DNA of 55,369 nt from Thermodesulfovibrio sp. (GTDB lineage Bacteria > Nitrospirota > Thermodesulfovibrionia > UBA6902): the NCBI GenBank assembly GCA_026982355.1, contig JALSHG010000080.1, forward strand, positions 1 to 55,369, in the 5' to 3' direction. This document shows, in pieces, positions 1-55,369 of this stretch. Within the stretch, counting starts at the first letter, position 1; each line of letters begins with the position of its first letter. The notes under the pieces are model-generated. The model saw only the letters and a list, made by a program, of their open reading frames with translations. It did no database searches and was not told the DNA's origin. Both the position numbers and the translations under genes were made by a program.

Positions 1-145
1 CAATCTCTCGGAGATATGGCTGCAAGGGCATACCTGAGTTTGCGTCTCCCCGGTCTCTGAAATACTGACAGCTTTGCCGTCTCTCCAGGCTTTAATCCAT
101 ACGCGCTTCGACTTTGACGTTTCCGTGATGAGGCAGCTCGTCAAA

Positions 146-174
146 TTGACCTAATTTTTTTTATCCTGTAAAAT
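146..174 (+). promoter_or_regulatory. Sigma70-type promoter of tRNA-His/hisS
   Basis: A -35 box TTGACC (146-151) and a -10 box TAAAAT (169-174) are separated by exactly 17 bases. Transcription would start near 181, four bases before the tRNA. There is no obvious terminator between the tRNA and hisS, so both probably belong to one transcript. The spacing and near-consensus boxes are seen directly; promoter activity is inferred. Confidence 0.6.
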
Positions 175-184
175 TACATCTTAC

Positions 185-262
185 GGAGGATATAGCTCAG
201 TTGGTTAGAGCGCTTGGTTGTGGCCCAAGAGGTCGCGGGTTCAAATCCCGCTATCCTCCCCA
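185..262 (+). tRNA. tRNA-His (anticodon GTG)
   Basis: The sequence folds as a complete cloverleaf. The anticodon stem CTTGG/CCAAG (213-217, 225-229) encloses loop TTGTGGC with anticodon GTG at 220-222. The extra 5' G (G-1, position 185) faces C73 (position 259), the identity pair peculiar to histidine tRNA. CCA is encoded (260-262). The gene lies 42 bases before hisS, whose product charges this tRNA, so the tRNA and its synthetase appear to be co-transcribed. Confidence 0.97.
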
Positions 263-304
263 TAACTTACCGGAAATCGCCGGCAATTCAACCTTGGCAA
301 TATC

Positions 305-1669
305 ATGTCATACATTGAAGAATTAAAATCAGCAAAAGGGGTGAAAGACTGGTACGGCAAACAGGCCATTCTCAGAAACTACGTGAGGGACACTCTGAGG
401 GGCGTGTTTGAGCGGTACGGCTACAATCCCGTGGAGACCCCCGTGATTGAACGCGAGGAAGTGCTGAGCCTGAAAGGCGGCGGCGAGATACAGAAGGAGG
501 TGTTCCGCCTGACGGACCAGGGCAAAAGGAGGCTGGCGCTGCGCTTTGACCAGACTCTGCCGCTGGCAAGGTTTTATGCAAACCACCCTGAGTTGAAAAG
601 CCCCTACAAGCGTTATGCCATAGGTGATGTCTTCAGGGACGGCCCGGCCCAGCCCGAACAGGGGCGGTACAGGATTTTCACACAGTGCGATGTGGATATT
701 ATCGGTGTGGAAAACATGGCCGCGGAGGCCGAGCTGCTTACCCTGGCGTATGATGCCTTCAGGGAACTGGGGCTTGGTGATGTCACGGTGAAGATAAACA
801 ACAGGAAGGTCCTTGACGGTATCATGGATGCGGCGGGTATTCCGGATTCCGTAAAGGTGGAAGCCATTCTCGTCCTTGACAAGCTGGAGAAGATCGGCAC
901 GGATGAAGTGAAAAAGGAGCTGTCCCGCATAGGCGGCGGCCTTTTGCCGGGCACTGCAGTGGATGCCCTGATAGGGCATACCTCCATCCATGGAACCAAC
1001 GAGGAGAAAATGGATTGCCTGGGCCGCATCATGACCTCTGATGCAGGCGGGCAGGGACTGGGGGAGATACGCGGGTTGCTGTCATACTGCGAGGAGATGG
1101 AATTTGACTTTGTCGAATTCGACCCCTCGCTTGCCCGGGGCCTGGATTATTATACCGGCACCACCATCGAGGTCTTTCTGAAGAAAAAGGATATCGTCGG
1201 TTCCGCTATTGTCGCAGGCGGGCGTTTCGACAATATGATCGGTGACTTCAGGGGCGCGGGGACCGCGGTGCCGGCCGTGGGCCTTTCGTTCGGCCTGGAG
1301 AGGACATGCATGGCCGTGGAATCGGTCATGTCGGGCACGAAAGAGACGGTCACCGAGCTGTTCATTATACCCCTGAACACCCTGTCCGTGAGTCTGAAGC
1401 TCGCGCACGTCATCAGGCAGCAGAGGATAAACGTTGATATAGATCTGACGGGCAGGAGCCTGAAATCCGCGATGCGTTATGCCGACTCGCTCGATATCCC
1501 CTTTGTGGGAATTATCGGCGAAGACGAGGTCGTAAAACAAGTCATCACCATAAAAAGGCTGAGCGACGGCCTTCAGAATCAGATCGCGGTGAGCGGTGTT
1601 AAATCATATTTGGATATAAACAGGGATTCGGGGAAAAGCATGAACAGACTCGTGCTGCATAAACCTTAA
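305..1669 (+). CDS. hisS: Histidyl-tRNA synthetase
   Basis: Class II aminoacyl-tRNA synthetase (454 aa) that attaches histidine to tRNA-His. The N-terminal catalytic core has motif 2 region FTQCDVDIIG and the two histidine-binding signatures RGLDYYTG (about residue 280) and GGRFDNM. The last 100 or so residues match an anticodon-binding domain. The start has no strong ribosome-binding site but gives the expected N-terminus. It follows tRNA-His and is followed by hisZ, itself a HisS paralogue. The last codons (LHKP then TAA) lie inside a palindromic repeat element, so the element supplies the stop codon and the native C-terminus may once have been slightly different. Confidence 0.96.
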   Translation: MSYIEELKSAKGVKDWYGKQAILRNYVRDTLRGVFERYGYNPVETPVIEREEVLSLKGGGEIQKEVFRLTDQGKRRLALRFDQTLPLARFYANHPELKSPYKRYAIGDVFRDGPAQPEQGRYRIFTQCDVDIIGVENMAAEAELLTLAYDAFRELGLGDVTVKINNRKVLDGIMDAAGIPDSVKVEAILVLDKLEKIGTDEVKKELSRIGGGLLPGTAVDALIGHTSIHGTNEEKMDCLGRIMTSDAGGQGLGEIRGLLSYCEEMEFDFVEFDPSLARGLDYYTGTTIEVFLKKKDIVGSAIVAGGRFDNMIGDFRGAGTAVPAVGLSFGLERTCMAVESVMSGTKETVTELFIIPLNTLSVSLKLAHVIRQQRINVDIDLTGRSLKSAMRYADSLDIPFVGIIGEDEVVKQVITIKRLSDGLQNQIAVSGVKSYLDINRDSGKSMNRLVLHKP

Positions 1670-1765
1670 TGCGGCATAAGTCCGCCGCAAGACCTTCCCG
1701 CCGGACTCCCCTGCCCGCGGGCGGCATTTTTATGCCACATTAAGGTTTATGCAACTGTAAGGTAA
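1662..1765. repeat. Palindromic intergenic element, copy 1 (three termini)
   Basis: The left terminus CCTTAATGCGGCATAA at 1664 faces an inverted terminus TTATGCCACATTAAGG ending at 1745. A further inverted terminus TTATGCAACTGTAAGG follows at 1747-1762. The interior is GC-rich with CCGGACTCCCCTGCCCGCGGGCGG. It fills almost the whole gap between hisS and hisZ and provides the hisS stop codon. It belongs to the family repeated across this window. Confidence 0.85.
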
Positions 1766-1779
1766 CCCCAAGGGAGATT

Positions 1780-3051
1780 ATGAAAAACAACAAGAACGCA
1801 ACGGTTTCAACAGGGAATGACCTCCTGCCCGGGGATATCGTGAAATTCAGGATCGTGGAGGCGGCATTCCTGGAGAGGTGCCGCCAGTTCGGATACAGGG
1901 AGATAAAGACATCCACGATCGAGCCCCTGCATATCTTTACGGCGGCAGGCGCCCTGTCCCCGGGCCTGCTGAAAAAGGTCTGCTCATTCCTGGACTGGGG
2001 GGGGTGGAGCCGCGAGAGGGTCGCCCTGCGGGCGGACAGCACCGTCTCGGCGGCGAGGTACTACCTGGACAATTTAAGGGAAGAGGGACATGTGAAGGTT
2101 TGTTACATAGAGAACCAGTTCCGCCGCGGTGATACGGGACAGGAGGTTTCCGAGAGATGGCAGCTCGGCATAGAAAACATCGGGGATGATTCACCTGTTT
2201 CTGATGTCGAGGTCATATTCATCGCCGCTGACACGCTCAGGGCCGCGGGTTTCGGCGATATACGCCTGCACCTCTCCTTCCCTTCCGTTATTATTGAATA
2301 CGTGAACCTCGCGTTCGGCCGGCCTGAAGAGAGGCAGAAAGTCCTCGAGCTGATCAGGGACGGCAGGCATGAGGACATAAAATCCCTTGGCGGTGACGGG
2401 GACACGGATATCCTGTTCAGGCTCCTCTGCTTCAGGGGTGAGAACGTCTCGTATCTGAACAACCTGAGAAGCGACTTTCACAACCATGGAAAAATCCTCG
2501 GGCACCTGGAGCGCTTCAGCGAAATATGCGTATTGCTGGAGCGGCTGAAGTGTCCTTATGAGATCAATTTTTCGCTGTCAGGGAATTTCGACTATTACAC
2601 GGGCATTCAGTTCGAGGTACTGTCCCCGTCCCGGAAAGCTTCCGACAGGGAAGTCCTTTGCACCGGCGGGCGCTATGACAACCTGATAGGCAGCCTTGCG
2701 CCCCGGGGCGCAAGGTCCGTACCGTCTGTCGGGTTTGCGCTGAACCTGAAAAATGCGATCGCCCGTATGCAGGAACCCGGGGATACCATGCAGAATATAG
2801 GCATTATGCTCAGGAATATAACATATGAGAATATAAAGACCGGCCAGAACCTGTGCATCAGGCTGAACCGCCTCGGATTTATATCACGCCTCTCTTTTTC
2901 GGAGATAGCGGAGGATGAGTACGGTGATTACGGACTCATAATCGAGGTGGACCGCGAGAGGTTCAGGGACGGTTACAGCATCATCCACAGCCGGAAGATC
3001 GGCAAACCGCTTCTGAAGAATATTTTCGGTGAATCCTCTCATGACGCATGA
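1780..3051 (+). CDS. hisZ: HisZ-like ATP phosphoribosyltransferase regulatory subunit
   Basis: HisS-like protein (423 aa) without aminoacylation function. HisZ partners the short form of HisG in the first step of histidine synthesis and confers feedback control. The class II core is recognisable (FRRGDTGQ, GNFDYYTG, GGRYDNLIG), but the synthetase residues RGLDYYTG are altered to GNFDYYTG. Start chosen at ATG 1780 after AAGGGAG. Two HisG homologues follow at once, the first overlapping its 3' end, which supports the HisZ assignment over a second HisS. It is slightly long for the family, with an extra C-terminal segment of about 60 residues after residue 345. Confidence 0.85.
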   Translation: MKNNKNATVSTGNDLLPGDIVKFRIVEAAFLERCRQFGYREIKTSTIEPLHIFTAAGALSPGLLKKVCSFLDWGGWSRERVALRADSTVSAARYYLDNLREEGHVKVCYIENQFRRGDTGQEVSERWQLGIENIGDDSPVSDVEVIFIAADTLRAAGFGDIRLHLSFPSVIIEYVNLAFGRPEERQKVLELIRDGRHEDIKSLGGDGDTDILFRLLCFRGENVSYLNNLRSDFHNHGKILGHLERFSEICVLLERLKCPYEINFSLSGNFDYYTGIQFEVLSPSRKASDREVLCTGGRYDNLIGSLAPRGARSVPSVGFALNLKNAIARMQEPGDTMQNIGIMLRNITYENIKTGQNLCIRLNRLGFISRLSFSEIAEDEYGDYGLIIEVDRERFRDGYSIIHSRKIGKPLLKNIFGESSHDA

Positions 3052-3709
3052 AATAGCCCTGTGCCTGCCGAAAGGGGAAAACCTCAGGCGTGTTGCATCG
3101 GTATTAAAGCAGGTGAACTTCCCGGTGGAGGGTTACAATGCATCAAACCGCTCCTACCGGCCCGACATCCCTTCCATAAAAAACGCCAGGGCCAAGATAT
3201 TTGCCGAAAAGGATGTGGCCATACAGGTGGCGGTGGGGAATTATTCCATAGGTATCTGCGGACTGGACTGGATAGAGGAGTACAGGGCGAAATACCCTGC
3301 GTCCGATGTGCAGATACTGAAAAGGCTGGGCAGAAGCCTGAGAAGGCTCCATGCCTGCTGCCACAGGAGCTTTGAAGGCGGCTTCGTCCATGATTTCGCC
3401 CGGCTGTCGGGGTCGGTCCGGATCGTCAGCGAATATCCCAATCTTGCAGAGGACTTTGCGATCAGGAAGGGGCTTAAGAGATTCAGGGTATTCCCTGCAT
3501 GGGGCAGCACAGAGGTCTATCCGCCCGAGCATGCGGAGATCGTAATCCTGTCCGTGAGGGATGAAGAATCTTTTAAGGCGCACGGCCTGAGGTCGCTGGA
3601 GCTAATCATGGAATCGGAGCTCTGTATCATCGTCAATCAGAGGGCGTATGAGACAAAAGACCTTTCACCCGTGCTGGACTATCTCTGCAGGATGGAGAGG
3701 AGGCGCTGA
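3041..3709 (+). CDS. HisG-like protein 1 (short form, substrate loop degenerate)
   Basis: Homologue of short-form ATP phosphoribosyltransferase (222 aa), the catalytic subunit that joins ATP to PRPP. LPKG is kept near the N-terminus (residues 9-12), followed by a GNYSIGICGLDW segment, SEYPN (130-134) and WGSTEV (154-159). The PRPP-phosphate loop, normally TGTTL-like, is replaced by LSVRDEESFKAHGL (170-183), so this copy may not be catalytic alone. Start at ATG 3041 overlaps hisZ by 11 bases with GGTGA upstream; a GTG at 3029 is an alternative. Its stop overlaps the start of the next hisG-like gene (TGATG), implying coupled translation and probably a shared complex. Confidence 0.8.
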   Translation: MTHEIALCLPKGENLRRVASVLKQVNFPVEGYNASNRSYRPDIPSIKNARAKIFAEKDVAIQVAVGNYSIGICGLDWIEEYRAKYPASDVQILKRLGRSLRRLHACCHRSFEGGFVHDFARLSGSVRIVSEYPNLAEDFAIRKGLKRFRVFPAWGSTEVYPPEHAEIVILSVRDEESFKAHGLRSLELIMESELCIIVNQRAYETKDLSPVLDYLCRMERRR

Positions 3710-4425
3710 TGCTGAATTTCGCCATACCGGACGGGCACCAGATGAGGCACGTGCTGAACTTCTTCGGCAGGGCCGGTATTTGTTTCGAAGGATATGAGCC
3801 TGAATCGCTGAACAGGCGGCCCGTGCTGAAGATCACCTCCGGGGAGGCAGGCAGGATATTGAACAATCCGGAGGCGGTCATGACAAAGGTGATCAGGCCG
3901 CAGGACATGCCCATGCACGTGGCGGCCAACAATTTCGATATCGCCATCACCGGCACGGACTGGCTGAAGGAGCACATGATCCGCTTTCCAGGCAGCCCTG
4001 TTGAAAACCTGCTCGAGATGGGATTCGGCAGGGTGAGGATCGTTGCCGCGGTGCACGAATCCCTGCCTGTATCCAGTGTGAATGAACTGACGGATTACCT
4101 GAATTCCTTCGGGCCCGACCGGAATTTCAGGATAGCCTCGGAATATACCTATATCGCCGATGACTATGCAAGGGAGCACAACCTGTACAGGTACAGCATC
4201 ATCATGACCTACGGCGCCACCGAATCGCTGATCCCCGAGGATGCGGAGATGATCATAGAGAACACCGAGACCGGCGCCACGCTGCAGAAAAACAGTCTGA
4301 GGATCATTGACACCCTGTTTGAATCCCAGGGCTGTCTCATTGCCAACAGGGCGAGCATTGCATCCAGGGACAAGGGAAAGATCATCAGGTCGGTAAAGAC
4401 CCTCTTTGAGGCCCATGTGCAGTAA
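3709..4425 (+). CDS. hisG: HisG-like protein 2 (ATP phosphoribosyltransferase, short form)
   Basis: Second HisG homologue (238 aa) in the same operon. It has the domain-hinge segment FDIAITGTDWL (76-86), IASEY (142-146), GATES (169-173) and a clear phosphate-binding loop ETGATL (187-192), comparable to the family TGTTL. The N-terminal LPKG of the family is changed to IPDG (6-9). It therefore complements copy 1, which keeps LPKG and loses the loop. This is the better candidate for the catalytic subunit working with HisZ. No other histidine genes lie in the window. A palindromic element begins one to two bases after its stop codon. Confidence 0.82.
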   Translation: MLNFAIPDGHQMRHVLNFFGRAGICFEGYEPESLNRRPVLKITSGEAGRILNNPEAVMTKVIRPQDMPMHVAANNFDIAITGTDWLKEHMIRFPGSPVENLLEMGFGRVRIVAAVHESLPVSSVNELTDYLNSFGPDRNFRIASEYTYIADDYAREHNLYRYSIIMTYGATESLIPEDAEMIIENTETGATLQKNSLRIIDTLFESQGCLIANRASIASRDKGKIIRSVKTLFEAHVQ

Positions 4426-4426
4426 T

Positions 4427-4521
4427 AAACCTTACGGTGGCATAAAAATACCGCCCGCTGGCAGGATGGCCGGGAGGCTTTCCGGCGGACTCCGCAGCGT
4501 GCTTGTGCAACATTAAGGTTA
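4427..4521. repeat. Palindromic intergenic element, copy 2
   Basis: Termini CCTTACGGTGGCATAA (4430) and, inverted, TTGTGCAACATTAAGG (ending 4518) bound a GC-rich interior with CCGCCCG and CCGGCGGACTCC. It sits exactly between two convergent genes. The reverse-strand gene reads its stop TAA from the edge of the element (4519-4521), and the forward hisG-like gene stops at 4425. It may act as a bidirectional terminator. Confidence 0.85.
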
Positions 4522-6330
4522 CATGATGACAATGGCGTCAAACCGGCAGGCATCGTAGCAGGCGCCGCATTTTATGCACTTCCCCCCGTCAATCACGGCG
4601 ACCTGCTTTTTCTCCCATGCGATCGCGCCGGAAGGACAGGCCTTAACGCATTCTCCGCACATCCTGCAAGCCTCCGCATTCACCGTGTACCGGCGTAGCG
4701 CCCTGCATACCCCGGCCGGGCATATACGGTCCCTTATGTGCGCCTCGTATTCATCCCTGAAGAACCTTATGCTTGTAAGCACGGGGTTGGGCGCCGTCTG
4801 TCCCAGGCCGCAGAGGGACGACAGCTTTATATCCGTTGCAAGCTCTGTGAGAAGTTCCGGGTCTCCCTCCCTTCCTTCACCGGATGTTATTCTTTCCAGT
4901 ATCTCGAGCATTCTCATGGTACCGACCCTGCACGGCGTGCATTTGCCGCAGGATTCACGCCTGGTGAAGTCCAGGAAGAACCTCGCCATTTCCACCATGC
5001 ACGTGGTGTCATCCATGACGACCATGCCGCCGGAGCCCATCATTGAACCTATCCCGGTCAATGACTCATAATCCACGGGGATATCTATGCGGGAGGCGGG
5101 GATGCACCCTCCCGAGGGGCCGCCGGTCTGAACGGCCTTTAACGTGCGGTCCCTCCCCTCCATACCCCCGCCGATATCGTAAATAATCTCCCTGAGTGTC
5201 ATGCCTATGGGGACTTCGATCAGGCCTGTATTCTTTATCCTGCCGGTGAGAGAAAACAGCTTGGTCCCCTTGCTCTTTTCGGAGCCGATGGATGCATACC
5301 ACGAGGCGCCCCTTGTAATTATTTCCCCTATGTTTGCCAGTGTCTCGACATTGTTGATGACAGTGGGCCTGCCCCACAGGCCCCTGCTTACGGGAAAGGG
5401 AGGCTTCGCCCTCGGCATCCCGCGCCTGCCTTCAATGGATGTCATCAGTGCGGTCTCCTCCCCGCAGACAAACGCACCCGCCCCCTTTTTGATGAATATA
5501 TTGAAGTCAAACCCGCTCTTGAGAATATTTCTTCCGAGAAGGCCCTTTTTCAGCGCCTGTTTTATGGCTGATTCGAGGCGGATTATTGAAAGGGGATATT
5601 CGCTGCGGACATAGATATAACCCTCATGCGCCCCTATTGCATAGGCGCCTATGGCCATGCCCTCGATAATGGAGTGGGGGTTGCCCAGGATAACGGCGCG
5701 GTCCATGAATGCACCGGGGTCGCCTTCATCCGCGTTACAGATGATATACCGCACGGCGTCCTCCGAACGGCTGCACGCCTCCCACTTGATGCCTGTCGGA
5801 AAGCCTGCACCGCCTCTTCCGCGGAGGCCCGAAGCCTTGATCTCACTGATGACCCTTGCAGGCGTCCACGACAGCGCCTTCCTCAGGCCCTCGTACCCGC
5901 CTGTCCTGATATAGGCATCGATATCCTCGGGGTCAATCCTTCCGCATCTCCGGAGGAGGATCTTGGTCTGCCTGTCATGGAACGCCCGGTAATCAGGCCC
6001 GGCCAGCCATTCCCGGACGGGTTTGTTGCTGAGTATGTGCTCCCGCACGATGCGGCCGGCCATGGCGGGCTTCACAAATTCATACGTATATGTCTCATAG
6101 CCGCGGATTACATCCACGAGCACGTCTCTTACGCACAATCCGTGGCATCCCGTGCCGGTTATGCATTTTTTCCTGACAGCGGCCTTCAGGCCGTATCTTT
6201 TAAGCTCGCGGTGAAATGCCCCGATAACTTCCCCGCCGCCTTCGGCCATACCGGCCGGCCCCATGCAGACCGCAATGGTCAAGTCTTCGATGTCGGGTCT
6301 TTCAGCAGGCCGGGCGCTCTTTGTTTTCAT
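4519..6330 (-). CDS. NuoF/HndC-like NADH-binding iron-sulfur flavoprotein
   Basis: Protein of 603 aa related to NuoF, HoxF and the HndC/HydB subunits of NAD(P)-linked hydrogenases and bifurcating oxidoreductases. Order of domains: an N-terminal thioredoxin-like [2Fe-2S] domain (cysteines around 22 and in CITGTGCHGLC); the FMN/NADH domain with GLRGRGGAGFPTGIKW; a [4Fe-4S] site ESCGKCTPC with SLCGLGQ; and a C-terminal two-cluster ferredoxin domain (CRMCGECVKAC, CIKCGACYDAC). It should pass electrons between NAD(P)H and ferredoxin-like partners in the cytoplasm. No HndA, HndD or formate dehydrogenase partner is next to it. The start follows AAGG supplied by a palindromic element (6334 onward), and the stop also touches an element. 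Confidence 0.88.
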   Translation of the reverse strand: MKTKSARPAERPDIEDLTIAVCMGPAGMAEGGGEVIGAFHRELKRYGLKAAVRKKCITGTGCHGLCVRDVLVDVIRGYETYTYEFVKPAMAGRIVREHILSNKPVREWLAGPDYRAFHDRQTKILLRRCGRIDPEDIDAYIRTGGYEGLRKALSWTPARVISEIKASGLRGRGGAGFPTGIKWEACSRSEDAVRYIICNADEGDPGAFMDRAVILGNPHSIIEGMAIGAYAIGAHEGYIYVRSEYPLSIIRLESAIKQALKKGLLGRNILKSGFDFNIFIKKGAGAFVCGEETALMTSIEGRRGMPRAKPPFPVSRGLWGRPTVINNVETLANIGEIITRGASWYASIGSEKSKGTKLFSLTGRIKNTGLIEVPIGMTLREIIYDIGGGMEGRDRTLKAVQTGGPSGGCIPASRIDIPVDYESLTGIGSMMGSGGMVVMDDTTCMVEMARFFLDFTRRESCGKCTPCRVGTMRMLEILERITSGEGREGDPELLTELATDIKLSSLCGLGQTAPNPVLTSIRFFRDEYEAHIRDRICPAGVCRALRRYTVNAEACRMCGECVKACPSGAIAWEKKQVAVIDGGKCIKCGACYDACRFDAIVIM

Positions 6331-6333
6331 TCT

Positions 6334-6548
6334 ACCTTACAGTGGCATAAAAATGCCGCCCGCGGGCAGGGGAGTCCGGCGGAAAAGCTTTATCTGCGAT
6401 ACCTTGGAGAGTATTCCGCACGGCTTATCGACATCCTCTGGAATTTCACTCTCCGTTACGTCCTGCAATAAAGACATATTTCAGATATCCCATCGCTTTA
6501 TAAAGGTTTTACGCCGGACTCCCCTGCCGGCTTGTGCAACATTAAGGT
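6334..6548. repeat. Palindromic element, copy 3 (longest, 50-bp inverted ends)
   Basis: The left arm starts CCTTACAGTGGCATAAAAA at 6335. The right arm, reversed, reads CCTTAATGTTGCACAAGCC. Both then run into GGCAGGGGAGTCCGGCG. About 110 bases of unrelated sequence lie between the arms. This copy shows best that the family consists of two inverted ends around a variable centre. The left end supplies AAGG before the HndC-like start, and the right end touches the stop of the small gene at 6549. Confidence 0.85.
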
Positions 6549-6884
6549 CTATTCAAAGTCCGGGAACAGCTTCACCTCGAGGGTGGTGCCGTTGCCCAGG
6601 CTTTGCCTGGCGGTCAGTATGCCGCCCTCCACGTATGCAATATCAAAGTCTCCGAAACCTTCCCTTACAAGACTCTTGGCGTCAGCAGGACATCCTCCCT
6701 CACAGCCTGCAACCCCTCTGACCATTCTCGGTATAAGCCTTTCCATCTCCAGCCGGGCCAGGTCGACCCCTAACTTCTTCCCGAAATCAACTATACGTCC
6801 CGTTACCTGCGCAACGTCGAACCGGTGCGGGTTTTCGATATTGATACTCAACGATTCCTTGTTAATGCTGACATCAAGATCCAT
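6549..6884 (-). CDS. Small conserved-looking protein, function unknown
   Basis: A 111-aa cytoplasmic protein with no signal peptide or membrane segment. I do not recognise the family with certainty. The noticeable feature is the compact cysteine motif GCEGGCPADAKSLV in the middle, followed by a beta-rich C-terminus ending LEVKLFPDFE. The start at 6884 has a good ribosome-binding site (GGAGG, seven bases upstream). It lies between the NuoF-like gene and rdgB on the same strand, 37 bases from the latter. Two close cysteines flanking GG could bind metal or form a disulfide, but this is only a guess. A palindromic element starts directly after its stop. Confidence 0.75.
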   Translation of the reverse strand: MDLDVSINKESLSINIENPHRFDVAQVTGRIVDFGKKLGVDLARLEMERLIPRMVRGVAGCEGGCPADAKSLVREGFGDFDIAYVEGGILTARQSLGNGTTLEVKLFPDFE

Positions 6885-6921
6885 TTGGCATCCTCCATGG
6901 CATACGGAAAAATTTCGACAA

Positions 6922-7545
6922 TCAACTGTTGTCTCCGATGTCCCCTGATGTATCTCTTTTTTTCAGCAGATATTTCTGCAGCTCCCTCAATGCCGCGCCC
7001 CTGTGGCTCAGTGCGTTTTTCTCGCTGTCGCTCATCTCCGCAAAGGTCCTGTCACGGCCTTCCGGATAAAAGACCGGGTCATATCCGAAACCGTTTTCTC
7101 CCCTGGGCCCGGTGCCGATTGTACCTTTCACATATCCGTGGAAGGTCCTGACCTCATCTCCGGAGGCCATTGCAATACAGCATACAAAACGCGCCTTCCT
7201 TTTTTCCGGGGGAACATTCTTCATCTCCTGAAGAAGCTTCTCGAGGTTCGCACTGTCATCAGCGGGCTCTCCCGCATAACGCGCGGAGAAGACCCCCGGA
7301 GCGCCGTTGAGCGCATCAACTTCAAGCCCCGAGTCATCGGCAAGGGCCGTCATGCCCGTACGTTTTGAAATATAAACGGCCTTTTTAACGGCATTCGCCT
7401 CAAACGTATCGCCGTCCTCCTCGACATCCTGATACTCCGGGAAATCATCGAGGGTGTATATTTTGAAATCCGTACCTATTGTATCACAAATCTTTTTTAT
7501 CTCCTCGATTTTTTTCCTGTTTTTTGTAGCAAGAACAATCTCCAT
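6922..7545 (-). CDS. rdgB: XTP/dITP diphosphatase (RdgB/HAM1)
   Basis: House-cleaning nucleotide pyrophosphatase (207 aa) that hydrolyses dITP, dXTP and ITP to monophosphates and keeps non-canonical purines out of DNA. Family signatures are the N-terminal ATKNRKKIEE, FEANAVKKA, ADDSGLEVDAL, GAPGVFSARYAG, GFGYDPVF and LSHRGAAL. The length is normal. It follows pdxA with only three bases between stop and start, so the two are co-transcribed. Confidence 0.95.
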   Translation of the reverse strand: MEIVLATKNRKKIEEIKKICDTIGTDFKIYTLDDFPEYQDVEEDGDTFEANAVKKAVYISKRTGMTALADDSGLEVDALNGAPGVFSARYAGEPADDSANLEKLLQEMKNVPPEKRKARFVCCIAMASGDEVRTFHGYVKGTIGTGPRGENGFGYDPVFYPEGRDRTFAEMSDSEKNALSHRGAALRELQKYLLKKRDTSGDIGDNS

Positions 7546-7548
7546 ATT

Positions 7549-8523
7549 TCAACTCCTCAGACGGCTGGCCAGTTTGACGGCCTCTGTCATACTCGATGGG
7601 TTTGCCGCATTTTTCCACGCAATGTCAAATGCCGTACCGTGGTCGGGTGAAGTCCTGATTATGGGCAGCCCCACCGTAACATTCACCCCTGAATCAAAAT
7701 AAAGCATTTTGAACGGTATCAGGCCCTGGTCGTGATACATGCATACAATTATATCAAAATCCCCTTTATACGCCCTGTGAAAGACAACATCCGGCGGATA
7801 CGGGCCTGAGACTTCAAGGCCGTCTTTCCGGGCCTTTTCAACTGCGGGCGCGATCGAGACTTCCTCCTCCCTGCCCATGATCCCAGCTTCCCCGGCGTGG
7901 GGATTAAGCCCCGAAACAGCGATCCGCGGGTTTTCAATGCCGAGCATCCTGGCCCCGGTTCGTGCAAGCCTGATGGTCCTGTAAACGCATCTCCGGTTTA
8001 TCATCTTCGGCACATCCTCAAGGGGCACATGTATGGTGCATAGAATCACCTTCAGCCTTTCGCCTACAAACATCATCGCGACCTCGCGGGCATTGGTAAG
8101 CTCTGCCAGCAATTCGGTATGCCCGGGCCATTTGTATCCCGCCATGCGCAGGGACTCTTTTGACACCGGGGCTGTTACGATCGCGTGCACCTGTTTTTTC
8201 AGTGCAATGTCAACCGCCTTCTTTATGTACCTGACGGCTGCCCTGCCCGAGCCTGCCGAAGGAACGCCCCTGCGGCAACACGAACGTGTCCTTATATCAA
8301 GCACTTCAACCACTCCCGCCCCGGCCGGGGGGTCCGCCGGCCCGCCGACCGGCCTCACCCGGAGGTCAAGCCCTGCAAGCCTGACGGCCTCCTTCATGAC
8401 CCCGGCGCTGCCGACAACCAGCGGCCTGCACCGGTCTTTTATCGAGGCACAGGCAAGGGCCTTGGCTGTAACCTCGGGGCCTATGCCGCCGGGGTCCCCC
8501 ATGGTTATCGCTATATTCTTCAT
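7549..8523 (-). CDS. pdxA: 4-hydroxythreonine-4-phosphate dehydrogenase
   Basis: NAD-dependent enzyme (324 aa) of the DXP-dependent pyridoxal phosphate pathway. It oxidises 4-phosphohydroxy-L-threonine, which after decarboxylation goes to PdxJ. Visible motifs are TMGDPGGIGPE at the N-terminus, the metal-binding histidines in GHTELLAELT, NPHAGE and YHDQGL, and SPDHGTA. It is the first gene of a reverse-strand pair with rdgB. A palindromic half-element lies just upstream (8546 onward). Confidence 0.95.
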   Translation of the reverse strand: MKNIAITMGDPGGIGPEVTAKALACASIKDRCRPLVVGSAGVMKEAVRLAGLDLRVRPVGGPADPPAGAGVVEVLDIRTRSCCRRGVPSAGSGRAAVRYIKKAVDIALKKQVHAIVTAPVSKESLRMAGYKWPGHTELLAELTNAREVAMMFVGERLKVILCTIHVPLEDVPKMINRRCVYRTIRLARTGARMLGIENPRIAVSGLNPHAGEAGIMGREEEVSIAPAVEKARKDGLEVSGPYPPDVVFHRAYKGDFDIIVCMYHDQGLIPFKMLYFDSGVNVTVGLPIIRTSPDHGTAFDIAWKNAANPSSMTEAVKLASRLRS

Positions 8524-8545
8524 CGAGTCATTGCAATTGCAATAA

Positions 8546-8615
8546 ACCTTAATGTGGCATAAAAATGCCGCCCGCGGGCAGGATGCCCTGCCGGAAAAGC
8601 CTTATCTGCGTTACC
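8546..8615. repeat. Palindromic element, copy 4 (single arm)
   Basis: Begins CCTTAATGTGGCATAAAAA (8548) and continues TGCCGCCCGCGGGCAGG, then GGAAAAGCCTTATCTGCG, which matches the interior of copy 3 (GGAAAAGCTTTATCTGCG). No opposite arm is found before the hairpin at 8643, so this is half an element. Confidence 0.75.
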
Positions 8616-8642
8616 TTCAGTGGTAACGGTTCAGTCTTTTCA

Positions 8643-8678
8643 CCAGAAGCTCCCCCGTCAAGCGGGAGGAGCTTCTGG
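8643..8678. terminator. Strong GC-rich hairpin, possible terminator of M48 gene
   Basis: Arms CCAGAAGCTCCCCCG (8643-8657) and CGGGAGGAGCTTCTGG (8663-8678) pair along about 15 bases with one bulge and a five-base loop. Neither side has a run of T, so it is not a classical intrinsic terminator, but it may end or stabilise the reverse-strand protease transcript. Confidence 0.5.
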
Positions 8679-8830
8679 GAGGATGTGATTTCATTTCTGA
8701 CTGCCCCACGATTTTGAACGGAAGCAGTGGACGGCGAACCATCGCATAAATTTTACAATTATCAGCTTTCAACTTTCAATCCGGCGTGCAGCGGCACAGT
8801 GGCGGAAAAACCTCGCCGGCCGCCCTGAGA

Positions 8831-10588
8831 TTAAAGGAAGCCGGGGGTGTATCCCGTGATAATCATGTAGCATCCAAAGGCCAGTCCCGCAACCGCTATA
8901 ATGCCGGCGAACACGTATCTTGCCGCATATGTGTAGCATTTCCGCTCCTTTTGTCCCGGCACCTTGATACTTTCAATCTCGATACGCGGGGCGGGCGACC
9001 TCCTGTACCAGCCCGTGACCTCGGCCACCTGGTTGTCGTATTCCGCCCGCTTGAACATACCGAAGAATGTATCCCAGAAAGGCAGAGGCTGCCTGTAATC
9101 AAGGAATATAATCCCGGTATCATCCCGAAGCACGAAATCCTCCGACCAGACAAGTCCGGGGATCCCCCGGCCGATGATCACCCCCTTTATCCTGCACGGG
9201 ACGGGCCTGATGCCGGATACCTTCACCTCTGACAGCAAATCCGATACCGATTTTTCAGGAAACACGCCGAATCTGTAAGAGAATCTTGCCTTCAGGAAAC
9301 TGGCGAATCCCGCGGCGGATATTCCGGCTGCGAGCAGCAGCCTCTCACCGGTTACAACGGCCGCCGCAAGAAATGCGATAAATACCAGAACCGGCAGGAA
9401 TTTAATGAACATGTCAACCATAAACTCCTTCCGGTAAGACTCCGGCTTTTCTTCGTCAAACCTGATAAAAGGCTCCCTGCCCAGCATCTCCGAGAGCCTG
9501 CCCAGGTGGTGTATTCTGGAAGCAATGAGGGGATGCGTGGAACCGAGTTCATAGTATTTCGCCCATGGATTCCACAACTCCCACTTCATTGCGGCCCTGA
9601 GATTCTCCTTGTCGATCTCATTGCCCATCTTTGCGGCTGCGCCTACCGACGGCAGCGACGAAACGGCAAGGGCGGCTGCGCGTGTCGCATCGAATATTCC
9701 AAGCGCCCCGACCGTCTCGAATCCCGTGTCTTCCTCCTCATGTTTTTTCCGTTTTTCCTTGCCCTGCTCCTTCGACTTCTGTTGCCTGCTTTTCCGCTCC
9801 GCCTCTTTTCCGGCGAGTCCGTAGCCGATCTTTACGAGTCCGCTTGCAAGGCTCTCGGGGTTTTTGGTGATTCTTCCCGCGAACCTGTCTGCAAAGCACT
9901 CCCTTGCCCTTGAAAGCCAGAGGACTATATATTCGGAAACCACATAAAGAACGAACGAAGCAAGGGCGATCATACCGGTGGTGTCGCCCCGGTGGTTCTG
10001 ATCCTGCGAGGAGCCGTTCCCGCTGTCCCCCATTGCGGCCAGCCCTCTGAAGATATAGTATAAAACGAGCGGAACGATCTGGGCGGCGGTCATAATAAGC
10101 ATGTCCCAGTGCCTGGCATGAGCTATCTCATGGGCCACAACCCCCTTGAGTTCATCTTCATTCAACAGGTCCATGATCCCGCTGGTCAGGACGATTCTTG
10201 CATTGTCCGGCGTATGCCCGTATGTGAATGCGTTGGGGGCGCCGTCGCGGATTATCCCTATTCTCGGATTCTTCATCCTGATATTCCTGCAGGTACGGGT
10301 GATAAAATTCCTCAGGAAAACCGGAAGGTCTTCATATTTAACCCATGACATACTGTAATATCTCTTCAGAACCCTGTCGATTATCCCCGGCGCCATGATG
10401 AACTGCAGTGTCGCCGTTACGACACCGGTAATCAGTGCTGCGCCGCGAGTAAACGGCGTGAATATCGTCAGCGCTATAAGGACCAGCGTCAGAAGGGCGT
10501 AAAGAAGAATCAGCACCATTGCCGAACGTATGAAAAGATTCGGAAGACCTGACAGGCCGTTTCCTTTATGGTTTGAATACTTCATCAT
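8831..10588 (-). CDS. Membrane-bound M48 family zinc metalloprotease
   Basis: HtpX/Ste24-type peptidase (585 aa) of the inner membrane. The zinc site is HEIAH (about residue 151), with a downstream glutamate in SRARECFADRFAG. Two N-terminal membrane helices, two more around residues 165-225 and two around 410-445 are visible, with a further helix near the C-terminus (about 560-580). A charged lysine/glutamate-rich insertion lies near residue 270. Between about 460 and 545 there is a soluble beta-rich region with DDTGIIFLDYRQP and AEVTGWYRR, resembling an OB-fold, not part of ordinary HtpX (about 290 aa). Start at 10588, or 10585, after AGGAGG. HtpX-type enzymes degrade misfolded membrane proteins; the substrate here is unknown. 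Confidence 0.88.
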   Translation of the reverse strand: MMKYSNHKGNGLSGLPNLFIRSAMVLILLYALLTLVLIALTIFTPFTRGAALITGVVTATLQFIMAPGIIDRVLKRYYSMSWVKYEDLPVFLRNFITRTCRNIRMKNPRIGIIRDGAPNAFTYGHTPDNARIVLTSGIMDLLNEDELKGVVAHEIAHARHWDMLIMTAAQIVPLVLYYIFRGLAAMGDSGNGSSQDQNHRGDTTGMIALASFVLYVVSEYIVLWLSRARECFADRFAGRITKNPESLASGLVKIGYGLAGKEAERKSRQQKSKEQGKEKRKKHEEEDTGFETVGALGIFDATRAAALAVSSLPSVGAAAKMGNEIDKENLRAAMKWELWNPWAKYYELGSTHPLIASRIHHLGRLSEMLGREPFIRFDEEKPESYRKEFMVDMFIKFLPVLVFIAFLAAAVVTGERLLLAAGISAAGFASFLKARFSYRFGVFPEKSVSDLLSEVKVSGIRPVPCRIKGVIIGRGIPGLVWSEDFVLRDDTGIIFLDYRQPLPFWDTFFGMFKRAEYDNQVAEVTGWYRRSPAPRIEIESIKVPGQKERKCYTYAARYVFAGIIAVAGLAFGCYMIITGYTPGFL

Positions 10589-10614
10589 GTATCCTCCTTT
10601 TAAAATCCGATTTT

Positions 10615-10662
10615 ATAACCTTGAAGCGGCATGAAACACCGGCGGCGGGCAGGAGGAGGTTG
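10615..10662. repeat. Degenerate palindromic half-element
   Basis: CCTTGAAGCGGCATGA at 10619, followed by CCGGCGGCGGGCAGGAGGA, is a diverged copy of one arm of the family. It lies in the gap between the M48 gene and the small zinc-ribbon gene. Confidence 0.4.
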
Positions 10663-10714
10663 AGTGGATACCGCCAGGTCGAAGAGGCGGTTGCCTCCGT
10701 GCGGTGTCGAGGAA

Positions 10715-10882
10715 TCAGGGGAGGGGCTGCCGCGTATTGGTTTGATAGTATTCCCTGAGGCGGTCAAGCTCTCCCCTGTCAAACCATGCCCCCCGGCAGT
10801 CCGGGCATACATCGATAATGACGGAGCCATACTCCCCAAGGTCAGTGGATTTCAAGCCGGTATTACATCTCGGACACTTCAT
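10715..10882 (-). CDS. Small zinc-ribbon (TFIIB-type) protein
   Basis: A 55-aa reading frame too short for many gene finders. It begins MKCPRC and continues with CPDCRGAWFDRGELDRL. This is the pattern of the zf-TFIIB family (two CxxC knuckles, then G-W-D-GEL), which are small metal-binding proteins of unknown role. The start ATG at 10882 has GGAG eight bases upstream. It is on the same strand as the M48 protease gene, 126 bases ahead of it, and could be co-transcribed. An inverted repeat lies in its leader (10901-10925). Confidence 0.85.
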   Translation of the reverse strand: MKCPRCNTGLKSTDLGEYGSVIIDVCPDCRGAWFDRGELDRLREYYQTNTRQPLP

Positions 10883-10900
10883 GATCAATCTCCTTCAATG

Positions 10901-10931
10901 TCCCCTGCCTGCTATCGTCAGGGGATTTTTT
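10901..10931 (+). terminator. Intrinsic-terminator-like hairpin
   Basis: TCCCCTG (10901-10907) pairs with CAGGGGA (10919-10925), followed by TTTTTT. It has terminator form in the forward direction, although no forward gene lies upstream. On the reverse strand it lies in the leader of the zinc-ribbon gene, where it could be regulatory or protect against antisense transcription. Confidence 0.45.
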
Positions 10932-11075
10932 ACAAAAAAACTGTTGTCGCAGAAAGAGTATAAACAAAAATATCTGCTTTGGAAATTATAATTTCGAACT
11001 GATTTTATAATACCGGAAGAGGCCGGCGGAGACGGCGGCGGGGAGGTGACGCAGCATCTTTACGGCGTAAACTTT

Positions 11076-11163
11076 AACCTTAATGTGCCATAAACGTGCA
11101 GAGGAGTCCGCCCCGCCGGCGGTTTTTTATGCCGCTGTAAGGTAAACATTACAGTTGCATAAA
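11076..11163. repeat. Palindromic element, copy 5
   Basis: CCTTAATGTGCCATAA (11078) and, inverted, TTATGCCGCTGTAAGG (to 11142) flank GAGGAGTCCGCCCCGCCGGCGG. A third terminus ATTACAGTTGCATAAA follows at 11148, as in copy 1. It lies downstream of gspF. Confidence 0.8.
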
Positions 11164-11203
11164 TACGGGTAGCCGGGCGGGGGGGAACGGCGCCACTCCG
11201 AAT

Positions 11204-12376
11204 TTACATCATCTGGTTAAGCTCGAATATCGGCAGGAGGACCGCCAGGACGATAAAGCCGACTATCAGTCCCATTGCCAGTATGAGGACCGGCTCCAGG
11301 ATGCTGATGCCCGCTTGCAGCTTCCTGTCGAACTCGGACTCATAAGAGTCCGCCGTCCGTTTCAGCACCTCGGGGAGTTTGCCGGTCTGCTCGCCGGTCG
11401 CGATGATCTGCAGGAGCGTGGGGGGGAAACCTTCAAGGCTGGCCGAAAGCCTCGCGCCCTGTGAAACCAGTTCCTGGGCTGCGAGAATCTTCTTCTCAAG
11501 GACGGTATTGCCCGTGGCCTTTGAAGTCAACTGCATGGCGTTCAATATGGGGAGCCCCCCTGAAAGCAGGAATCCCATGGTCATGGTGAAACGCAGCATG
11601 TAAAGCCCCATGAGAACCCCGCTGGGGTCCCTGAGCAGCACCGCGTCGACCAGGTCCTTTCTTGTCCTCCTGATCCTGCGGAATAAAACCGCTCCGCCGC
11701 CGGCCAGGGCCAGGAGCAGCCACCAGAATTTCTTCAGCCCGGCGCTTACCCAGATGAGAATGATTGTTATGAGGGGCAGGGAGGCTGAACTCTCCTCGAA
11801 TATCCTCGTTATCTTCGGGATTACAAAGGTAAAAAGAAACAGGACGATGGCTATGCTTACACATGCCATGAATGCGGGATAGATGAGGGCTGTTTTAATC
11901 TTGTTCCTGAGATTGATGTCCCTCTCCAGAAAGTCCGCCAGCTTCAGCAGGACATCCGTGAGTTTTCCGCTGGTTTCCCCGGCGGCGATCATGCCCGTAT
12001 AAAAGTCCGGAAAGATCGAGGGATGGGCCTGCATTGCGCGGGCAAGCGACGCCCCGCCGGCAAGCGCCTCCTTGATATCGAGCAGTATGTTCCTCCAGTC
12101 GCCTTTCTGCTCCGACGACAGGGCGCTGAATGCGTCTATGAGGGGAACGCCGGATGACAGAAGCGTTGAAAGCCTCCTCGTTATGCCGGCCAGCACAAGG
12201 GGGGATGGCTTCCTGGAGAATATGCGCTTTCCGTGGGTGACGGCCTCGGTTATCTCTCTGGGAAAGATACCCTTTGTCTTAATCTTCAGTATCGCGTCCC
12301 TCCGGCCGTCGGCTTCTATGACGCCTTCCGTTTTCAGGCCCTGATGATCATATCCCGTGTATTTAAATACCGGCAT
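11204..12376 (-). CDS. gspF: Type II secretion inner-membrane platform protein GspF
   Basis: Polytopic protein (390 aa from the chosen start) that anchors the secretion ATPase at the inner membrane. Two repeated T2SSF domains are visible: LAGITRRLSTLLSSGVPL... FYTGMIAAGETSGKL, and LRFTMTMGFLLSGGLP... LLQIIATGEQTGKLPEVL. Three hydrophobic segments lie near residues 170-195, 215-240 and the C-terminus. The start MPVFKYTGYD at 12376 matches the family and has GGGGAG upstream; the open frame extends further but with a non-family, proline-rich leader. Last gene of the gspC-D-E-F operon. Confidence 0.94.
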   Translation of the reverse strand: MPVFKYTGYDHQGLKTEGVIEADGRRDAILKIKTKGIFPREITEAVTHGKRIFSRKPSPLVLAGITRRLSTLLSSGVPLIDAFSALSSEQKGDWRNILLDIKEALAGGASLARAMQAHPSIFPDFYTGMIAAGETSGKLTDVLLKLADFLERDINLRNKIKTALIYPAFMACVSIAIVLFLFTFVIPKITRIFEESSASLPLITIILIWVSAGLKKFWWLLLALAGGGAVLFRRIRRTRKDLVDAVLLRDPSGVLMGLYMLRFTMTMGFLLSGGLPILNAMQLTSKATGNTVLEKKILAAQELVSQGARLSASLEGFPPTLLQIIATGEQTGKLPEVLKRTADSYESEFDRKLQAGISILEPVLILAMGLIVGFIVLAVLLPIFELNQMM

Positions 12377-12412
12377 GATTTTCTCCCCGCGCCCGTGAAG
12401 GCCCCCGTTAAG

Positions 12413-12437
12413 CCGGGGGGGAAGCCCCCCTCCCGGG
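12413..12437. promoter_or_regulatory. GC-rich hairpin between gspE and gspF
   Basis: Six G (12415-12420) pair with six C (12425-12430) across a four-base loop, flanked by further partial pairing (CCGG/CCGG). It lies in the only sizeable gap (102 bases) of the gsp operon, and could lower gspF expression relative to gspE or stabilise the upstream mRNA. No T-run follows. Confidence 0.4.
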
Positions 12438-12478
12438 TCAAAAGGGACCGGCGGGTCATACAAACGATCTCTCCTTCG

Positions 12479-14029
12479 CTATCCCCCCGCCTCCGTTCCC
12501 TCCGGCAGGACATTTGTACTGTGGGTTATCCTCAGGGCCTCTTCCACTGTTGTGACGCCCCTGAGTATTTTCTCAACCGCGTTTTCGTGCAGGGGCCTGA
12601 ACCCCGCCTTTAAGGCAGCGGCCCTGACGGCCTCGGCGTCTTTTCTTTCCACTATCATCGCCCTTATGTCGGATGTGATGTCGAGGAATTCGTATATGCC
12701 CGTCCTTCCGAGATACCCCTTGCCGAGGCACTTGTCGCAGCCTTTTCCCCGGTAAAGCACATCCGGCGTGTGCGGGCTGAGATAAGACAATTCCTGTCGC
12801 GAGGGAGTATACGAGTCCCTGCAGTACGGACATATCACGCGGATGAGCCTCTGGGCAAGGATGCACACCAGTGACGAGGCCACGAGAAACGGCTCTATGC
12901 CCATGTCGACAAGCCTTGCAACAGCGCTCGGTGCATCGTTTGTATGAAGCGTGCTGAGCACGAGATGTCCTGTGAGCGATGCGTGCACGGCGATCTCCGC
13001 GGTCTCGAGGTCCCTTATCTCCCCCACCATCATGATATCGGGGTCCTGTCTCAGGATCGATCTCAACCCTGTTGCGAATGTAAGGCCTATCCTGGGATTG
13101 ACCTGCATCTGCCCGATCCCGCTCAACTGGTACTCTACGGGGTCTTCGACAGTGATGATATTCCTTTCCTCGGTGTTGAGCCTGAGCAGGGAGGCATACA
13201 GGGTGGTTGTTTTCCCGGAGCCCGTGGGACCTGTCACCAGTATGATACCGTTCTGCCTTGAAAGCGCCCGTTTGAGCGAGCGCAGTGTCTCGTCCGCCAG
13301 GCCGAGCATTTCGAGGCTCAGGACCCCCGCCTGCCTGTCGAGCAGCCTTAATACCGCCCTCTCGCCCAGGGCGGTCGGGATTATCGAGACCCTGATGTCT
13401 ATGTCCTTTCCGCCCACGAGGAGCTTTATCCGCCCGTCCTGCGGCAGCCTCTTTTCCGCGATGTCGAGCCCCGCGATTATCTTTATCCTCGATATAAGTG
13501 CGTCATGGATAATCTTCGGGGGGCTCAGCACCTTGTTCAGGATGCCATCCACCCTGAACCTCACGTCTATCCCCTTTTCGTAAGGCTCTATGTGTATGTC
13601 GCTGGCCTTTTCCTTTACGGCCTCCATCAGCAGGGCGTTGAGCAGCCTTATAATCGGGGCCTCTTCCGTAAGCTCGAGCAGGTCTTTCGGTGACTCGAAT
13701 TCCGTTGCGATCATCGAAAGGTCCTCGCCCTTGATGTCCCCCATCACCTCATCCACCCTGCTTGCCTGGCTGTATATGCGGTTTACGGCGTCAAGGATTG
13801 TCTTCTCATCCGCCTGCACAGGATGCGGCTTCAGGCCCCGGCTCCTTGCCAGGTCCCTGAGCGCGTAAATCCCACGGTTGCCCGCAACAGCGGCCACGAG
13901 GCCGTCCCCCTGCACCCGCAGGGGAAGCATGATGTTTCCTTTTACGTACGAGAGCGAGATGCCTTTGAGAAGGGATATGTCTATGTCCTCGTCTTTTATG
14001 CTGTCTACGGTCTCCATACTGCGCATCAT
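12479..14029 (-). CDS. gspE: Type II secretion ATPase GspE
   Basis: Cytoplasmic hexameric ATPase (516 aa) that powers pseudopilus assembly. Visible are an N-terminal GspE domain, the Walker A motif GPTGSGKTTTLYA (about 267), the Asp box and Walker B region DPDIMMVGEIRD, the His box LVLSTLHTNDAPSA, and the zinc-binding tetracysteine domain CPYC...CDKC between about 400 and 440. The start ATG overlaps the gspD stop (ATGA), giving translational coupling. Confidence 0.96.
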   Translation of the reverse strand: MMRSMETVDSIKDEDIDISLLKGISLSYVKGNIMLPLRVQGDGLVAAVAGNRGIYALRDLARSRGLKPHPVQADEKTILDAVNRIYSQASRVDEVMGDIKGEDLSMIATEFESPKDLLELTEEAPIIRLLNALLMEAVKEKASDIHIEPYEKGIDVRFRVDGILNKVLSPPKIIHDALISRIKIIAGLDIAEKRLPQDGRIKLLVGGKDIDIRVSIIPTALGERAVLRLLDRQAGVLSLEMLGLADETLRSLKRALSRQNGIILVTGPTGSGKTTTLYASLLRLNTEERNIITVEDPVEYQLSGIGQMQVNPRIGLTFATGLRSILRQDPDIMMVGEIRDLETAEIAVHASLTGHLVLSTLHTNDAPSAVARLVDMGIEPFLVASSLVCILAQRLIRVICPYCRDSYTPSRQELSYLSPHTPDVLYRGKGCDKCLGKGYLGRTGIYEFLDITSDIRAMIVERKDAEAVRAAALKAGFRPLHENAVEKILRGVTTVEEALRITHSTNVLPEGTEAGG

Positions 14030-16053
14030 GCAGCCGCTACCCCTGTTTTGTCTTCAGCACGAGGATCGGCGGATGGACCGGCATCGCCGTCTTCAACAGC
14101 AGGAGCTATTTTTTTTTTGCCGCCGTCTTCCGCGGGACGCTGTATCGTGGCCTTATAGTTGGGCTCGGCGTAGAGGACCTCGGGTATGGACATGAACTCC
14201 CTGACCGCGTCCTCCACCTCCAGGCCGGGTTTAAGCCTGAGATGGTATACCTTTATGCCTTCATAATATTTTATGACGGACGCCCCTCTCTCCGCTATTA
14301 TTTCCCGGGCGCTTTCATCCGTGACCCCCTCCTTGAATTTAACGAGCAGTTCACCGCTTGCGTAGAACTTCTCCCTTTTCACGAATTCCATGTATTTGTC
14401 CTCTGTTATCTTCGATAACTGCGGTGTTTCCTTGATCACATGCGGCGAGAGAAATACCAACAGGTTTGTCTTGTCTTTTGACACCCTCTCGAACTTGAAC
14501 AGCCATCCCAGGACAGGGATGTCTCCGAGTATGGGGGTCCTGGCGGTTGACTTTTCCTCTTTCTCCTGCATCAGTCCGCCGATCACAACCGTGTGCCCGT
14601 CCTTGACAACGATCGTCGTCTTTGTCGAACGCTTGGTGGTTGTGGGCCCAACGGTCGTGAGCACGCTCTCGGGGGTATCCTTGACAGCGGATATTTCCTG
14701 GAAGATGTTGAGCTTGACGTAATCCCCCTCTGTGATCTGCGGCGTGATCCTGAGGGTTATTCCCACATCCTTGCGCTCTATGGAGCTGAGAACCGTGTTG
14801 GTGGTGGTAAGGTCACGCTCCCTCTTTGATATGAAAGGCACGTTTTCTCCGACCACTATCTCGGCCTCCTCATTGTCCGAGGTGAGTATCTGCGGGGTGG
14901 AAAGCACGTTCACGGCGTTTTTGAAATAATTCAGGCTGAAGAGCGCCGCAAACCCCGGCGCCGTGAGCTGCTGCGTGGAAACCGAGCCGCTTGAAGAGAC
15001 CGTTGTCACGGGTATCTCGAGGAAATTGCCCATTCCGCCGGCTGAAAACCCCGTGAGACCGGAAATAATGGATTGCACCGCGCTTGAGCTTATGTTGCCG
15101 AATCCGCCTATTGCAACGGGTTCATCATTGGACCGGGCCATGGCCCTCCACCTTGCCCCGAGTTCCTTGAGCCTGGCTATGGAGGCCTCTATTATCATCG
15201 CCTCGACAAAGACCTGTTTTCTCCTCTTGTCGAGCTTTTTTATCACCTGCACTATGTTCTCATAATCAGACGGGGGAGCGACGATGATAAGGGAATTCGT
15301 CGTCTTGTCCGGCGTGACGTTTATGACGGGCGCGGCGGCGGGACCGATCCTCTTTTTAACCCGCCCCCGTGACGTCTTGTATGATGTGCGCAGGTCCTTT
15401 ACTATGCCCTGCAGCACCTTTGCAAGATTGGTCGCGTCCGCGTTCTCAAGGAAATAGACGTTTATCTTTGCGGCTTCCTGCACCGTGGAAGGCTTGTCTA
15501 TCAGCTTGATTATGGACATGACCTTCTCGATATTCACCGCGGAGTCGACCACGAGCAGGAGGTTGCGCGGGCCGAAGGCCGAGACATGCCCGTCCCTTGA
15601 GACGAGGGGGCGGAGAAACTTTATCGCTTCATCGGCCCTGATGTGTTTTACGGGGATGAGCTTTGTTATATACGACTCGTTGACCGGCAGCTTCTCACCC
15701 GTGGAGATGGAGCCCGACTGCTTTGCCAGGGAAGAGGGGATGATCTTGTATGTCTTGGGCCCTGCGGGGATTATGGTGTAGCCCTTGAGGCTCAGTACTG
15801 ATGTGAACAGGGAAAATGACTCCCTGACGGTCAGTTTTGTCGGGGCTATTATGGTGACCTTTCCCTTGACCCTTTCGTCAAACAGGAAATTGTCGCTGGT
15901 TATTTCGCTTATGAATTTGATTACAACAGGGATATCGACGTCCACGAAATTGAAGGAGATCATGTCCCGCCCGCCGTTGTTCCGCGATGCAAACGAGGAA
16001 ACGGAAATAAAGACAACCAGGCACAGGATAACGGGAATCTTGAAATTTTTCAT
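14026..16053 (-). CDS. gspD: Type II secretin GspD with C-terminal propeptide-like domain
   Basis: Outer-membrane secretin (675 aa) forming the exit channel. A short signal peptide (to about residue 22) is followed by N0-N3 domains (MISFNFVDVDIPVVIKFIS; VKHIRADEAIKFLRPL) and the secretin core with VGENVPFISKRE and TVVIGGLMQEKE. The core ends near residue 550. Residues 565-638 form an extra domain (ELLVKFKEGV, EIIAERGASV, VYHLRLKPG, VLYAEPNY) that looks like the I9/fervidolysin-type propeptide of subtilases, followed by a low-complexity tail of 37 residues. Secretins normally end in a short S-domain, so this is an unusual fusion. Follows gspC by 26 bases. Confidence 0.93.
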   Translation of the reverse strand: MKNFKIPVILCLVVFISVSSFASRNNGGRDMISFNFVDVDIPVVIKFISEITSDNFLFDERVKGKVTIIAPTKLTVRESFSLFTSVLSLKGYTIIPAGPKTYKIIPSSLAKQSGSISTGEKLPVNESYITKLIPVKHIRADEAIKFLRPLVSRDGHVSAFGPRNLLLVVDSAVNIEKVMSIIKLIDKPSTVQEAAKINVYFLENADATNLAKVLQGIVKDLRTSYKTSRGRVKKRIGPAAAPVINVTPDKTTNSLIIVAPPSDYENIVQVIKKLDKRRKQVFVEAMIIEASIARLKELGARWRAMARSNDEPVAIGGFGNISSSAVQSIISGLTGFSAGGMGNFLEIPVTTVSSSGSVSTQQLTAPGFAALFSLNYFKNAVNVLSTPQILTSDNEEAEIVVGENVPFISKRERDLTTTNTVLSSIERKDVGITLRITPQITEGDYVKLNIFQEISAVKDTPESVLTTVGPTTTKRSTKTTIVVKDGHTVVIGGLMQEKEEKSTARTPILGDIPVLGWLFKFERVSKDKTNLLVFLSPHVIKETPQLSKITEDKYMEFVKREKFYASGELLVKFKEGVTDESAREIIAERGASVIKYYEGIKVYHLRLKPGLEVEDAVREFMSIPEVLYAEPNYKATIQRPAEDGGKKKIAPAVEDGDAGPSADPRAEDKTGVAAA

Positions 16054-16079
16054 TGTAACAGAGCTTCCCCCTTTTACAC

Positions 16080-16994
16080 CTATCTTATCTGATAAGTCAT
16101 TGACATGTTCTTGCCGTTTCTTATTATATCAAGATTGATCTTATTCATGCCCTTCAGCGCCGACATTGCCTGTATTGCGACCTCCGGGTTTGATATCTTA
16201 AGGCCGTTTATTCTTAAAAGGATGTCGCCGTTTCTCAAGCCGAGGCTGTGATACAGGCCCCCTGGCACAACCTCGCTGATGGAAAACCCCTCCTGCCTGC
16301 CGTCTTTGAAATTGGGCAGGAGCCTTGCGTCCGTCAGTATCTTTTCGGGGTTCTCAAGGGACTGCTGTACCTTGGCGCTGTCGAGAATATACTCCCTCTC
16401 TCCCACCTTCCGGGCAAATGACGCCCTTTGCCGTCCGGCTTTCCGGGGCCGGGGGGGGCGGCGTGCCGCCGGAGCGGAATTCAGATTCTCAAAGGGTATC
16501 GTCAGTGTATAAACAGCCGAATCCCTCTGCAGTTCAACGCTCGACCATCCGATCTTCGTGATCACCCCGTAGTTGAAGACCTTTTCACCGTACGCAAAGA
16601 CCTCCTGTCTGCCTGATGAAGCCTTGTCCTCGAAAACGGCATAGCTGCGCCTGCCGGGACCGGCCGCCGTGCCCACAAGCACGAGGTCGCTCAGCGGCCC
16701 GTACGGCTTCTTCGTATCCATTGACACTGCAATGGGCCTCAGCTTCATGGGACGGCCGAAGGGATTTTTCTCGAGGATGGCTGCATAATACATAATGTCC
16801 TTTTTCCCGGGCGCCGCGGCGCGGGATGATTTTTTTTCAACAGCAGGCAGATCTTTCTTTGAGAAAGAAACGCTGACTATGCTCCGTATCAACATCAGGA
16901 CGGAAATCAATATAAATGCAACAAGTAAGTAATTGACAAAATGGAATTTTTTCAGTGAAAATTCAAGCATTTTTATTAGCTTAAACGATTGCAT
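16080..16994 (-). CDS. gspC: Type II secretion protein GspC with PDZ domain
   Basis: Inner-membrane protein linking the platform to the secretin. A cytoplasmic N-terminus of about 20 residues precedes a membrane helix (VNYLLVAFILISVLMLI). A periplasmic homology region follows (ILEKNPFGRP; LVLVGTAAG), then a proline/arginine-rich linker and a C-terminal PDZ domain (FSISEVVPGGLYHSLGLRNGDILLRING, given here by its ends FSISEV and ILLRING). The start was set at ATG 16994; a TTG at 17006 is also possible. First gene of gspCDEF. Pseudopilin genes (gspG-K) and gspL/M are not in this window. Confidence 0.9.
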   Translation of the reverse strand: MQSFKLIKMLEFSLKKFHFVNYLLVAFILISVLMLIRSIVSVSFSKKDLPAVEKKSSRAAAPGKKDIMYYAAILEKNPFGRPMKLRPIAVSMDTKKPYGPLSDLVLVGTAAGPGRRSYAVFEDKASSGRQEVFAYGEKVFNYGVITKIGWSSVELQRDSAVYTLTIPFENLNSAPAARRPPRPRKAGRQRASFARKVGEREYILDSAKVQQSLENPEKILTDARLLPNFKDGRQEGFSISEVVPGGLYHSLGLRNGDILLRINGLKISNPEVAIQAMSALKGMNKINLDIIRNGKNMSMTYQIR

Positions 16995-17200
16995 GTTCTC
17001 TGTCAATGCGGGCGGTGTTTTCTTGCCGCCGCAGGGTCACCGGGGCTTTACAATTTGCGGGGTGTTTGATTAAACTTTTACCACAACAGCCCGGAATCAC
17101 GGGAATCTTCATGAACGGAATACCGCCGTGCTGTTCTCCGCGCCTGAGAAGGAGAGGAATTACCGGGGGTCGCGGGACTATTTCAAGGAGGTGTTTGGGA

Positions 17201-19117
17201 ATGTCTGATCAATGGAAATCAACCGACAGTGCAACACTGTCGGCAATCGGCGAGGCCCGGAAGGCCGGGATTGAAACCGTGTGGGACAGGTATCAGGCTC
17301 AGGTTCCGCAGTGCGGGTTCGGCGAGACAGGGCTCTGCTGCCGGCACTGCCTGCAGGGGCCCTGCAGGGTGGACCCCTTCGGCGAAGGAGCGCGCGCGGG
17401 TGTGTGCGGTGCGGATGCGGACGTAATGGTTGCAAGGGGTCTCTCAAGGGCGATCGCGGCAGGCACTGCATCACACGGCGGACATGCAAAGCACCTGGCA
17501 CACACCCTCCTGAAGTCGGCGAAAGGGGAAGCAGCGGATTATCCCCTGAAGGATGAGGAGAAATTAAAGACGGTGGCGGGAAGGACGGGAATAAAAACAG
17601 AGGGCAGGGATGCGCGGGAAATAGCGGTTGATCTCGCTGAAAAGGCGCTTCAGGAGTTTTCAGAAAAGGAATCCCCCCTCGTATGGGCCGCGGCGACTGT
17701 CACAAACGGCCGTGTCGAGACATTCACCAGGCTCGGCGTGGTGCCTGCCGGCATAGACAGCGCGGTGGCCGAGTCAATGCACAGGACCACCTACGGCGTG
17801 GATGCGGACCCTGTAAACATACTGCTCGGCGCCGTGAAATGCGCGCTTGCCGATTACGCGGCCTGCCACATGGCGACCGATATCGCCGACATACTCTTCG
17901 GGACCCCCCGGCCCGTGGTTACACGCGCAAACCTCGGGGTGATAAAAAGGGATGCGGTAAACATCGCCCTTCACGGGCACAACCCCCTTTTAAGCGACAT
18001 AATCGTGCAGGTTGCCGGCGAACGCGGGATGAAAGAGCTTGCAGTGGCCGCAGGTGCGTCAGGCGGTATAAACATAGTGGGTGTCTGCTGCACCGGCAAT
18101 GAAGTCATGATGCGGCACGGGATTCCGCTGGCCACAAGCTCGGTCTCGCAGGAGACGGCAATAGCGACAGGCGCGCTGGACGCGATGGTTGTTGATTACC
18201 AGTGCATAATGCCCGCGCTTGCAGGCGCCGCCGAATGCTATCATACCCGGTTGATAACAACCATGCGGATTGCAAAGATTCCGGGTGCACTGCATATCGG
18301 ATTTTCAGAGGCCGGGGCGCGGGACTGCGCGAAAGAGATTATCAATGCCGCAATAAATGCATTCAAAAAAAGGGACCCTGCAAAGATAAACATACCCGAT
18401 ATATCAGGCCCAGCCTTTGGCGGCTTTTCAACCGAGGCGATTCTTTCGGCGCTTTCGCTTGTAAATAAAGAAGATCCTCTTAAACCACTTACGGACAACA
18501 TTGCTTCAGGCAATATCTACGGCGTATGCCTTTTTGCAGGCTGCAACAATGTCAAGATATCCCAGGATGCCAATTACACGGCCATGGTAACCGAACTTGT
18601 GAAGAACAATGTCCTCATTCTCGCCACAGGCTGCGCCTCCGGCGCATTTGCAAGGCACGGGTTTATGACGCAGGAGGCAACCGGGAAATATGCCGGGGAC
18701 GGACTGAAGGCCGTCCTTACGGCGGTAGGTCGGGCCGCGGGACTTGACGGCCCCCTGCCGCCCGTCCTGCACATGGGTTCGTGTGTAGACAACTCAAGGG
18801 CGGTGGATATCGCGGTGGCGATTGCGGACAAACTGGGGGTTGATCTGGATAAGCTGCCCGTCGTCGCCTCGGCGCCGGAGCCGGTGACGGAAAAGGCCGT
18901 TGCCATCGGCACATGGGCGGTTGCTGCAGGGCTTCCCACTCATCTCGGTGTTGTGCCGCCCGTCCTCGGAAGCAGGACCGTCACCGGGGTGCTGACATCC
19001 ACGGCAAAGGAACTGTTCGGCGGCTATTTTATTATTGAAACCGATCCTCTGAAGGCAGCGGGGAAACTCCTCTCCGTGCTCGGTGAAAGACGCAGGGGAC
19101 TCGGTCTCGGCTCGTGA
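17201..19117 (+). CDS. cooS: Anaerobic Ni-Fe carbon monoxide dehydrogenase, catalytic subunit
   Basis: Oxidises CO to CO2 and delivers electrons to ferredoxin (638 aa). All cluster ligands of the family are in place: D-cluster C38 and C46; B-cluster C47, C50, C55, C69; Ni-containing C-cluster H260, C297, C335, C448, C478, C528; and the proton-relay lysine K565 in PVTEKAVAIGTW. The start at 17201 follows a strong AAGGAGGTG; the open frame runs further upstream without family similarity. A ferredoxin gene follows ten bases later. No acetyl-CoA synthase or CooC maturation gene lies in the window, so the role is CO oxidation or CO2 reduction linked to ferredoxin rather than a visible Wood-Ljungdahl cluster. 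Confidence 0.97.
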   Translation: MSDQWKSTDSATLSAIGEARKAGIETVWDRYQAQVPQCGFGETGLCCRHCLQGPCRVDPFGEGARAGVCGADADVMVARGLSRAIAAGTASHGGHAKHLAHTLLKSAKGEAADYPLKDEEKLKTVAGRTGIKTEGRDAREIAVDLAEKALQEFSEKESPLVWAAATVTNGRVETFTRLGVVPAGIDSAVAESMHRTTYGVDADPVNILLGAVKCALADYAACHMATDIADILFGTPRPVVTRANLGVIKRDAVNIALHGHNPLLSDIIVQVAGERGMKELAVAAGASGGINIVGVCCTGNEVMMRHGIPLATSSVSQETAIATGALDAMVVDYQCIMPALAGAAECYHTRLITTMRIAKIPGALHIGFSEAGARDCAKEIINAAINAFKKRDPAKINIPDISGPAFGGFSTEAILSALSLVNKEDPLKPLTDNIASGNIYGVCLFAGCNNVKISQDANYTAMVTELVKNNVLILATGCASGAFARHGFMTQEATGKYAGDGLKAVLTAVGRAAGLDGPLPPVLHMGSCVDNSRAVDIAVAIADKLGVDLDKLPVVASAPEPVTEKAVAIGTWAVAAGLPTHLGVVPPVLGSRTVTGVLTSTAKELFGGYFIIETDPLKAAGKLLSVLGERRRGLGLGS

Positions 19118-19127
19118 GGGGGTTGAA

Positions 19128-19613
19128 ATGAAACAGATATTCGTAAGACCGGACAGGTGCATGGCCTGCAGGGGCTGCGAGACAGCCTGCGCGGTCCGGC
19201 ACTCGGCGGATAAAACACTGTTTTCCGCGGTGCTCCAGAGCCCGCCGCCGATGAAGAGGCTGTTTGTCGAGGCCGCCGGAGGCCTGAGGATGCCTGTAAT
19301 ATGCAGGCACTGCGAGGATGCGCCGTGCCTGAGGGCCTGTATAAGCGGCTGTCTCTACAGGGATGATCACGGCTTTGTAAGGAGAAGAAAAGAGCGGTGC
19401 ATCGGCTGCTGGACATGCATTATGCTCTGTCCCTTCGGTGTTATAACAAGGGATAAGGAAAAACACATAGCGGTCAAGTGCGACCGCTGCCACAAGCTCG
19501 ATATACCCGCCTGTGTAAATGCCTGTCCCACGCGCGCCCTGGTCATGGCGGCACCGGAAGAGGTGGCGGCGGACAGGAGGCGGAAGGCGGTCCTCGCCGA
19601 ATCCGGGGGCTGA
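19128..19613 (+). CDS. cooF: CooF-like four-cluster ferredoxin
   Basis: Electron-transfer protein (161 aa) of the DmsB/HycB/CooF family, expected to take electrons from CooS. Four cysteine groups are seen: CMACRGCETAC (11-21), CRHCEDAPCLRAC, CIGCWTCIMLC and CDRCHKLDIPACVNAC. The last is extended, as in the family. The start follows GAGGGGG after the cooS stop, ten bases away; an in-frame start inside cooS is less likely. In many genomes the next gene is a FAD/NAD oxidoreductase; here that gene is 2.8 kb away. Confidence 0.92.
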   Translation: MKQIFVRPDRCMACRGCETACAVRHSADKTLFSAVLQSPPPMKRLFVEAAGGLRMPVICRHCEDAPCLRACISGCLYRDDHGFVRRRKERCIGCWTCIMLCPFGVITRDKEKHIAVKCDRCHKLDIPACVNACPTRALVMAAPEEVAADRRRKAVLAESGG

Positions 19614-19621
19614 GTTCCCGG

Positions 19622-19655
19622 GGGGCGGCGGTTTTATGCAACCGCAGTGTTAATC
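19622..19655. repeat. Degenerate palindromic half-element after cooF
   Basis: GGGCGGCGGTTTTATGCAACCGCAGTGTTAA resembles the inverted terminus (GGCGGTTTTTATGC...TAAGG) of the family, but is diverged. It lies just behind the cooF stop, where it could help termination. Confidence 0.4.
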
Positions 19656-19808
19656 CGGAAAGTTGGGAAATGAATCTGAAACCGGGCCTATGAATAAAGT
19701 TGAAACTCGACCGTCTATCTGATTAGTTTTTTTCTCCGGGCCGGTTTATTTCGCAGGTGCATGACCTTATATAACCTGAATTGAGCGATTTATATTTCAT
19801 AAAGACGC

Positions 19809-19955
19809 GCAAGGCGGTTGAAAAGATGCATGGCGATACCTTTACGCAGCCTTTTCCCGGCTTTGAAAATTATTCACCTGTCAGGTGAATAACTGATATG
19901 GCAATAAGATGATTCAAAAATCTTATCGCGTTATGCATTTTTGAAACCGCCTTGC
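19809..19955. repeat. MITE-like long palindrome
   Basis: The ends GCAAGGCGGTTGAAAAGATG (from 19809) and, inverted, GCAAGGCGGTTTCAAAAATG (from 19955) match at 20 of 23 positions. The exact middle holds a perfect 11-base inverted repeat, TTATTCACCTG-T-CAGGTGAATAA (19870-19892). The whole could extrude as a cruciform. It has the form of a miniature inverted-repeat element, but no target duplication is evident and no second copy is seen here. Confidence 0.6.
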
Positions 19956-20070
19956 ACATCCGAGCATGCAGGAATCGCTTTCAGGTATAATATACCCGCC
20001 GGGAACCTGAAAACGAATTTTCCACGGAGGAATTGATCAGCAGGGGCGAAATATTCCTGCTTTATTGAGA

Positions 20071-20793
20071 CTATCCCTGAGGTTCTTTTTTCTTTCTTCT
20101 GAGATTGAGACCGGCCAAAACGGCTATGCCGATTCCGAAAAGGAGCTGACCGGCTGGCTCGGGTACAAGTACGGCTGGTTGAGTTATAAATTCATTACGG
20201 AATGCAGGGCCATATCCAAGGGAACTAACATATCCCGCTTCTGCGTAGCCATGAGAAGAAGAATTGAGGGTTATTGTATTCCTGATCCAAATTTGATTCA
20301 GCCCATCGGGAAGATTTATCCATGCGGTGTAGTTATTCCGATACAAACGGTATACATCGGTTAGCTGACCCAGGTCATTGTCTCCCCTGCTGGTTCCGAT
20401 AGCAATACTGCCGGTTATCCAGGGAGAATCCCACCAATAACCGGAAATCCGTCTATATCCCAAATCTCCTTTAACCTGGACGATATCAACTCCAATGCCG
20501 GTAACGAGAAAATCAAAACTTAATGTTTTCTCACGAGTTGAGACTGAATTGACATATAGTTCATGATTTTTTTCCCAGACTCCGAATTCGTTATCGTAGT
20601 ATCCGGTGCCGATATCTATATTGTCTATATTTACATTTTCAGCATTAACCAATTGCCAGTCTGACAACATCAAATGGTCAAATTGATATGTACCGCCTGC
20701 AAAGAGGTCACTCAAAGAAATTGCATCTGTCGTACTTGACAGCCCAAACATTAACAACCCCCATGCCAACCCTGCCAAAAGTTTATTTTTCAT
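20071..20793 (-). CDS. PEP-CTERM sorting-signal exported protein
   Basis: Secreted protein (240 aa). It has a signal peptide (MKNKLLAGLAWGLLMFGLSS, cleavage after about residue 24) and the tripartite C-terminal sorting tag VPEPA, hydrophobic helix (GQLLFGIGIAVLAGLNL), then RRKKK. This is the PEP-CTERM signal handled by exosortase in bacteria that make extracellular polysaccharide. The middle is rich in aromatic residues, Asn and Gly, as in surface proteins, and has no recognised domain. The start follows GGAGGG. No exosortase gene is in the window. Codon use and A/T content differ from the adjacent cooS and cooF, suggesting later arrival. Confidence 0.88.
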   Translation of the reverse strand: MKNKLLAGLAWGLLMFGLSSTTDAISLSDLFAGGTYQFDHLMLSDWQLVNAENVNIDNIDIGTGYYDNEFGVWEKNHELYVNSVSTREKTLSFDFLVTGIGVDIVQVKGDLGYRRISGYWWDSPWITGSIAIGTSRGDNDLGQLTDVYRLYRNNYTAWINLPDGLNQIWIRNTITLNSSSHGYAEAGYVSSLGYGPAFRNEFITQPAVLVPEPAGQLLFGIGIAVLAGLNLRRKKKEPQG

Positions 20794-20872
20794 TTTTTCC
20801 CTCCTTCTTCGGCACTCCCGAAAAAAATAAAATGACACGATAAATTCATTTCTCTTCGGAACCCTCTCACAC

Positions 20873-20959
20873 TTACGCCTCCGGTCTCCATTTCCAAACC
20901 ACCTGGTATATCCCTAAAATCAGCATTGACATAATACCTGTTCTCTTCCGTCTCTTCAT
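20873..20959 (-). CDS. Possible 28-aa basic membrane peptide
   Basis: MKRRKRTGIMSMLILGIYQV is followed by a short tryptophan-containing end. A positively charged head and a hydrophobic stretch suggest a membrane micro-protein or a leader peptide. The start has an excellent ribosome-binding site (AGGAGGGG). It lies 80 bases ahead of the PEP-CTERM gene on the same strand. Only the ribosome-binding site and amino-acid pattern support it. Confidence 0.35.
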   Translation of the reverse strand: MKRRKRTGIMSMLILGIYQVVWKWRPEA

Positions 20960-20981
20960 AATCCCCTCCTGTTTTTTTTCG

Positions 20982-21037
20982 AAAAAATATAACCTGCCGA
21001 TTTCTTCATCATCAGTTTCTGCTCAGCGCTCGGCAGG
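20982..21037 (-). terminator. Possible reverse-strand terminator
   Basis: On the reverse strand CCTGCCGA and TCGGCAGG (20993-21000 and 21030-21037) pair perfectly over eight bases around a 29-base loop, followed by TTATATTTTTT. It would end a transcript containing the 46-aa frame just upstream. The loop is long, so this is tentative. Confidence 0.35.
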
Positions 21038-21047
21038 ACGATATTTT

Positions 21048-21188
21048 TCACAACACCCTGCAGGGGATCGATATGATTTCGTGAGAATCTTCATGCCGGC
21101 AGCGGACGCATCCTGATTGATCGGCATATTGACGCAGAAGTCTTTCCGTTGCTGATGAGTCCTGAGATGGTGTCAGTTCAGTTTGCAT
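21048..21188 (-). CDS. Possible 46-aa protein, function unknown
   Basis: A short frame beginning MQTELTPSQDSSATERLLRQ and containing CVRCRHED, a CxxC next to basic and acidic residues. GGGGAC lies eight bases before the ATG, and a terminator-like hairpin follows the stop. I do not recognise it. It may be a real small protein or the remnant of a gene that once filled this accessory region. Confidence 0.3.
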   Translation of the reverse strand: MQTELTPSQDSSATERLLRQYADQSGCVRCRHEDSHEIISIPCRVL

Positions 21189-21299
21189 GAAAACCGTCCC
21201 CTGCAAAAAAAACTGTTGCTGAATCGGGAAGAACCGAAAATATGGATTCTGTTATACAACATGAAACCGTATTTGTCAATGGGAGTCAGCGCCGATAGG

Positions 21300-21352
21300 T
21301 TACCCTTAATGCCTGCATAAGCAGGCGGTGTTTTTATGCCACTGTAAGGTTA
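21300..21352. repeat. Palindromic element, copy 6 (short)
   Basis: CCTTAATGCCTGCATAA (21304) and, inverted, TTATGCCACTGTAAGG (to 21349) flank a very short centre with GCAGGCGGTG. Its right half is part of the 165-base direct repeat that borders the toxin-antitoxin pair. Confidence 0.8.
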
Positions 21353-21488
21353 CGTCCGTGAGTTGGCGTTTTTGTAACAGTCCGGCCCCTTCCTGCCGGG
21401 GGACTGACGGCGCGTTGGTTTTTGGAGGGAAGATTCCGGATCATGCACGGAATAACGGAAACCGGGAACGGCTGCTCCCCGGGCGACT
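21324..21488 (+). repeat. 165-bp direct repeat, left copy
   Basis: Matches 22082-22246 without gaps at 161 of 165 positions by eye. It consists of the right end of a palindromic element (GGCGGTGTTTTTATGCCAC) plus about 135 bases of tail. The tail contains inverted repeats (CAGTCC/GGACTG; ATTCCG/CGGAAT). The two copies bracket the antitoxin and toxin genes. Confidence 0.93.
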
Positions 21489-21494
21489 CTCCCG

Positions 21495-21523
21495 TTGACA
21501 TTTCAAATGTCGGAAAGTATACT
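21495..21523 (+). promoter_or_regulatory. Consensus promoter with palindromic operator, antitoxin gene
   Basis: TTGACA (21495-21500), 17 bases, TATACT (21518-21523) form an almost perfect sigma70 promoter. A palindrome GACATTTCAAATGTC (21497-21511) overlaps the -35 box and spacer. Type II antitoxins usually repress their own operon, so this is the likely operator. It starts seven bases after the left direct repeat. Confidence 0.75.
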
Positions 21524-21558
21524 GGATTTATCAATGAATATACTGAAAGGTGTTTGTT

Positions 21559-21765
21559 ATGAATTCCAAACTCAAAGCAACCATCACAAAAGAGACCCCT
21601 AAAAGTATCCACCTGGAAATAAACAAAGATACCTTTGAGACATTTTGTGACGCAGCCGGTCTTTACAGGAAGGAGTTCCTCAAACTTCTTGACCTCTCGG
21701 AGGAAGATCATAAGAAGGGACGTGTTACCAGAAGAAAATCACTTTCCGAGCTTCTTGAGAAATAG
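21559..21765 (+). CDS. Antitoxin of RelE/ParE-type toxin-antitoxin module
   Basis: A 68-aa charged protein (MNSKLKATITKETPKSIHLE) without a recognised fold. It is identified mainly by position: the stop TAG is followed at once by the toxin ATG. The first 25 residues could form a beta-strand DNA-binding part, and the lysine/glutamate-rich C-terminus the toxin-neutralising helix (RRKSLSELLEK). The ATG at 21559 is preferred over a GTG at 21550. It lies downstream of a near-consensus promoter and operator. Confidence 0.75.
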   Translation: MNSKLKATITKETPKSIHLEINKDTFETFCDAAGLYRKEFLKLLDLSEEDHKKGRVTRRKSLSELLEK

Positions 21766-22041
21766 ATGGAAATATCCACTACCGAAACCTTCGATAAACT
21801 CTTCAAAGAACTCCCCAAAGCCATCCGGAAAAAAGCCGTAAAAAAGACGGAACTTTTTAAAAACGATCCATTTCATCCTTCTCTCCGGATTGAAAAGCTG
21901 CATCCCAAAGGGCATCAGGTCTGGAGCTTTCGGGTGGATATCTCCTACCGAATTGTATTTAAGTTCATTGCAACCAATCATGCTGAACTTCGCTTTATAG
22001 GGCATCATAATCAGATATATAATTATGATATCTTCAAATAA
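21766..22041 (+). CDS. RelE/ParE-superfamily toxin
   Basis: A 91-aa protein with the compact mRNA-interferase fold pattern: two N-terminal helices (TFDKLFKELPKAIRKKAVKK), HPSLRIEKL, then strands VWSFRVDISYRIVFKF and LRFIGHHNQIYNY. The arginine in SYRIVF and the HHNQIY segment correspond to catalytic-site regions of RelE/YafQ/HigB relatives. It probably cleaves mRNA at the ribosome when the antitoxin is degraded; a gyrase-targeting ParE-like action cannot be excluded. It starts directly at the antitoxin stop. A palindromic element follows its own stop without a gap. Confidence 0.88.
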   Translation: MEISTTETFDKLFKELPKAIRKKAVKKTELFKNDPFHPSLRIEKLHPKGHQVWSFRVDISYRIVFKFIATNHAELRFIGHHNQIYNYDIFK

Positions 22042-22111
22042 CCCTTAATGTTGCATAAACGGGCATGCTCTCCTGTCCGCGGGCGGTGTTTTTATGCCAC
22101 TGTAAGGTTAC
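22041..22111. repeat. Palindromic element, copy 7
   Basis: CCTTAATGTTGCATAA (22044) and, inverted, TTATGCCACTGTAAGG (to 22107) flank CTCTCCTGTCCGCGGGCGGTG. It begins at the toxin stop codon. Its right half is the start of the right direct repeat. Confidence 0.88.
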
Positions 22112-22246
22112 GTCCGTGAGTTGGCGTCTTTGTAACAGTCCGGTCTCTTCCTGCCGGGGGACTGACGGCGCGTTGGTTTTTGGAGGGAAGATTCCGGATC
22201 ATGCACGGAATAACGGAAACCGGGAACGGCTGCTCCCCGGGCGGCT
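22082..22246 (+). repeat. 165-bp direct repeat, right copy
   Basis: Second copy of 21324-21488, four substitutions apart and without gaps. Three of the differences fall in unpaired or loop positions of the possible hairpins. Recombination between the copies would remove the 758-base segment carrying the toxin-antitoxin genes. Confidence 0.93.
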
Positions 22247-22277
22247 CATTAGTATCTGCTGTATCTTTGTGATACAA

Positions 22278-22350
22278 TAAACCTTGATGATACGGAAAAG
22301 CGGCGGGGTCTCCCGTCCGTCTGCCGGTGTTTCCATGACGCTGCAGGATT
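22278..22350. repeat. Degenerate palindromic element before FAD oxidoreductase
   Basis: AAACCTTGATGATACGGA at the left and GGTGTTTCCATGACGCTGCAGG at the right keep the outline of the family (GGTGTTTTTATGCCACTGTAAGG), but many bases differ. It fills the leader of the oxidoreductase gene. Confidence 0.5.
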
Positions 22351-22372
22351 TGATAAACGGAGGATATTTTCG

Positions 22373-23596
22373 ATGCACTATCTTATAATAGGCGGAGGCA
22401 TAGCGGGGATGAGCGCTGCAAAGGCCGTCCGGCAGAGGGACAGACAGGCGGAAATCACCATAATATCCGGTGAAAAGGCATGCCCGTACTACAGGCCGAT
22501 GATACCCCTTTTGATTGAAGACGGCGATGCGGATGTCGCGTATGTCGACGACCCAGTAAACAAATACGGGATCAACATTCTGCATGACAGGGCAGTACAC
22601 GTGGATGTGCATGAACGGGAGGCGGGGCTTGCCTCCGGCAAAATCTCCGGCTTCGATAAGCTCCTTATCGCCACGGGCGGCCGGCCGGTTATTCCCGGTG
22701 TCCGGGGCATCAGCGGTCCGGGCGTGTTTACTCTGAGGACGGTTGATGACGCCCTCCGGATAAGGGCGGCGGCCCTGCAGGAGGGGGTCCGGGAGGCCGT
22801 TGTGATAGGCGGCGGCTTCGTGGGGATAAAGGCGGCCCTGGCGCTGAGCGGGCGGGGTATGGATGTCACAATAATCGAGCAGCTCGGTCGGATACTTCCC
22901 CGGATGCTTGATGCGAGGGGGGCGCAAATCATCTCCGGGGCCCTTGCAGGCAGGGGCATAAGGATACTGACCGGCAGCGCCGTCTCCGAGATAACGCATG
23001 ACAGCGGCAGGATCGCGGTGAGGCTTGATTCCGGCGGTATAACAGAGGCCGGCCTGGTGGTCGTGGCTGCAGGGGTGACGCCGGATATCGATATATTCAG
23101 GGATTCAGGGATAAGGACGGGGCGGGGAATCCGGGTCGGCGGGATGCTCGAGACAAACGCCCCCGGCGTCTATGCCGCCGGGGATGTTGTTGAATTCAGG
23201 GACATGTTGACCGGCAGGCCGTCTGTGAGCGGTCTGTGGACCAATGCAGAGGAGACGGGGCGCATTGCAGGGGCGAACATGGCCGGTGACGTGATGAAAC
23301 TGGAGGGGTTTCTGCCTGTGATGAACGCTGCGGATATTGCGGGTATCCCGGCGGTGTCGGCGGGAATCATTGACCCCTTGGAAGAGGGACACGAGACGTT
23401 CATTGACGACAGACCCGGCAGGTACAGGAGGCTTGTCTTCCGGGGGGACGTGCTCGAGGGGGCCTTGTTCATCGGTGATGTGCGGAATGCGGGTGTGTAC
23501 GTAAATCTGATAAGGAACAGGATTCCGCTCGGCGGACTTAAGGAAAAGGCGGTAACCGGCGATCTTCAGTATATCCATTTTTTAATCTCCGGGTGA
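22373..23596 (+). CDS. FAD-dependent pyridine nucleotide oxidoreductase (CODH-associated type)
   Basis: Two-Rossmann flavoprotein (407 aa). The FAD-binding motif is IIGGGIAGMSAAKAV at the N-terminus, the NAD(P)-binding motif VVIGGGFVGIKAALAL near residue 145, and the second FAD motif VYAAGDVVEF near 265. It lacks the active-site disulfide of thioredoxin or lipoamide reductases, and so belongs with ferredoxin/rubredoxin:NAD oxidoreductases. In other anaerobes such a gene follows cooS and cooF and is thought to pass CO-derived electrons to NAD(P). Here it faces the same way as cooS-cooF but is separated by an accessory island. The ribosome-binding site is GGAGG. Confidence 0.88.
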   Translation: MHYLIIGGGIAGMSAAKAVRQRDRQAEITIISGEKACPYYRPMIPLLIEDGDADVAYVDDPVNKYGINILHDRAVHVDVHEREAGLASGKISGFDKLLIATGGRPVIPGVRGISGPGVFTLRTVDDALRIRAAALQEGVREAVVIGGGFVGIKAALALSGRGMDVTIIEQLGRILPRMLDARGAQIISGALAGRGIRILTGSAVSEITHDSGRIAVRLDSGGITEAGLVVVAAGVTPDIDIFRDSGIRTGRGIRVGGMLETNAPGVYAAGDVVEFRDMLTGRPSVSGLWTNAEETGRIAGANMAGDVMKLEGFLPVMNAADIAGIPAVSAGIIDPLEEGHETFIDDRPGRYRRLVFRGDVLEGALFIGDVRNAGVYVNLIRNRIPLGGLKEKAVTGDLQYIHFLISG

Positions 23597-23684
23597 TTCC
23601 CGCGACTACCGGCAAATATTACTGTCTATTACCTGTACGCTTGCATAAAATATCCGCGGCGAAGCAGCGGAATGTTGTGACCGT

Positions 23685-24488
23685 TCACTTCACTATCATG
23701 CCGGCGTAACCGACCACGTAATCATAGTCCCCGCTGACCTCGCCTGAAGTCATGTACTTTACGAGCCTTGCCTCTTCCGCGCCCAGCCTCTCGGCGGCAA
23801 ACAGCATTGCGGTTACAGGCATGGCCCCGCACATACTGATCCGTTCATTCTTAACGGTCATGAAAAGCCCCTCGGGATCAAGCGCCTCGATCCTTTCAAT
23901 GGCCTTTCCGTCTTTTTCTCTTGCAACGGAATCGCTTACATAATGGCTCATGTCGGAGCTTGCGACGATCGTGACCGGATAGTCCGCATTTTTAATCACA
24001 TCGGCCATGGCCCCGCCGATCAGCCTGCACGCCTCCAGGGAGTCGGTCATCATTGTAATGGGGACGATCTTCACATCGGATGAGAAATAAACAATGAAGG
24101 GGAGCTGCACCTCGAGGGAATGCTCCATGGCATGCGCATAACCGTCCTCCGCAACAAGACTGCAGCAGTCCTTTATGCCGTCCGCAAGCCGCCCGTCGAT
24201 CTCCAGCTCGCCGGTTGGTATCTCCCATGCGCCCTCGGACATTATGGATACAGGGCTGCCCAGGCCGGTATGGTTCGGCCCGATCAGTATAAACGTGCGG
24301 GGGAACCTGATACGCGAGAAAACAGCGCCCGCCACCCGGCCCGAATAGACAAGACCGGCATGGGGTGAGACGATGCCGATGGCGCTTTCCTTACCGGCAT
24401 CAGTCCTTACATAACTCCTGACCTGCTCCGAGAGCTTTGCAGGCGAGGACGGATAGAATTGGCCGGCAACAGCAGGTTGACGTTTCAT
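23685..24488 (-). CDS. MEMO1 family protein (AmmeMemoRadiSam system protein B)
   Basis: A 267-aa homologue of the MEMO family, built like extradiol dioxygenases. Conserved segments are AVAGQFYPSSP, SPHAGLVYSG, LIGPNHTG, MEHSLEVQLPF, SSDMSHY and the C-terminal GYAGMIV; the histidines in these would form the metal site. In bacteria it usually occurs with an AMMECR1-domain protein and a radical SAM enzyme, which are not present here. The reaction is unknown. It stands alone between the FAD oxidoreductase (convergent) and dnaB. Confidence 0.93.
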   Translation of the reverse strand: MKRQPAVAGQFYPSSPAKLSEQVRSYVRTDAGKESAIGIVSPHAGLVYSGRVAGAVFSRIRFPRTFILIGPNHTGLGSPVSIMSEGAWEIPTGELEIDGRLADGIKDCCSLVAEDGYAHAMEHSLEVQLPFIVYFSSDVKIVPITMMTDSLEACRLIGGAMADVIKNADYPVTIVASSDMSHYVSDSVAREKDGKAIERIEALDPEGLFMTVKNERISMCGAMPVTAMLFAAERLGAEEARLVKYMTSGEVSGDYDYVVGYAGMIVK

Positions 24489-24560
24489 GGCCTCTCTTCA
24501 GAGCTTACGCCTGAATCAGTCTTGCAGTTTTGTAAAAAACGGCCCCGGACGGGCTGTGCC

Positions 24561-24612
24561 CCGCCGCTTTTGCGGCGGACCCCCCTGCCGGTTTTATGCA
24601 ACATTAAGGTAA
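24561..24612. repeat. Palindromic half-element with perfect hairpin
   Basis: A perfect stem CCGCCGC-TTTT-GCGGCGG (24561-24578) is followed by CCCCCTGCCGGTTTTATGCAACATTAAGGT, the usual right terminus of the family (ending 24610). It lies 40 bases after the dnaB stop (reverse strand) and may end that transcript. Confidence 0.75.
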
Positions 24613-24650
24613 TATTAAACCATTCCGGGGTGTTTTTAAAGGCCCTCAGC

Positions 24651-26033
24651 CTAAAAATCGTCATGGTCTATATAGTTTTTGAACTTTGTATACCTGTCCA
24701 GGAAGGTAAGCTCGATGGTCTTGGTCGGCCCGTTCCTCTGTTTTGCGATGATCAGCTCGGCAACACCTTTTTTCGCGTCCTTGATCCTGTAGTAATCGTC
24801 CCTGTACAGGAACAGTATCGTGTCCGCATCCTGCTCGATGGCGCCCGACTCCCTCAGGTCGGCAACCATGGGACGCTTGTTTTCCCCCCTCATCTCGCAG
24901 CTCCGGTTGAGCTGGCTGATAACCACAACCGGCACGGAGAGGTCCTTGGCCAGCGCCTTCAGTGAACGGGATATATCGGAGATAACCTGTTCCCTTGCCA
25001 CATGGCTGCCCACCCCGCCCATAAGCTGCAGGTAGTCGATCACTATCATGGCCAGGCCGTGCTCGGCCTTCAGCCTCCTGGCCTTTGCCCTGATATCCAG
25101 CACCGAGTTGAACGTATCGTCTATATATATCGGGGCATCGGCGAGCCTGCCCGCTGCATTCACCAGCTTCCTGTAGTCCTCCTTGCTGTGATAACCCGAG
25201 CGCACGGCCTTTGAATCGACCTCGGCCTCGGCGCAGATCATCCTGAGGACGAGCTGCTCCTTTGTCATCTCGAGGCTGAACACGGCAATGGGCCTTTTTT
25301 CCTCGATAGCCGCATGAGTAACGATATTGAGGCAGAAGGCGGTCTTGCCCATACCCGGCCTTGCGCCTATTACTATAAGGTCCCCGGGATGAAAGCCCGT
25401 GGTGGCCTCGTCAAGGTCTATGAACCCCGTGGGAAGGCCTGTTATGAGCTCCTTCTTGTTGTAGAGCTTGTCCACCATCTCAATGGTGTCTTTAAGCACA
25501 TCCCTGACATGTACATATGACTGTTTGACCATTTTTTCGGAGATATTGAAAATCTTCGTCTCAGCGAGGTCCAGTAGCTCGTTTATGTCATGCTCGGCGT
25601 CATAGCTCATGGTGATGATACCGGTCGCGGTGGAAATGAGATTGCGCAGGGTGGCCTTTTCCTTGATTATCTTTGAATGGTATCTGGCATTTGCGGCGGT
25701 CGGCACCAGGCTGACAAGGGCGCTCAGGTACGAAGCCCCCCCGACCTCCTCGAGCTGTTCCTTTTTGTTCAACTGCTCGGTGAGGGTTATCAGGTCTATG
25801 GGCTCGTTCTTTTCATAGAGGTCGAGCATGGCGATGAATATCTTTTTGTGGGCGTCCTTGTAGAAGTCATCCGGCGTGAGGATTTCAATGGCGGCTGCAA
25901 GCGCTTCATTTTCAAGCAGGACGGCCCCGAGGATGAACTGTTCCGCCTCTATGTTCTGGGGAGGCAGGCGGTCCATGCCGGCCATGGGGTGTCGCCCACC
26001 TTCCGGCCCCTTCTGATTGCGCACGTCAAGCAT
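24651..26033 (-). CDS. dnaB: Replicative DNA helicase DnaB
   Basis: Hexameric helicase (460 aa) that unwinds DNA at the fork. The N-terminal domain begins LPPQNIEAEQFILGAVLLE. The C-terminal RecA-like domain has Walker A GARPGMGKTAFCLN (about residue 215), Walker B IVIDYLQLM, and FISQLNRS-type and DLRESGAIEQDAD motifs. No intein. The start at 26033 has AGGAG formed by the rplI stop region; a later ATG at 25985 is possible. The rplI-dnaB order is a common bacterial arrangement. Confidence 0.97.
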   Translation of the reverse strand: MLDVRNQKGPEGGRHPMAGMDRLPPQNIEAEQFILGAVLLENEALAAAIEILTPDDFYKDAHKKIFIAMLDLYEKNEPIDLITLTEQLNKKEQLEEVGGASYLSALVSLVPTAANARYHSKIIKEKATLRNLISTATGIITMSYDAEHDINELLDLAETKIFNISEKMVKQSYVHVRDVLKDTIEMVDKLYNKKELITGLPTGFIDLDEATTGFHPGDLIVIGARPGMGKTAFCLNIVTHAAIEEKRPIAVFSLEMTKEQLVLRMICAEAEVDSKAVRSGYHSKEDYRKLVNAAGRLADAPIYIDDTFNSVLDIRAKARRLKAEHGLAMIVIDYLQLMGGVGSHVAREQVISDISRSLKALAKDLSVPVVVISQLNRSCEMRGENKRPMVADLRESGAIEQDADTILFLYRDDYYRIKDAKKGVAELIIAKQRNGPTKTIELTFLDRYTKFKNYIDHDDF

Positions 26034-26045
26034 TTTCAGATGCTC

Positions 26046-26510
26046 CTACGAATCTTCCCCTGATGAACCGGCTTTTTTAACCTCTACGGTCACGGATGCG
26101 GTCACATCCTGGTGCAGCTTAACGGTCACGGTATATGTGCCGATCCTCTTTATGGGCTCGTCGAGGATTATCTTGCGCCTGTCGATTTCCACACCCTGCT
26201 GCGCAATGGCCTCGGCAATATCCTTGGTGGTGACGGAACCGAACAGCTTGTCCTCCTCCCCTGCCCGGGCCTCTATGTTCAGGGTCATGCCGGAGAGTTT
26301 AGCGGACAATTGCTCTGCAGACAACCTGACCTTCCGGGCCTTTGCAAGGATCATCTTTTTTTCATGTTCAAACTGCCTGATATTTTTAGGATTGGCCTCC
26401 ACGGCTAGCTTGCGGGGAATGAGATAGTTCCTCCCGTAACCGTCGGCCACATCCAGAACAGTGCCTATTGTACCGAGGTCCTGTACGTCTTCCTTTAATA
26501 TGACTTTCAT
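26046..26510 (-). CDS. rplI: Ribosomal protein bL9
   Basis: Large-subunit protein (154 aa). The N-terminal RNA-binding domain MKVILKEDVQDLG...GYGRNYLIPRKLA is joined by a long helix to the C-terminal domain with LFGSVTTKDIAEAI. The start at 26510 gives the family N-terminus and has GGGAG upstream. It is followed by dnaB in the same operon with a 12-base gap. The C-terminus has a short charged extension (KKAGSSGEDS). Confidence 0.97.
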   Translation of the reverse strand: MKVILKEDVQDLGTIGTVLDVADGYGRNYLIPRKLAVEANPKNIRQFEHEKKMILAKARKVRLSAEQLSAKLSGMTLNIEARAGEEDKLFGSVTTKDIAEAIAQQGVEIDRRKIILDEPIKRIGTYTVTVKLHQDVTASVTVEVKKAGSSGEDS

Positions 26511-26635
26511 TTTCAGATCTCCCACCTTTTCTGCAAGTATTTCCGGATTTTTCCGGTACAGGTAATTGGATATTGTAGCCTAACGGGGGGCAAAAATCAA
26601 AGCCGGAACTCCAAGTGGCGTGAAATAAAGAATAT

Positions 26636-27517
26636 TCAGCCGGAATGCAGGCGATATCCGTGTCTTTTTATATATTCCGAGACGTTTTTCCTGTATGCCC
26701 TGTGGAGCAGCCGGGTGAGCCTGCCCGGTGAATCCGCGATCTTTGTATCATCCACCTCCGCCACCGGCATCACTTCCATTGTGGTGTTTGAAATAAAGAC
26801 CTCCTGTGCATTATAAAGCGCTTCCTTCCTGAACCTCCCCTCACTGACTTCAATCCCGACGTCCCCGGCAATATCAATGATCAGCCCCCTCGTTATCCCG
26901 TCCAGTATCCCGACATCAACCGAGGGGGTGCACAGTATGCCGTCCTTCACAAAAAAGACGTTCGTTACGGTCCCCTCCGCTATGTAGCCCCGGTAATTGA
27001 GCATCACCGCTTCGTATGCGCCCCTGTCTATGGCCTCTCTTTTTGCAAGGATGTTGTTCAGGAAGTTGAGGGACTTTATCTTCGGATCCAGTGCCCCCCT
27101 GAAATTGCGCCTTGTGTTGACCACCGCGATCCCGACGCCTTTCCGGTAATACCTCGGGGGGTATCTCCTGAAGTCACTGGAGATGATTACAAAGGTGGGC
27201 CCGGGACAGAGCGCGGGGTCCAGCCCCACGGGGCCGGGACCCCGCGAGACGGTTATCCTTATCACCGCATCCTTCTGGCCGTTTGCCTCCATGGTGCTGT
27301 AAACGGCCCTTTCTATGCCCTCCGGACTCATGGGAACGGCAAGACCGATCATTGACGCGGAACGGAAGAGTCGCCCGATGTGTTCCCTGAACCTGAAGAC
27401 AACGCCTTTATACGCCCTCAGGGTTTCATAAATCCCGTCGCCGTAGAGAAACCCGTGGTCAAAGACCGGGACCAACGCCCTGTCTTCCGGAACAAGCCTG
27501 TCGTTCAGGTAAATCAT
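26636..27517 (-). CDS. Class IV aminotransferase (IlvE/PabC/D-amino-acid type)
   Basis: PLP enzyme (293 aa from MIYLNDRLVPE). Family marks are DHGFLYGDGIYETLRAY, the PLP lysine in IKSLNFLNN, EAVMLNYRGYIAEGTVTN, and the C-terminal EVFISNTTMEVMPV. Branched-chain amino acid aminotransferase is the likeliest role; aminodeoxychorismate lyase and D-alanine aminotransferase share the fold and cannot be excluded. An upstream ATG at 27553 overlaps the stop of fprA (TGATG), so translation could begin there with 12 extra non-family residues. It is co-directional with fprA. Confidence 0.88.
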   Translation of the reverse strand: MIYLNDRLVPEDRALVPVFDHGFLYGDGIYETLRAYKGVVFRFREHIGRLFRSASMIGLAVPMSPEGIERAVYSTMEANGQKDAVIRITVSRGPGPVGLDPALCPGPTFVIISSDFRRYPPRYYRKGVGIAVVNTRRNFRGALDPKIKSLNFLNNILAKREAIDRGAYEAVMLNYRGYIAEGTVTNVFFVKDGILCTPSVDVGILDGITRGLIIDIAGDVGIEVSEGRFRKEALYNAQEVFISNTTMEVMPVAEVDDTKIADSPGRLTRLLHRAYRKNVSEYIKRHGYRLHSG

Positions 27518-27552
27518 GGAACAGGTCCGCGTTGATGTGGAAGCGCCCGGCA

Positions 27553-28776
27553 TCAATTAAATTTAAATTTCTTGTGGTACTCTTTTACCCCCGCGGCGAA
27601 ATTCCTGCCGAACTCGTAGCACGCCGACTCATCATCCATTGACGGCCTGTAGAGCACCTGAACGCCGGGCTCGACGGTCTCGAGCTTCATCCTCTCGAAT
27701 TCCTCATATGCCTCTTTTACCGCACCGCCGCCCCATCCGTAACTGCCGAATGCCCCCATGATCCTGTCTCTTGGGCGTAATCCCCTGAGATGCGCCAGGA
27801 ATTCAGCCACTGACGGGAACAGCATGTTGTTCAGGGTGGGGCTCCCGATGAGGCAGCCCCTCGACTTCCAGAATTCCTTTATCGCCGCGCTCATGGGCGT
27901 GGAACGGAGCTTTATCACCCGGCAGTCAATGCCCTCGTCCCTTATACCCTGCATTATCGGTACCGTCATGCGCTCCGTGCTGTTCCACATGGTATCGTAG
28001 ATCACCGACACACCCAGGTTCGCCTTGCCGTTCGCCATGTCGAGATACTTCTGTATTATGCTGCCCGGGTCCTTTCTCCAGATTATTCCATGGTCGGGGG
28101 CGATCATGTCTATCTCGAGTCCGAGTTTCCGGACCTCTTCGAGCTTTGACTTGATGAGCTGCCCGAAGGGCATGAGAATGTTCGCATAATAATCGATTAT
28201 GGAATCCTCCAGTTCGCAGAGCGAGGCGCCTTCCGTGAATTCATCGTCAAACCTTGCAGATGTCGCAAGATGCTGGCCGAACGCATCCTGCGAGAAGAGC
28301 AGTTTCGCTTCCTTGACATAGGTCATCATTGAATCAGGCCAGTGGAGCATCGGCGTTTCAAGAAACGCAAGGGTGTACTTGCCCGTATTGAGCGTGTCTC
28401 CCGTCTTGACGATCCTGAAATTCCACTTTGATGTGTCAAAATGCCTGTCAAGCCCCTTTTTGCCCTTGGCGGTTATATGAACAGTGGCCTCCGGCGCAAG
28501 CGACATGAGCCTGTCCACACTGCTTGCATGGTCGGGTTCAATATGGTTTATGATCACATTCCTGATATTCGACGGATCGGTCAGCGCCGTGATGTTTTTT
28601 ACGGTATGGCGCACAAAGTCATGCTTGACCGTGTCGACAAGCGTTATCTGCTCGTCCATTATCAGATAATTGTTGTATGTAGTGCCGTTCGGAGTTACAT
28701 ATCCGTGGAAATCCCTTACGGCCCAGTCGATTGCGCCCACCAGATAGATGTCCGGTTTTATTTCTATCGGCTTCAT
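27553..28776 (-). CDS. fprA: A-type flavoprotein / flavodiiron protein (FprA-like)
   Basis: A 407-aa protein with an N-terminal metallo-beta-lactamase-like diiron domain and a C-terminal flavodoxin domain. Diiron ligands appear in NHIEPDHASS, HWPDSMMTY, FSQDAFGQH and APDHGIIW. The FMN-binding flavodoxin part runs from about residue 250 (VSVIYDTMWNSTERM) and includes GSPTLNNM and GSYGWGGGA. Such enzymes reduce O2 to water or NO to N2O and protect anaerobes. The start at 28776 follows GAGGGAGG; the frame continues upstream only because it reads through a palindromic element. Confidence 0.94.
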   Translation of the reverse strand: MKPIEIKPDIYLVGAIDWAVRDFHGYVTPNGTTYNNYLIMDEQITLVDTVKHDFVRHTVKNITALTDPSNIRNVIINHIEPDHASSVDRLMSLAPEATVHITAKGKKGLDRHFDTSKWNFRIVKTGDTLNTGKYTLAFLETPMLHWPDSMMTYVKEAKLLFSQDAFGQHLATSARFDDEFTEGASLCELEDSIIDYYANILMPFGQLIKSKLEEVRKLGLEIDMIAPDHGIIWRKDPGSIIQKYLDMANGKANLGVSVIYDTMWNSTERMTVPIMQGIRDEGIDCRVIKLRSTPMSAAIKEFWKSRGCLIGSPTLNNMLFPSVAEFLAHLRGLRPRDRIMGAFGSYGWGGGAVKEAYEEFERMKLETVEPGVQVLYRPSMDDESACYEFGRNFAAGVKEYHKKFKFN

Positions 28777-28812
28777 GTCTCCCTCCCTCAGATATATCAG
28801 ATATAAAAGTAT

Positions 28813-28882
28813 AACCTTACAGTGGCATAAAAATGCCGGCGGCGGAACAGCCTCCCCTGCACGTTTATGCCGCATTAAGGTA
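28813..28882. repeat. Palindromic element, copy 9
   Basis: CCTTACAGTGGCATAA (28816) and, inverted, TTATGCCGCATTAAGG (to 28880) flank ATGCCGGCGGCGGAACAGCCTCCCC. It lies between the divergent genes fprA and typA, upstream of both starts. Confidence 0.85.
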
Positions 28883-29018
28883 TAGAATTTTACCAGGTGG
28901 GAATAATAGTTGCAAGCGGGCCGCGCATTCCGGCGGTTTCCGTGGCTGAATAATTATGTCTCATGTTGTATCATAGGTGGGCGGCCCGTCCCCCGTCAAT
29001 AATGGATCAGGACATGTA

Positions 29019-30866
29019 ATGAGACACGAACATCTGAGAAATATCGCGATTATCGCACATGTGGACCACGGCAAGACCACGCTCGTGGATTGCATGCTGA
29101 AACAGGCCGGCACCTTCCGTTCCACGGAAACGGTGATGGAGCGTGTCATGGACAACACCGACCTGGAGCGGGAACGGGGAATCACCATACTGGCGAAAAA
29201 CACCGCCGTTGATTTCAACGGGGTGAAGATAAATATTGTCGACACCCCTGGACATGCGGATTTCGGCGGTGAAGTTGAACGGACGCTCAAGATGGTGGAC
29301 GGTGTCCTGCTGCTCGTGGACGCCTCCGAGGGTCCCCTGCCCCAGACAAGGTTCGTGCTGAAAAAGACGCTGGAGCTCAACCTGCCTCCAATACTGGTGA
29401 TCAACAAGATAGACAGGCCGGATGCGCGGATACAGGAAGTGCTGAATGAAGTCTACGACATGTTCATAGACCTTGACGCCGCTGAGGAGCAACTGGAATT
29501 CCCCATAGTTTATACCAATGCAAAAAAAGGCACCGCGCAGCTCGATATACGGGATGAACCCTGCACTCTCATGCCCCTCTTTGATCTCATCCTGCAGACC
29601 ATCCCCGCTCCGGAAGGAGACGGCCGGGGGCCATTGCAGGTACTGATTACCAACATCGATTACAATGACTATGTGGGCAGGCTGGCCGTCGGCAGAATAT
29701 TTTCAGGCACCGTACGCACCGGGGATGCCGTGGGCGTGGCGGCGGGAAACGGCGATGTATACGCAACACGGATCACCTCGCTTTATACGTTCAAGGGGCT
29801 CCGGCGCGTGGAAACCGCGGAGGCATCCGTGGGTGACATAATCGCCCTTGCCGGCATGGAGGGAGTAAACATAGGGGATACCATCACGGACATGAAAAAT
29901 CCCAGGCCCCTCCCCAAGATCAAGGTGGATGAACCGACCATTTCAATGGTCTTTTCCGTCAACACGTCGCCTTTCTCCGGGAGGGAGGGGAAATTCGTCA
30001 CATCGAGGCACCTGAAGGAACGGCTCGAAAAAGAGCTTCTCTACAATGTATCCATCAGGGTGGATTTCGACAACCCCGATGCATTCAGGGTAATGGGCCG
30101 GGGAGAGCTCCAACTGGCTATCCTGATCGAGATGATGAGGCGGGAGGGTTACGAATTGTCGGCATCCATGCCGGAGACCGTTACAAAGACCAGAAACGGG
30201 GTTGTGTATGAGCCCATGGAGCTGCTGGTCGTTGATGTGCCGGAGAAGTACGCCGGCGCCGTAATCCGGCAGGCCGGCGCGAGCAGGGGAAAGATGCTCA
30301 GGATGCTGAACAACGGCCGCGGCAGGGTGAGGCTCGAGTTCAGGATACCCTCGCGCGGACTGATCGGGTTCAGATCGAGGTTCCTCACCGACACGCGGGG
30401 CACGGGGCTGCTGAACCACCTGTTTGACGGGTATGAACCGTGGCAGGGTTATATGACCAGGAGAAGCACGGGCGCACTGGTGGCGGACAGGCCGGGGAAG
30501 GCCACGCCCTATGCGCTCTTTCACTTGCAGCCGAGGGGCACTCTGTTTATAAGGGAAAACACCCGTGTTTACGAGGGAATGATCGTGGGAGAGAACTCCC
30601 GGGGAAACGACCTGAATGTCAACATCACCCGTGAGAAGAAGCTCACCAATATCAGGGCCGCGGCCTCGGACGAGGCGCTCCAGCTGATACCGGTGAAGAC
30701 CCTCAGCCTGGAAGAGGCCGTAGAGTTTATCAGGGAGGATGAGCTGGTGGAGATAACGCCGCTGTCCATACGTCTGAGGAAAAAGGTGCTCGCCGCCAGT
30801 ATGCGGCCCAGGGTGAACAGAGAGAAAACCTTAATGTTGCATAAGCCGGCAGGGGAGTCGCCGTAA
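29019..30866 (+). CDS. typA: Ribosome-associated GTPase TypA/BipA
   Basis: Translational GTPase (615 aa) related to EF-G, which assists ribosome assembly and stress adaptation. The G-domain begins [16 protein letters not shown] and includes [19 protein letters not shown] and [11 protein letters not shown]-like domains follow, with the TypA-specific C-terminal part [19 protein letters not shown] and [11 protein letters not shown]. The start at 29019 follows AGGA. The last 11 or so residues ([11 protein letters not shown]) are encoded by a palindromic element that has replaced the native end; TypA normally ends shortly after this point, so function is probably intact. Confidence 0.96.
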
Positions 30867-30917
30867 AACCTCCGGGCTCTACCGCCCGCGGGCGATGTTT
30901 CTATGCCGCTGCAAGGA
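30827..30917. repeat. Palindromic element, copy 10 (inside typA 3' end)
   Basis: CCTTAATGTTGCATAA (30829) and, inverted, CTATGCCGCTGCAAGG (to 30916) flank GCCGGCAGGGGAGTCGCCG and ACCGCCCGCGGGCGATG. The left 40 bases are translated as the C-terminal tail of TypA, with the stop inside the element. Confidence 0.85.
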
Positions 30918-30938
30918 AAACTTAGAGGTCACACGAGT

Positions 30939-31223
30939 TCAGATATTCCTGTTCACCATCTCTCTGAGTTCCTTACCGACTTTGAAGTAGGGCACCTTCT
31001 TGGGAGGCACATCAACGCTCTCGCCGGTCTTGGGGTTTCTGGCCTTTCTTGCCTTTCTGCTGCGGAGCCTGAAATTTCCGAATCCCCTTATTTCCACCTT
31101 CCCGCCCTTTGCAAGGGCCTCCTTGATGCTTTCAAAGATGGTCTCTATTATGACTTCGGTCTGTTTTTTTGACAGGCCGTCTATTTTCTCGGCTATTTTT
31201 TCGATAAGAACAGATTTCGTCAT
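30939..31223 (-). CDS. ihfB: HU/IHF-family DNA-binding protein (IHF beta-like)
   Basis: A 94-aa nucleoid protein. The helical N-terminus MTKSVLIEKIAEKI is followed by the beta-arm with GGKVEIRGFGNFRLR, RNPKTGESVDVP and the C-terminal VPYFKVGKELREMVN. The last segment is typical of IHF beta rather than HU. It should bend DNA as a dimer. It is the last gene of the cmk-rpsA operon; rpsA followed by ihfB is a known neighbourhood in proteobacteria, which supports the symbol. Good AGGAGG-like ribosome-binding site. Confidence 0.88.
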   Translation of the reverse strand: MTKSVLIEKIAEKIDGLSKKQTEVIIETIFESIKEALAKGGKVEIRGFGNFRLRSRKARKARNPKTGESVDVPPKKVPYFKVGKELREMVNRNI

Positions 31224-31278
31224 AAATCCCTCCTATGATAAATAATCTGACCGTTTCAGAGTTTGTTTGTCCGGCCGG

Positions 31279-32127
31279 TTACAACGCAAGTATGTACTTC
31301 AGCCTGATGCCGGGGAAGACCCTGTTTATCAGCCTCTCCGGCAGTTCCCCCCTGAGCAGATCGAAAAAGCCGAACTTTTCCTTTTTCTCGACCACCCCCG
31401 GTTCGCCCCTGATACCGCTGAGCGAACCCGCCAGCATTACGGCATCGTGGAGATTGCCCAGTTCATCCACAAGCCCCAGTTCCCTTGCCTTCCTGCCTGT
31501 GAAAATCCGTCCGTCCGCGAGTTTCCTGACGTCTTCAAACTTCATGCCCCTTGCGTCGGAGACCGCCCTGATGAACTGCTCGTGTACGTCGTCGAGCACC
31601 GCCTGGAGGATCCTTCTCTCTTCAGGTGTCATGGACTTGAAGACAGAGGCCATGTCCTTGTGCTTGCCGCTCTTTATCACCTCTGTCTCTATGCCGACTT
31701 TCTCCATCAGCCCCCTGACATTCGGTATCTCCATGATCACCCCGATAGAGCCGGTCAGGGTTCCGGCGTTTGCCACTATCCTGTCGGCGGGCGCCGAGAT
31801 GTAATAGCCGCCTGAGGCTGCCACGGACCCCATTGAGACAACGACCTTCTTCTTCTTCTTTACCTTGAGTATCTCTTGGTATATCTCCTGCGAGGGCGCC
31901 ACGGCGCCTCCAGGGCTGTCCACCCTGAGGACAATGGCCTTGACTGAACTGTCCTTTGAATAACCCTTTAATTCCTCAATTACGCTGCCCGAATCTATAA
32001 TCACGCCCGTCACCCTCACTATCGCGACTTTCTCACCGAGGGGGACGGTGCGGGAAAATGTCAGCATAAGGCTGATCAGCAGTACAATCACAAAGATTAC
32101 CGCAAAAAAGATCAGGACTCTTTTCAT
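31279..32127 (-). CDS. sppA: Signal peptide peptidase SppA (short form)
   Basis: Inner-membrane serine protease (282 aa) that degrades cleaved signal peptides. One N-terminal membrane helix (VLIFFAVIFVIVLLISLML) anchors the periplasmic S49 domain. The nucleophile serine is in GSVAASGGYYIS, and the catalytic lysine in IKSGKHKDM. RVDSPGGAV is the usual strand motif. The length matches the single-domain 36-kDa type. It starts seven bases after rpsA stops. Confidence 0.94.
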   Translation of the reverse strand: MKRVLIFFAVIFVIVLLISLMLTFSRTVPLGEKVAIVRVTGVIIDSGSVIEELKGYSKDSSVKAIVLRVDSPGGAVAPSQEIYQEILKVKKKKKVVVSMGSVAASGGYYISAPADRIVANAGTLTGSIGVIMEIPNVRGLMEKVGIETEVIKSGKHKDMASVFKSMTPEERRILQAVLDDVHEQFIRAVSDARGMKFEDVRKLADGRIFTGRKARELGLVDELGNLHDAVMLAGSLSGIRGEPGVVEKKEKFGFFDLLRGELPERLINRVFPGIRLKYILAL

Positions 32128-32134
32128 GAGATCA

Positions 32135-33712
32135 TCATCCGATCATGGTCTTCATGCTGAGGTCTATCTTTCTCTCCGCCGGATTGACATTTATCACCCT
32201 TGAGGTCAACTCTGTTCCTATCCTGAACAGTTCCTCTGTTTTTTCATCCGGGTTTTTCTCGATTTCGGAGTTGTGTATCAGACCCTCCACTCCGTCCTCA
32301 AGCTCCACGAACAGGCCGAAATCGGTGATGCTTACCACCTTTCCCTTTACTGTATCGCCCAGGTTGTATCTGGCCTCTATGTTGTCCGTCCACGGGTCAG
32401 GGGTCAGCTGCTTTACCCCGACCGATATCCTCTCCTTTTCAGGCTCGATGTTCAGAAAGACGACCTCGATGTCCTCTCCTTTTTTCAGTACGTCGGACGG
32501 ATGTTTTATACGCTTGCTCCATGATATGTCGGATATGTGAAGCAGGGCATCCACTCCTTCCTCCAGGGCGATAAACGCCCCGAAATCGGCAAAGCTCTTC
32601 ACCCTGCCGGTAACCTTCTGGCCCACGGAGTATTTCTCTTTTACAATCTGCCAGGGGTTGGGTTTAAGCTGTTTTATGCTGAGGGATATTCTCTTTTCAT
32701 CCTTGTTGACCTTTATTATAACGGCATCCAGCTTGTCTCCCACAGAGTAATACTTGGATGGTTTTATGGACTTTTCGACCCAGTCGAACTCCGTAACATG
32801 GATAAGACCCTCGACGCCTTCCTCGAGCTCCACGAACATGCCGTAGTCAGTGGTGGTGATGACCTTGCCGGTCACCTTTTTCCCGGGAGGGTATTTTTCC
32901 TCGACCGTCGTCCACGGGTCGGGCTTTTTCTGTTTATAGCCGAGTGTGACCTTGCTGGTCTCGCGGTTGAAGGTAAGCACAACCACTTCAACCCTGTCGC
33001 CGATGCTGAACAGTTCGCCCGGGTGGCTGATCCTTCCCCATGACATGTCGGATATGTGAAGCAGGCCGTCCAGTCCGCCAAGGTCGATGAAGACCCCGTA
33101 GTCCGTGAGATTCTTGACCGTCCCTTCTATGAGCAGTCCTTCCCTGAGCCTGGCGAGCGTCTGCTCCCTGAGCCTCTCGCGTTCCTCTTCGAGCAGCACC
33201 CGTCTCGATACGATTACATTGGGGCCCCTCTGGTTGATGTTCAGCACCTTGAAAGTGTATGTCTGTCCGATGAGGTGGTCTGTGTTCTTCGGGGCCTTGA
33301 GGTCTATCTGGGAACCCGGCAGGAAGGCGTTTATTCCCTTGATATTCACGGTCATTCCGCCCTTGACCTTGCCGGTGATACGGCCCTCCACTGTAAGGCC
33401 CTTTTTGTATACGTCCTCTATCATGTCCCAGGCCTTTACCCCTTCTGCCTTCTGCCTTGAAAGCTTGACAAAGCCGTTGGCGTCGCTGAGGTTCTCGACA
33501 AATACCTCGACTTCATCTCCGGGCTTTAGACGGCTGTGCTCATTCTCCACGAGTTTGCTGACGTGGATGAATCCCTCGCTCTTGGACCCCACGTCCACTA
33601 TGACGCCGTCCTGTTTAATCTGTATAACCTTGCCCTTTGTTATTGCGCCGGGCTTCAGCCCCTTGAAAGAATCCGCATAAAATTTTTCCAGGTCGTTCAT
33701 TTGTAATTCCAT
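32135..33712 (-). CDS. rpsA: Ribosomal protein bS1
   Basis: RNA-binding protein (525 aa) that brings mRNA to the 30S subunit. Six S1 motifs are visible, starting near residues 20 (GAITKGKVIQI), 105 (GLTVEGRITGK), 190 (GLLIEGTVKNL), 275 (GKKVTGKVITT), 362 (GQKVTGRVKSF) and 449 (GDTVKGKVVSI). The last four have the classical DxGxFVxL pattern. The start may be 33712 or 33700. It sits between plsC and sppA on the reverse strand, as in many bacteria, with a 107-base leader containing a degenerate palindromic terminus. Confidence 0.96.
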   Translation of the reverse strand: MELQMNDLEKFYADSFKGLKPGAITKGKVIQIKQDGVIVDVGSKSEGFIHVSKLVENEHSRLKPGDEVEVFVENLSDANGFVKLSRQKAEGVKAWDMIEDVYKKGLTVEGRITGKVKGGMTVNIKGINAFLPGSQIDLKAPKNTDHLIGQTYTFKVLNINQRGPNVIVSRRVLLEEERERLREQTLARLREGLLIEGTVKNLTDYGVFIDLGGLDGLLHISDMSWGRISHPGELFSIGDRVEVVVLTFNRETSKVTLGYKQKKPDPWTTVEEKYPPGKKVTGKVITTTDYGMFVELEEGVEGLIHVTEFDWVEKSIKPSKYYSVGDKLDAVIIKVNKDEKRISLSIKQLKPNPWQIVKEKYSVGQKVTGRVKSFADFGAFIALEEGVDALLHISDISWSKRIKHPSDVLKKGEDIEVVFLNIEPEKERISVGVKQLTPDPWTDNIEARYNLGDTVKGKVVSITDFGLFVELEDGVEGLIHNSEIEKNPDEKTEELFRIGTELTSRVINVNPAERKIDLSMKTMIG

Positions 33713-33774
33713 GGTTTATATTATATTACCTCCTGACAGAAATTTCCTTAAAAACGAATTGATGATAGTATACC

Positions 33775-33806
33775 CTACCACTGCATAAAATATCGCCCGC
33801 CGGCAT
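33775..33806. repeat. Degenerate palindromic half-element, rpsA leader
   Basis: ACCACTGCATAAAATATCGCCCGCCGGC keeps the GCATAAAAAT-GCCGCCCG core of one arm. It lies between plsC and rpsA. It is heavily diverged, so membership of the family is tentative. Confidence 0.35.
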
Positions 33807-33819
33807 GAAAAAACGGACT

Positions 33820-34470
33820 CTACCTGCGGTTGTCATCCGCATATTCCCGTTTCAGCTCCCCTATGGCCTCCATGATTCCGCCGCCTATCTCCTTATGCTG
33901 GACGTGCCCGCCGTACCCTTTCCGCTCCGTTGTAGAAGTATAATACATCGGCCTTCCGAAAACCACCGTTATCTTCGCCCGTCTCAGCCACCTGGCTCCG
34001 ACGGGCAATGCCTTGTCAGAGCCTGAAATCAGAGTGGGAACAATCGGCGCCCTGCTGAGGCCTGCAATCACGCCTATGCCGCGCTTGGCCTCGAGCAACT
34101 GCCCGGTTTCGCTTCTCCGGCCCTCGGGAAACATGACAATGAGCTCGCCCCTTTTGAGTCTTCCCACCGCCTCCTTGATCATCGAGGGGCGCGGCCTGTC
34201 CCTGTCCACCGGGAATGCGGCAGGTCTTATTATCCTGCCGAGAACCGGAATTTCAAAGAGCCCCTTCCTTGCCATGAAAGTGCCCCTTCTCGGAAGCACG
34301 GCCCCTATCACGGGAGGATCAAGATAGCTTATATGATTTGCGGCAATGATAACGCCGCCCTCGCGCGGGATGTTTTCCCTGCCTTTCACTTCAAGTCCGC
34401 CGTTGACAAGGCATACGGCCCTTACAATCAGGGCGACTATCTTATACAGCACGTCAAAGAACAACCTCAT
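33820..34470 (-). CDS. plsC: 1-acyl-sn-glycerol-3-phosphate acyltransferase
   Basis: Membrane-associated enzyme (216 aa) making phosphatidic acid for phospholipids. The catalytic motif is NHISYLDPP (HX4D), with the substrate-binding segment MFPEGRRSE and a PIVPTLISGSDKALP region. The N-terminal hydrophobic helix anchors it. Its start lies within the last codons of cmk (17-base overlap), so it is translated together with cmk. Confidence 0.93.
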   Translation of the reverse strand: MRLFFDVLYKIVALIVRAVCLVNGGLEVKGRENIPREGGVIIAANHISYLDPPVIGAVLPRRGTFMARKGLFEIPVLGRIIRPAAFPVDRDRPRPSMIKEAVGRLKRGELIVMFPEGRRSETGQLLEAKRGIGVIAGLSRAPIVPTLISGSDKALPVGARWLRRAKITVVFGRPMYYTSTTERKGYGGHVQHKEIGGGIMEAIGELKREYADDNRR

Positions 34471-35119
34471 CCTTCTTATCCAGGCAATCCATGATCCTTT
34501 TCACAACCTCTTCCACGGTCAGACCGGTTGAATCTATATAAACCATATCAGGGCCTTTTTTCAAGGGCGATACCTTTCGCGATGAATCCCTGAGGTCCCT
34601 TTTTTTTATGTCTTCAATCGTCCTCTCCATCGTTATCCCCGGCTCCGAGGACTTCAGTTCCTCATATCTCCTCCTCGCCCTTTCTTCAATGGCTGCATCA
34701 AGAAAAAACTTGTTCCCCGCCTCGGGGAAGACCACCGTGCCGGTGTCCCTTCCCTCAATCACAACCCGGCCCTGACGGCATATCCGTCTCTGCAGGGCAA
34801 GGAGTATTTCCCTTACGGCAGGCACTGCGGAAACCCTGGAGCTCAACTCCCCGATTTCAGCTGTCCTTATCTCCCGGGTAATATCCATGTCGTCGACCAA
34901 AACCCTGTCATTGTTGAAGGTGATATTTATATCTTTCAACATCCCCGCTACGGCCTCCTGATCTCCGGGGTCGATTCCCGCTTCCTTTGCCTTCCATGCC
35001 ACCGCCCGGTACAGCGCGCCTGTGTCGAGATATCTGTATCCGAGCCTGCGGGCGAGTATCTTCGATACAGTGCCCTTCCCCGCCGCCGAAGGGCCGTCTA
35101 TGGTTATTACGTCCTTCAT
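34454..35119 (-). CDS. cmk: (d)CMP kinase
   Basis: Nucleotide kinase (221 aa) phosphorylating CMP and dCMP. P-loop ITIDGPSAAGKGTVSKILA at the N-terminus, YLDTGALYRAVA, the CMP-binding insert, GRDTGTVVFPEA and the lid-region arginines in RARRRYEEL are all present. It lies between glnB (11 bases upstream) and plsC (overlapping). Confidence 0.96.
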   Translation of the reverse strand: MKDVITIDGPSAAGKGTVSKILARRLGYRYLDTGALYRAVAWKAKEAGIDPGDQEAVAGMLKDINITFNNDRVLVDDMDITREIRTAEIGELSSRVSAVPAVREILLALQRRICRQGRVVIEGRDTGTVVFPEAGNKFFLDAAIEERARRRYEELKSSEPGITMERTIEDIKKRDLRDSSRKVSPLKKGPDMVYIDSTGLTVEEVVKRIMDCLDKKDEVVL

Positions 35120-35130
35120 CCGGTTGGAAA

Positions 35131-35490
<360 letters not shown>

Positions 35491-35495
35491 TTATT

Positions 35496-35520
35496 CTATC
35501 CATAATGCAAGTACGGATAG
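35496..35520. promoter_or_regulatory. Inverted repeat in glnB-glnE control region
   Basis: CTATCC (35496-35501) and GGATAG (35515-35520) form an inverted repeat around a 13-base spacer, 27 bases upstream of the glnB start. It may be a regulator site. No sigma54 promoter (GG-10-GC) was found at the expected distance. Confidence 0.3.
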
Positions 35521-35653
35521 TTATATTATCAAAAATAAAATTATTCAGCCACCGGGGGAAAACCGGTGTCGGCGTGCCCGGAAAATTATCCCGGCGCTGC
35601 TCGCAGGCGCCTCCGCTTCACCTGCGCTTTATCCGCACGTTACACTCACTCTG

Positions 35654-38446
35654 ATGGCTATCGACCGGAAAACACATAAAGAAATTTCAGAAGCCGCCCG
35701 CGCTGCGCCGGACCCTGAAAGGGCCGAAAGGAACCTGCTCAGGTTCGTTGAGCTGAATCCGGACACGGAACATATTTTCCCTCACCTGCCGGCTGTGGCC
35801 GGCCTCTTTGCCGTGAGCCGGTTCCTTGCGAATTACTGCATTGCATGTCCGGAGGAGCTTTACGCCGCTCTGAATGAAATCCGCAATCCTGTCACAAAGA
35901 GAGTGCTTGAGGACACGGCCGGAAAAGAGCTTCCCGGAGGCGGACGGGCTGACATCAGGGAGATGATGAGGACCCTGAGGCTCTTCAGGAAACGCTGGCT
36001 TCTCAGGATCACGCTCAGGGACATTACCGGTGAGACTGATATCCGCGCCTCCATGTATGAACTCACCCTGCTCGCAGAAGCGGTTATCTCGCTGTCGCTT
36101 GCATGGGCGCTGCAACTGAACAGGCAGAGATTCGGTGAGCCCGCGGAGAAGGCTGTTGCACTGATCGCAGTGGGCAAGCTGGGGGGGGAAGAGCTCAATT
36201 ACAGCTCTGATGTGGATTTGATGGCGGTTTACGGCGACGGTGACGGACAGACCTCGGGCATATTAAATCCCTCCGGCATAACAGGCAACAGGATCAGCAA
36301 TCATGAATTCTACTGCAGGGCGATCGAGCTGTTCAACAGGATGCTTTCTTCCCAGACAGAGGACGGCATTGCGTGCAGGGTGGACCTCAGGCTGAGGCCG
36401 CAGGGGCAGAAAGGCGATATCGCGCTTCCGCTCAGGGCATACAGGACCTATTATGAATCATGGGGCCGCACATGGGAGAGAATGGCCCTCATAAGGGCCC
36501 GTCCCGTGGCCGGAGACGCGGGCCTTGGAAAGGCGTTTCTTGAAACCATTGAACCCTTTGTCTGGAAAAAGACAGTGGATTACCCCGAGATAGAAGAAAT
36601 CCGGAGCCTGAAGAAAAAGATAGACTCCACGCTGACCCTCGACGATATCAAGCGCGGTTACGGGGGCATCAGGGAGGCCGAGTTTTTCATCCAGACGTTC
36701 CAGTTGCTGTATGCCTCCGGCAACGGTCAGCTCAGGACCCACAGGATACTTGATGCGGTCGAGGCGCTGAGACGGATGAACATCGTCCCGGCAAACGACC
36801 TCGGGATACTCCGTGAGAATTACCTCCATCTCAGGCGCGTTGAACACTTCCTCCAGATGAAGGAAGACCTCCAGACACATACCCTCCCCTCATCCGCCGG
36901 GGAGATGAGATGCCTTGCAAAGTCCATGGGCTTTTCTTCGGAGACCGATTTCCTCGAGGATCTGCGCCTCAGGAGGATGCAGGTCAAGAATATGTACAAC
37001 TCCCTGCTCGGCACCCGCGAGGATGTCCATGCCGAGGCGCGGAACCTGCTCGAAGGCGAGCTGAGCGACAGGGAGATCAGGGGTTACCTTTCATTCAGAA
37101 AGGTGGGCAATCCCGGCAAATGCGCGGCGCATCTGAAGGCCATAAGAGAACATGCCGGCGCGTTCCGGACCACCCAGGAACGGTCCGTAACAAGGAGGGT
37201 GCTCCCCGGGCTTCTTGAAAACGCGCTGAGCGCGGAAAGCCCTGACAGGGCGCTGGCAGGGCTTGAGAGCCTTTTGACGACCTATCATATCAAGACCGTG
37301 CATCTCACGGCTCTTATGGAACAGAATGAGCTGATGGAGGGCATCATAAGGATGTTCTCCCTGAGCCCGTATCTGAGCAGGATATTCCTCAGCAGCCAGT
37401 ACTATCTCGACATGCTGATAGAGGAATGGAGCATTCTGAAGAGCCTCGGGGAAATCGAAGAAAAGCTCCAGCGGAGCGTTCACTCCGGCGATAACTTCAA
37501 TTCAGAGCTCGCCCGTTACAGGAGGTGCGAGGAGGTGCGCCTCGGGATATTATTCCTCCTTGGTATCCTGAAGACGGAAGACCTCTTCACTGCCCTGTCA
37601 CACGTTGCAGAGGCTGTTATCCGGGCGATCGTCAACAGGAACCGCTGCAGGGGCCTGTCCGTGATAGCCCTCGGGAAACTTGGAGGACGGGAGATGACCT
37701 TCGGGTCCGACATTGACATGGTCTTTGTTTCCGAGACCACCGAGGCCATGACAGCCGCCGAGAGGATAATGAAGGAGCTTGCGTCATATACGGATATGGG
37801 GCTGCTGTACAACGTGGATACGAGGTTGAGACCTGACGGTTCAAAGGGCATACTCGTCAAAAACCTGGAGGGATACAGAAGCTACTATCTTAAAAACGCC
37901 AGGAACTGGGAGATACAGGCCCTCCTCAAGGCAAGGCCTGTGGCCGGAAACGCCGAACTCGGCCGGGATTTTATCAGGATGACGAAAGACGTGATCCTGC
38001 AGCGGGGGAGAGATGTAAAAAAGGACGATATCGCCGCAGTGAGGGACAGGATAATAAGGGAGCTTTCGCATGAACCGGAGGGCCCGGACATAAAACTCGG
38101 GCCGGGCGGCATAGAAGAGATAGAGTTTCATGTCCAGTTCCTGCAGCTTCACCATGCCCGCGCACACCCGGGCATACTGGTCCGGAACACCCTGGGGGCG
38201 GTCAGGAGGCTGGCGGAAGAAAAGCTGCTTGACCGCTCTGCCGAGGGCATACTTTATAACGCATATGAATACCTCCGGAAACTGGAGACGTTTCTGAGGC
38301 TGAACGAGGAGCAGGTGATCGCCGCGCAGTCGGATGTTGCGGCCCTGTCGGGCCGGTTCATGGGCCACAGGGACAGGAAGGAGTTCCTGGGCCGCCTGGA
38401 GGCGCTCAGGCGCGACGTCCTGTCGGTCACCGGCGTAAAAGTATAA
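35654..38446 (+). CDS. glnE: Glutamine synthetase adenylyltransferase/deadenylase
   Basis: Bifunctional regulator of glutamine synthetase (930 aa from ATG 35654). Two nucleotidyltransferase domains are evident. The N-terminal deadenylylating one has VGKLGGEELNYSSDVDLMAV (around residue 175), and the C-terminal adenylylating one has LGKLGGREMTFGSDIDMVFV (around residue 675). Helical bundles separate them. The open frame runs upstream into glnB, but that part looks non-coding (it overlaps the divergent gene). The start lacks a clear ribosome-binding site. First gene of a probable operon with lptF and lptG. Confidence 0.93.
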   Translation: MAIDRKTHKEISEAARAAPDPERAERNLLRFVELNPDTEHIFPHLPAVAGLFAVSRFLANYCIACPEELYAALNEIRNPVTKRVLEDTAGKELPGGGRADIREMMRTLRLFRKRWLLRITLRDITGETDIRASMYELTLLAEAVISLSLAWALQLNRQRFGEPAEKAVALIAVGKLGGEELNYSSDVDLMAVYGDGDGQTSGILNPSGITGNRISNHEFYCRAIELFNRMLSSQTEDGIACRVDLRLRPQGQKGDIALPLRAYRTYYESWGRTWERMALIRARPVAGDAGLGKAFLETIEPFVWKKTVDYPEIEEIRSLKKKIDSTLTLDDIKRGYGGIREAEFFIQTFQLLYASGNGQLRTHRILDAVEALRRMNIVPANDLGILRENYLHLRRVEHFLQMKEDLQTHTLPSSAGEMRCLAKSMGFSSETDFLEDLRLRRMQVKNMYNSLLGTREDVHAEARNLLEGELSDREIRGYLSFRKVGNPGKCAAHLKAIREHAGAFRTTQERSVTRRVLPGLLENALSAESPDRALAGLESLLTTYHIKTVHLTALMEQNELMEGIIRMFSLSPYLSRIFLSSQYYLDMLIEEWSILKSLGEIEEKLQRSVHSGDNFNSELARYRRCEEVRLGILFLLGILKTEDLFTALSHVAEAVIRAIVNRNRCRGLSVIALGKLGGREMTFGSDIDMVFVSETTEAMTAAERIMKELASYTDMGLLYNVDTRLRPDGSKGILVKNLEGYRSYYLKNARNWEIQALLKARPVAGNAELGRDFIRMTKDVILQRGRDVKKDDIAAVRDRIIRELSHEPEGPDIKLGPGGIEEIEFHVQFLQLHHARAHPGILVRNTLGAVRRLAEEKLLDRSAEGILYNAYEYLRKLETFLRLNEEQVIAAQSDVAALSGRFMGHRDRKEFLGRLEALRRDVLSVTGVKV

Positions 38447-38473
38447 GTTTGCTATAATTATCCGGTTGACTTC

Positions 38474-39553
38474 ATGATAATTCACAGGTCCATATTAAAA
38501 GAGCTTTCCCGCAATTTTATTGTGATCATCCTGTCACTGTCGGTGCTTCTCTTCATGGAGAAGTTTCTGAGGCTGTCAAGGCTCTTTATGGGGAAGGGAG
38601 CGGATTTCACGGACATAGTGAAAGTCTTCTGGTACCTGCAGCCGTCGATACTGCTGCTTTCCGCTCCCATGGCCATCCTCATAGCCGCATTTCTTACATA
38701 CGGGAGAATGGCCGCGGACAGCGAGATAGTGGTTCTGAAGGGAAGCGGCATGAGTTTTCCGTCCATATCCCGGCCCGCGATAACGCTCTCGGCGGCGTGT
38801 TTTTTCATTCTCCTGTTCATGAGCCTTTACCTGCTGCCCCGCAGCATGCAGTCTTTCAAACACACCCTCCAGGAGGCCATACTGAAAAAGGCTTCCATGA
38901 CCTTTGAGGAAGGCACATTCTCCGATGTATTCAAGGGCTCGGTTATATTCGTCAATGAGATACCATCGGACAATGTATTCAGGGGGATATTCGTCTACAG
39001 GGATGCAGAGAGCGCCCGGGATGAACCCGCCGTAATAGTGGCGAAGAGCGGCACCATAGTTTCAAATCCCCAGGAGGGATTGATAAAGCTGACGATGTAT
39101 GACGGCCTGATCCATACATTCAGAGACAATACATCCTCGGAGATAACCTTTTCCGAATATGACTTCGTGCTCTCCACCGGCATCGAATCCCCGGGTAAAA
39201 CAAAGGCCGATGAGGTCAGGACAACCGATCTGTGGAACGGCCGCAAGAAAGTGCTTTTATGGAATATCGAACTGAACAGGAGACTGGCCCTTCCGTTTGC
39301 ATGCCTGATCTTCGGCGTTCTGGCCCCCGCGCTGGCAAACAAAGTCGGAAAGACAGGGCGTCTCGGCGGGTTTTCTTTAAGTGTGGCCCTGCTTATTCTT
39401 TATTACATACTGCTTATCATGGGTGAAACATTCGCAAAGTCGGGCAGGCTTTCCCCCTTCCTGGGAGAATGGCTCCCGAACATGTTTTTCGGTATCGTTG
39501 CAGGCGTGTTCTTCTACATTGCCTGCAGAGACAGGCCCATAGGGAGATTTTAA
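38474..39553 (+). CDS. lptF: Lipopolysaccharide export permease LptF
   Basis: Inner-membrane subunit (359 aa) of the LptB2FG transporter, which extracts lipopolysaccharide toward the outer membrane. Three N-terminal membrane helices are seen (FIVIILSLSVLLFMEKF; PMAILIAAFLTYGR; SAACFFILLFMSLYLLP), then a periplasmic beta domain (KGSVIFVNEIP) and three C-terminal helices (PFACLIFGVLAPALA; LSVALLILYYILLIMGE; FFGIVAGVFFYIA). It is followed by lptG nine bases later. Confidence 0.93.
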   Translation: MIIHRSILKELSRNFIVIILSLSVLLFMEKFLRLSRLFMGKGADFTDIVKVFWYLQPSILLLSAPMAILIAAFLTYGRMAADSEIVVLKGSGMSFPSISRPAITLSAACFFILLFMSLYLLPRSMQSFKHTLQEAILKKASMTFEEGTFSDVFKGSVIFVNEIPSDNVFRGIFVYRDAESARDEPAVIVAKSGTIVSNPQEGLIKLTMYDGLIHTFRDNTSSEITFSEYDFVLSTGIESPGKTKADEVRTTDLWNGRKKVLLWNIELNRRLALPFACLIFGVLAPALANKVGKTGRLGGFSLSVALLILYYILLIMGETFAKSGRLSPFLGEWLPNMFFGIVAGVFFYIACRDRPIGRF

Positions 39554-39562
39554 CAAAGGATC

Positions 39563-40633
39563 ATGAAAATTCTGAGGAGATATTTTTTCAAAGAATTCTT
39601 CAGGTATTTCATTATCATAGTCGCGGGCTTTACCGCGGTCTCCACAACCGTGGAGTTTTTTGACAAGGCCGGCGAGTTTTTTGCCGAAAACCCGCCCCTG
39701 TACCTGATCATCGAGTACCTCCTGCTGCAGACCCCGCAGGTGATTCTGTATTCCCTGCCTTTTGCCTCGCTGTTTTCCGTTCTCATCACCATCGGAATAG
39801 CCTCAAGATGGAGGGAAACAATAATCATCAGGGCATCGGGCGCCGGCGTGAAAAGGCTGTTTTCGGGTTTTCTCGTCATAGGAATCATTATCACGGGGAC
39901 CGCCCTGTTTTTAGGCGAGACAGTGGTTCCGGCCGCGACGAGAAAGGCGGCATGGATCAGAAAGGTGGAGATACTCAGGGAATCACCCAGGATCATTCAC
40001 AGCCGGCGGGCCCTGTGGCTGAAGGGCATCGACGGCAGCCTCATCCGCATTGACGGTTTTATAGAAAATGAAAACAGGATATTAAAGACAAGCATATTCT
40101 CCTTTGACCGGTCTTTCGGGCTGGAGAGGAGAATAGAGGCGGACGAGGGGATATGGTCGGATAAACGGTGGGAGCTCAGGAACGTCACGGTCTTTGATTT
40201 CAGGAAAAACACAACCGAAAAATACAAATCCCTTATTTACACGTCGCTGGAAGAGCCGAAGATTTTCAGGGAAGAAATGAAAAAACCGGAAGAAATGAAC
40301 TTTCTTGAACTCAGGGCGTATTACACGCGGCTTGAAAAGGCGGGGTTCAGAAATCTCAAGTACATTGTGCGCCTTTATGAAAAGCTCGCCTATCCCACAA
40401 TAAGCTTCATCATGATCCTCCTCGGCATACCGCTCGCACTGAACACCAGGTGGGGAGGGGGCATCAGGGCCGCGGGACTGGGGGTGATTATTGCGGTTTG
40501 CTACTGGCTTGTGTACTCCGTAAGCATATCGCTCGGCAACGCGGGCAGCCTGCCTCCCTGGCTCGCCCCCTGGATAGCTCCTTTTGTCTTCTGCGTCGCC
40601 GGGGCCTTACTGTATTTCCGTATTGAGGAATAA
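39563..40633 (+). CDS. lptG: Lipopolysaccharide export permease LptG
   Basis: Partner of LptF (356 aa) with the same architecture: helices at the N-terminus (FRYFIIIVAGFTAV; LPFASLFSVLITIG), a coupling segment ETIIIRASGAGVKRL, a periplasmic domain in the middle, and three C-terminal helices. The C-terminal IPLALNTRWGG is typical. LptB is not in the window. A stable hairpin follows its stop. Confidence 0.93.
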   Translation: MKILRRYFFKEFFRYFIIIVAGFTAVSTTVEFFDKAGEFFAENPPLYLIIEYLLLQTPQVILYSLPFASLFSVLITIGIASRWRETIIIRASGAGVKRLFSGFLVIGIIITGTALFLGETVVPAATRKAAWIRKVEILRESPRIIHSRRALWLKGIDGSLIRIDGFIENENRILKTSIFSFDRSFGLERRIEADEGIWSDKRWELRNVTVFDFRKNTTEKYKSLIYTSLEEPKIFREEMKKPEEMNFLELRAYYTRLEKAGFRNLKYIVRLYEKLAYPTISFIMILLGIPLALNTRWGGGIRAAGLGVIIAVCYWLVYSVSISLGNAGSLPPWLAPWIAPFVFCVAGALLYFRIEE

Positions 40634-40634
40634 T

Positions 40635-40673
40635 CCGCATCCCCCGTCCCCCGGAAAGGGAGAGGGGATGCGG
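40635..40673. terminator. Hairpin between convergent lptG and beta-propeller gene
   Basis: CCGCATCCCC (40635-40644) pairs perfectly with GGGGATGCGG (40664-40673), with extra pairing possible inside. It lies between two convergent genes and probably ends both transcripts, although T-runs are weak. Confidence 0.6.
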
Positions 40674-40706
40674 AGTTTGTGGTGTGTGAAGTCTTGAATC
40701 GTCAGC

Positions 40707-41714
40707 TTAAAAAACAGCAACGCTCCATGGGGAACCCGCATAATTGCTGTCCGTGGAAGGAGCCAGTTTCACTGTTCCCGTGATCTTGTTGCTTGCGGTA
40801 TCGATTACGGAGAGTGATACATCCGCGTGGTTGACCACGTAAAGCTTCTTGCTGCCGGAATCTACGGCTATGCCGATCGGCTCCTTGCCCACCTTTATGG
40901 TATTCACCACCTTGTTGCTTGATGTATCAATGACGGAAACGCTGTCGCCGAACCTGTTGGTGACATACAGCCTCTTGTTTGCGGAATCCAGAGCCAGGTC
41001 CCACGGCTTGGTGCCGACTTTCACGGTCGCCGTCACTTTATTGCTTGCGGCATCAATAACCGTCACAGCATTGTCGCCGTGATTGGCCACATACACCCTC
41101 CCGGAGGCCGGGTCGACATCCATGTTGACAGGCAGGGCGCCCACCTTTATTTTTTCCGTCACCTTCAGTATGTTGCCCGGTGTAATGTCAATAACCGCGA
41201 CCGTGTTTTCGCCCACATTACTCACAAACAGCTTCATGCCGACTATCCCCAGGTCAAACGGTCCGGCGCCGACCTTCACGGTTCCCTTCACGGTGTTCTT
41301 TGCAAGGTCGATTACGGTTATGGTCTGTGCTGGGTCCTCGGTATTGGTTACAAATGCACGCTTGGTGGAAGCATCCACCGCCGCATTCATGGGGGAGGTC
41401 CCGACCTTTATCTTGGCCAGTTCGGAATTGCTCTTGAGGTCGATGACGGAGACGGTGCTGTCACCCTCGCTTGAGTTGGTAATGTACGCCCTGCCGCTGT
41501 CACGGTCAATGGCTATCCCCGCAGGCCATACACCCACCCTCACCGTCATAACAACCTTGTTGCTTGAGGTATCGATGGCTGAGACGGTGTTGTTGCCGGC
41601 GTTTGTGACGTACACCTTTTTGGATGAGGCATCCGCATCATGTCCGGAGAATGCCAGCATTGCAAAGACCACGGCGAATACTGCAAAGATTTTCACTTTC
41701 ATGAACCTGCTCAT
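40707..41714 (-). CDS. Secreted seven-bladed YVTN beta-propeller protein
   Basis: Exported protein (335 aa) made almost wholly of seven YVTN repeats (KKVYVTNAGNN, GRAYITNSSEG, KRAFVTNTEDP, MKLFVSNVGEN, GRVYVANHGDN, KRLYVTNRFGD, KKLYVVNHADV), each with a following VIDxxSNKVxxTVKVG strand. This is enough for a single closed propeller. The signal peptide is MKVKIFAVFAVVFAMLAFSG, with cleavage near DADA. Start at 41714 after AGGAGGT. Related proteins are surface-layer or periplasmic; the ligand is unknown. Confidence 0.9.
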   Translation of the reverse strand: MSRFMKVKIFAVFAVVFAMLAFSGHDADASSKKVYVTNAGNNTVSAIDTSSNKVVMTVRVGVWPAGIAIDRDSGRAYITNSSEGDSTVSVIDLKSNSELAKIKVGTSPMNAAVDASTKRAFVTNTEDPAQTITVIDLAKNTVKGTVKVGAGPFDLGIVGMKLFVSNVGENTVAVIDITPGNILKVTEKIKVGALPVNMDVDPASGRVYVANHGDNAVTVIDAASNKVTATVKVGTKPWDLALDSANKRLYVTNRFGDSVSVIDTSSNKVVNTIKVGKEPIGIAVDSGSKKLYVVNHADVSLSVIDTASNKITGTVKLAPSTDSNYAGSPWSVAVF

Positions 41715-41786
41715 TTTTACCTCCTGTTGTTTTTTAAGGATTATCAAGCCTCCCCTCTGCCCAAAGGGGAAAGGTTCCCATCCGCT

Positions 41787-42653
41787 TTAACGTAAAGGAA
41801 TCAGGTAATTAAACAGCGTAAACACGAAAACAGTAATGCTAATATAACCGTTCATATTAAAAAAGGCAATATCGAGTTTGCTCAGGTCGGAAGGTTTTAT
41901 GAGTGTGTGTTCATACAGCATGAGCCCTGCCGCTATCAGGACACCCAGGAAATAAATGGCCGACAGGTCGAAAATCCGCAGTATGCTCAGGAGCAGGGCT
42001 ATCGTGATGATATGGAACAACCTTGCTATCCAGAGCGACGGCCTTATGCCGAACACCTTCGGGATGGAATAAATGCCCTGTTTCCTGTCGAATTCCATGT
42101 CCTGCAGGCCGTAAAGCACATCAAAGCCGGCAACCCAGAACATGACCGCCACGCACAGGGGCAGTATCTCGATGTCGAATGTCCCTCTTATCGCGATCCA
42201 CGCCCCCAGCGGAGCGAGTGAAAGCGCGATTCCGAGCACTATGTGGCAAAGCCACGTAAACCTCTTGGTGTAGGAATAGACGAACAGCACAAGTATGAAC
42301 AGCGGAGAGAGCCTGAAACACAGCGGATTCAGTTTATAGGCCGCCAGCACCAGGAATGCAAAGGCGATAACGGTAAAAAACAGCGCTTCACGTGTTTTTA
42401 TAACCCCCTTGGGAAGCTCCCTGTTCCTGGTCCTTGGATTGAGCGCATCGATCTTCCTGTCGATTATCCTGTTCATTCCCATTGCGCCCGAGCGCCCTCC
42501 GACCATTGCAACGGTTATCCAGAATATCTGGTAAAACGCCGGTATTCCCTCCGCTGCGATAAGAGCCGCCGTAAATGCAAATGGAAGGGCGAAAACAGAA
42601 TGAGAGAACTTTATAAGCCTGAGATAGTCTGCCAACTTCCGGAATAACGACAT
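41787..42653 (-). CDS. UbiA-family prenyltransferase (MqnP/UbiA type)
   Basis: Integral-membrane aromatic prenyltransferase (288 aa) with about eight helices. The two aspartate motifs are NRIIDRKIDALNPRT and YGLQDMEFDRKQG. Such enzymes attach the isoprenoid tail in quinone synthesis. In anaerobes lacking ubiquinone, this type (often annotated UbiA) acts in the futalosine route to menaquinone as MqnP. That role is inferred; no other mqn or men genes are in the window. Confidence 0.88.
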   Translation of the reverse strand: MSLFRKLADYLRLIKFSHSVFALPFAFTAALIAAEGIPAFYQIFWITVAMVGGRSGAMGMNRIIDRKIDALNPRTRNRELPKGVIKTREALFFTVIAFAFLVLAAYKLNPLCFRLSPLFILVLFVYSYTKRFTWLCHIVLGIALSLAPLGAWIAIRGTFDIEILPLCVAVMFWVAGFDVLYGLQDMEFDRKQGIYSIPKVFGIRPSLWIARLFHIITIALLLSILRIFDLSAIYFLGVLIAAGLMLYEHTLIKPSDLSKLDIAFFNMNGYISITVFVFTLFNYLIPLR

Positions 42654-42719
42654 AGCTCAATATTTTAATTTTCCATGATATGAAAAGGCAACACGTTTGA
42701 AATTTTTCCGCGCTCAATG

Positions 42720-42740
42720 TTAATCTTAATGCTGCATAAC
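42720..42740. repeat. Palindromic half-element at DUF1015 start
   Basis: TCTTAATGCTGCATAACC runs into the ATG of the next gene at 42742. Only one terminus is present. The gene has no separate ribosome-binding site, so the element lies where one would be expected. Confidence 0.6.
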
Positions 42741-42741
42741 C

Positions 42742-44013
42742 ATGGCGGAAATAATCCCATTCAAAGGCATTCTGTACAATCCTGAAAAAGTGGATGCGTC
42801 ATCCACCGTGGCGCCTCCTTACGACGTGGTTACGCATGACCTCAAGGACGCGCTCTACAACAGGAGCCCTTACAACATCATCCGCATTGACTTCGGCAGG
42901 GACATGGACGGCGACAACGAGCGTGAAAACCGCTACACAAGGGCAGCGGCATACCTTTCAGACTGGCTCAGGCAGGGGATTCTGATAAGCGACACGGAGC
43001 CCTCGTTTTATTGTTACGAGATAAGCTACGAAATAAACGGGCGGACAAAAAAGACGAGGGGGGTTCTCGGCGCCGTGAGGATTGAAGAGCCTGAAACCGG
43101 CAGGATTCATCCGCACGAGATGACCTATTCAAAGCCCAAGTCGGACAGGCTGAACATCCTGCGTTACTGCAACGCAAACACCAGCCCTATTTTCTCCCTG
43201 TACAGCAGCAGCGACGGGCTCGCCTCATCCATCCTCGAGGACACGGTACGGAACGAGCCGTTCATTGAGGCATCCAACGGCAACGGCTTCATGCACCGCC
43301 TCTGGCGGATCAGCGACCCCTCTTCAATCGGGGCAATAAAAAAGGACATCTCCGACAGGGACATTTTCATAGCGGACGGCCATCACCGCTATGAAACAGC
43401 GCTTTCATTCATGAAAGAGATGGAGGCCGGGAGGCTGAACAAGACCGGGCGGGAACCTTTCAATTATGTGCTCATGTTTCTTTCCAACATGGAGGAGGAC
43501 GGCCTGACCCTGCTGCCCACGCACCGCATTGTGGAGATAGACTCTGATATCAACGCAAGAGAGACTCTCGGGAGATATTTCGATGTCCGGAAAATAAGCG
43601 CGGACGGAACATCCGAAGAGCGTATAAGGCAGCGGATGTTCGAAGTAATGCAGGACAGCCCCCGCTCATTCGGAATGTTCCTCACCAATGCGGACACATA
43701 CTATGCCCTGCTGCTCAAATCCCCGGACATAATAGACGTGGACCTGCCTGAATGCCTGAAAAATCTCGATGTATCCGTGCTGCACAAATTTATATTCGAG
43801 AAACTGCTGAGGGTCGGCCGTTATGAATATGAAATGGACCCCGACATTGCCGTGAAAAGGGCGAAACGGGGTTCCTTTGAGGCCGTCTTTTTTCTCAACC
43901 CCACGAAGATTCATGATGTCAGGAAAGTAGCGCTTGCCGGGCACAGGATGCCCCCCAAGTCCACATACTTTTATCCGAAACTCCTGACCGGGATGGTTAT
44001 CTACAGGTTTTAG
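42742..44013 (+). CDS. DUF1015 family protein
   Basis: A 423-aa cytoplasmic protein of a widespread but uncharacterised family, recognised by PFKGILYNPEKV, VAPPYDVV, HPHEMTYSKPKSDRLNIL, FIADGHHRYETALSF and the ending FYPKLLTGMVIYRF. HHRYETA, with its neighbouring acidic residues, looks like an active or metal site. The length is normal. No clear ribosome-binding site precedes the start, which is placed at the edge of a palindromic terminus. Confidence 0.9.
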   Translation: MAEIIPFKGILYNPEKVDASSTVAPPYDVVTHDLKDALYNRSPYNIIRIDFGRDMDGDNERENRYTRAAAYLSDWLRQGILISDTEPSFYCYEISYEINGRTKKTRGVLGAVRIEEPETGRIHPHEMTYSKPKSDRLNILRYCNANTSPIFSLYSSSDGLASSILEDTVRNEPFIEASNGNGFMHRLWRISDPSSIGAIKKDISDRDIFIADGHHRYETALSFMKEMEAGRLNKTGREPFNYVLMFLSNMEEDGLTLLPTHRIVEIDSDINARETLGRYFDVRKISADGTSEERIRQRMFEVMQDSPRSFGMFLTNADTYYALLLKSPDIIDVDLPECLKNLDVSVLHKFIFEKLLRVGRYEYEMDPDIAVKRAKRGSFEAVFFLNPTKIHDVRKVALAGHRMPPKSTYFYPKLLTGMVIYRF

Positions 44014-44153
44014 CCTCTGTCTTCCCGTGTTTTCTCTCGATGAGCGCCTTGTCAATCATACCCTTGCTTCGGCAGGAAAACACCGCCGGCGGCGGGGGAA
44101 CGGGATTTCAACAAAAATAACGGGTTCAGGTAGAATATCCGGAACAGGAAAGC

Positions 44154-45338
44154 ATGGTGACACACAGCGTACAGACAGGCCTGGACGTTTTTGAGAAAAG
44201 CTGGCCGCGGACATTGAAGGGTTCGCGGGCGGGTCTTCTTGTGAATCCGGCGTCCGTGAACAGGAGACTGAAACATGCGGTCGACTGCCTGCTTGAGTCG
44301 AAAAAAATCCGCCTGAAGGCCCTGTTCGGCCCCCAGCACGGGATCCGCGGGGAGACACAGGACAACATGGTGGAATGGAAGGGGTTCAGGGATGAAAAGA
44401 CAGGGCTCCCGGTCTACAGCCTCTACAGCCGTACCCGCAAACCCGAGCCCTTCATGCTGGCGGATATTGATGTGATGATAATCGACATCCAGGATGTCGG
44501 CTCCCGCTATTACACCTTTATATGGACGATGGATCTGTGCATGCAGGCATGCCGCGAGGCCGGCAGGTCCGTTGCCGTGCTTGACAGGCCGAACCCCATC
44601 GGGGGCGCAATCACCGAAGGGCCTGTGCTTGATACGGCGTTTGCGTCTTTTGTGGGCAGGCGTCCCCTGCCCGTGCGGCACGGGATGACCGCCGGGGAAA
44701 TAGCCTGTTATCTGAAGGAGGAGTTTCACCCCTCGCTTGACCTCTACGTGATCCCGGTGCAGGGCTGGAGGCGGAAGGCGTGGTTTGACGAGACGGACCT
44801 GCCGTGGGTCATGCCTTCCCCGAACATGCCCGCGCCGGATACCGCCGCGGTGTATCCGGGAATGTGCCTGCTTGAAGGCACCAATCTGAGCGAGGGCCGC
44901 GGCACAACACGCCCGTTCGAGATATTCGGCGCGCCTTTTATCAGACCCGGGGACCTTGTGAAAAGGCTCCGGGCATTCAGGCTCCCCGGTGTCGTGTTCA
45001 GGCCGCTGTTTTTCCAGCCGACCTTTCAGAAGCATGCCGGCAGGCTCTGCGGGGGAGCACAGATTCATGTCACCGCCAGGGAGAGGTTCAGGCCGTTCAA
45101 GACAGGCGTTGCGGTCATCATGGCGGTTCTTGAGCTCTATCCGGGGCATTTTGAATGGAAACGGCCTCCATACGAGTATGAGACGGAAAAAATGCCCATA
45201 GACATACTTGCAGGCACGGACCGCTTCAGAAGGGACCTGGAGGCCGGCAGGCCGCTGAATGAAATGGAGGAGCGGTGGAAGGCGGAGTGTCTTGAATTCA
45301 GGAGGAGAAAGCGGAGGAAATACCTGATTTATGAATAA
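44154..45338 (+). CDS. NamZ-like exo-beta-N-acetylmuramidase (DUF1343)
   Basis: A 394-aa member of the DUF1343 family, of which NamZ releases N-acetylmuramic acid from the non-reducing ends of peptidoglycan fragments. Conserved segments are LLVNPASVNR, GPQHGIRGE, DVMIIDIQDVGSRYYTFIWT, DRPNPIGG, MPSPNMP and EGTNLSEGRGTTRPFE. I see no signal peptide, unlike many NamZ proteins, so it may act in the cytoplasm on imported fragments. AGGA precedes the start. The next gene begins eight bases before its stop and encodes a MurNAc-salvage type enzyme, which supports the role. Confidence 0.87.
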   Translation: MVTHSVQTGLDVFEKSWPRTLKGSRAGLLVNPASVNRRLKHAVDCLLESKKIRLKALFGPQHGIRGETQDNMVEWKGFRDEKTGLPVYSLYSRTRKPEPFMLADIDVMIIDIQDVGSRYYTFIWTMDLCMQACREAGRSVAVLDRPNPIGGAITEGPVLDTAFASFVGRRPLPVRHGMTAGEIACYLKEEFHPSLDLYVIPVQGWRRKAWFDETDLPWVMPSPNMPAPDTAAVYPGMCLLEGTNLSEGRGTTRPFEIFGAPFIRPGDLVKRLRAFRLPGVVFRPLFFQPTFQKHAGRLCGGAQIHVTARERFRPFKTGVAVIMAVLELYPGHFEWKRPPYEYETEKMPIDILAGTDRFRRDLEAGRPLNEMEERWKAECLEFRRRKRRKYLIYE

Positions 45339-47220
45339 TGATGAAATAAATATTTTCATCCCGGCCGCCGGCAGGGGCGAGAGGCTGAGGCCGGTGACGG
45401 AACATATCCCCAAACCCCTTGTGCCTGTCCTGGGCAGGCCCGTGCTGCAGCATGTCCTTGATAAGGTATCTTCCCTTCCGTTCGGAAAAATAGGGATAAA
45501 CGTTCATCACAAAAAAGAGGCCGTGGAAGAATGGGTCTCACGCTGCCGCCTGAAGGACAGGATCGTGCTTTTCCCCGAGAAGGAGATGCTCGGCACGGGG
45601 GGCGCTCTGAAAAATGCGGAAGGGCTTTTAAAGGAGCGGACCTTCCTTGTGCATAATTCGGACGTGCTCTCGGATATAAACATATGGAGTCTGCTCGAAC
45701 ATCACCGCTCATCGGGGAATTCCGCGACGCTCGCGGTTCATGATTGTCCGGAGTTCAACAACCTCTCTGTGGACGGGCGGGGACTGCTCCGGGGGGTTAA
45801 TCGCCGTGCAGGGGCCGGGGACAGACTCATGGCCTTCACGGGTGTGGCGGTGTATGAGCCTGAATTCATAGACTTTCTTCCGGGAGGCGCCTCCGGTGTT
45901 ACCGATGCGTGGATGAGTGCGCTCAGTGCCGGACGCAGGATAGGCACATTTGATGCAACAGGCTGTTACTGGACCGACATAGGCAGGCCTGCCGCATATG
46001 CCTACGCCGTGTTCCGTTCGCTGAGGAACGAGGGCGAAGCGGTGTATATCCATCCGTCGGTCAGGGGGTGCATCAATATCGACCTGCAGGGATACGTGGT
46101 GATTGAATCCGGGTGCATGATCGACAGGGGCGTGTCGCTGAAAAACTGCATCCTGCTCCGGGGCACCCGTATCGGCACAGGGGCCGGAGAGGTCCGTGAA
46201 CCTTCCAGGCTTGAAAACTGCATCGTGGGCCCGGCGTTCAGGATAGACATCGGCGAGCCGGAAACAGCGGGGCCCGGCGGAAGCGGCGGGCAGCCCATCG
46301 GCGACGGGGGTTCGGACAGGAGATATTACAGGATCAGGAAGGGCAATGAATCAACGGTGCTCATGCAGTGCGGAGGCGATGACCCTGATTTTGAACGCCA
46401 CATGGAGTACACGGAGTTTTTCAGCAGACATTCCGTTCCTGTTCCGCGCCTGATAGAGGCGGATGCAGGCAGGAGGCAGGCCGTGTTTGAAGATGCGGGG
46501 GATATTTCCCTTTACAGTTATCTGAAATGCCCCCGTGAAGACGCGGAAACAGAGAATATTTACAGGCGCGTCATTGATCTCATGCTCATGCTTCACACTG
46601 ACCTGACAGCGCACGTGCAGGAATGCCCACTGCTCAGTGAAAGGATATTCGACTACGGGCATCTGCGCTGGGAGACGGATTATTTTATCGGCAGATTCGT
46701 CAGGGACCTGATGAATACACGTATCGAAAACCCGGCCGGTCTTGAAAGGGAATTTCACAGGCTTGCCCTCAGGGTCGATTCATTCCCCAGGGCCGTGATT
46801 CACCGCGACCTGCAGTGCCGCAATATCATGGTCATGAAGGGAGGGGAGATGCGCCTCATAGACTTTCAGGGCGCGAGAATGGGGCCACCCGCCTATGACG
46901 CCGCATCCGTACTGTGGGACCCCTACCACCGTCTTCAGGACGATATGAGAGACCGCCTCGTCAGGTATTATATTGATAAAGCGGCCGGAAAACCGGGATG
47001 GGCCTACGACGGGAACCGTTTCCGTGATACACTGCTGCCGTGCAGGCTCCAGAGGCATATGCAGGCGCTCGGGGCCTATGGATTCCTGTCGTCGGTGAAA
47101 GGAAAGAAATATTTCCTGAAATATGTCCCCGAGGCGCTGAGACTGTTGAAAGAGGATATATCACAATGCGGGGACGAATACCCGGGACTGTACAGGCTGA
47201 TCATGCGGCTCCGGTCCTGA
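45331..47220 (+). CDS. Fused sugar-1-phosphate nucleotidyltransferase and sugar kinase (MurU-AmgK-like)
   Basis: A 629-aa bifunctional protein. Residues 1-235 form a nucleotidyltransferase (PAAGRGERLRPVTEHIPKP, NSDVLSD, GCYWTDIGRPAAY). Residues 238-295 look like a short left-handed beta-helix (VIESGCMIDRGVSLKNCILL). Residues 325-600 form an aminoglycoside-phosphotransferase-type kinase (VIHRDLQCRNIM; LIDFQGARMGPPAYDAASV). In Pseudomonas the separate proteins AmgK and MurU phosphorylate MurNAc and convert it to UDP-MurNAc. Overlap with the NamZ-like gene suggests the same salvage route. Hexose or heptose activation is an alternative. Confidence 0.87.
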   Translation: MNNDEINIFIPAAGRGERLRPVTEHIPKPLVPVLGRPVLQHVLDKVSSLPFGKIGINVHHKKEAVEEWVSRCRLKDRIVLFPEKEMLGTGGALKNAEGLLKERTFLVHNSDVLSDINIWSLLEHHRSSGNSATLAVHDCPEFNNLSVDGRGLLRGVNRRAGAGDRLMAFTGVAVYEPEFIDFLPGGASGVTDAWMSALSAGRRIGTFDATGCYWTDIGRPAAYAYAVFRSLRNEGEAVYIHPSVRGCINIDLQGYVVIESGCMIDRGVSLKNCILLRGTRIGTGAGEVREPSRLENCIVGPAFRIDIGEPETAGPGGSGGQPIGDGGSDRRYYRIRKGNESTVLMQCGGDDPDFERHMEYTEFFSRHSVPVPRLIEADAGRRQAVFEDAGDISLYSYLKCPREDAETENIYRRVIDLMLMLHTDLTAHVQECPLLSERIFDYGHLRWETDYFIGRFVRDLMNTRIENPAGLEREFHRLALRVDSFPRAVIHRDLQCRNIMVMKGGEMRLIDFQGARMGPPAYDAASVLWDPYHRLQDDMRDRLVRYYIDKAAGKPGWAYDGNRFRDTLLPCRLQRHMQALGAYGFLSSVKGKKYFLKYVPEALRLLKEDISQCGDEYPGLYRLIMRLRS

Positions 47221-47259
47221 ATCTTGCTTCCGGCCCCTCAAATCCTGTATCTTTAAACC

Positions 47260-48135
47260 ATGACGGATCCGGTGGAGAAATTCCTGAATTATCTTACAGT
47301 CGAAAAAGGCCTTGCGGATAACACACTGGAATCATACAGGCATGATATTCAGAAGTTCTGGAACTACCTGGAGAGTCGCGGCAAACGGATTACGGGCTTC
47401 GGAAGAAGCGACATCACTTCATACATGAATCATCTGCGTGATGCCGGCAACCAGTCTTCCACGCTTGCAAGGAATATCGCCGCGCTGCGGGGCTTTTGCA
47501 GATTCATGCTGCTCGAGGGCATGATGGAGGAAGACCCTCTTGAAAACCTCGCGACCCCGAGGGGATGGAAACGCGTTCCCAGGGTCATCGGAACGGACGA
47601 GGTCTCCACGCTGCTCGAGAAACCCGGCGGCAGGAAACTCTCTCTCAGGGACAGGGCCATACTTGAGACCATTTATTCGTCGGGGCTGAGGGCGAGCGAG
47701 GTGATCAGCATAAAGATGAACGACATAAACTTTGAAGCCGGATTCATCACGGTAAGGGGCAAGGGCTCAAAGGAGCGCGTTGTTCCCGTGAACGAGACGG
47801 CCCTGGCGACGATAAAGCAATACATTGAAGAGTCGAGGCCCGGCATACTCAGGAAGAGAAACAGCCGCTTCCTGTTTCTTGCAAAGGGCGGCAGGCCCAT
47901 GACCAGGCAGCGGTTATGGCAGCTCATCAAGAAATATTCAACCGGCCTGTCGGCAAACATCTCACCGCACACATTAAGGCACTGTTTTGCAAGCCACCTC
48001 CTTGACGGAGGCGCCGACCTGCGGGCACTGCAGAAGATGCTCGGGCATACGGACATATCGAGCACCCAGATATACACGAGGGTGACACCGGAGAGGCTGA
48101 AAAAGATTCACAAGGAACACCATCCCCGCGGATAA
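47260..48135 (+). CDS. xerD: Tyrosine recombinase XerD/XerC
   Basis: A 291-aa recombinase that resolves chromosome dimers at dif. The N-terminal SAM-like domain starts VEKFLNYLTVEKGLADNTLE. Catalytic residues are the arginine in SSGLRASEV, the lysine in GKGSKERVV, HTLRH, GHTDISST and the nucleophile tyrosine in IYTRVTPERL. The length and the whole-chromosome-type sequence argue for Xer rather than a phage integrase. No dif-like site was identified nearby. Confidence 0.93.
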   Translation: MTDPVEKFLNYLTVEKGLADNTLESYRHDIQKFWNYLESRGKRITGFGRSDITSYMNHLRDAGNQSSTLARNIAALRGFCRFMLLEGMMEEDPLENLATPRGWKRVPRVIGTDEVSTLLEKPGGRKLSLRDRAILETIYSSGLRASEVISIKMNDINFEAGFITVRGKGSKERVVPVNETALATIKQYIEESRPGILRKRNSRFLFLAKGGRPMTRQRLWQLIKKYSTGLSANISPHTLRHCFASHLLDGGADLRALQKMLGHTDISSTQIYTRVTPERLKKIHKEHHPRG

Positions 48136-48231
48136 GCGCGAATCTTGCATCTTGAAGTCCATATCTTGTATCCTGTAACCTGTACCGTGAATCCCGCTTT
48201 TAAATCCTTAACCGGGTGAGGAGGTCAACGC

Positions 48232-50646
48232 ATGCTGGAGAAAGTCCGCAAGGAGAAGCTGTACCACAGTTGTACGCCGGCCGATCTGCCGTTTAATACA
48301 ACAGACGATATTTCCCCCCTGAAGGAGACCATAGGCCAGAAAAGGGCGCTCAATGCACTGGAGTTCGGCCTCGGCATCGACAGCCACGGGTTCAACATAT
48401 ATATTCTCGGTGAGAGCGGCACGGGCAAGCTTACCACCATAAAGACGATACTGGATGAAAAGGCAAGGAGCGAGCCCGCGCCAGACGACTGGTGTTACAT
48501 CTACAATTTCAAGAACCAGGACATGCCCCGCGCCATAAAGCTGTCGCCGGGAACGGGGCTTACATTCAAGAAGGATATGGAAGAAATGATCACCTCCCTG
48601 CGGCAGGAGATACCCAAGGTATTCGAATCAAAGGAATACGAAAAACAGAAGACCAAGATACTCGAGGACTTCCAGCAGAAACAGAAAAAGCATTTTGCGG
48701 ACCTTGAAAGGGAGGCCAGGGAAAAGGACTTCACCCTCCGCAAGACGGTCAGCGGGCTGGTGCTCGTCCCCGTGAAGAAGACAGGGGAGACATTGAGCGA
48801 GGAGGAATATGAAAACCTCGAACCCGATGTAAAGAAGAAGATAGAAACCATAGGCAGGGAACTACAGGAGAAACTCGATGACCTGATAAGGCTTGCGAGG
48901 CAGGAAGAGAAAAAGATCAAGGACCTGATGAAAGACCTTGAACGGCAGGCGACCCTCGCTTCCGTGGGCCACAGAATCGACGAACTGAAAAGCAAATACG
49001 GCGGCAATCCGCAGGTGACAGGGTATCTCGACGAAGTCAGGGAGGACATCCTGGAGCACCTTGAGGATTTCAAACCGCAGGAAGAGCAGCCGGCCCCGAT
49101 GCCGTTCATGAAGCCGCCCAGGACGGAACCTTCGTTCATAAGGTATTCCGTAAACGTATTCGTCAACAACCGCGACTCAAAAGGCGCCCCTGTGGTGATC
49201 GAGAACAACCCCACATATTACAACCTGTTCGGAAGGGTTGAGCACAAGCTGCAGTACGGGGTGGCGATGACCGATTTCACCATGATCAAGGCCGGCTCGG
49301 TCCAGCAGGCAAACGGCGGCTACCTGGTCATAGACGCCCTTGAACTGCTCAAGAACATCTTCTCATATGATGCGTTGAAGAGGGCGATAAAGGACAGGGA
49401 GATAAAGATAGAGGATGTATGGGAGCAGTACCGCCTGATTTCAACGGTCACGCTGAAACCCGAGCCGATTCCCTTTAATGTGAAGATTATACTGGTGGGC
49501 AATCCACGCCTCTACTACCTGCTCTACAATCTCGACGAGGAGTACAGGGAGCTGTTCAAGGTAAAGGCCGACTATGAAAACCGTATGGACAGGAACCCCG
49601 AAAACATACTCAAATATGCCAGCTTCGTGCGCACCAAGTGTGAAGAGAGGAATCTCCGGCCCTTCGACCGCGATGCGGTCGCAAAGGTCATCGAGTACGG
49701 CTCAAGGCTTGCCGAACACCAGAACAAACTCTCAGCCAAGTTCAGCGAGATAGCCGACATCCTCAGGGAGGCCGATTACTGGGCAAGGCGCAACAACGGC
49801 AGGATCGTAACGGCCCGCGATGTCGAGAAGGCGTTTGAAGAAAAGGCATACCGCTCCAATAAGGTGGAGATGAAAATCCTCGAAGCCACCAGGGAAGGCA
49901 CGATCCTTATTGATACCGAAGGCGCCGTCACCGGACAGATAAACGGCCTGTCGGTGCTGGACCTCGGAGACTACAGGTTCGGCATGCCGTCCAGGATTAC
50001 GGCCAAAACCTATGCGGGCAGGGCCGGAATCGTGAACATAGAGCGCGAGACAAAGATGAGCGGCAAGATACACGAAAAGGCGATTCTGATACTCACCGCC
50101 TACCTCGGCGGGAAATACGCACTGAGACATTCACTCACCCTCACGGCGTCGCTTACGTTCGAGCAGTTGTACGGAGGCGTTGAAGGCGACAGCGCCACGT
50201 GCGCGGAGGTCTACGCTCTCCTGAGCAGCATATCCGGCGTCCCGCTGAAACAGTCCATTGCCGTAACAGGCTCCATGAACCAGCACGGCCAGGTCCAGCC
50301 CATCGGCGGAGTGAATGAAAAGATAGAGGGATTCTATGAAGTATGCAAGCTCAACGGCCTGAACGGGCAGCACGGCGTTATAATCCCCGGGCGCAACCTG
50401 ATACACCTGATGCTGAAAAACGAGGTCGTGGAGGCCGTTGAAAACGGAAAATTCAACATCTACGCGATCGACAATATTGAGGACGGCATAGAGATCCTCA
50501 CAGGCATGCCCCCGGGAGAGCTGCGGCCCGACGGCACTTATCCTGAAGGCACCTTCAATTACATGGTTGCCGTGAGACTGAAGGAACTGTCCGAGACACT
50601 CAAGGGTGAGAAGGAAGACAGCAGCGGAAGCAGGCAAAAGCAGTAA
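48232..50646 (+). CDS. Lon-family ATP-dependent protease (LonB-like, AAA_32 type)
   Basis: An 804-aa protease with an AAA+ part and a C-terminal Lon peptidase domain. The P-loop is LGESGTGKLTT (about residue 61). A long coiled-coil, lysine/glutamate-rich insertion covers about 110-300. The proteolytic serine is in EGDSATCAEVYALLSS and the catalytic lysine in GGVNEKIEGF. The usual Lon N-terminal LAN domain is missing, as in the YcbZ/LonB-like group. It probably degrades damaged or regulatory proteins. Ribosome-binding site GAGGAGG-like (TGAGGAGGTC). Confidence 0.92.
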   Translation: MLEKVRKEKLYHSCTPADLPFNTTDDISPLKETIGQKRALNALEFGLGIDSHGFNIYILGESGTGKLTTIKTILDEKARSEPAPDDWCYIYNFKNQDMPRAIKLSPGTGLTFKKDMEEMITSLRQEIPKVFESKEYEKQKTKILEDFQQKQKKHFADLEREAREKDFTLRKTVSGLVLVPVKKTGETLSEEEYENLEPDVKKKIETIGRELQEKLDDLIRLARQEEKKIKDLMKDLERQATLASVGHRIDELKSKYGGNPQVTGYLDEVREDILEHLEDFKPQEEQPAPMPFMKPPRTEPSFIRYSVNVFVNNRDSKGAPVVIENNPTYYNLFGRVEHKLQYGVAMTDFTMIKAGSVQQANGGYLVIDALELLKNIFSYDALKRAIKDREIKIEDVWEQYRLISTVTLKPEPIPFNVKIILVGNPRLYYLLYNLDEEYRELFKVKADYENRMDRNPENILKYASFVRTKCEERNLRPFDRDAVAKVIEYGSRLAEHQNKLSAKFSEIADILREADYWARRNNGRIVTARDVEKAFEEKAYRSNKVEMKILEATREGTILIDTEGAVTGQINGLSVLDLGDYRFGMPSRITAKTYAGRAGIVNIERETKMSGKIHEKAILILTAYLGGKYALRHSLTLTASLTFEQLYGGVEGDSATCAEVYALLSSISGVPLKQSIAVTGSMNQHGQVQPIGGVNEKIEGFYEVCKLNGLNGQHGVIIPGRNLIHLMLKNEVVEAVENGKFNIYAIDNIEDGIEILTGMPPGELRPDGTYPEGTFNYMVAVRLKELSETLKGEKEDSSGSRQKQ

Positions 50647-50657
50647 GGCCGACTGCG

Positions 50658-52214
50658 GTGAGTGCGGAATCCCCTCAAATTTTAATACGCGGTGTAAACT
50701 GGATCGGTGACGCGGTCCTCACGCTGCCCGCCCTGAAATCCGTGAGAAAAAACTTCCCGGACGCACACATCAGCCTGCTTGTAAGGCCGTGGGTCGCGGA
50801 AATCTTCACTGGAAACCCGGACATCGATGAGATTATCCTCTATGGTGAAGATTACAAGGGTTGCAGCGGGAAACTCAGGCTTGCAAAGATACTGCGGCAG
50901 AGGAAGTTCGATAAGGCGATACTGCTCCAGAACGCCTTTGATGCGGCCCTGCTCTCATGGCTTGCCGGCATACCCGAGAGAACCGGCTATAAAAGGGACT
51001 GCAGGGGAATCCTCCTGACAACCGCAGTGCCTGTAAGGGAAGACGTGCTCGGAAAGCACCAGGTATACTACTACCTGGACCTCCTTGAATCAGCGGGTCT
51101 CAGGACGGCGGAGCCGCAGCCGTACATATACCTGACGGACGGAGAAACAGAGGCTGCACGAAGAATCATCTCGTCCTCGCTGCCCGGCCGGCGCCTCCCG
51201 ATTGTGGGTATAAACCCCGGCGCCACGTACGGCCCGGCAAAAAGGTGGCCTTCTGAAAGATTCGCGGGGTTGATCCGCAGGATAATCGGGGAACTGGATG
51301 CAGGGGTTATCATATTCGGCAGCGGTTCCGAGGCCCGGACAGCGGATGAGATCGTGAAATCAGCCGCGGTGCAGCCGCAGGACGGCTCCCGCATTCTGAA
51401 TCTGTGCGGGAAAACCGGCCTCAGGGAGCTTGCAGCGCTCATATCCGGATGTGACGCATTTGTAACAAACGACTCAGGCCCCATGCACATGGCCTCCGCG
51501 CTTTTCGTGCCCGTGGTGGCCGTTTTCGGCTCCACCGACAGTGCGGCCACCGGACCCTTCGGGCCGGGGCACAGGGTCGTCTCCGGTGACCTGCCGTGTT
51601 CGCCGTGTATGAAGAGGGAATGCCCGGAAGGACACCTTGAATGCATGACCGGCATCACCGTTGATGAAGTGTTCGATGCCTTGAAGGCCGTGCTCCCGCG
51701 GAAAAGGGCGGTCTTTCTCGACAGGGACGGAACCGTTATTGAAGACAAAAACTATCTGAACAGCTTTGACGGCCTTGAAATACTGCCCGGGGCCGGGGAA
51801 GCGCTGCGCAGACTGAAAGACGCCGGGTTCATGCTGATCGGCGTTACAAACCAGTCCGGCATTGCGAGGGGGATCGTGGACAGGGAATTTATCGTGAAAT
51901 CCAACGACTATCTCAGAGACAGGCTGGGAATGGACGACTTCCTTTATTGCCCGCACCACCCCGGGGAACGCTGCCCCTGCAGGAAACCCGAACCAATGAT
52001 GATCCTCAGGGCCGGGCTCAGGTACGGGATAAGCCTGCGTGAGTCCTATGTAATCGGTGACAAGGAGTCCGATGCACTGCTCGCCCGGAGGGCCGGCGCC
52101 ACGGGGATACTGCTGTCGCCGGGGCGGCCCCCCGCGCGCACATGTGCAGCGCATACCGCAAAGGGGCTGGTTGATGCGGTTGAATGGATACTGCGGAGGG
52201 AGGGAAAGAGATGA
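50658..52214 (+). CDS. Fused heptosyltransferase II (WaaF) and heptose bisphosphatase (GmhB)
   Basis: A 518-aa bifunctional enzyme for the lipopolysaccharide inner core. Residues 1-345 form a GT9 heptosyltransferase (RGVNWIGDAVLTLPAL; GINPGATYGPAKRWP; FVTNDSGPMHMASAL; PCSPCMKRECP). From about residue 352 a HAD phosphatase of the GmhB type follows (VFLDRDGTVIEDKNYLN; GVTNQSGIARG; zinc site CPHHPGERCPCRKP; IGDKESD). GmhB makes heptose-1-phosphate, a precursor of the sugar donor that WaaF uses, so both steps of one pathway are joined. Start is GTG at 50658 with AAGG upstream. Confidence 0.93.
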   Translation: MSAESPQILIRGVNWIGDAVLTLPALKSVRKNFPDAHISLLVRPWVAEIFTGNPDIDEIILYGEDYKGCSGKLRLAKILRQRKFDKAILLQNAFDAALLSWLAGIPERTGYKRDCRGILLTTAVPVREDVLGKHQVYYYLDLLESAGLRTAEPQPYIYLTDGETEAARRIISSSLPGRRLPIVGINPGATYGPAKRWPSERFAGLIRRIIGELDAGVIIFGSGSEARTADEIVKSAAVQPQDGSRILNLCGKTGLRELAALISGCDAFVTNDSGPMHMASALFVPVVAVFGSTDSAATGPFGPGHRVVSGDLPCSPCMKRECPEGHLECMTGITVDEVFDALKAVLPRKRAVFLDRDGTVIEDKNYLNSFDGLEILPGAGEALRRLKDAGFMLIGVTNQSGIARGIVDREFIVKSNDYLRDRLGMDDFLYCPHHPGERCPCRKPEPMMILRAGLRYGISLRESYVIGDKESDALLARRAGATGILLSPGRPPARTCAAHTAKGLVDAVEWILRREGKR

Positions 52215-52305
52215 CCATGAAAAACAAGTTCAGGGATTTGTTCAAGAAGTACTGAAGAAATCAGATGAAAAAACTGAACATTTAGCTGCTGCCGTCTGAA
52301 TGATT

Positions 52306-52378
52306 ACCCTTGCAGTGGCATAAAAATACCGCCTGTGAGCAGGAGAGTCGGTAGGGTGTACGCCGGACTCCGCTCCCC
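52306..52378. repeat. Palindromic element, copy 13 (diverged right arm)
   Basis: CCTTGCAGTGGCATAAAAATACCGCC (52308) is a good left arm. The right side GTACGCCGGACTCCGCTCCCC keeps the inner part of the other arm but lacks the GCATAA-type terminus. It fills the gap before nrdJ. Confidence 0.75.
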
Positions 52379-52397
52379 TTTCTGATATAATTTCCCT

Positions 52398-54110
52398 ATG
52401 GAACTTTCGGAGAACGCCCTCACTGTTTTGAGGGCCCGCTACCTCCTCAGGGACGAACAGGGGAATATCATCGAGACGCCGGAGGAGATGCTGCACAGGG
52501 TTGCGCGGACCATCGCCTCTTCCGAGCGGATTTACGGCGGCGCCCCCGGGAAATGGGAGGCTGAATTCTTCGACATGATGAACAGGCTTCTCTTCCTCCC
52601 GAACACACCCACGCTTATCAACGCCGGCAAGGATTCGGGGCAGCTTGCCGCGTGTTTCGTCCTCCCTGTCGATGATTCCATGAGGAGCATCTTCGACTCG
52701 CTGAGGAACGCCGCCCTTATTCTCCAGAGCGGGGGGGGCACGGGGTTTTCCTTTTCCAGGCTCCGCCCGCGGTCCGACATCGTAAAATCAACCGGCGGTG
52801 TGGCCAGCGGCCCCGTATCGTTCATGCGGATATACAACACCGCCACCGAGGTCATAAAACAGGGCGGCGCCAGAAGGGGCGCCAACATGGGCATATTGAG
52901 AATAGACCACCCGGATATTCTCGAGTTCATCAGGATAAAGCGCCGCGAGGAAGAACTGCTGAACTTCAACATCTCCATAGCAGTGACCGACGCCTTCATG
53001 GAGGCGTTGAAAAACGGCGCGGAATATGACCTGCTGAATCCCCGCAGCGGGCGGATAACGGGCCGTCTCAGGGCAAGGGATGTCTTTAATGAGATAGTGG
53101 AAAGCGCATGGGCCACCGGGGACCCCGGCCTCATTTTCATAGACAGGATCAACAGGGACAACCCAACACCCCATATCGGGGAAATCGAAAGCACGAATCC
53201 CTGCGGCGAACAGCCGCTGCTGCCGTTTGAGGCATGCATACTCGGCTCCGTCAACCTGTCAAGGATATTAAAACCCGGAACCCGGACAATGGAAATCGAC
53301 TGGGACCTCCTTGCCCGCATTGTCCGGCTTTCCGTGAGATTCCTCGATGACGCAATCGATGCAAATAAATACCCGGTGCCCGAGATAGAGAAGATGCACA
53401 AAGGCAACAGGAAGATAGGCCTCGGGGTCATGGGATGGGCGGATATGCTCATACGGCTCGGAATCAGGTACAATTCCCCGGGGGCGTTAACCCTTGCAAG
53501 GGAAGTGATGCGCTTTATCAGGGATAATGCCAGGGACGCATCCACCGGGCTTGCAAGGCAGCGCGGGGCCTTCCCGAATTTCAGGGGCTCCGTCTATGAC
53601 ATACCGGAAATATCGCTGAAGGGGGGTATAAGAAACGCGACCACGACAACCATTGCACCCACGGGCACCCTCTCGTTGATAGCGGGGTGCTCAAGCGGCA
53701 TTGAACCGCTCTTTGCCGTTGCATATAAAAGGCTGGTCCTTGACACGGAACTTGACGAGATACACCCGTATTTCCTTGAGGTTGCGAAACAGAGGGGATT
53801 TTACAGCGATGAACTCATTGAGAAAATCCGCGCAAGGGGCACCTTGAGGGGTCTCAGGGAAATCCCCCCTGATGTCAAGAGGCTGTTTGTCACCGCCCAT
53901 GAAATACCTCCGGAGGATCATATCGAAGTTCAGGCCGCGTTCCAGGAATTCACCGACAACGCAGTCTCCAAGACGATCAATCTGAAGCACAGGGCCGCAC
54001 GGGATGATGTGGCCCGGGCATTCCTGCTTGCGTATGAAAAAGGCTGCAAGGGCGTCACGGTCTTCAGGTACGGCTCAAAACGGGGAACCCTCGTGAAATT
54101 CGAATCGTAA
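52398..54110 (+). CDS. nrdJ: Adenosylcobalamin-dependent ribonucleotide reductase (class II, short)
   Basis: A 570-aa class II enzyme that makes deoxyribonucleotides with B12 and therefore without oxygen. Visible are the first redox cysteine in LAACFVLPV, SGGGTGFSFSRLRP, the radical-site segment NPCGEQPLLPFE, LGVMGWADML, and APTGTLSLIAGCSSGIEP. The chain ends at FRYGSKRGTLVKFES, soon after the barrel. The C-terminal cysteine pair and zinc ribbon of longer NrdJ proteins are missing, so the re-reduction route is unclear. No class I or III genes and no cobalamin riboswitch were seen nearby. Confidence 0.93.
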   Translation: MELSENALTVLRARYLLRDEQGNIIETPEEMLHRVARTIASSERIYGGAPGKWEAEFFDMMNRLLFLPNTPTLINAGKDSGQLAACFVLPVDDSMRSIFDSLRNAALILQSGGGTGFSFSRLRPRSDIVKSTGGVASGPVSFMRIYNTATEVIKQGGARRGANMGILRIDHPDILEFIRIKRREEELLNFNISIAVTDAFMEALKNGAEYDLLNPRSGRITGRLRARDVFNEIVESAWATGDPGLIFIDRINRDNPTPHIGEIESTNPCGEQPLLPFEACILGSVNLSRILKPGTRTMEIDWDLLARIVRLSVRFLDDAIDANKYPVPEIEKMHKGNRKIGLGVMGWADMLIRLGIRYNSPGALTLAREVMRFIRDNARDASTGLARQRGAFPNFRGSVYDIPEISLKGGIRNATTTTIAPTGTLSLIAGCSSGIEPLFAVAYKRLVLDTELDEIHPYFLEVAKQRGFYSDELIEKIRARGTLRGLREIPPDVKRLFVTAHEIPPEDHIEVQAAFQEFTDNAVSKTINLKHRAARDDVARAFLLAYEKGCKGVTVFRYGSKRGTLVKFES

Positions 54111-54130
54111 GGGCGGAACCCCCCGCGCTG

Positions 54131-55369
54131 TCACGACCCGGCTATGAAAAGCGTCAGCTTTCCGAGCATATTGACGTAATTGCCCATCTCATTGTCGTAC
54201 CACCCGTAAATGACCGCCTGTGTCAGGGGTATCCTGACCTCCGCGTCCCCGATGCCCTTCAGTATCTCTTCCTTTATGCCGCTTAACCTGTTGATGTCAA
54301 CGGTTACTTCGGCCGTTCTCGTATGGGTCTCGTGGCCTTCTATGACGACCGCCGCCTGCGGCATCCCTATGATGTCCACCGATACATTCTGCTCATCGGT
54401 ATAAACGAGATGCCCCCCGGGTGAGCGGCCTGCCTGCCTGTATATGTCGTTGATCACCTGCCTGTTGATGGATGCCCTCGACTCATCCTCCTGTATGTTG
54501 ACCGCGAGGATGATAAGAGAGCCCGTACTGATGGGGACACGCACTGATTCGGCCATGAACCCGATCTGTCTCATCTGGGGCAGGACAAGGGCGAGTGTGT
54601 TGGCTGCGCCCGTGGTTGTCAGTATTATGTTGTTGAGTATGCCCCTGTTTTTTCTGAGATCGGCCGCGCCGGGTTTGGCAAGCCTGTCCAGGACCTGCTG
54701 CGAGCCTGTGGCGGCATGCACGGTGGCCATTGAGGCCGTGAGTATCCTCCTTGCCCCGAGCACATCGAGAAGCGGCTTCATCATGTGGGCCAGGCACGTC
54801 GTGGTGCACGAGGCGGCGGAGATTATCCTGTGGCGGGAGGGATCAAAGTCGTGATCATTGATGCCCCTGACGCATGTAACCGCATCATCAGGCATCGGCT
54901 TCGTCTTGTCCTTTATCTTGAAAGGGGCCGACAGGATGACCCTGTCCGCGCCTGCCTCAAGGTGCCCCCTGAGCGCCCCCCCTTCCCTGTCCGCAGGCTG
55001 CGTGGGGTCGAGAAACCGGCCCGTGGTATCCACTACGAGCCCGACACCATGATGTCTCCACTGAAGCTCCGCCGGGTTTCTCGATTCCCTGAGTATGGTG
55101 ACCTTTACCCCGTCCACGGTCATCGTGCCCTTTGACTCATCCACATCGGAGATGACCTCTCCCGCGGCCCTGCATCCATAGAGATACCTCGCAAGCCGGC
55201 CGTACGTGGAATCCCTTGCTATGTAATGGGCTATGTCATGCAAAGACCTCCCCGCTTCCCTTCCTATGTTGACTACTATCTCCCGGAAGTGCTTCCCGGC
55301 CACGTGATGCCATAATGTGAGTTTCCCTATCCTGCCAAGGCCGTTTATCCCGAGTCTTAATTCAGTGTT
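54131..55369 (-). CDS. gap: Glyceraldehyde-3-phosphate dehydrogenase (5' end cut by window)
   Basis: Glycolytic enzyme oxidising glyceraldehyde-3-phosphate with NAD(P). The frame stays open to the window edge and includes the NAD-binding LGINGLGRIGKLTL just inside it, so the true start lies at or beyond 55369. An internal GTG at 55303 is not the start. The catalytic cysteine is in SAASCTTTCLAHM and the histidine in MATVHAATGSQQ; GWYDNEMGNYVNML ends the protein. Compared with standard GapA, the VHAYT and SASCTTNCLAP motifs are altered and an extra segment lies near DPTQPADREGG, so it belongs to a divergent GAPDH branch. It converges with nrdJ. Confidence 0.92.
   Translation of the reverse strand, partial: NTELRLGINGLGRIGKLTLWHHVAGKHFREIVVNIGREAGRSLHDIAHYIARDSTYGRLARYLYGCRAAGEVISDVDESKGTMTVDGVKVTILRESRNPAELQWRHHGVGLVVDTTGRFLDPTQPADREGGALRGHLEAGADRVILSAPFKIKDKTKPMPDDAVTCVRGINDHDFDPSRHRIISAASCTTTCLAHMMKPLLDVLGARRILTASMATVHAATGSQQVLDRLAKPGAADLRKNRGILNNIILTTTGAANTLALVLPQMRQIGFMAESVRVPISTGSLIILAVNIQEDESRASINRQVINDIYRQAGRSPGGHLVYTDEQNVSVDIIGMPQAAVVIEGHETHTRTAEVTVDINRLSGIKEEILKGIGDAEVRIPLTQAVIYGWYDNEMGNYVNMLGKLTLFIAGS

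Follow-up and report, generated by a model that had tools for sequence, protein, structure and literature searches.

Two diverged HisG paralogues as a predicted asymmetric ATP phosphoribosyltransferase in Nitrospirota and Chloroflexota

Histidine synthesis in one Nitrospirota genome appears to begin with an ATP phosphoribosyltransferase (ATP-PRT) made from two different HisG proteins together with a HisZ-like subunit. We put at about three in four the probability that hisZ, hisG1 and hisG2 encode the ATP-PRT of this genome and that the enzyme is asymmetric and HisZ-regulated, with one composite active site per HisG1–HisG2 pair, as predicted from the residues that the two proteins have kept. 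By gene content and fold the system is a HisG-family ATP-PRT; it would also have that activity. ATP-PRT is the first enzyme of histidine synthesis and a textbook allosteric enzyme. Its long form, HisGL, as in Escherichia coli and Mycobacterium tuberculosis, forms homohexamers, includes a regulatory domain of its own and works without HisZ. The short form, HisGS–HisZ, known from Lactococcus lactis, Thermotoga maritima, Psychrobacter arcticus and Acinetobacter baumannii, contains a single HisG homodimer with two equivalent sites and assembles with HisZ into a hetero-octamer. These are the two forms described (PMC10795190, PMC8305728). The pair presented here is likely to be a third: an obligate, asymmetric HisG1–HisG2 pair, separate or fused, with one composite site. 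Such a form would be ancient and widespread in one class of Chloroflexota, and would travel together with hisZ, in Nitrospirota with hisS as well, as a unit that took the place of the native long-form HisG.

The locus lies near the start of the window, the whole stretch of 55,369 nucleotides that was analysed (Table 1). A sequence-only reading had described hisZ followed by two tandem HisG homologues, and gene calls together with Pfam and NCBIfam scores bear out this order and the coordinates. Both HisG products exceed the family cut-offs of PF01634 (82.5 bits for hisG1 and 120.8 for hisG2; cut-off 25.5) and TIGR00070 (96.8 and 119.7 bits; cut-off 75.75), and the hisZ-like product scores 154 bits with TIGR00443 (cut-off 271.65). 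As that reading had it, tRNA-His and hisS lie upstream and the genes overlap, hisZ and hisG1 by 11 bases and hisG1 and hisG2 by 1 base (TGATG). The ATG assigned as the start of hisG1 agrees with relatives; the mechanical open reading frame (ORF) opens at GTG 3029. Both HisG products are without a C-terminal regulatory domain, as is short-form HisG (about 210 aa). In the alignment described below, HisG1 carries the motif LPKGEN and no T-G-x-T-L, and HisG2 carries IPDGHQ together with the T-G-A-T-L loop core. A search of Rfam for an RNA regulatory element upstream of the block matched the tRNA alone. A dispersed, REP- or MITE-like palindromic element of about 95 bp, with ends TGCATAAACCTTAATG and CATTAAGGTTTATGCA, occupies intergenic gaps in the window and is also found in two other loci (L054, L055); one copy lies between hisS and hisZ, where a related species (G001) has only a few bases.

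Table 1 Features of the hisS–hisZ–hisG1–hisG2 locus and copies of the palindromic element (window coordinates)
Feature	Position	Strand	Remarks
tRNA-His (anticodon GTG)	186..262	+	5' of the hisS-hisZ-hisG1-hisG2 block
hisS (HisRS)	305..1669	+	profile matches; sole HisRS of the window genome
hisZ-like regulatory subunit, HisRS paralogue	1780..3051	+	best model TIGR00443, below cut-off
hisG1 (HisG copy 1)	3041..3709	+	222 aa; LPKG (K11) and R37 kept; without PRPP-phosphate loop
hisG1 Lys11 codon	3071..3073	+	LPKG lysine, A. baumannii K27
hisG1 Arg37 codon	3149..3151	+	A. baumannii R53, P. arcticus R56, residue crossing the dimer interface
hisG1 segment SVRDEESFKA	3551..3580	+	expected position of the PRPP loop
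hisG2 (HisG copy 2)	3709..4425	+	238 aa; PRPP loop intact; LPKG changed to IPDGH; without Arg in the R53 column
hisG2 PRPP-phosphate loop core T188-G-A-T-L192	4270..4284	+	from alignment
Palindromic element copies	1655-1757, 4423-4518, 6334-6385, 8534-8588		intergenic
Palindromic element copies	22068-22109, 28813-28845, 30829-30916, 52308-52373		intergenic

The window belongs to a 2.62-Mb Nitrospirota metagenome-assembled genome (MAG; G000) that is 100% complete and 0.55% contaminated. A PF01634 search of this MAG returned exactly two matches, hisG1 and hisG2, and no canonical hisG; nor was a long-form HisGL gene (about 290 aa, with the C-terminal regulatory domain) found there. Other pathway genes are present on other contigs, encoding HisD (C77), HisA and HisF (C1), HisB (C28) and HisI (C13), and none of them lies in the window, in agreement with the remark that no other histidine genes are nearby. 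In a related MAG (G017, locus L058), a 291-aa long-form hisG follows hisD; in the window genome and in one further species of the genus (G002), no hisG is found behind hisD, although the stretch is assembled. Three genomes of the same family (G010, G003 and G008) have hisD, hisA and hisF and zero PF01634 matches; G010 has an estimated completeness of 100%, and the absence of HisG in the three may reflect missing data or yet another first enzyme.

Among the 396 Nitrospirota genomes sampled, the pair is restricted to the genus, G017 and the Magnetocorallium group. Two further species of the genus (G001 and G002) and Candidatus Magnetocorallium (G136), which belongs to another family and is 99% complete, carry hisG1–hisG2 and no other HisG. 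The separate canonical hisG that the sequence-only reading had proposed to look for was thus absent from four carriers, but the fifth, G017 (78% complete), has a canonical long-form HisG in addition to the pair. Most other relatives have one canonical HisG each, HisGL being the form of most relatives of the window genome. In G017, hisD with long-form hisG and the pair block are on two contigs, C17 and C107 (L058, L059), and the GC contents of the two stretches are 0.46 and 0.40. Because the GC of the two stretches differs, mixed binning is possible; the co-occurrence may also represent a transitional state. In all five carriers, the hisS adjoining the pair is the only HisRS gene, and the other family members tested carry a different type of HisRS, with 31–35% identity to the window HisRS in partial matches. 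For this reason the hisS–hisZ–hisG1–hisG2 block looks like a transferred unit that would have displaced the native genes, with tRNA-His as part of it in four of the five: G001, G002 and G017 have the tRNA gene in the corresponding position, and Magnetocorallium does not. Two side observations concern the neighbourhood and wider occurrence of HisG genes. A gene of about 410 aa begins within a few bases of the end of hisG2 in G017 and Magnetocorallium (L035, 6721-7950; L036, 6715-7950), its products starting MMDNEMKYQDNIILTENNYIQY.. and MRYQNNIKLTEENYIQYK.. and being similar at the start; it is not found behind hisG2 in the window. In other families, several genomes (among G037 and G099-G112) have two HisG matches; in G037 one match lies in a short open frame of 213 aa and the other in a long one of 320 aa.

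A feature of the Chloroflexota homologues is that the two HisGs are joined. In one class, 242 of 393 genomes contain a relative of copy 1, nearly all of them with two matches, and the best 30 loci are all single ORFs holding both halves (30/30). The fused protein, of about 470 aa, is encoded downstream of hisZ, with the hisG1-like half first and the hisG2-like half second, and scores above the HisG family cut-offs (PF01634, TIGR00070); NCBIfam has no dedicated model for it. At one locus (L037), the ORF behind hisZ is similar to copy 1 in its first half, and its second half begins LPDGHQ...RPQDMPMHVANGNFD, like copy 2; the idea that this ORF is a lone single-gene HisG ancestor was rejected, as it is a fusion cut by the contig end. 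Two loci (L134, on a 1.12-Mb contig of G450, and L135) have the gene order hisZ–hisG1G2–hisD–aminotransferase (hisC-like)–hisB, and a third (L138) has hisZ–hisG1G2–hisD. A PF01634 search of 40 genomes with the fusion found it to be the only HisG in most; two also have a canonical HisG and two have a single PF01634 match. Chloroflexota genomes with megabase contigs have the fusion only. That the halves are fused in a constant order and lie within his operons argues strongly for their acting together in histidine synthesis.

The division of active-site residues between the halves was analysed by aligning 43 canonical HisGs with 35 first and 35 second halves (A. baumannii numbering). The column of R53, equivalent to Arg56 of P. 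arcticus, holds arginine in 43/43 canonical HisGs, 34/35 first halves and 0/35 second halves. T177 and G178 of the PRPP loop show the reverse: they are present in 43/43 canonical sequences and all second halves covering them, and are unconserved in the first halves. R70 follows the loop (42/43 canonical, with lysine in the remaining one; 34/35 second halves; 0/35 first halves), and E160 is present in all second halves and in 26 of the 35 first halves. Lysine at K27, in the LPKG motif, is found in all canonical HisGs and all 35 first halves, and its place is taken by aspartate in all 35 second halves. Copy 1 with LPKG and no PRPP loop, and copy 2 with the loop and IPDG in place of LPKG, had both been read from the sequence, and both descriptions hold against the 43 canonical HisGs; a shifted loop in copy 1 is rejected, since T177 and G178 are unconserved in all 35 aligned first halves, so that the loop is lost. 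The LPKG lysine is weakened as an invariant contribution of half 1 by three more divergent fusions, whose half 1 has lost it but retains the R53-column arginine and whose half 2 retains the loop; the complement of arginine and loop is therefore the constant feature. HisG2 lacks both the LPKG lysine and the next arginine (R32 in P. arcticus), and neither half retains Tyr77, which is invariant among the canonical HisGs aligned, so the ATP site must be somewhat different from that of canonical HisG, judging by sequence. Half 2 also has an arginine one to two residues before the proline that follows the R53 region, which may be a shifted equivalent of the R53-column arginine.

In the usual HisG homodimer, each of the two equivalent sites combines the PRPP loop of one subunit with an arginine of the other. 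Structural and kinetic work on P. arcticus ATP-PRT has shown that Arg56 of one subunit extends over the dimer interface as far as the pyrophosphate of the PRPP in its partner's site (PMC9734150). Given this action in trans, the complementary retention of arginine and loop is the pattern expected if a single site survived, with the loop coming from HisG2 and the arginine from HisG1, and the reciprocal site were dead.

In a phylogenetic tree, copy 1 groups with the first halves (support 99) and copy 2 with the second halves (support 96), and the two are sister clades (98) that stand apart from the canonical HisGs. This topology, from a quick tree with long branches, suggests one duplication, before the Chloroflexota and Nitrospirota versions separated. 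Within the genus, dN/dS is 0.06–0.09 for hisG1, 0.13–0.15 for hisG2, 0.14–0.21 for hisZ and 0.12–0.14 for hisS; thus hisG1, the copy without the PRPP loop, is the most constrained gene of the block. Its low dN/dS and the 57–60% identity conserved in Magnetocorallium hisG1 rule out that hisG1 is a pseudogene or decaying. An AlphaFold2 model of the fusion (27 sequences; pLDDT 83.0, pTM 0.80) predicts that each half is a complete HisG fold: residues 1–219 match short-form HisGs (11te, Z 23.8; 6fu7, Z 23.5) and residues 246–473 match Campylobacter jejuni HisG (Z 18.9). Window copy 1 modelled alone is likewise a complete domain (pLDDT 87.6, pTM 0.85). The high pTM of the fusion model lends indirect support to a defined pairing of the halves. 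No solved HisG chain of doubled length is among the matches listed in the structure comparison.

We hypothesize that an ancient duplication of HisG gave rise to two paralogues that now form an obligate pair, as two subunits in Nitrospirota and as a single head-to-tail chain in Chloroflexota, and that one of the two homodimer sites was abandoned. HisG2 would bind PRPP through its loop, Glu172 and Glu184, and HisG1 would supply Arg37 across the interface; the reciprocal site, made of the HisG1 PRPP loop and the HisG2 arginine, would have decayed. HisZ, an inactive HisRS paralogue, would activate the pair and convey histidine inhibition to it, the role that HisZ has in the short form. We infer, then, a HisG1–HisG2 heterodimer with a composite site, its activity and its regulation through HisZ. 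The earlier suggestion of a three-component ATP-PRT gains support from the absence of a canonical hisG, the presence of the rest of the pathway, the fusion and the his-operon context; assigning catalysis to one HisG and regulation to the other is probably an oversimplification, as the retained residues suggest that both furnish one site.

A related possibility, which we regard as unlikely, is that HisG2 is self-sufficient, acting as a homodimer with divergent residues, and that HisG1 is a regulatory or structural pseudoenzyme, serving for instance to sense AMP or histidine or to make the connection with HisZ, and giving no residue to the site. The missing loop in HisG1 and the intact one in HisG2 fit this, and pairs of an active enzyme and a pseudoenzyme paralogue have precedent, for example trypanosome AdoMetDC–prozyme (PMC5201418). 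However, the arginine that acts in trans in P. arcticus is conserved across the first halves, the most divergent included, and is found in its column in no HisG2 sequence, and fixed-order fusion argues for a fixed 1:1 pair.

It is far less probable that the pair transfers phosphoribosyl groups to some other nucleotide or base, with histidine synthesis either incomplete or started by an unrecognised first enzyme. The changes on the ATP side (LPKG to IPDG, loss of Tyr77) and the co-occurrence of the pair with a canonical HisG in G017 would be in keeping with another substrate, but the pair has HisZ as a partner, four of its carriers have no other HisG, and the window genome has hisD, hisA, hisF, hisB and hisI. 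The proposal of another purine nucleotide as substrate finds no support in the fusion either, which sits in hisZ–hisG1G2–hisD–hisC–hisB operons and is normally the only HisG of those genomes. That a canonical hisG is present and was left unassembled or unbinned, the pair being an accessory locus, is likewise highly improbable. The genomes are MAGs in many contigs, and the G017 bin holds both types; against this, canonical hisG is missing from three species of the genus as well as from an independent genome of 99% completeness, the stretch behind hisD where it would ancestrally lie is assembled without it in two of these (G000 and G002), and the Chloroflexota genomes with megabase contigs hold the fusion alone.

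The asymmetric HisG1–HisG2 pair resembles short-form HisGS–HisZ in having HisGs without a C-terminal regulatory domain, an adjoining HisZ gene, a PRPP loop, and an arginine equivalent to the one acting across the HisG dimer interface. It differs in that a pair of diverged paralogues, encoded separately or as a fusion and with losses that complement each other, takes the place of a one-gene homodimer, and in that each dimer is predicted to have one active site where the short form has two. Because neither HisG has the full set of active-site residues in the alignment, the pair falls outside the homodimeric, single-gene definition of the short form. With HisGL it shares the catalytic domain, the metabolic place in related genomes and, we infer, the reaction; unlike the pair, HisGL is a homohexamer with a regulatory domain and no HisZ, and it is absent from the window genome. 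AdoMetDC–prozyme (PMC5201418) is similar in keeping a paralogue without catalytic activity as a working partner, but it is an unrelated enzyme, and here both partners are predicted to furnish one shared site. In the open-access literature, most subscription journals being outside this coverage, a search for two, tandem or fused HisGs gave no account of the arrangement seen here.

The pair and its fusion point to a third form of ATP-PRT that has gone unnoticed, an arrangement that annotation pipelines miss when they score each half as 'hisG'. It would be a clear case of a homodimer passing to a division of labour after duplication. If the proposed mechanism is true, the pair would also provide a natural single-site version in which to study HisZ activation across the dimer interface, something hard to dissect in the symmetric enzyme, where every subunit plays both parts.
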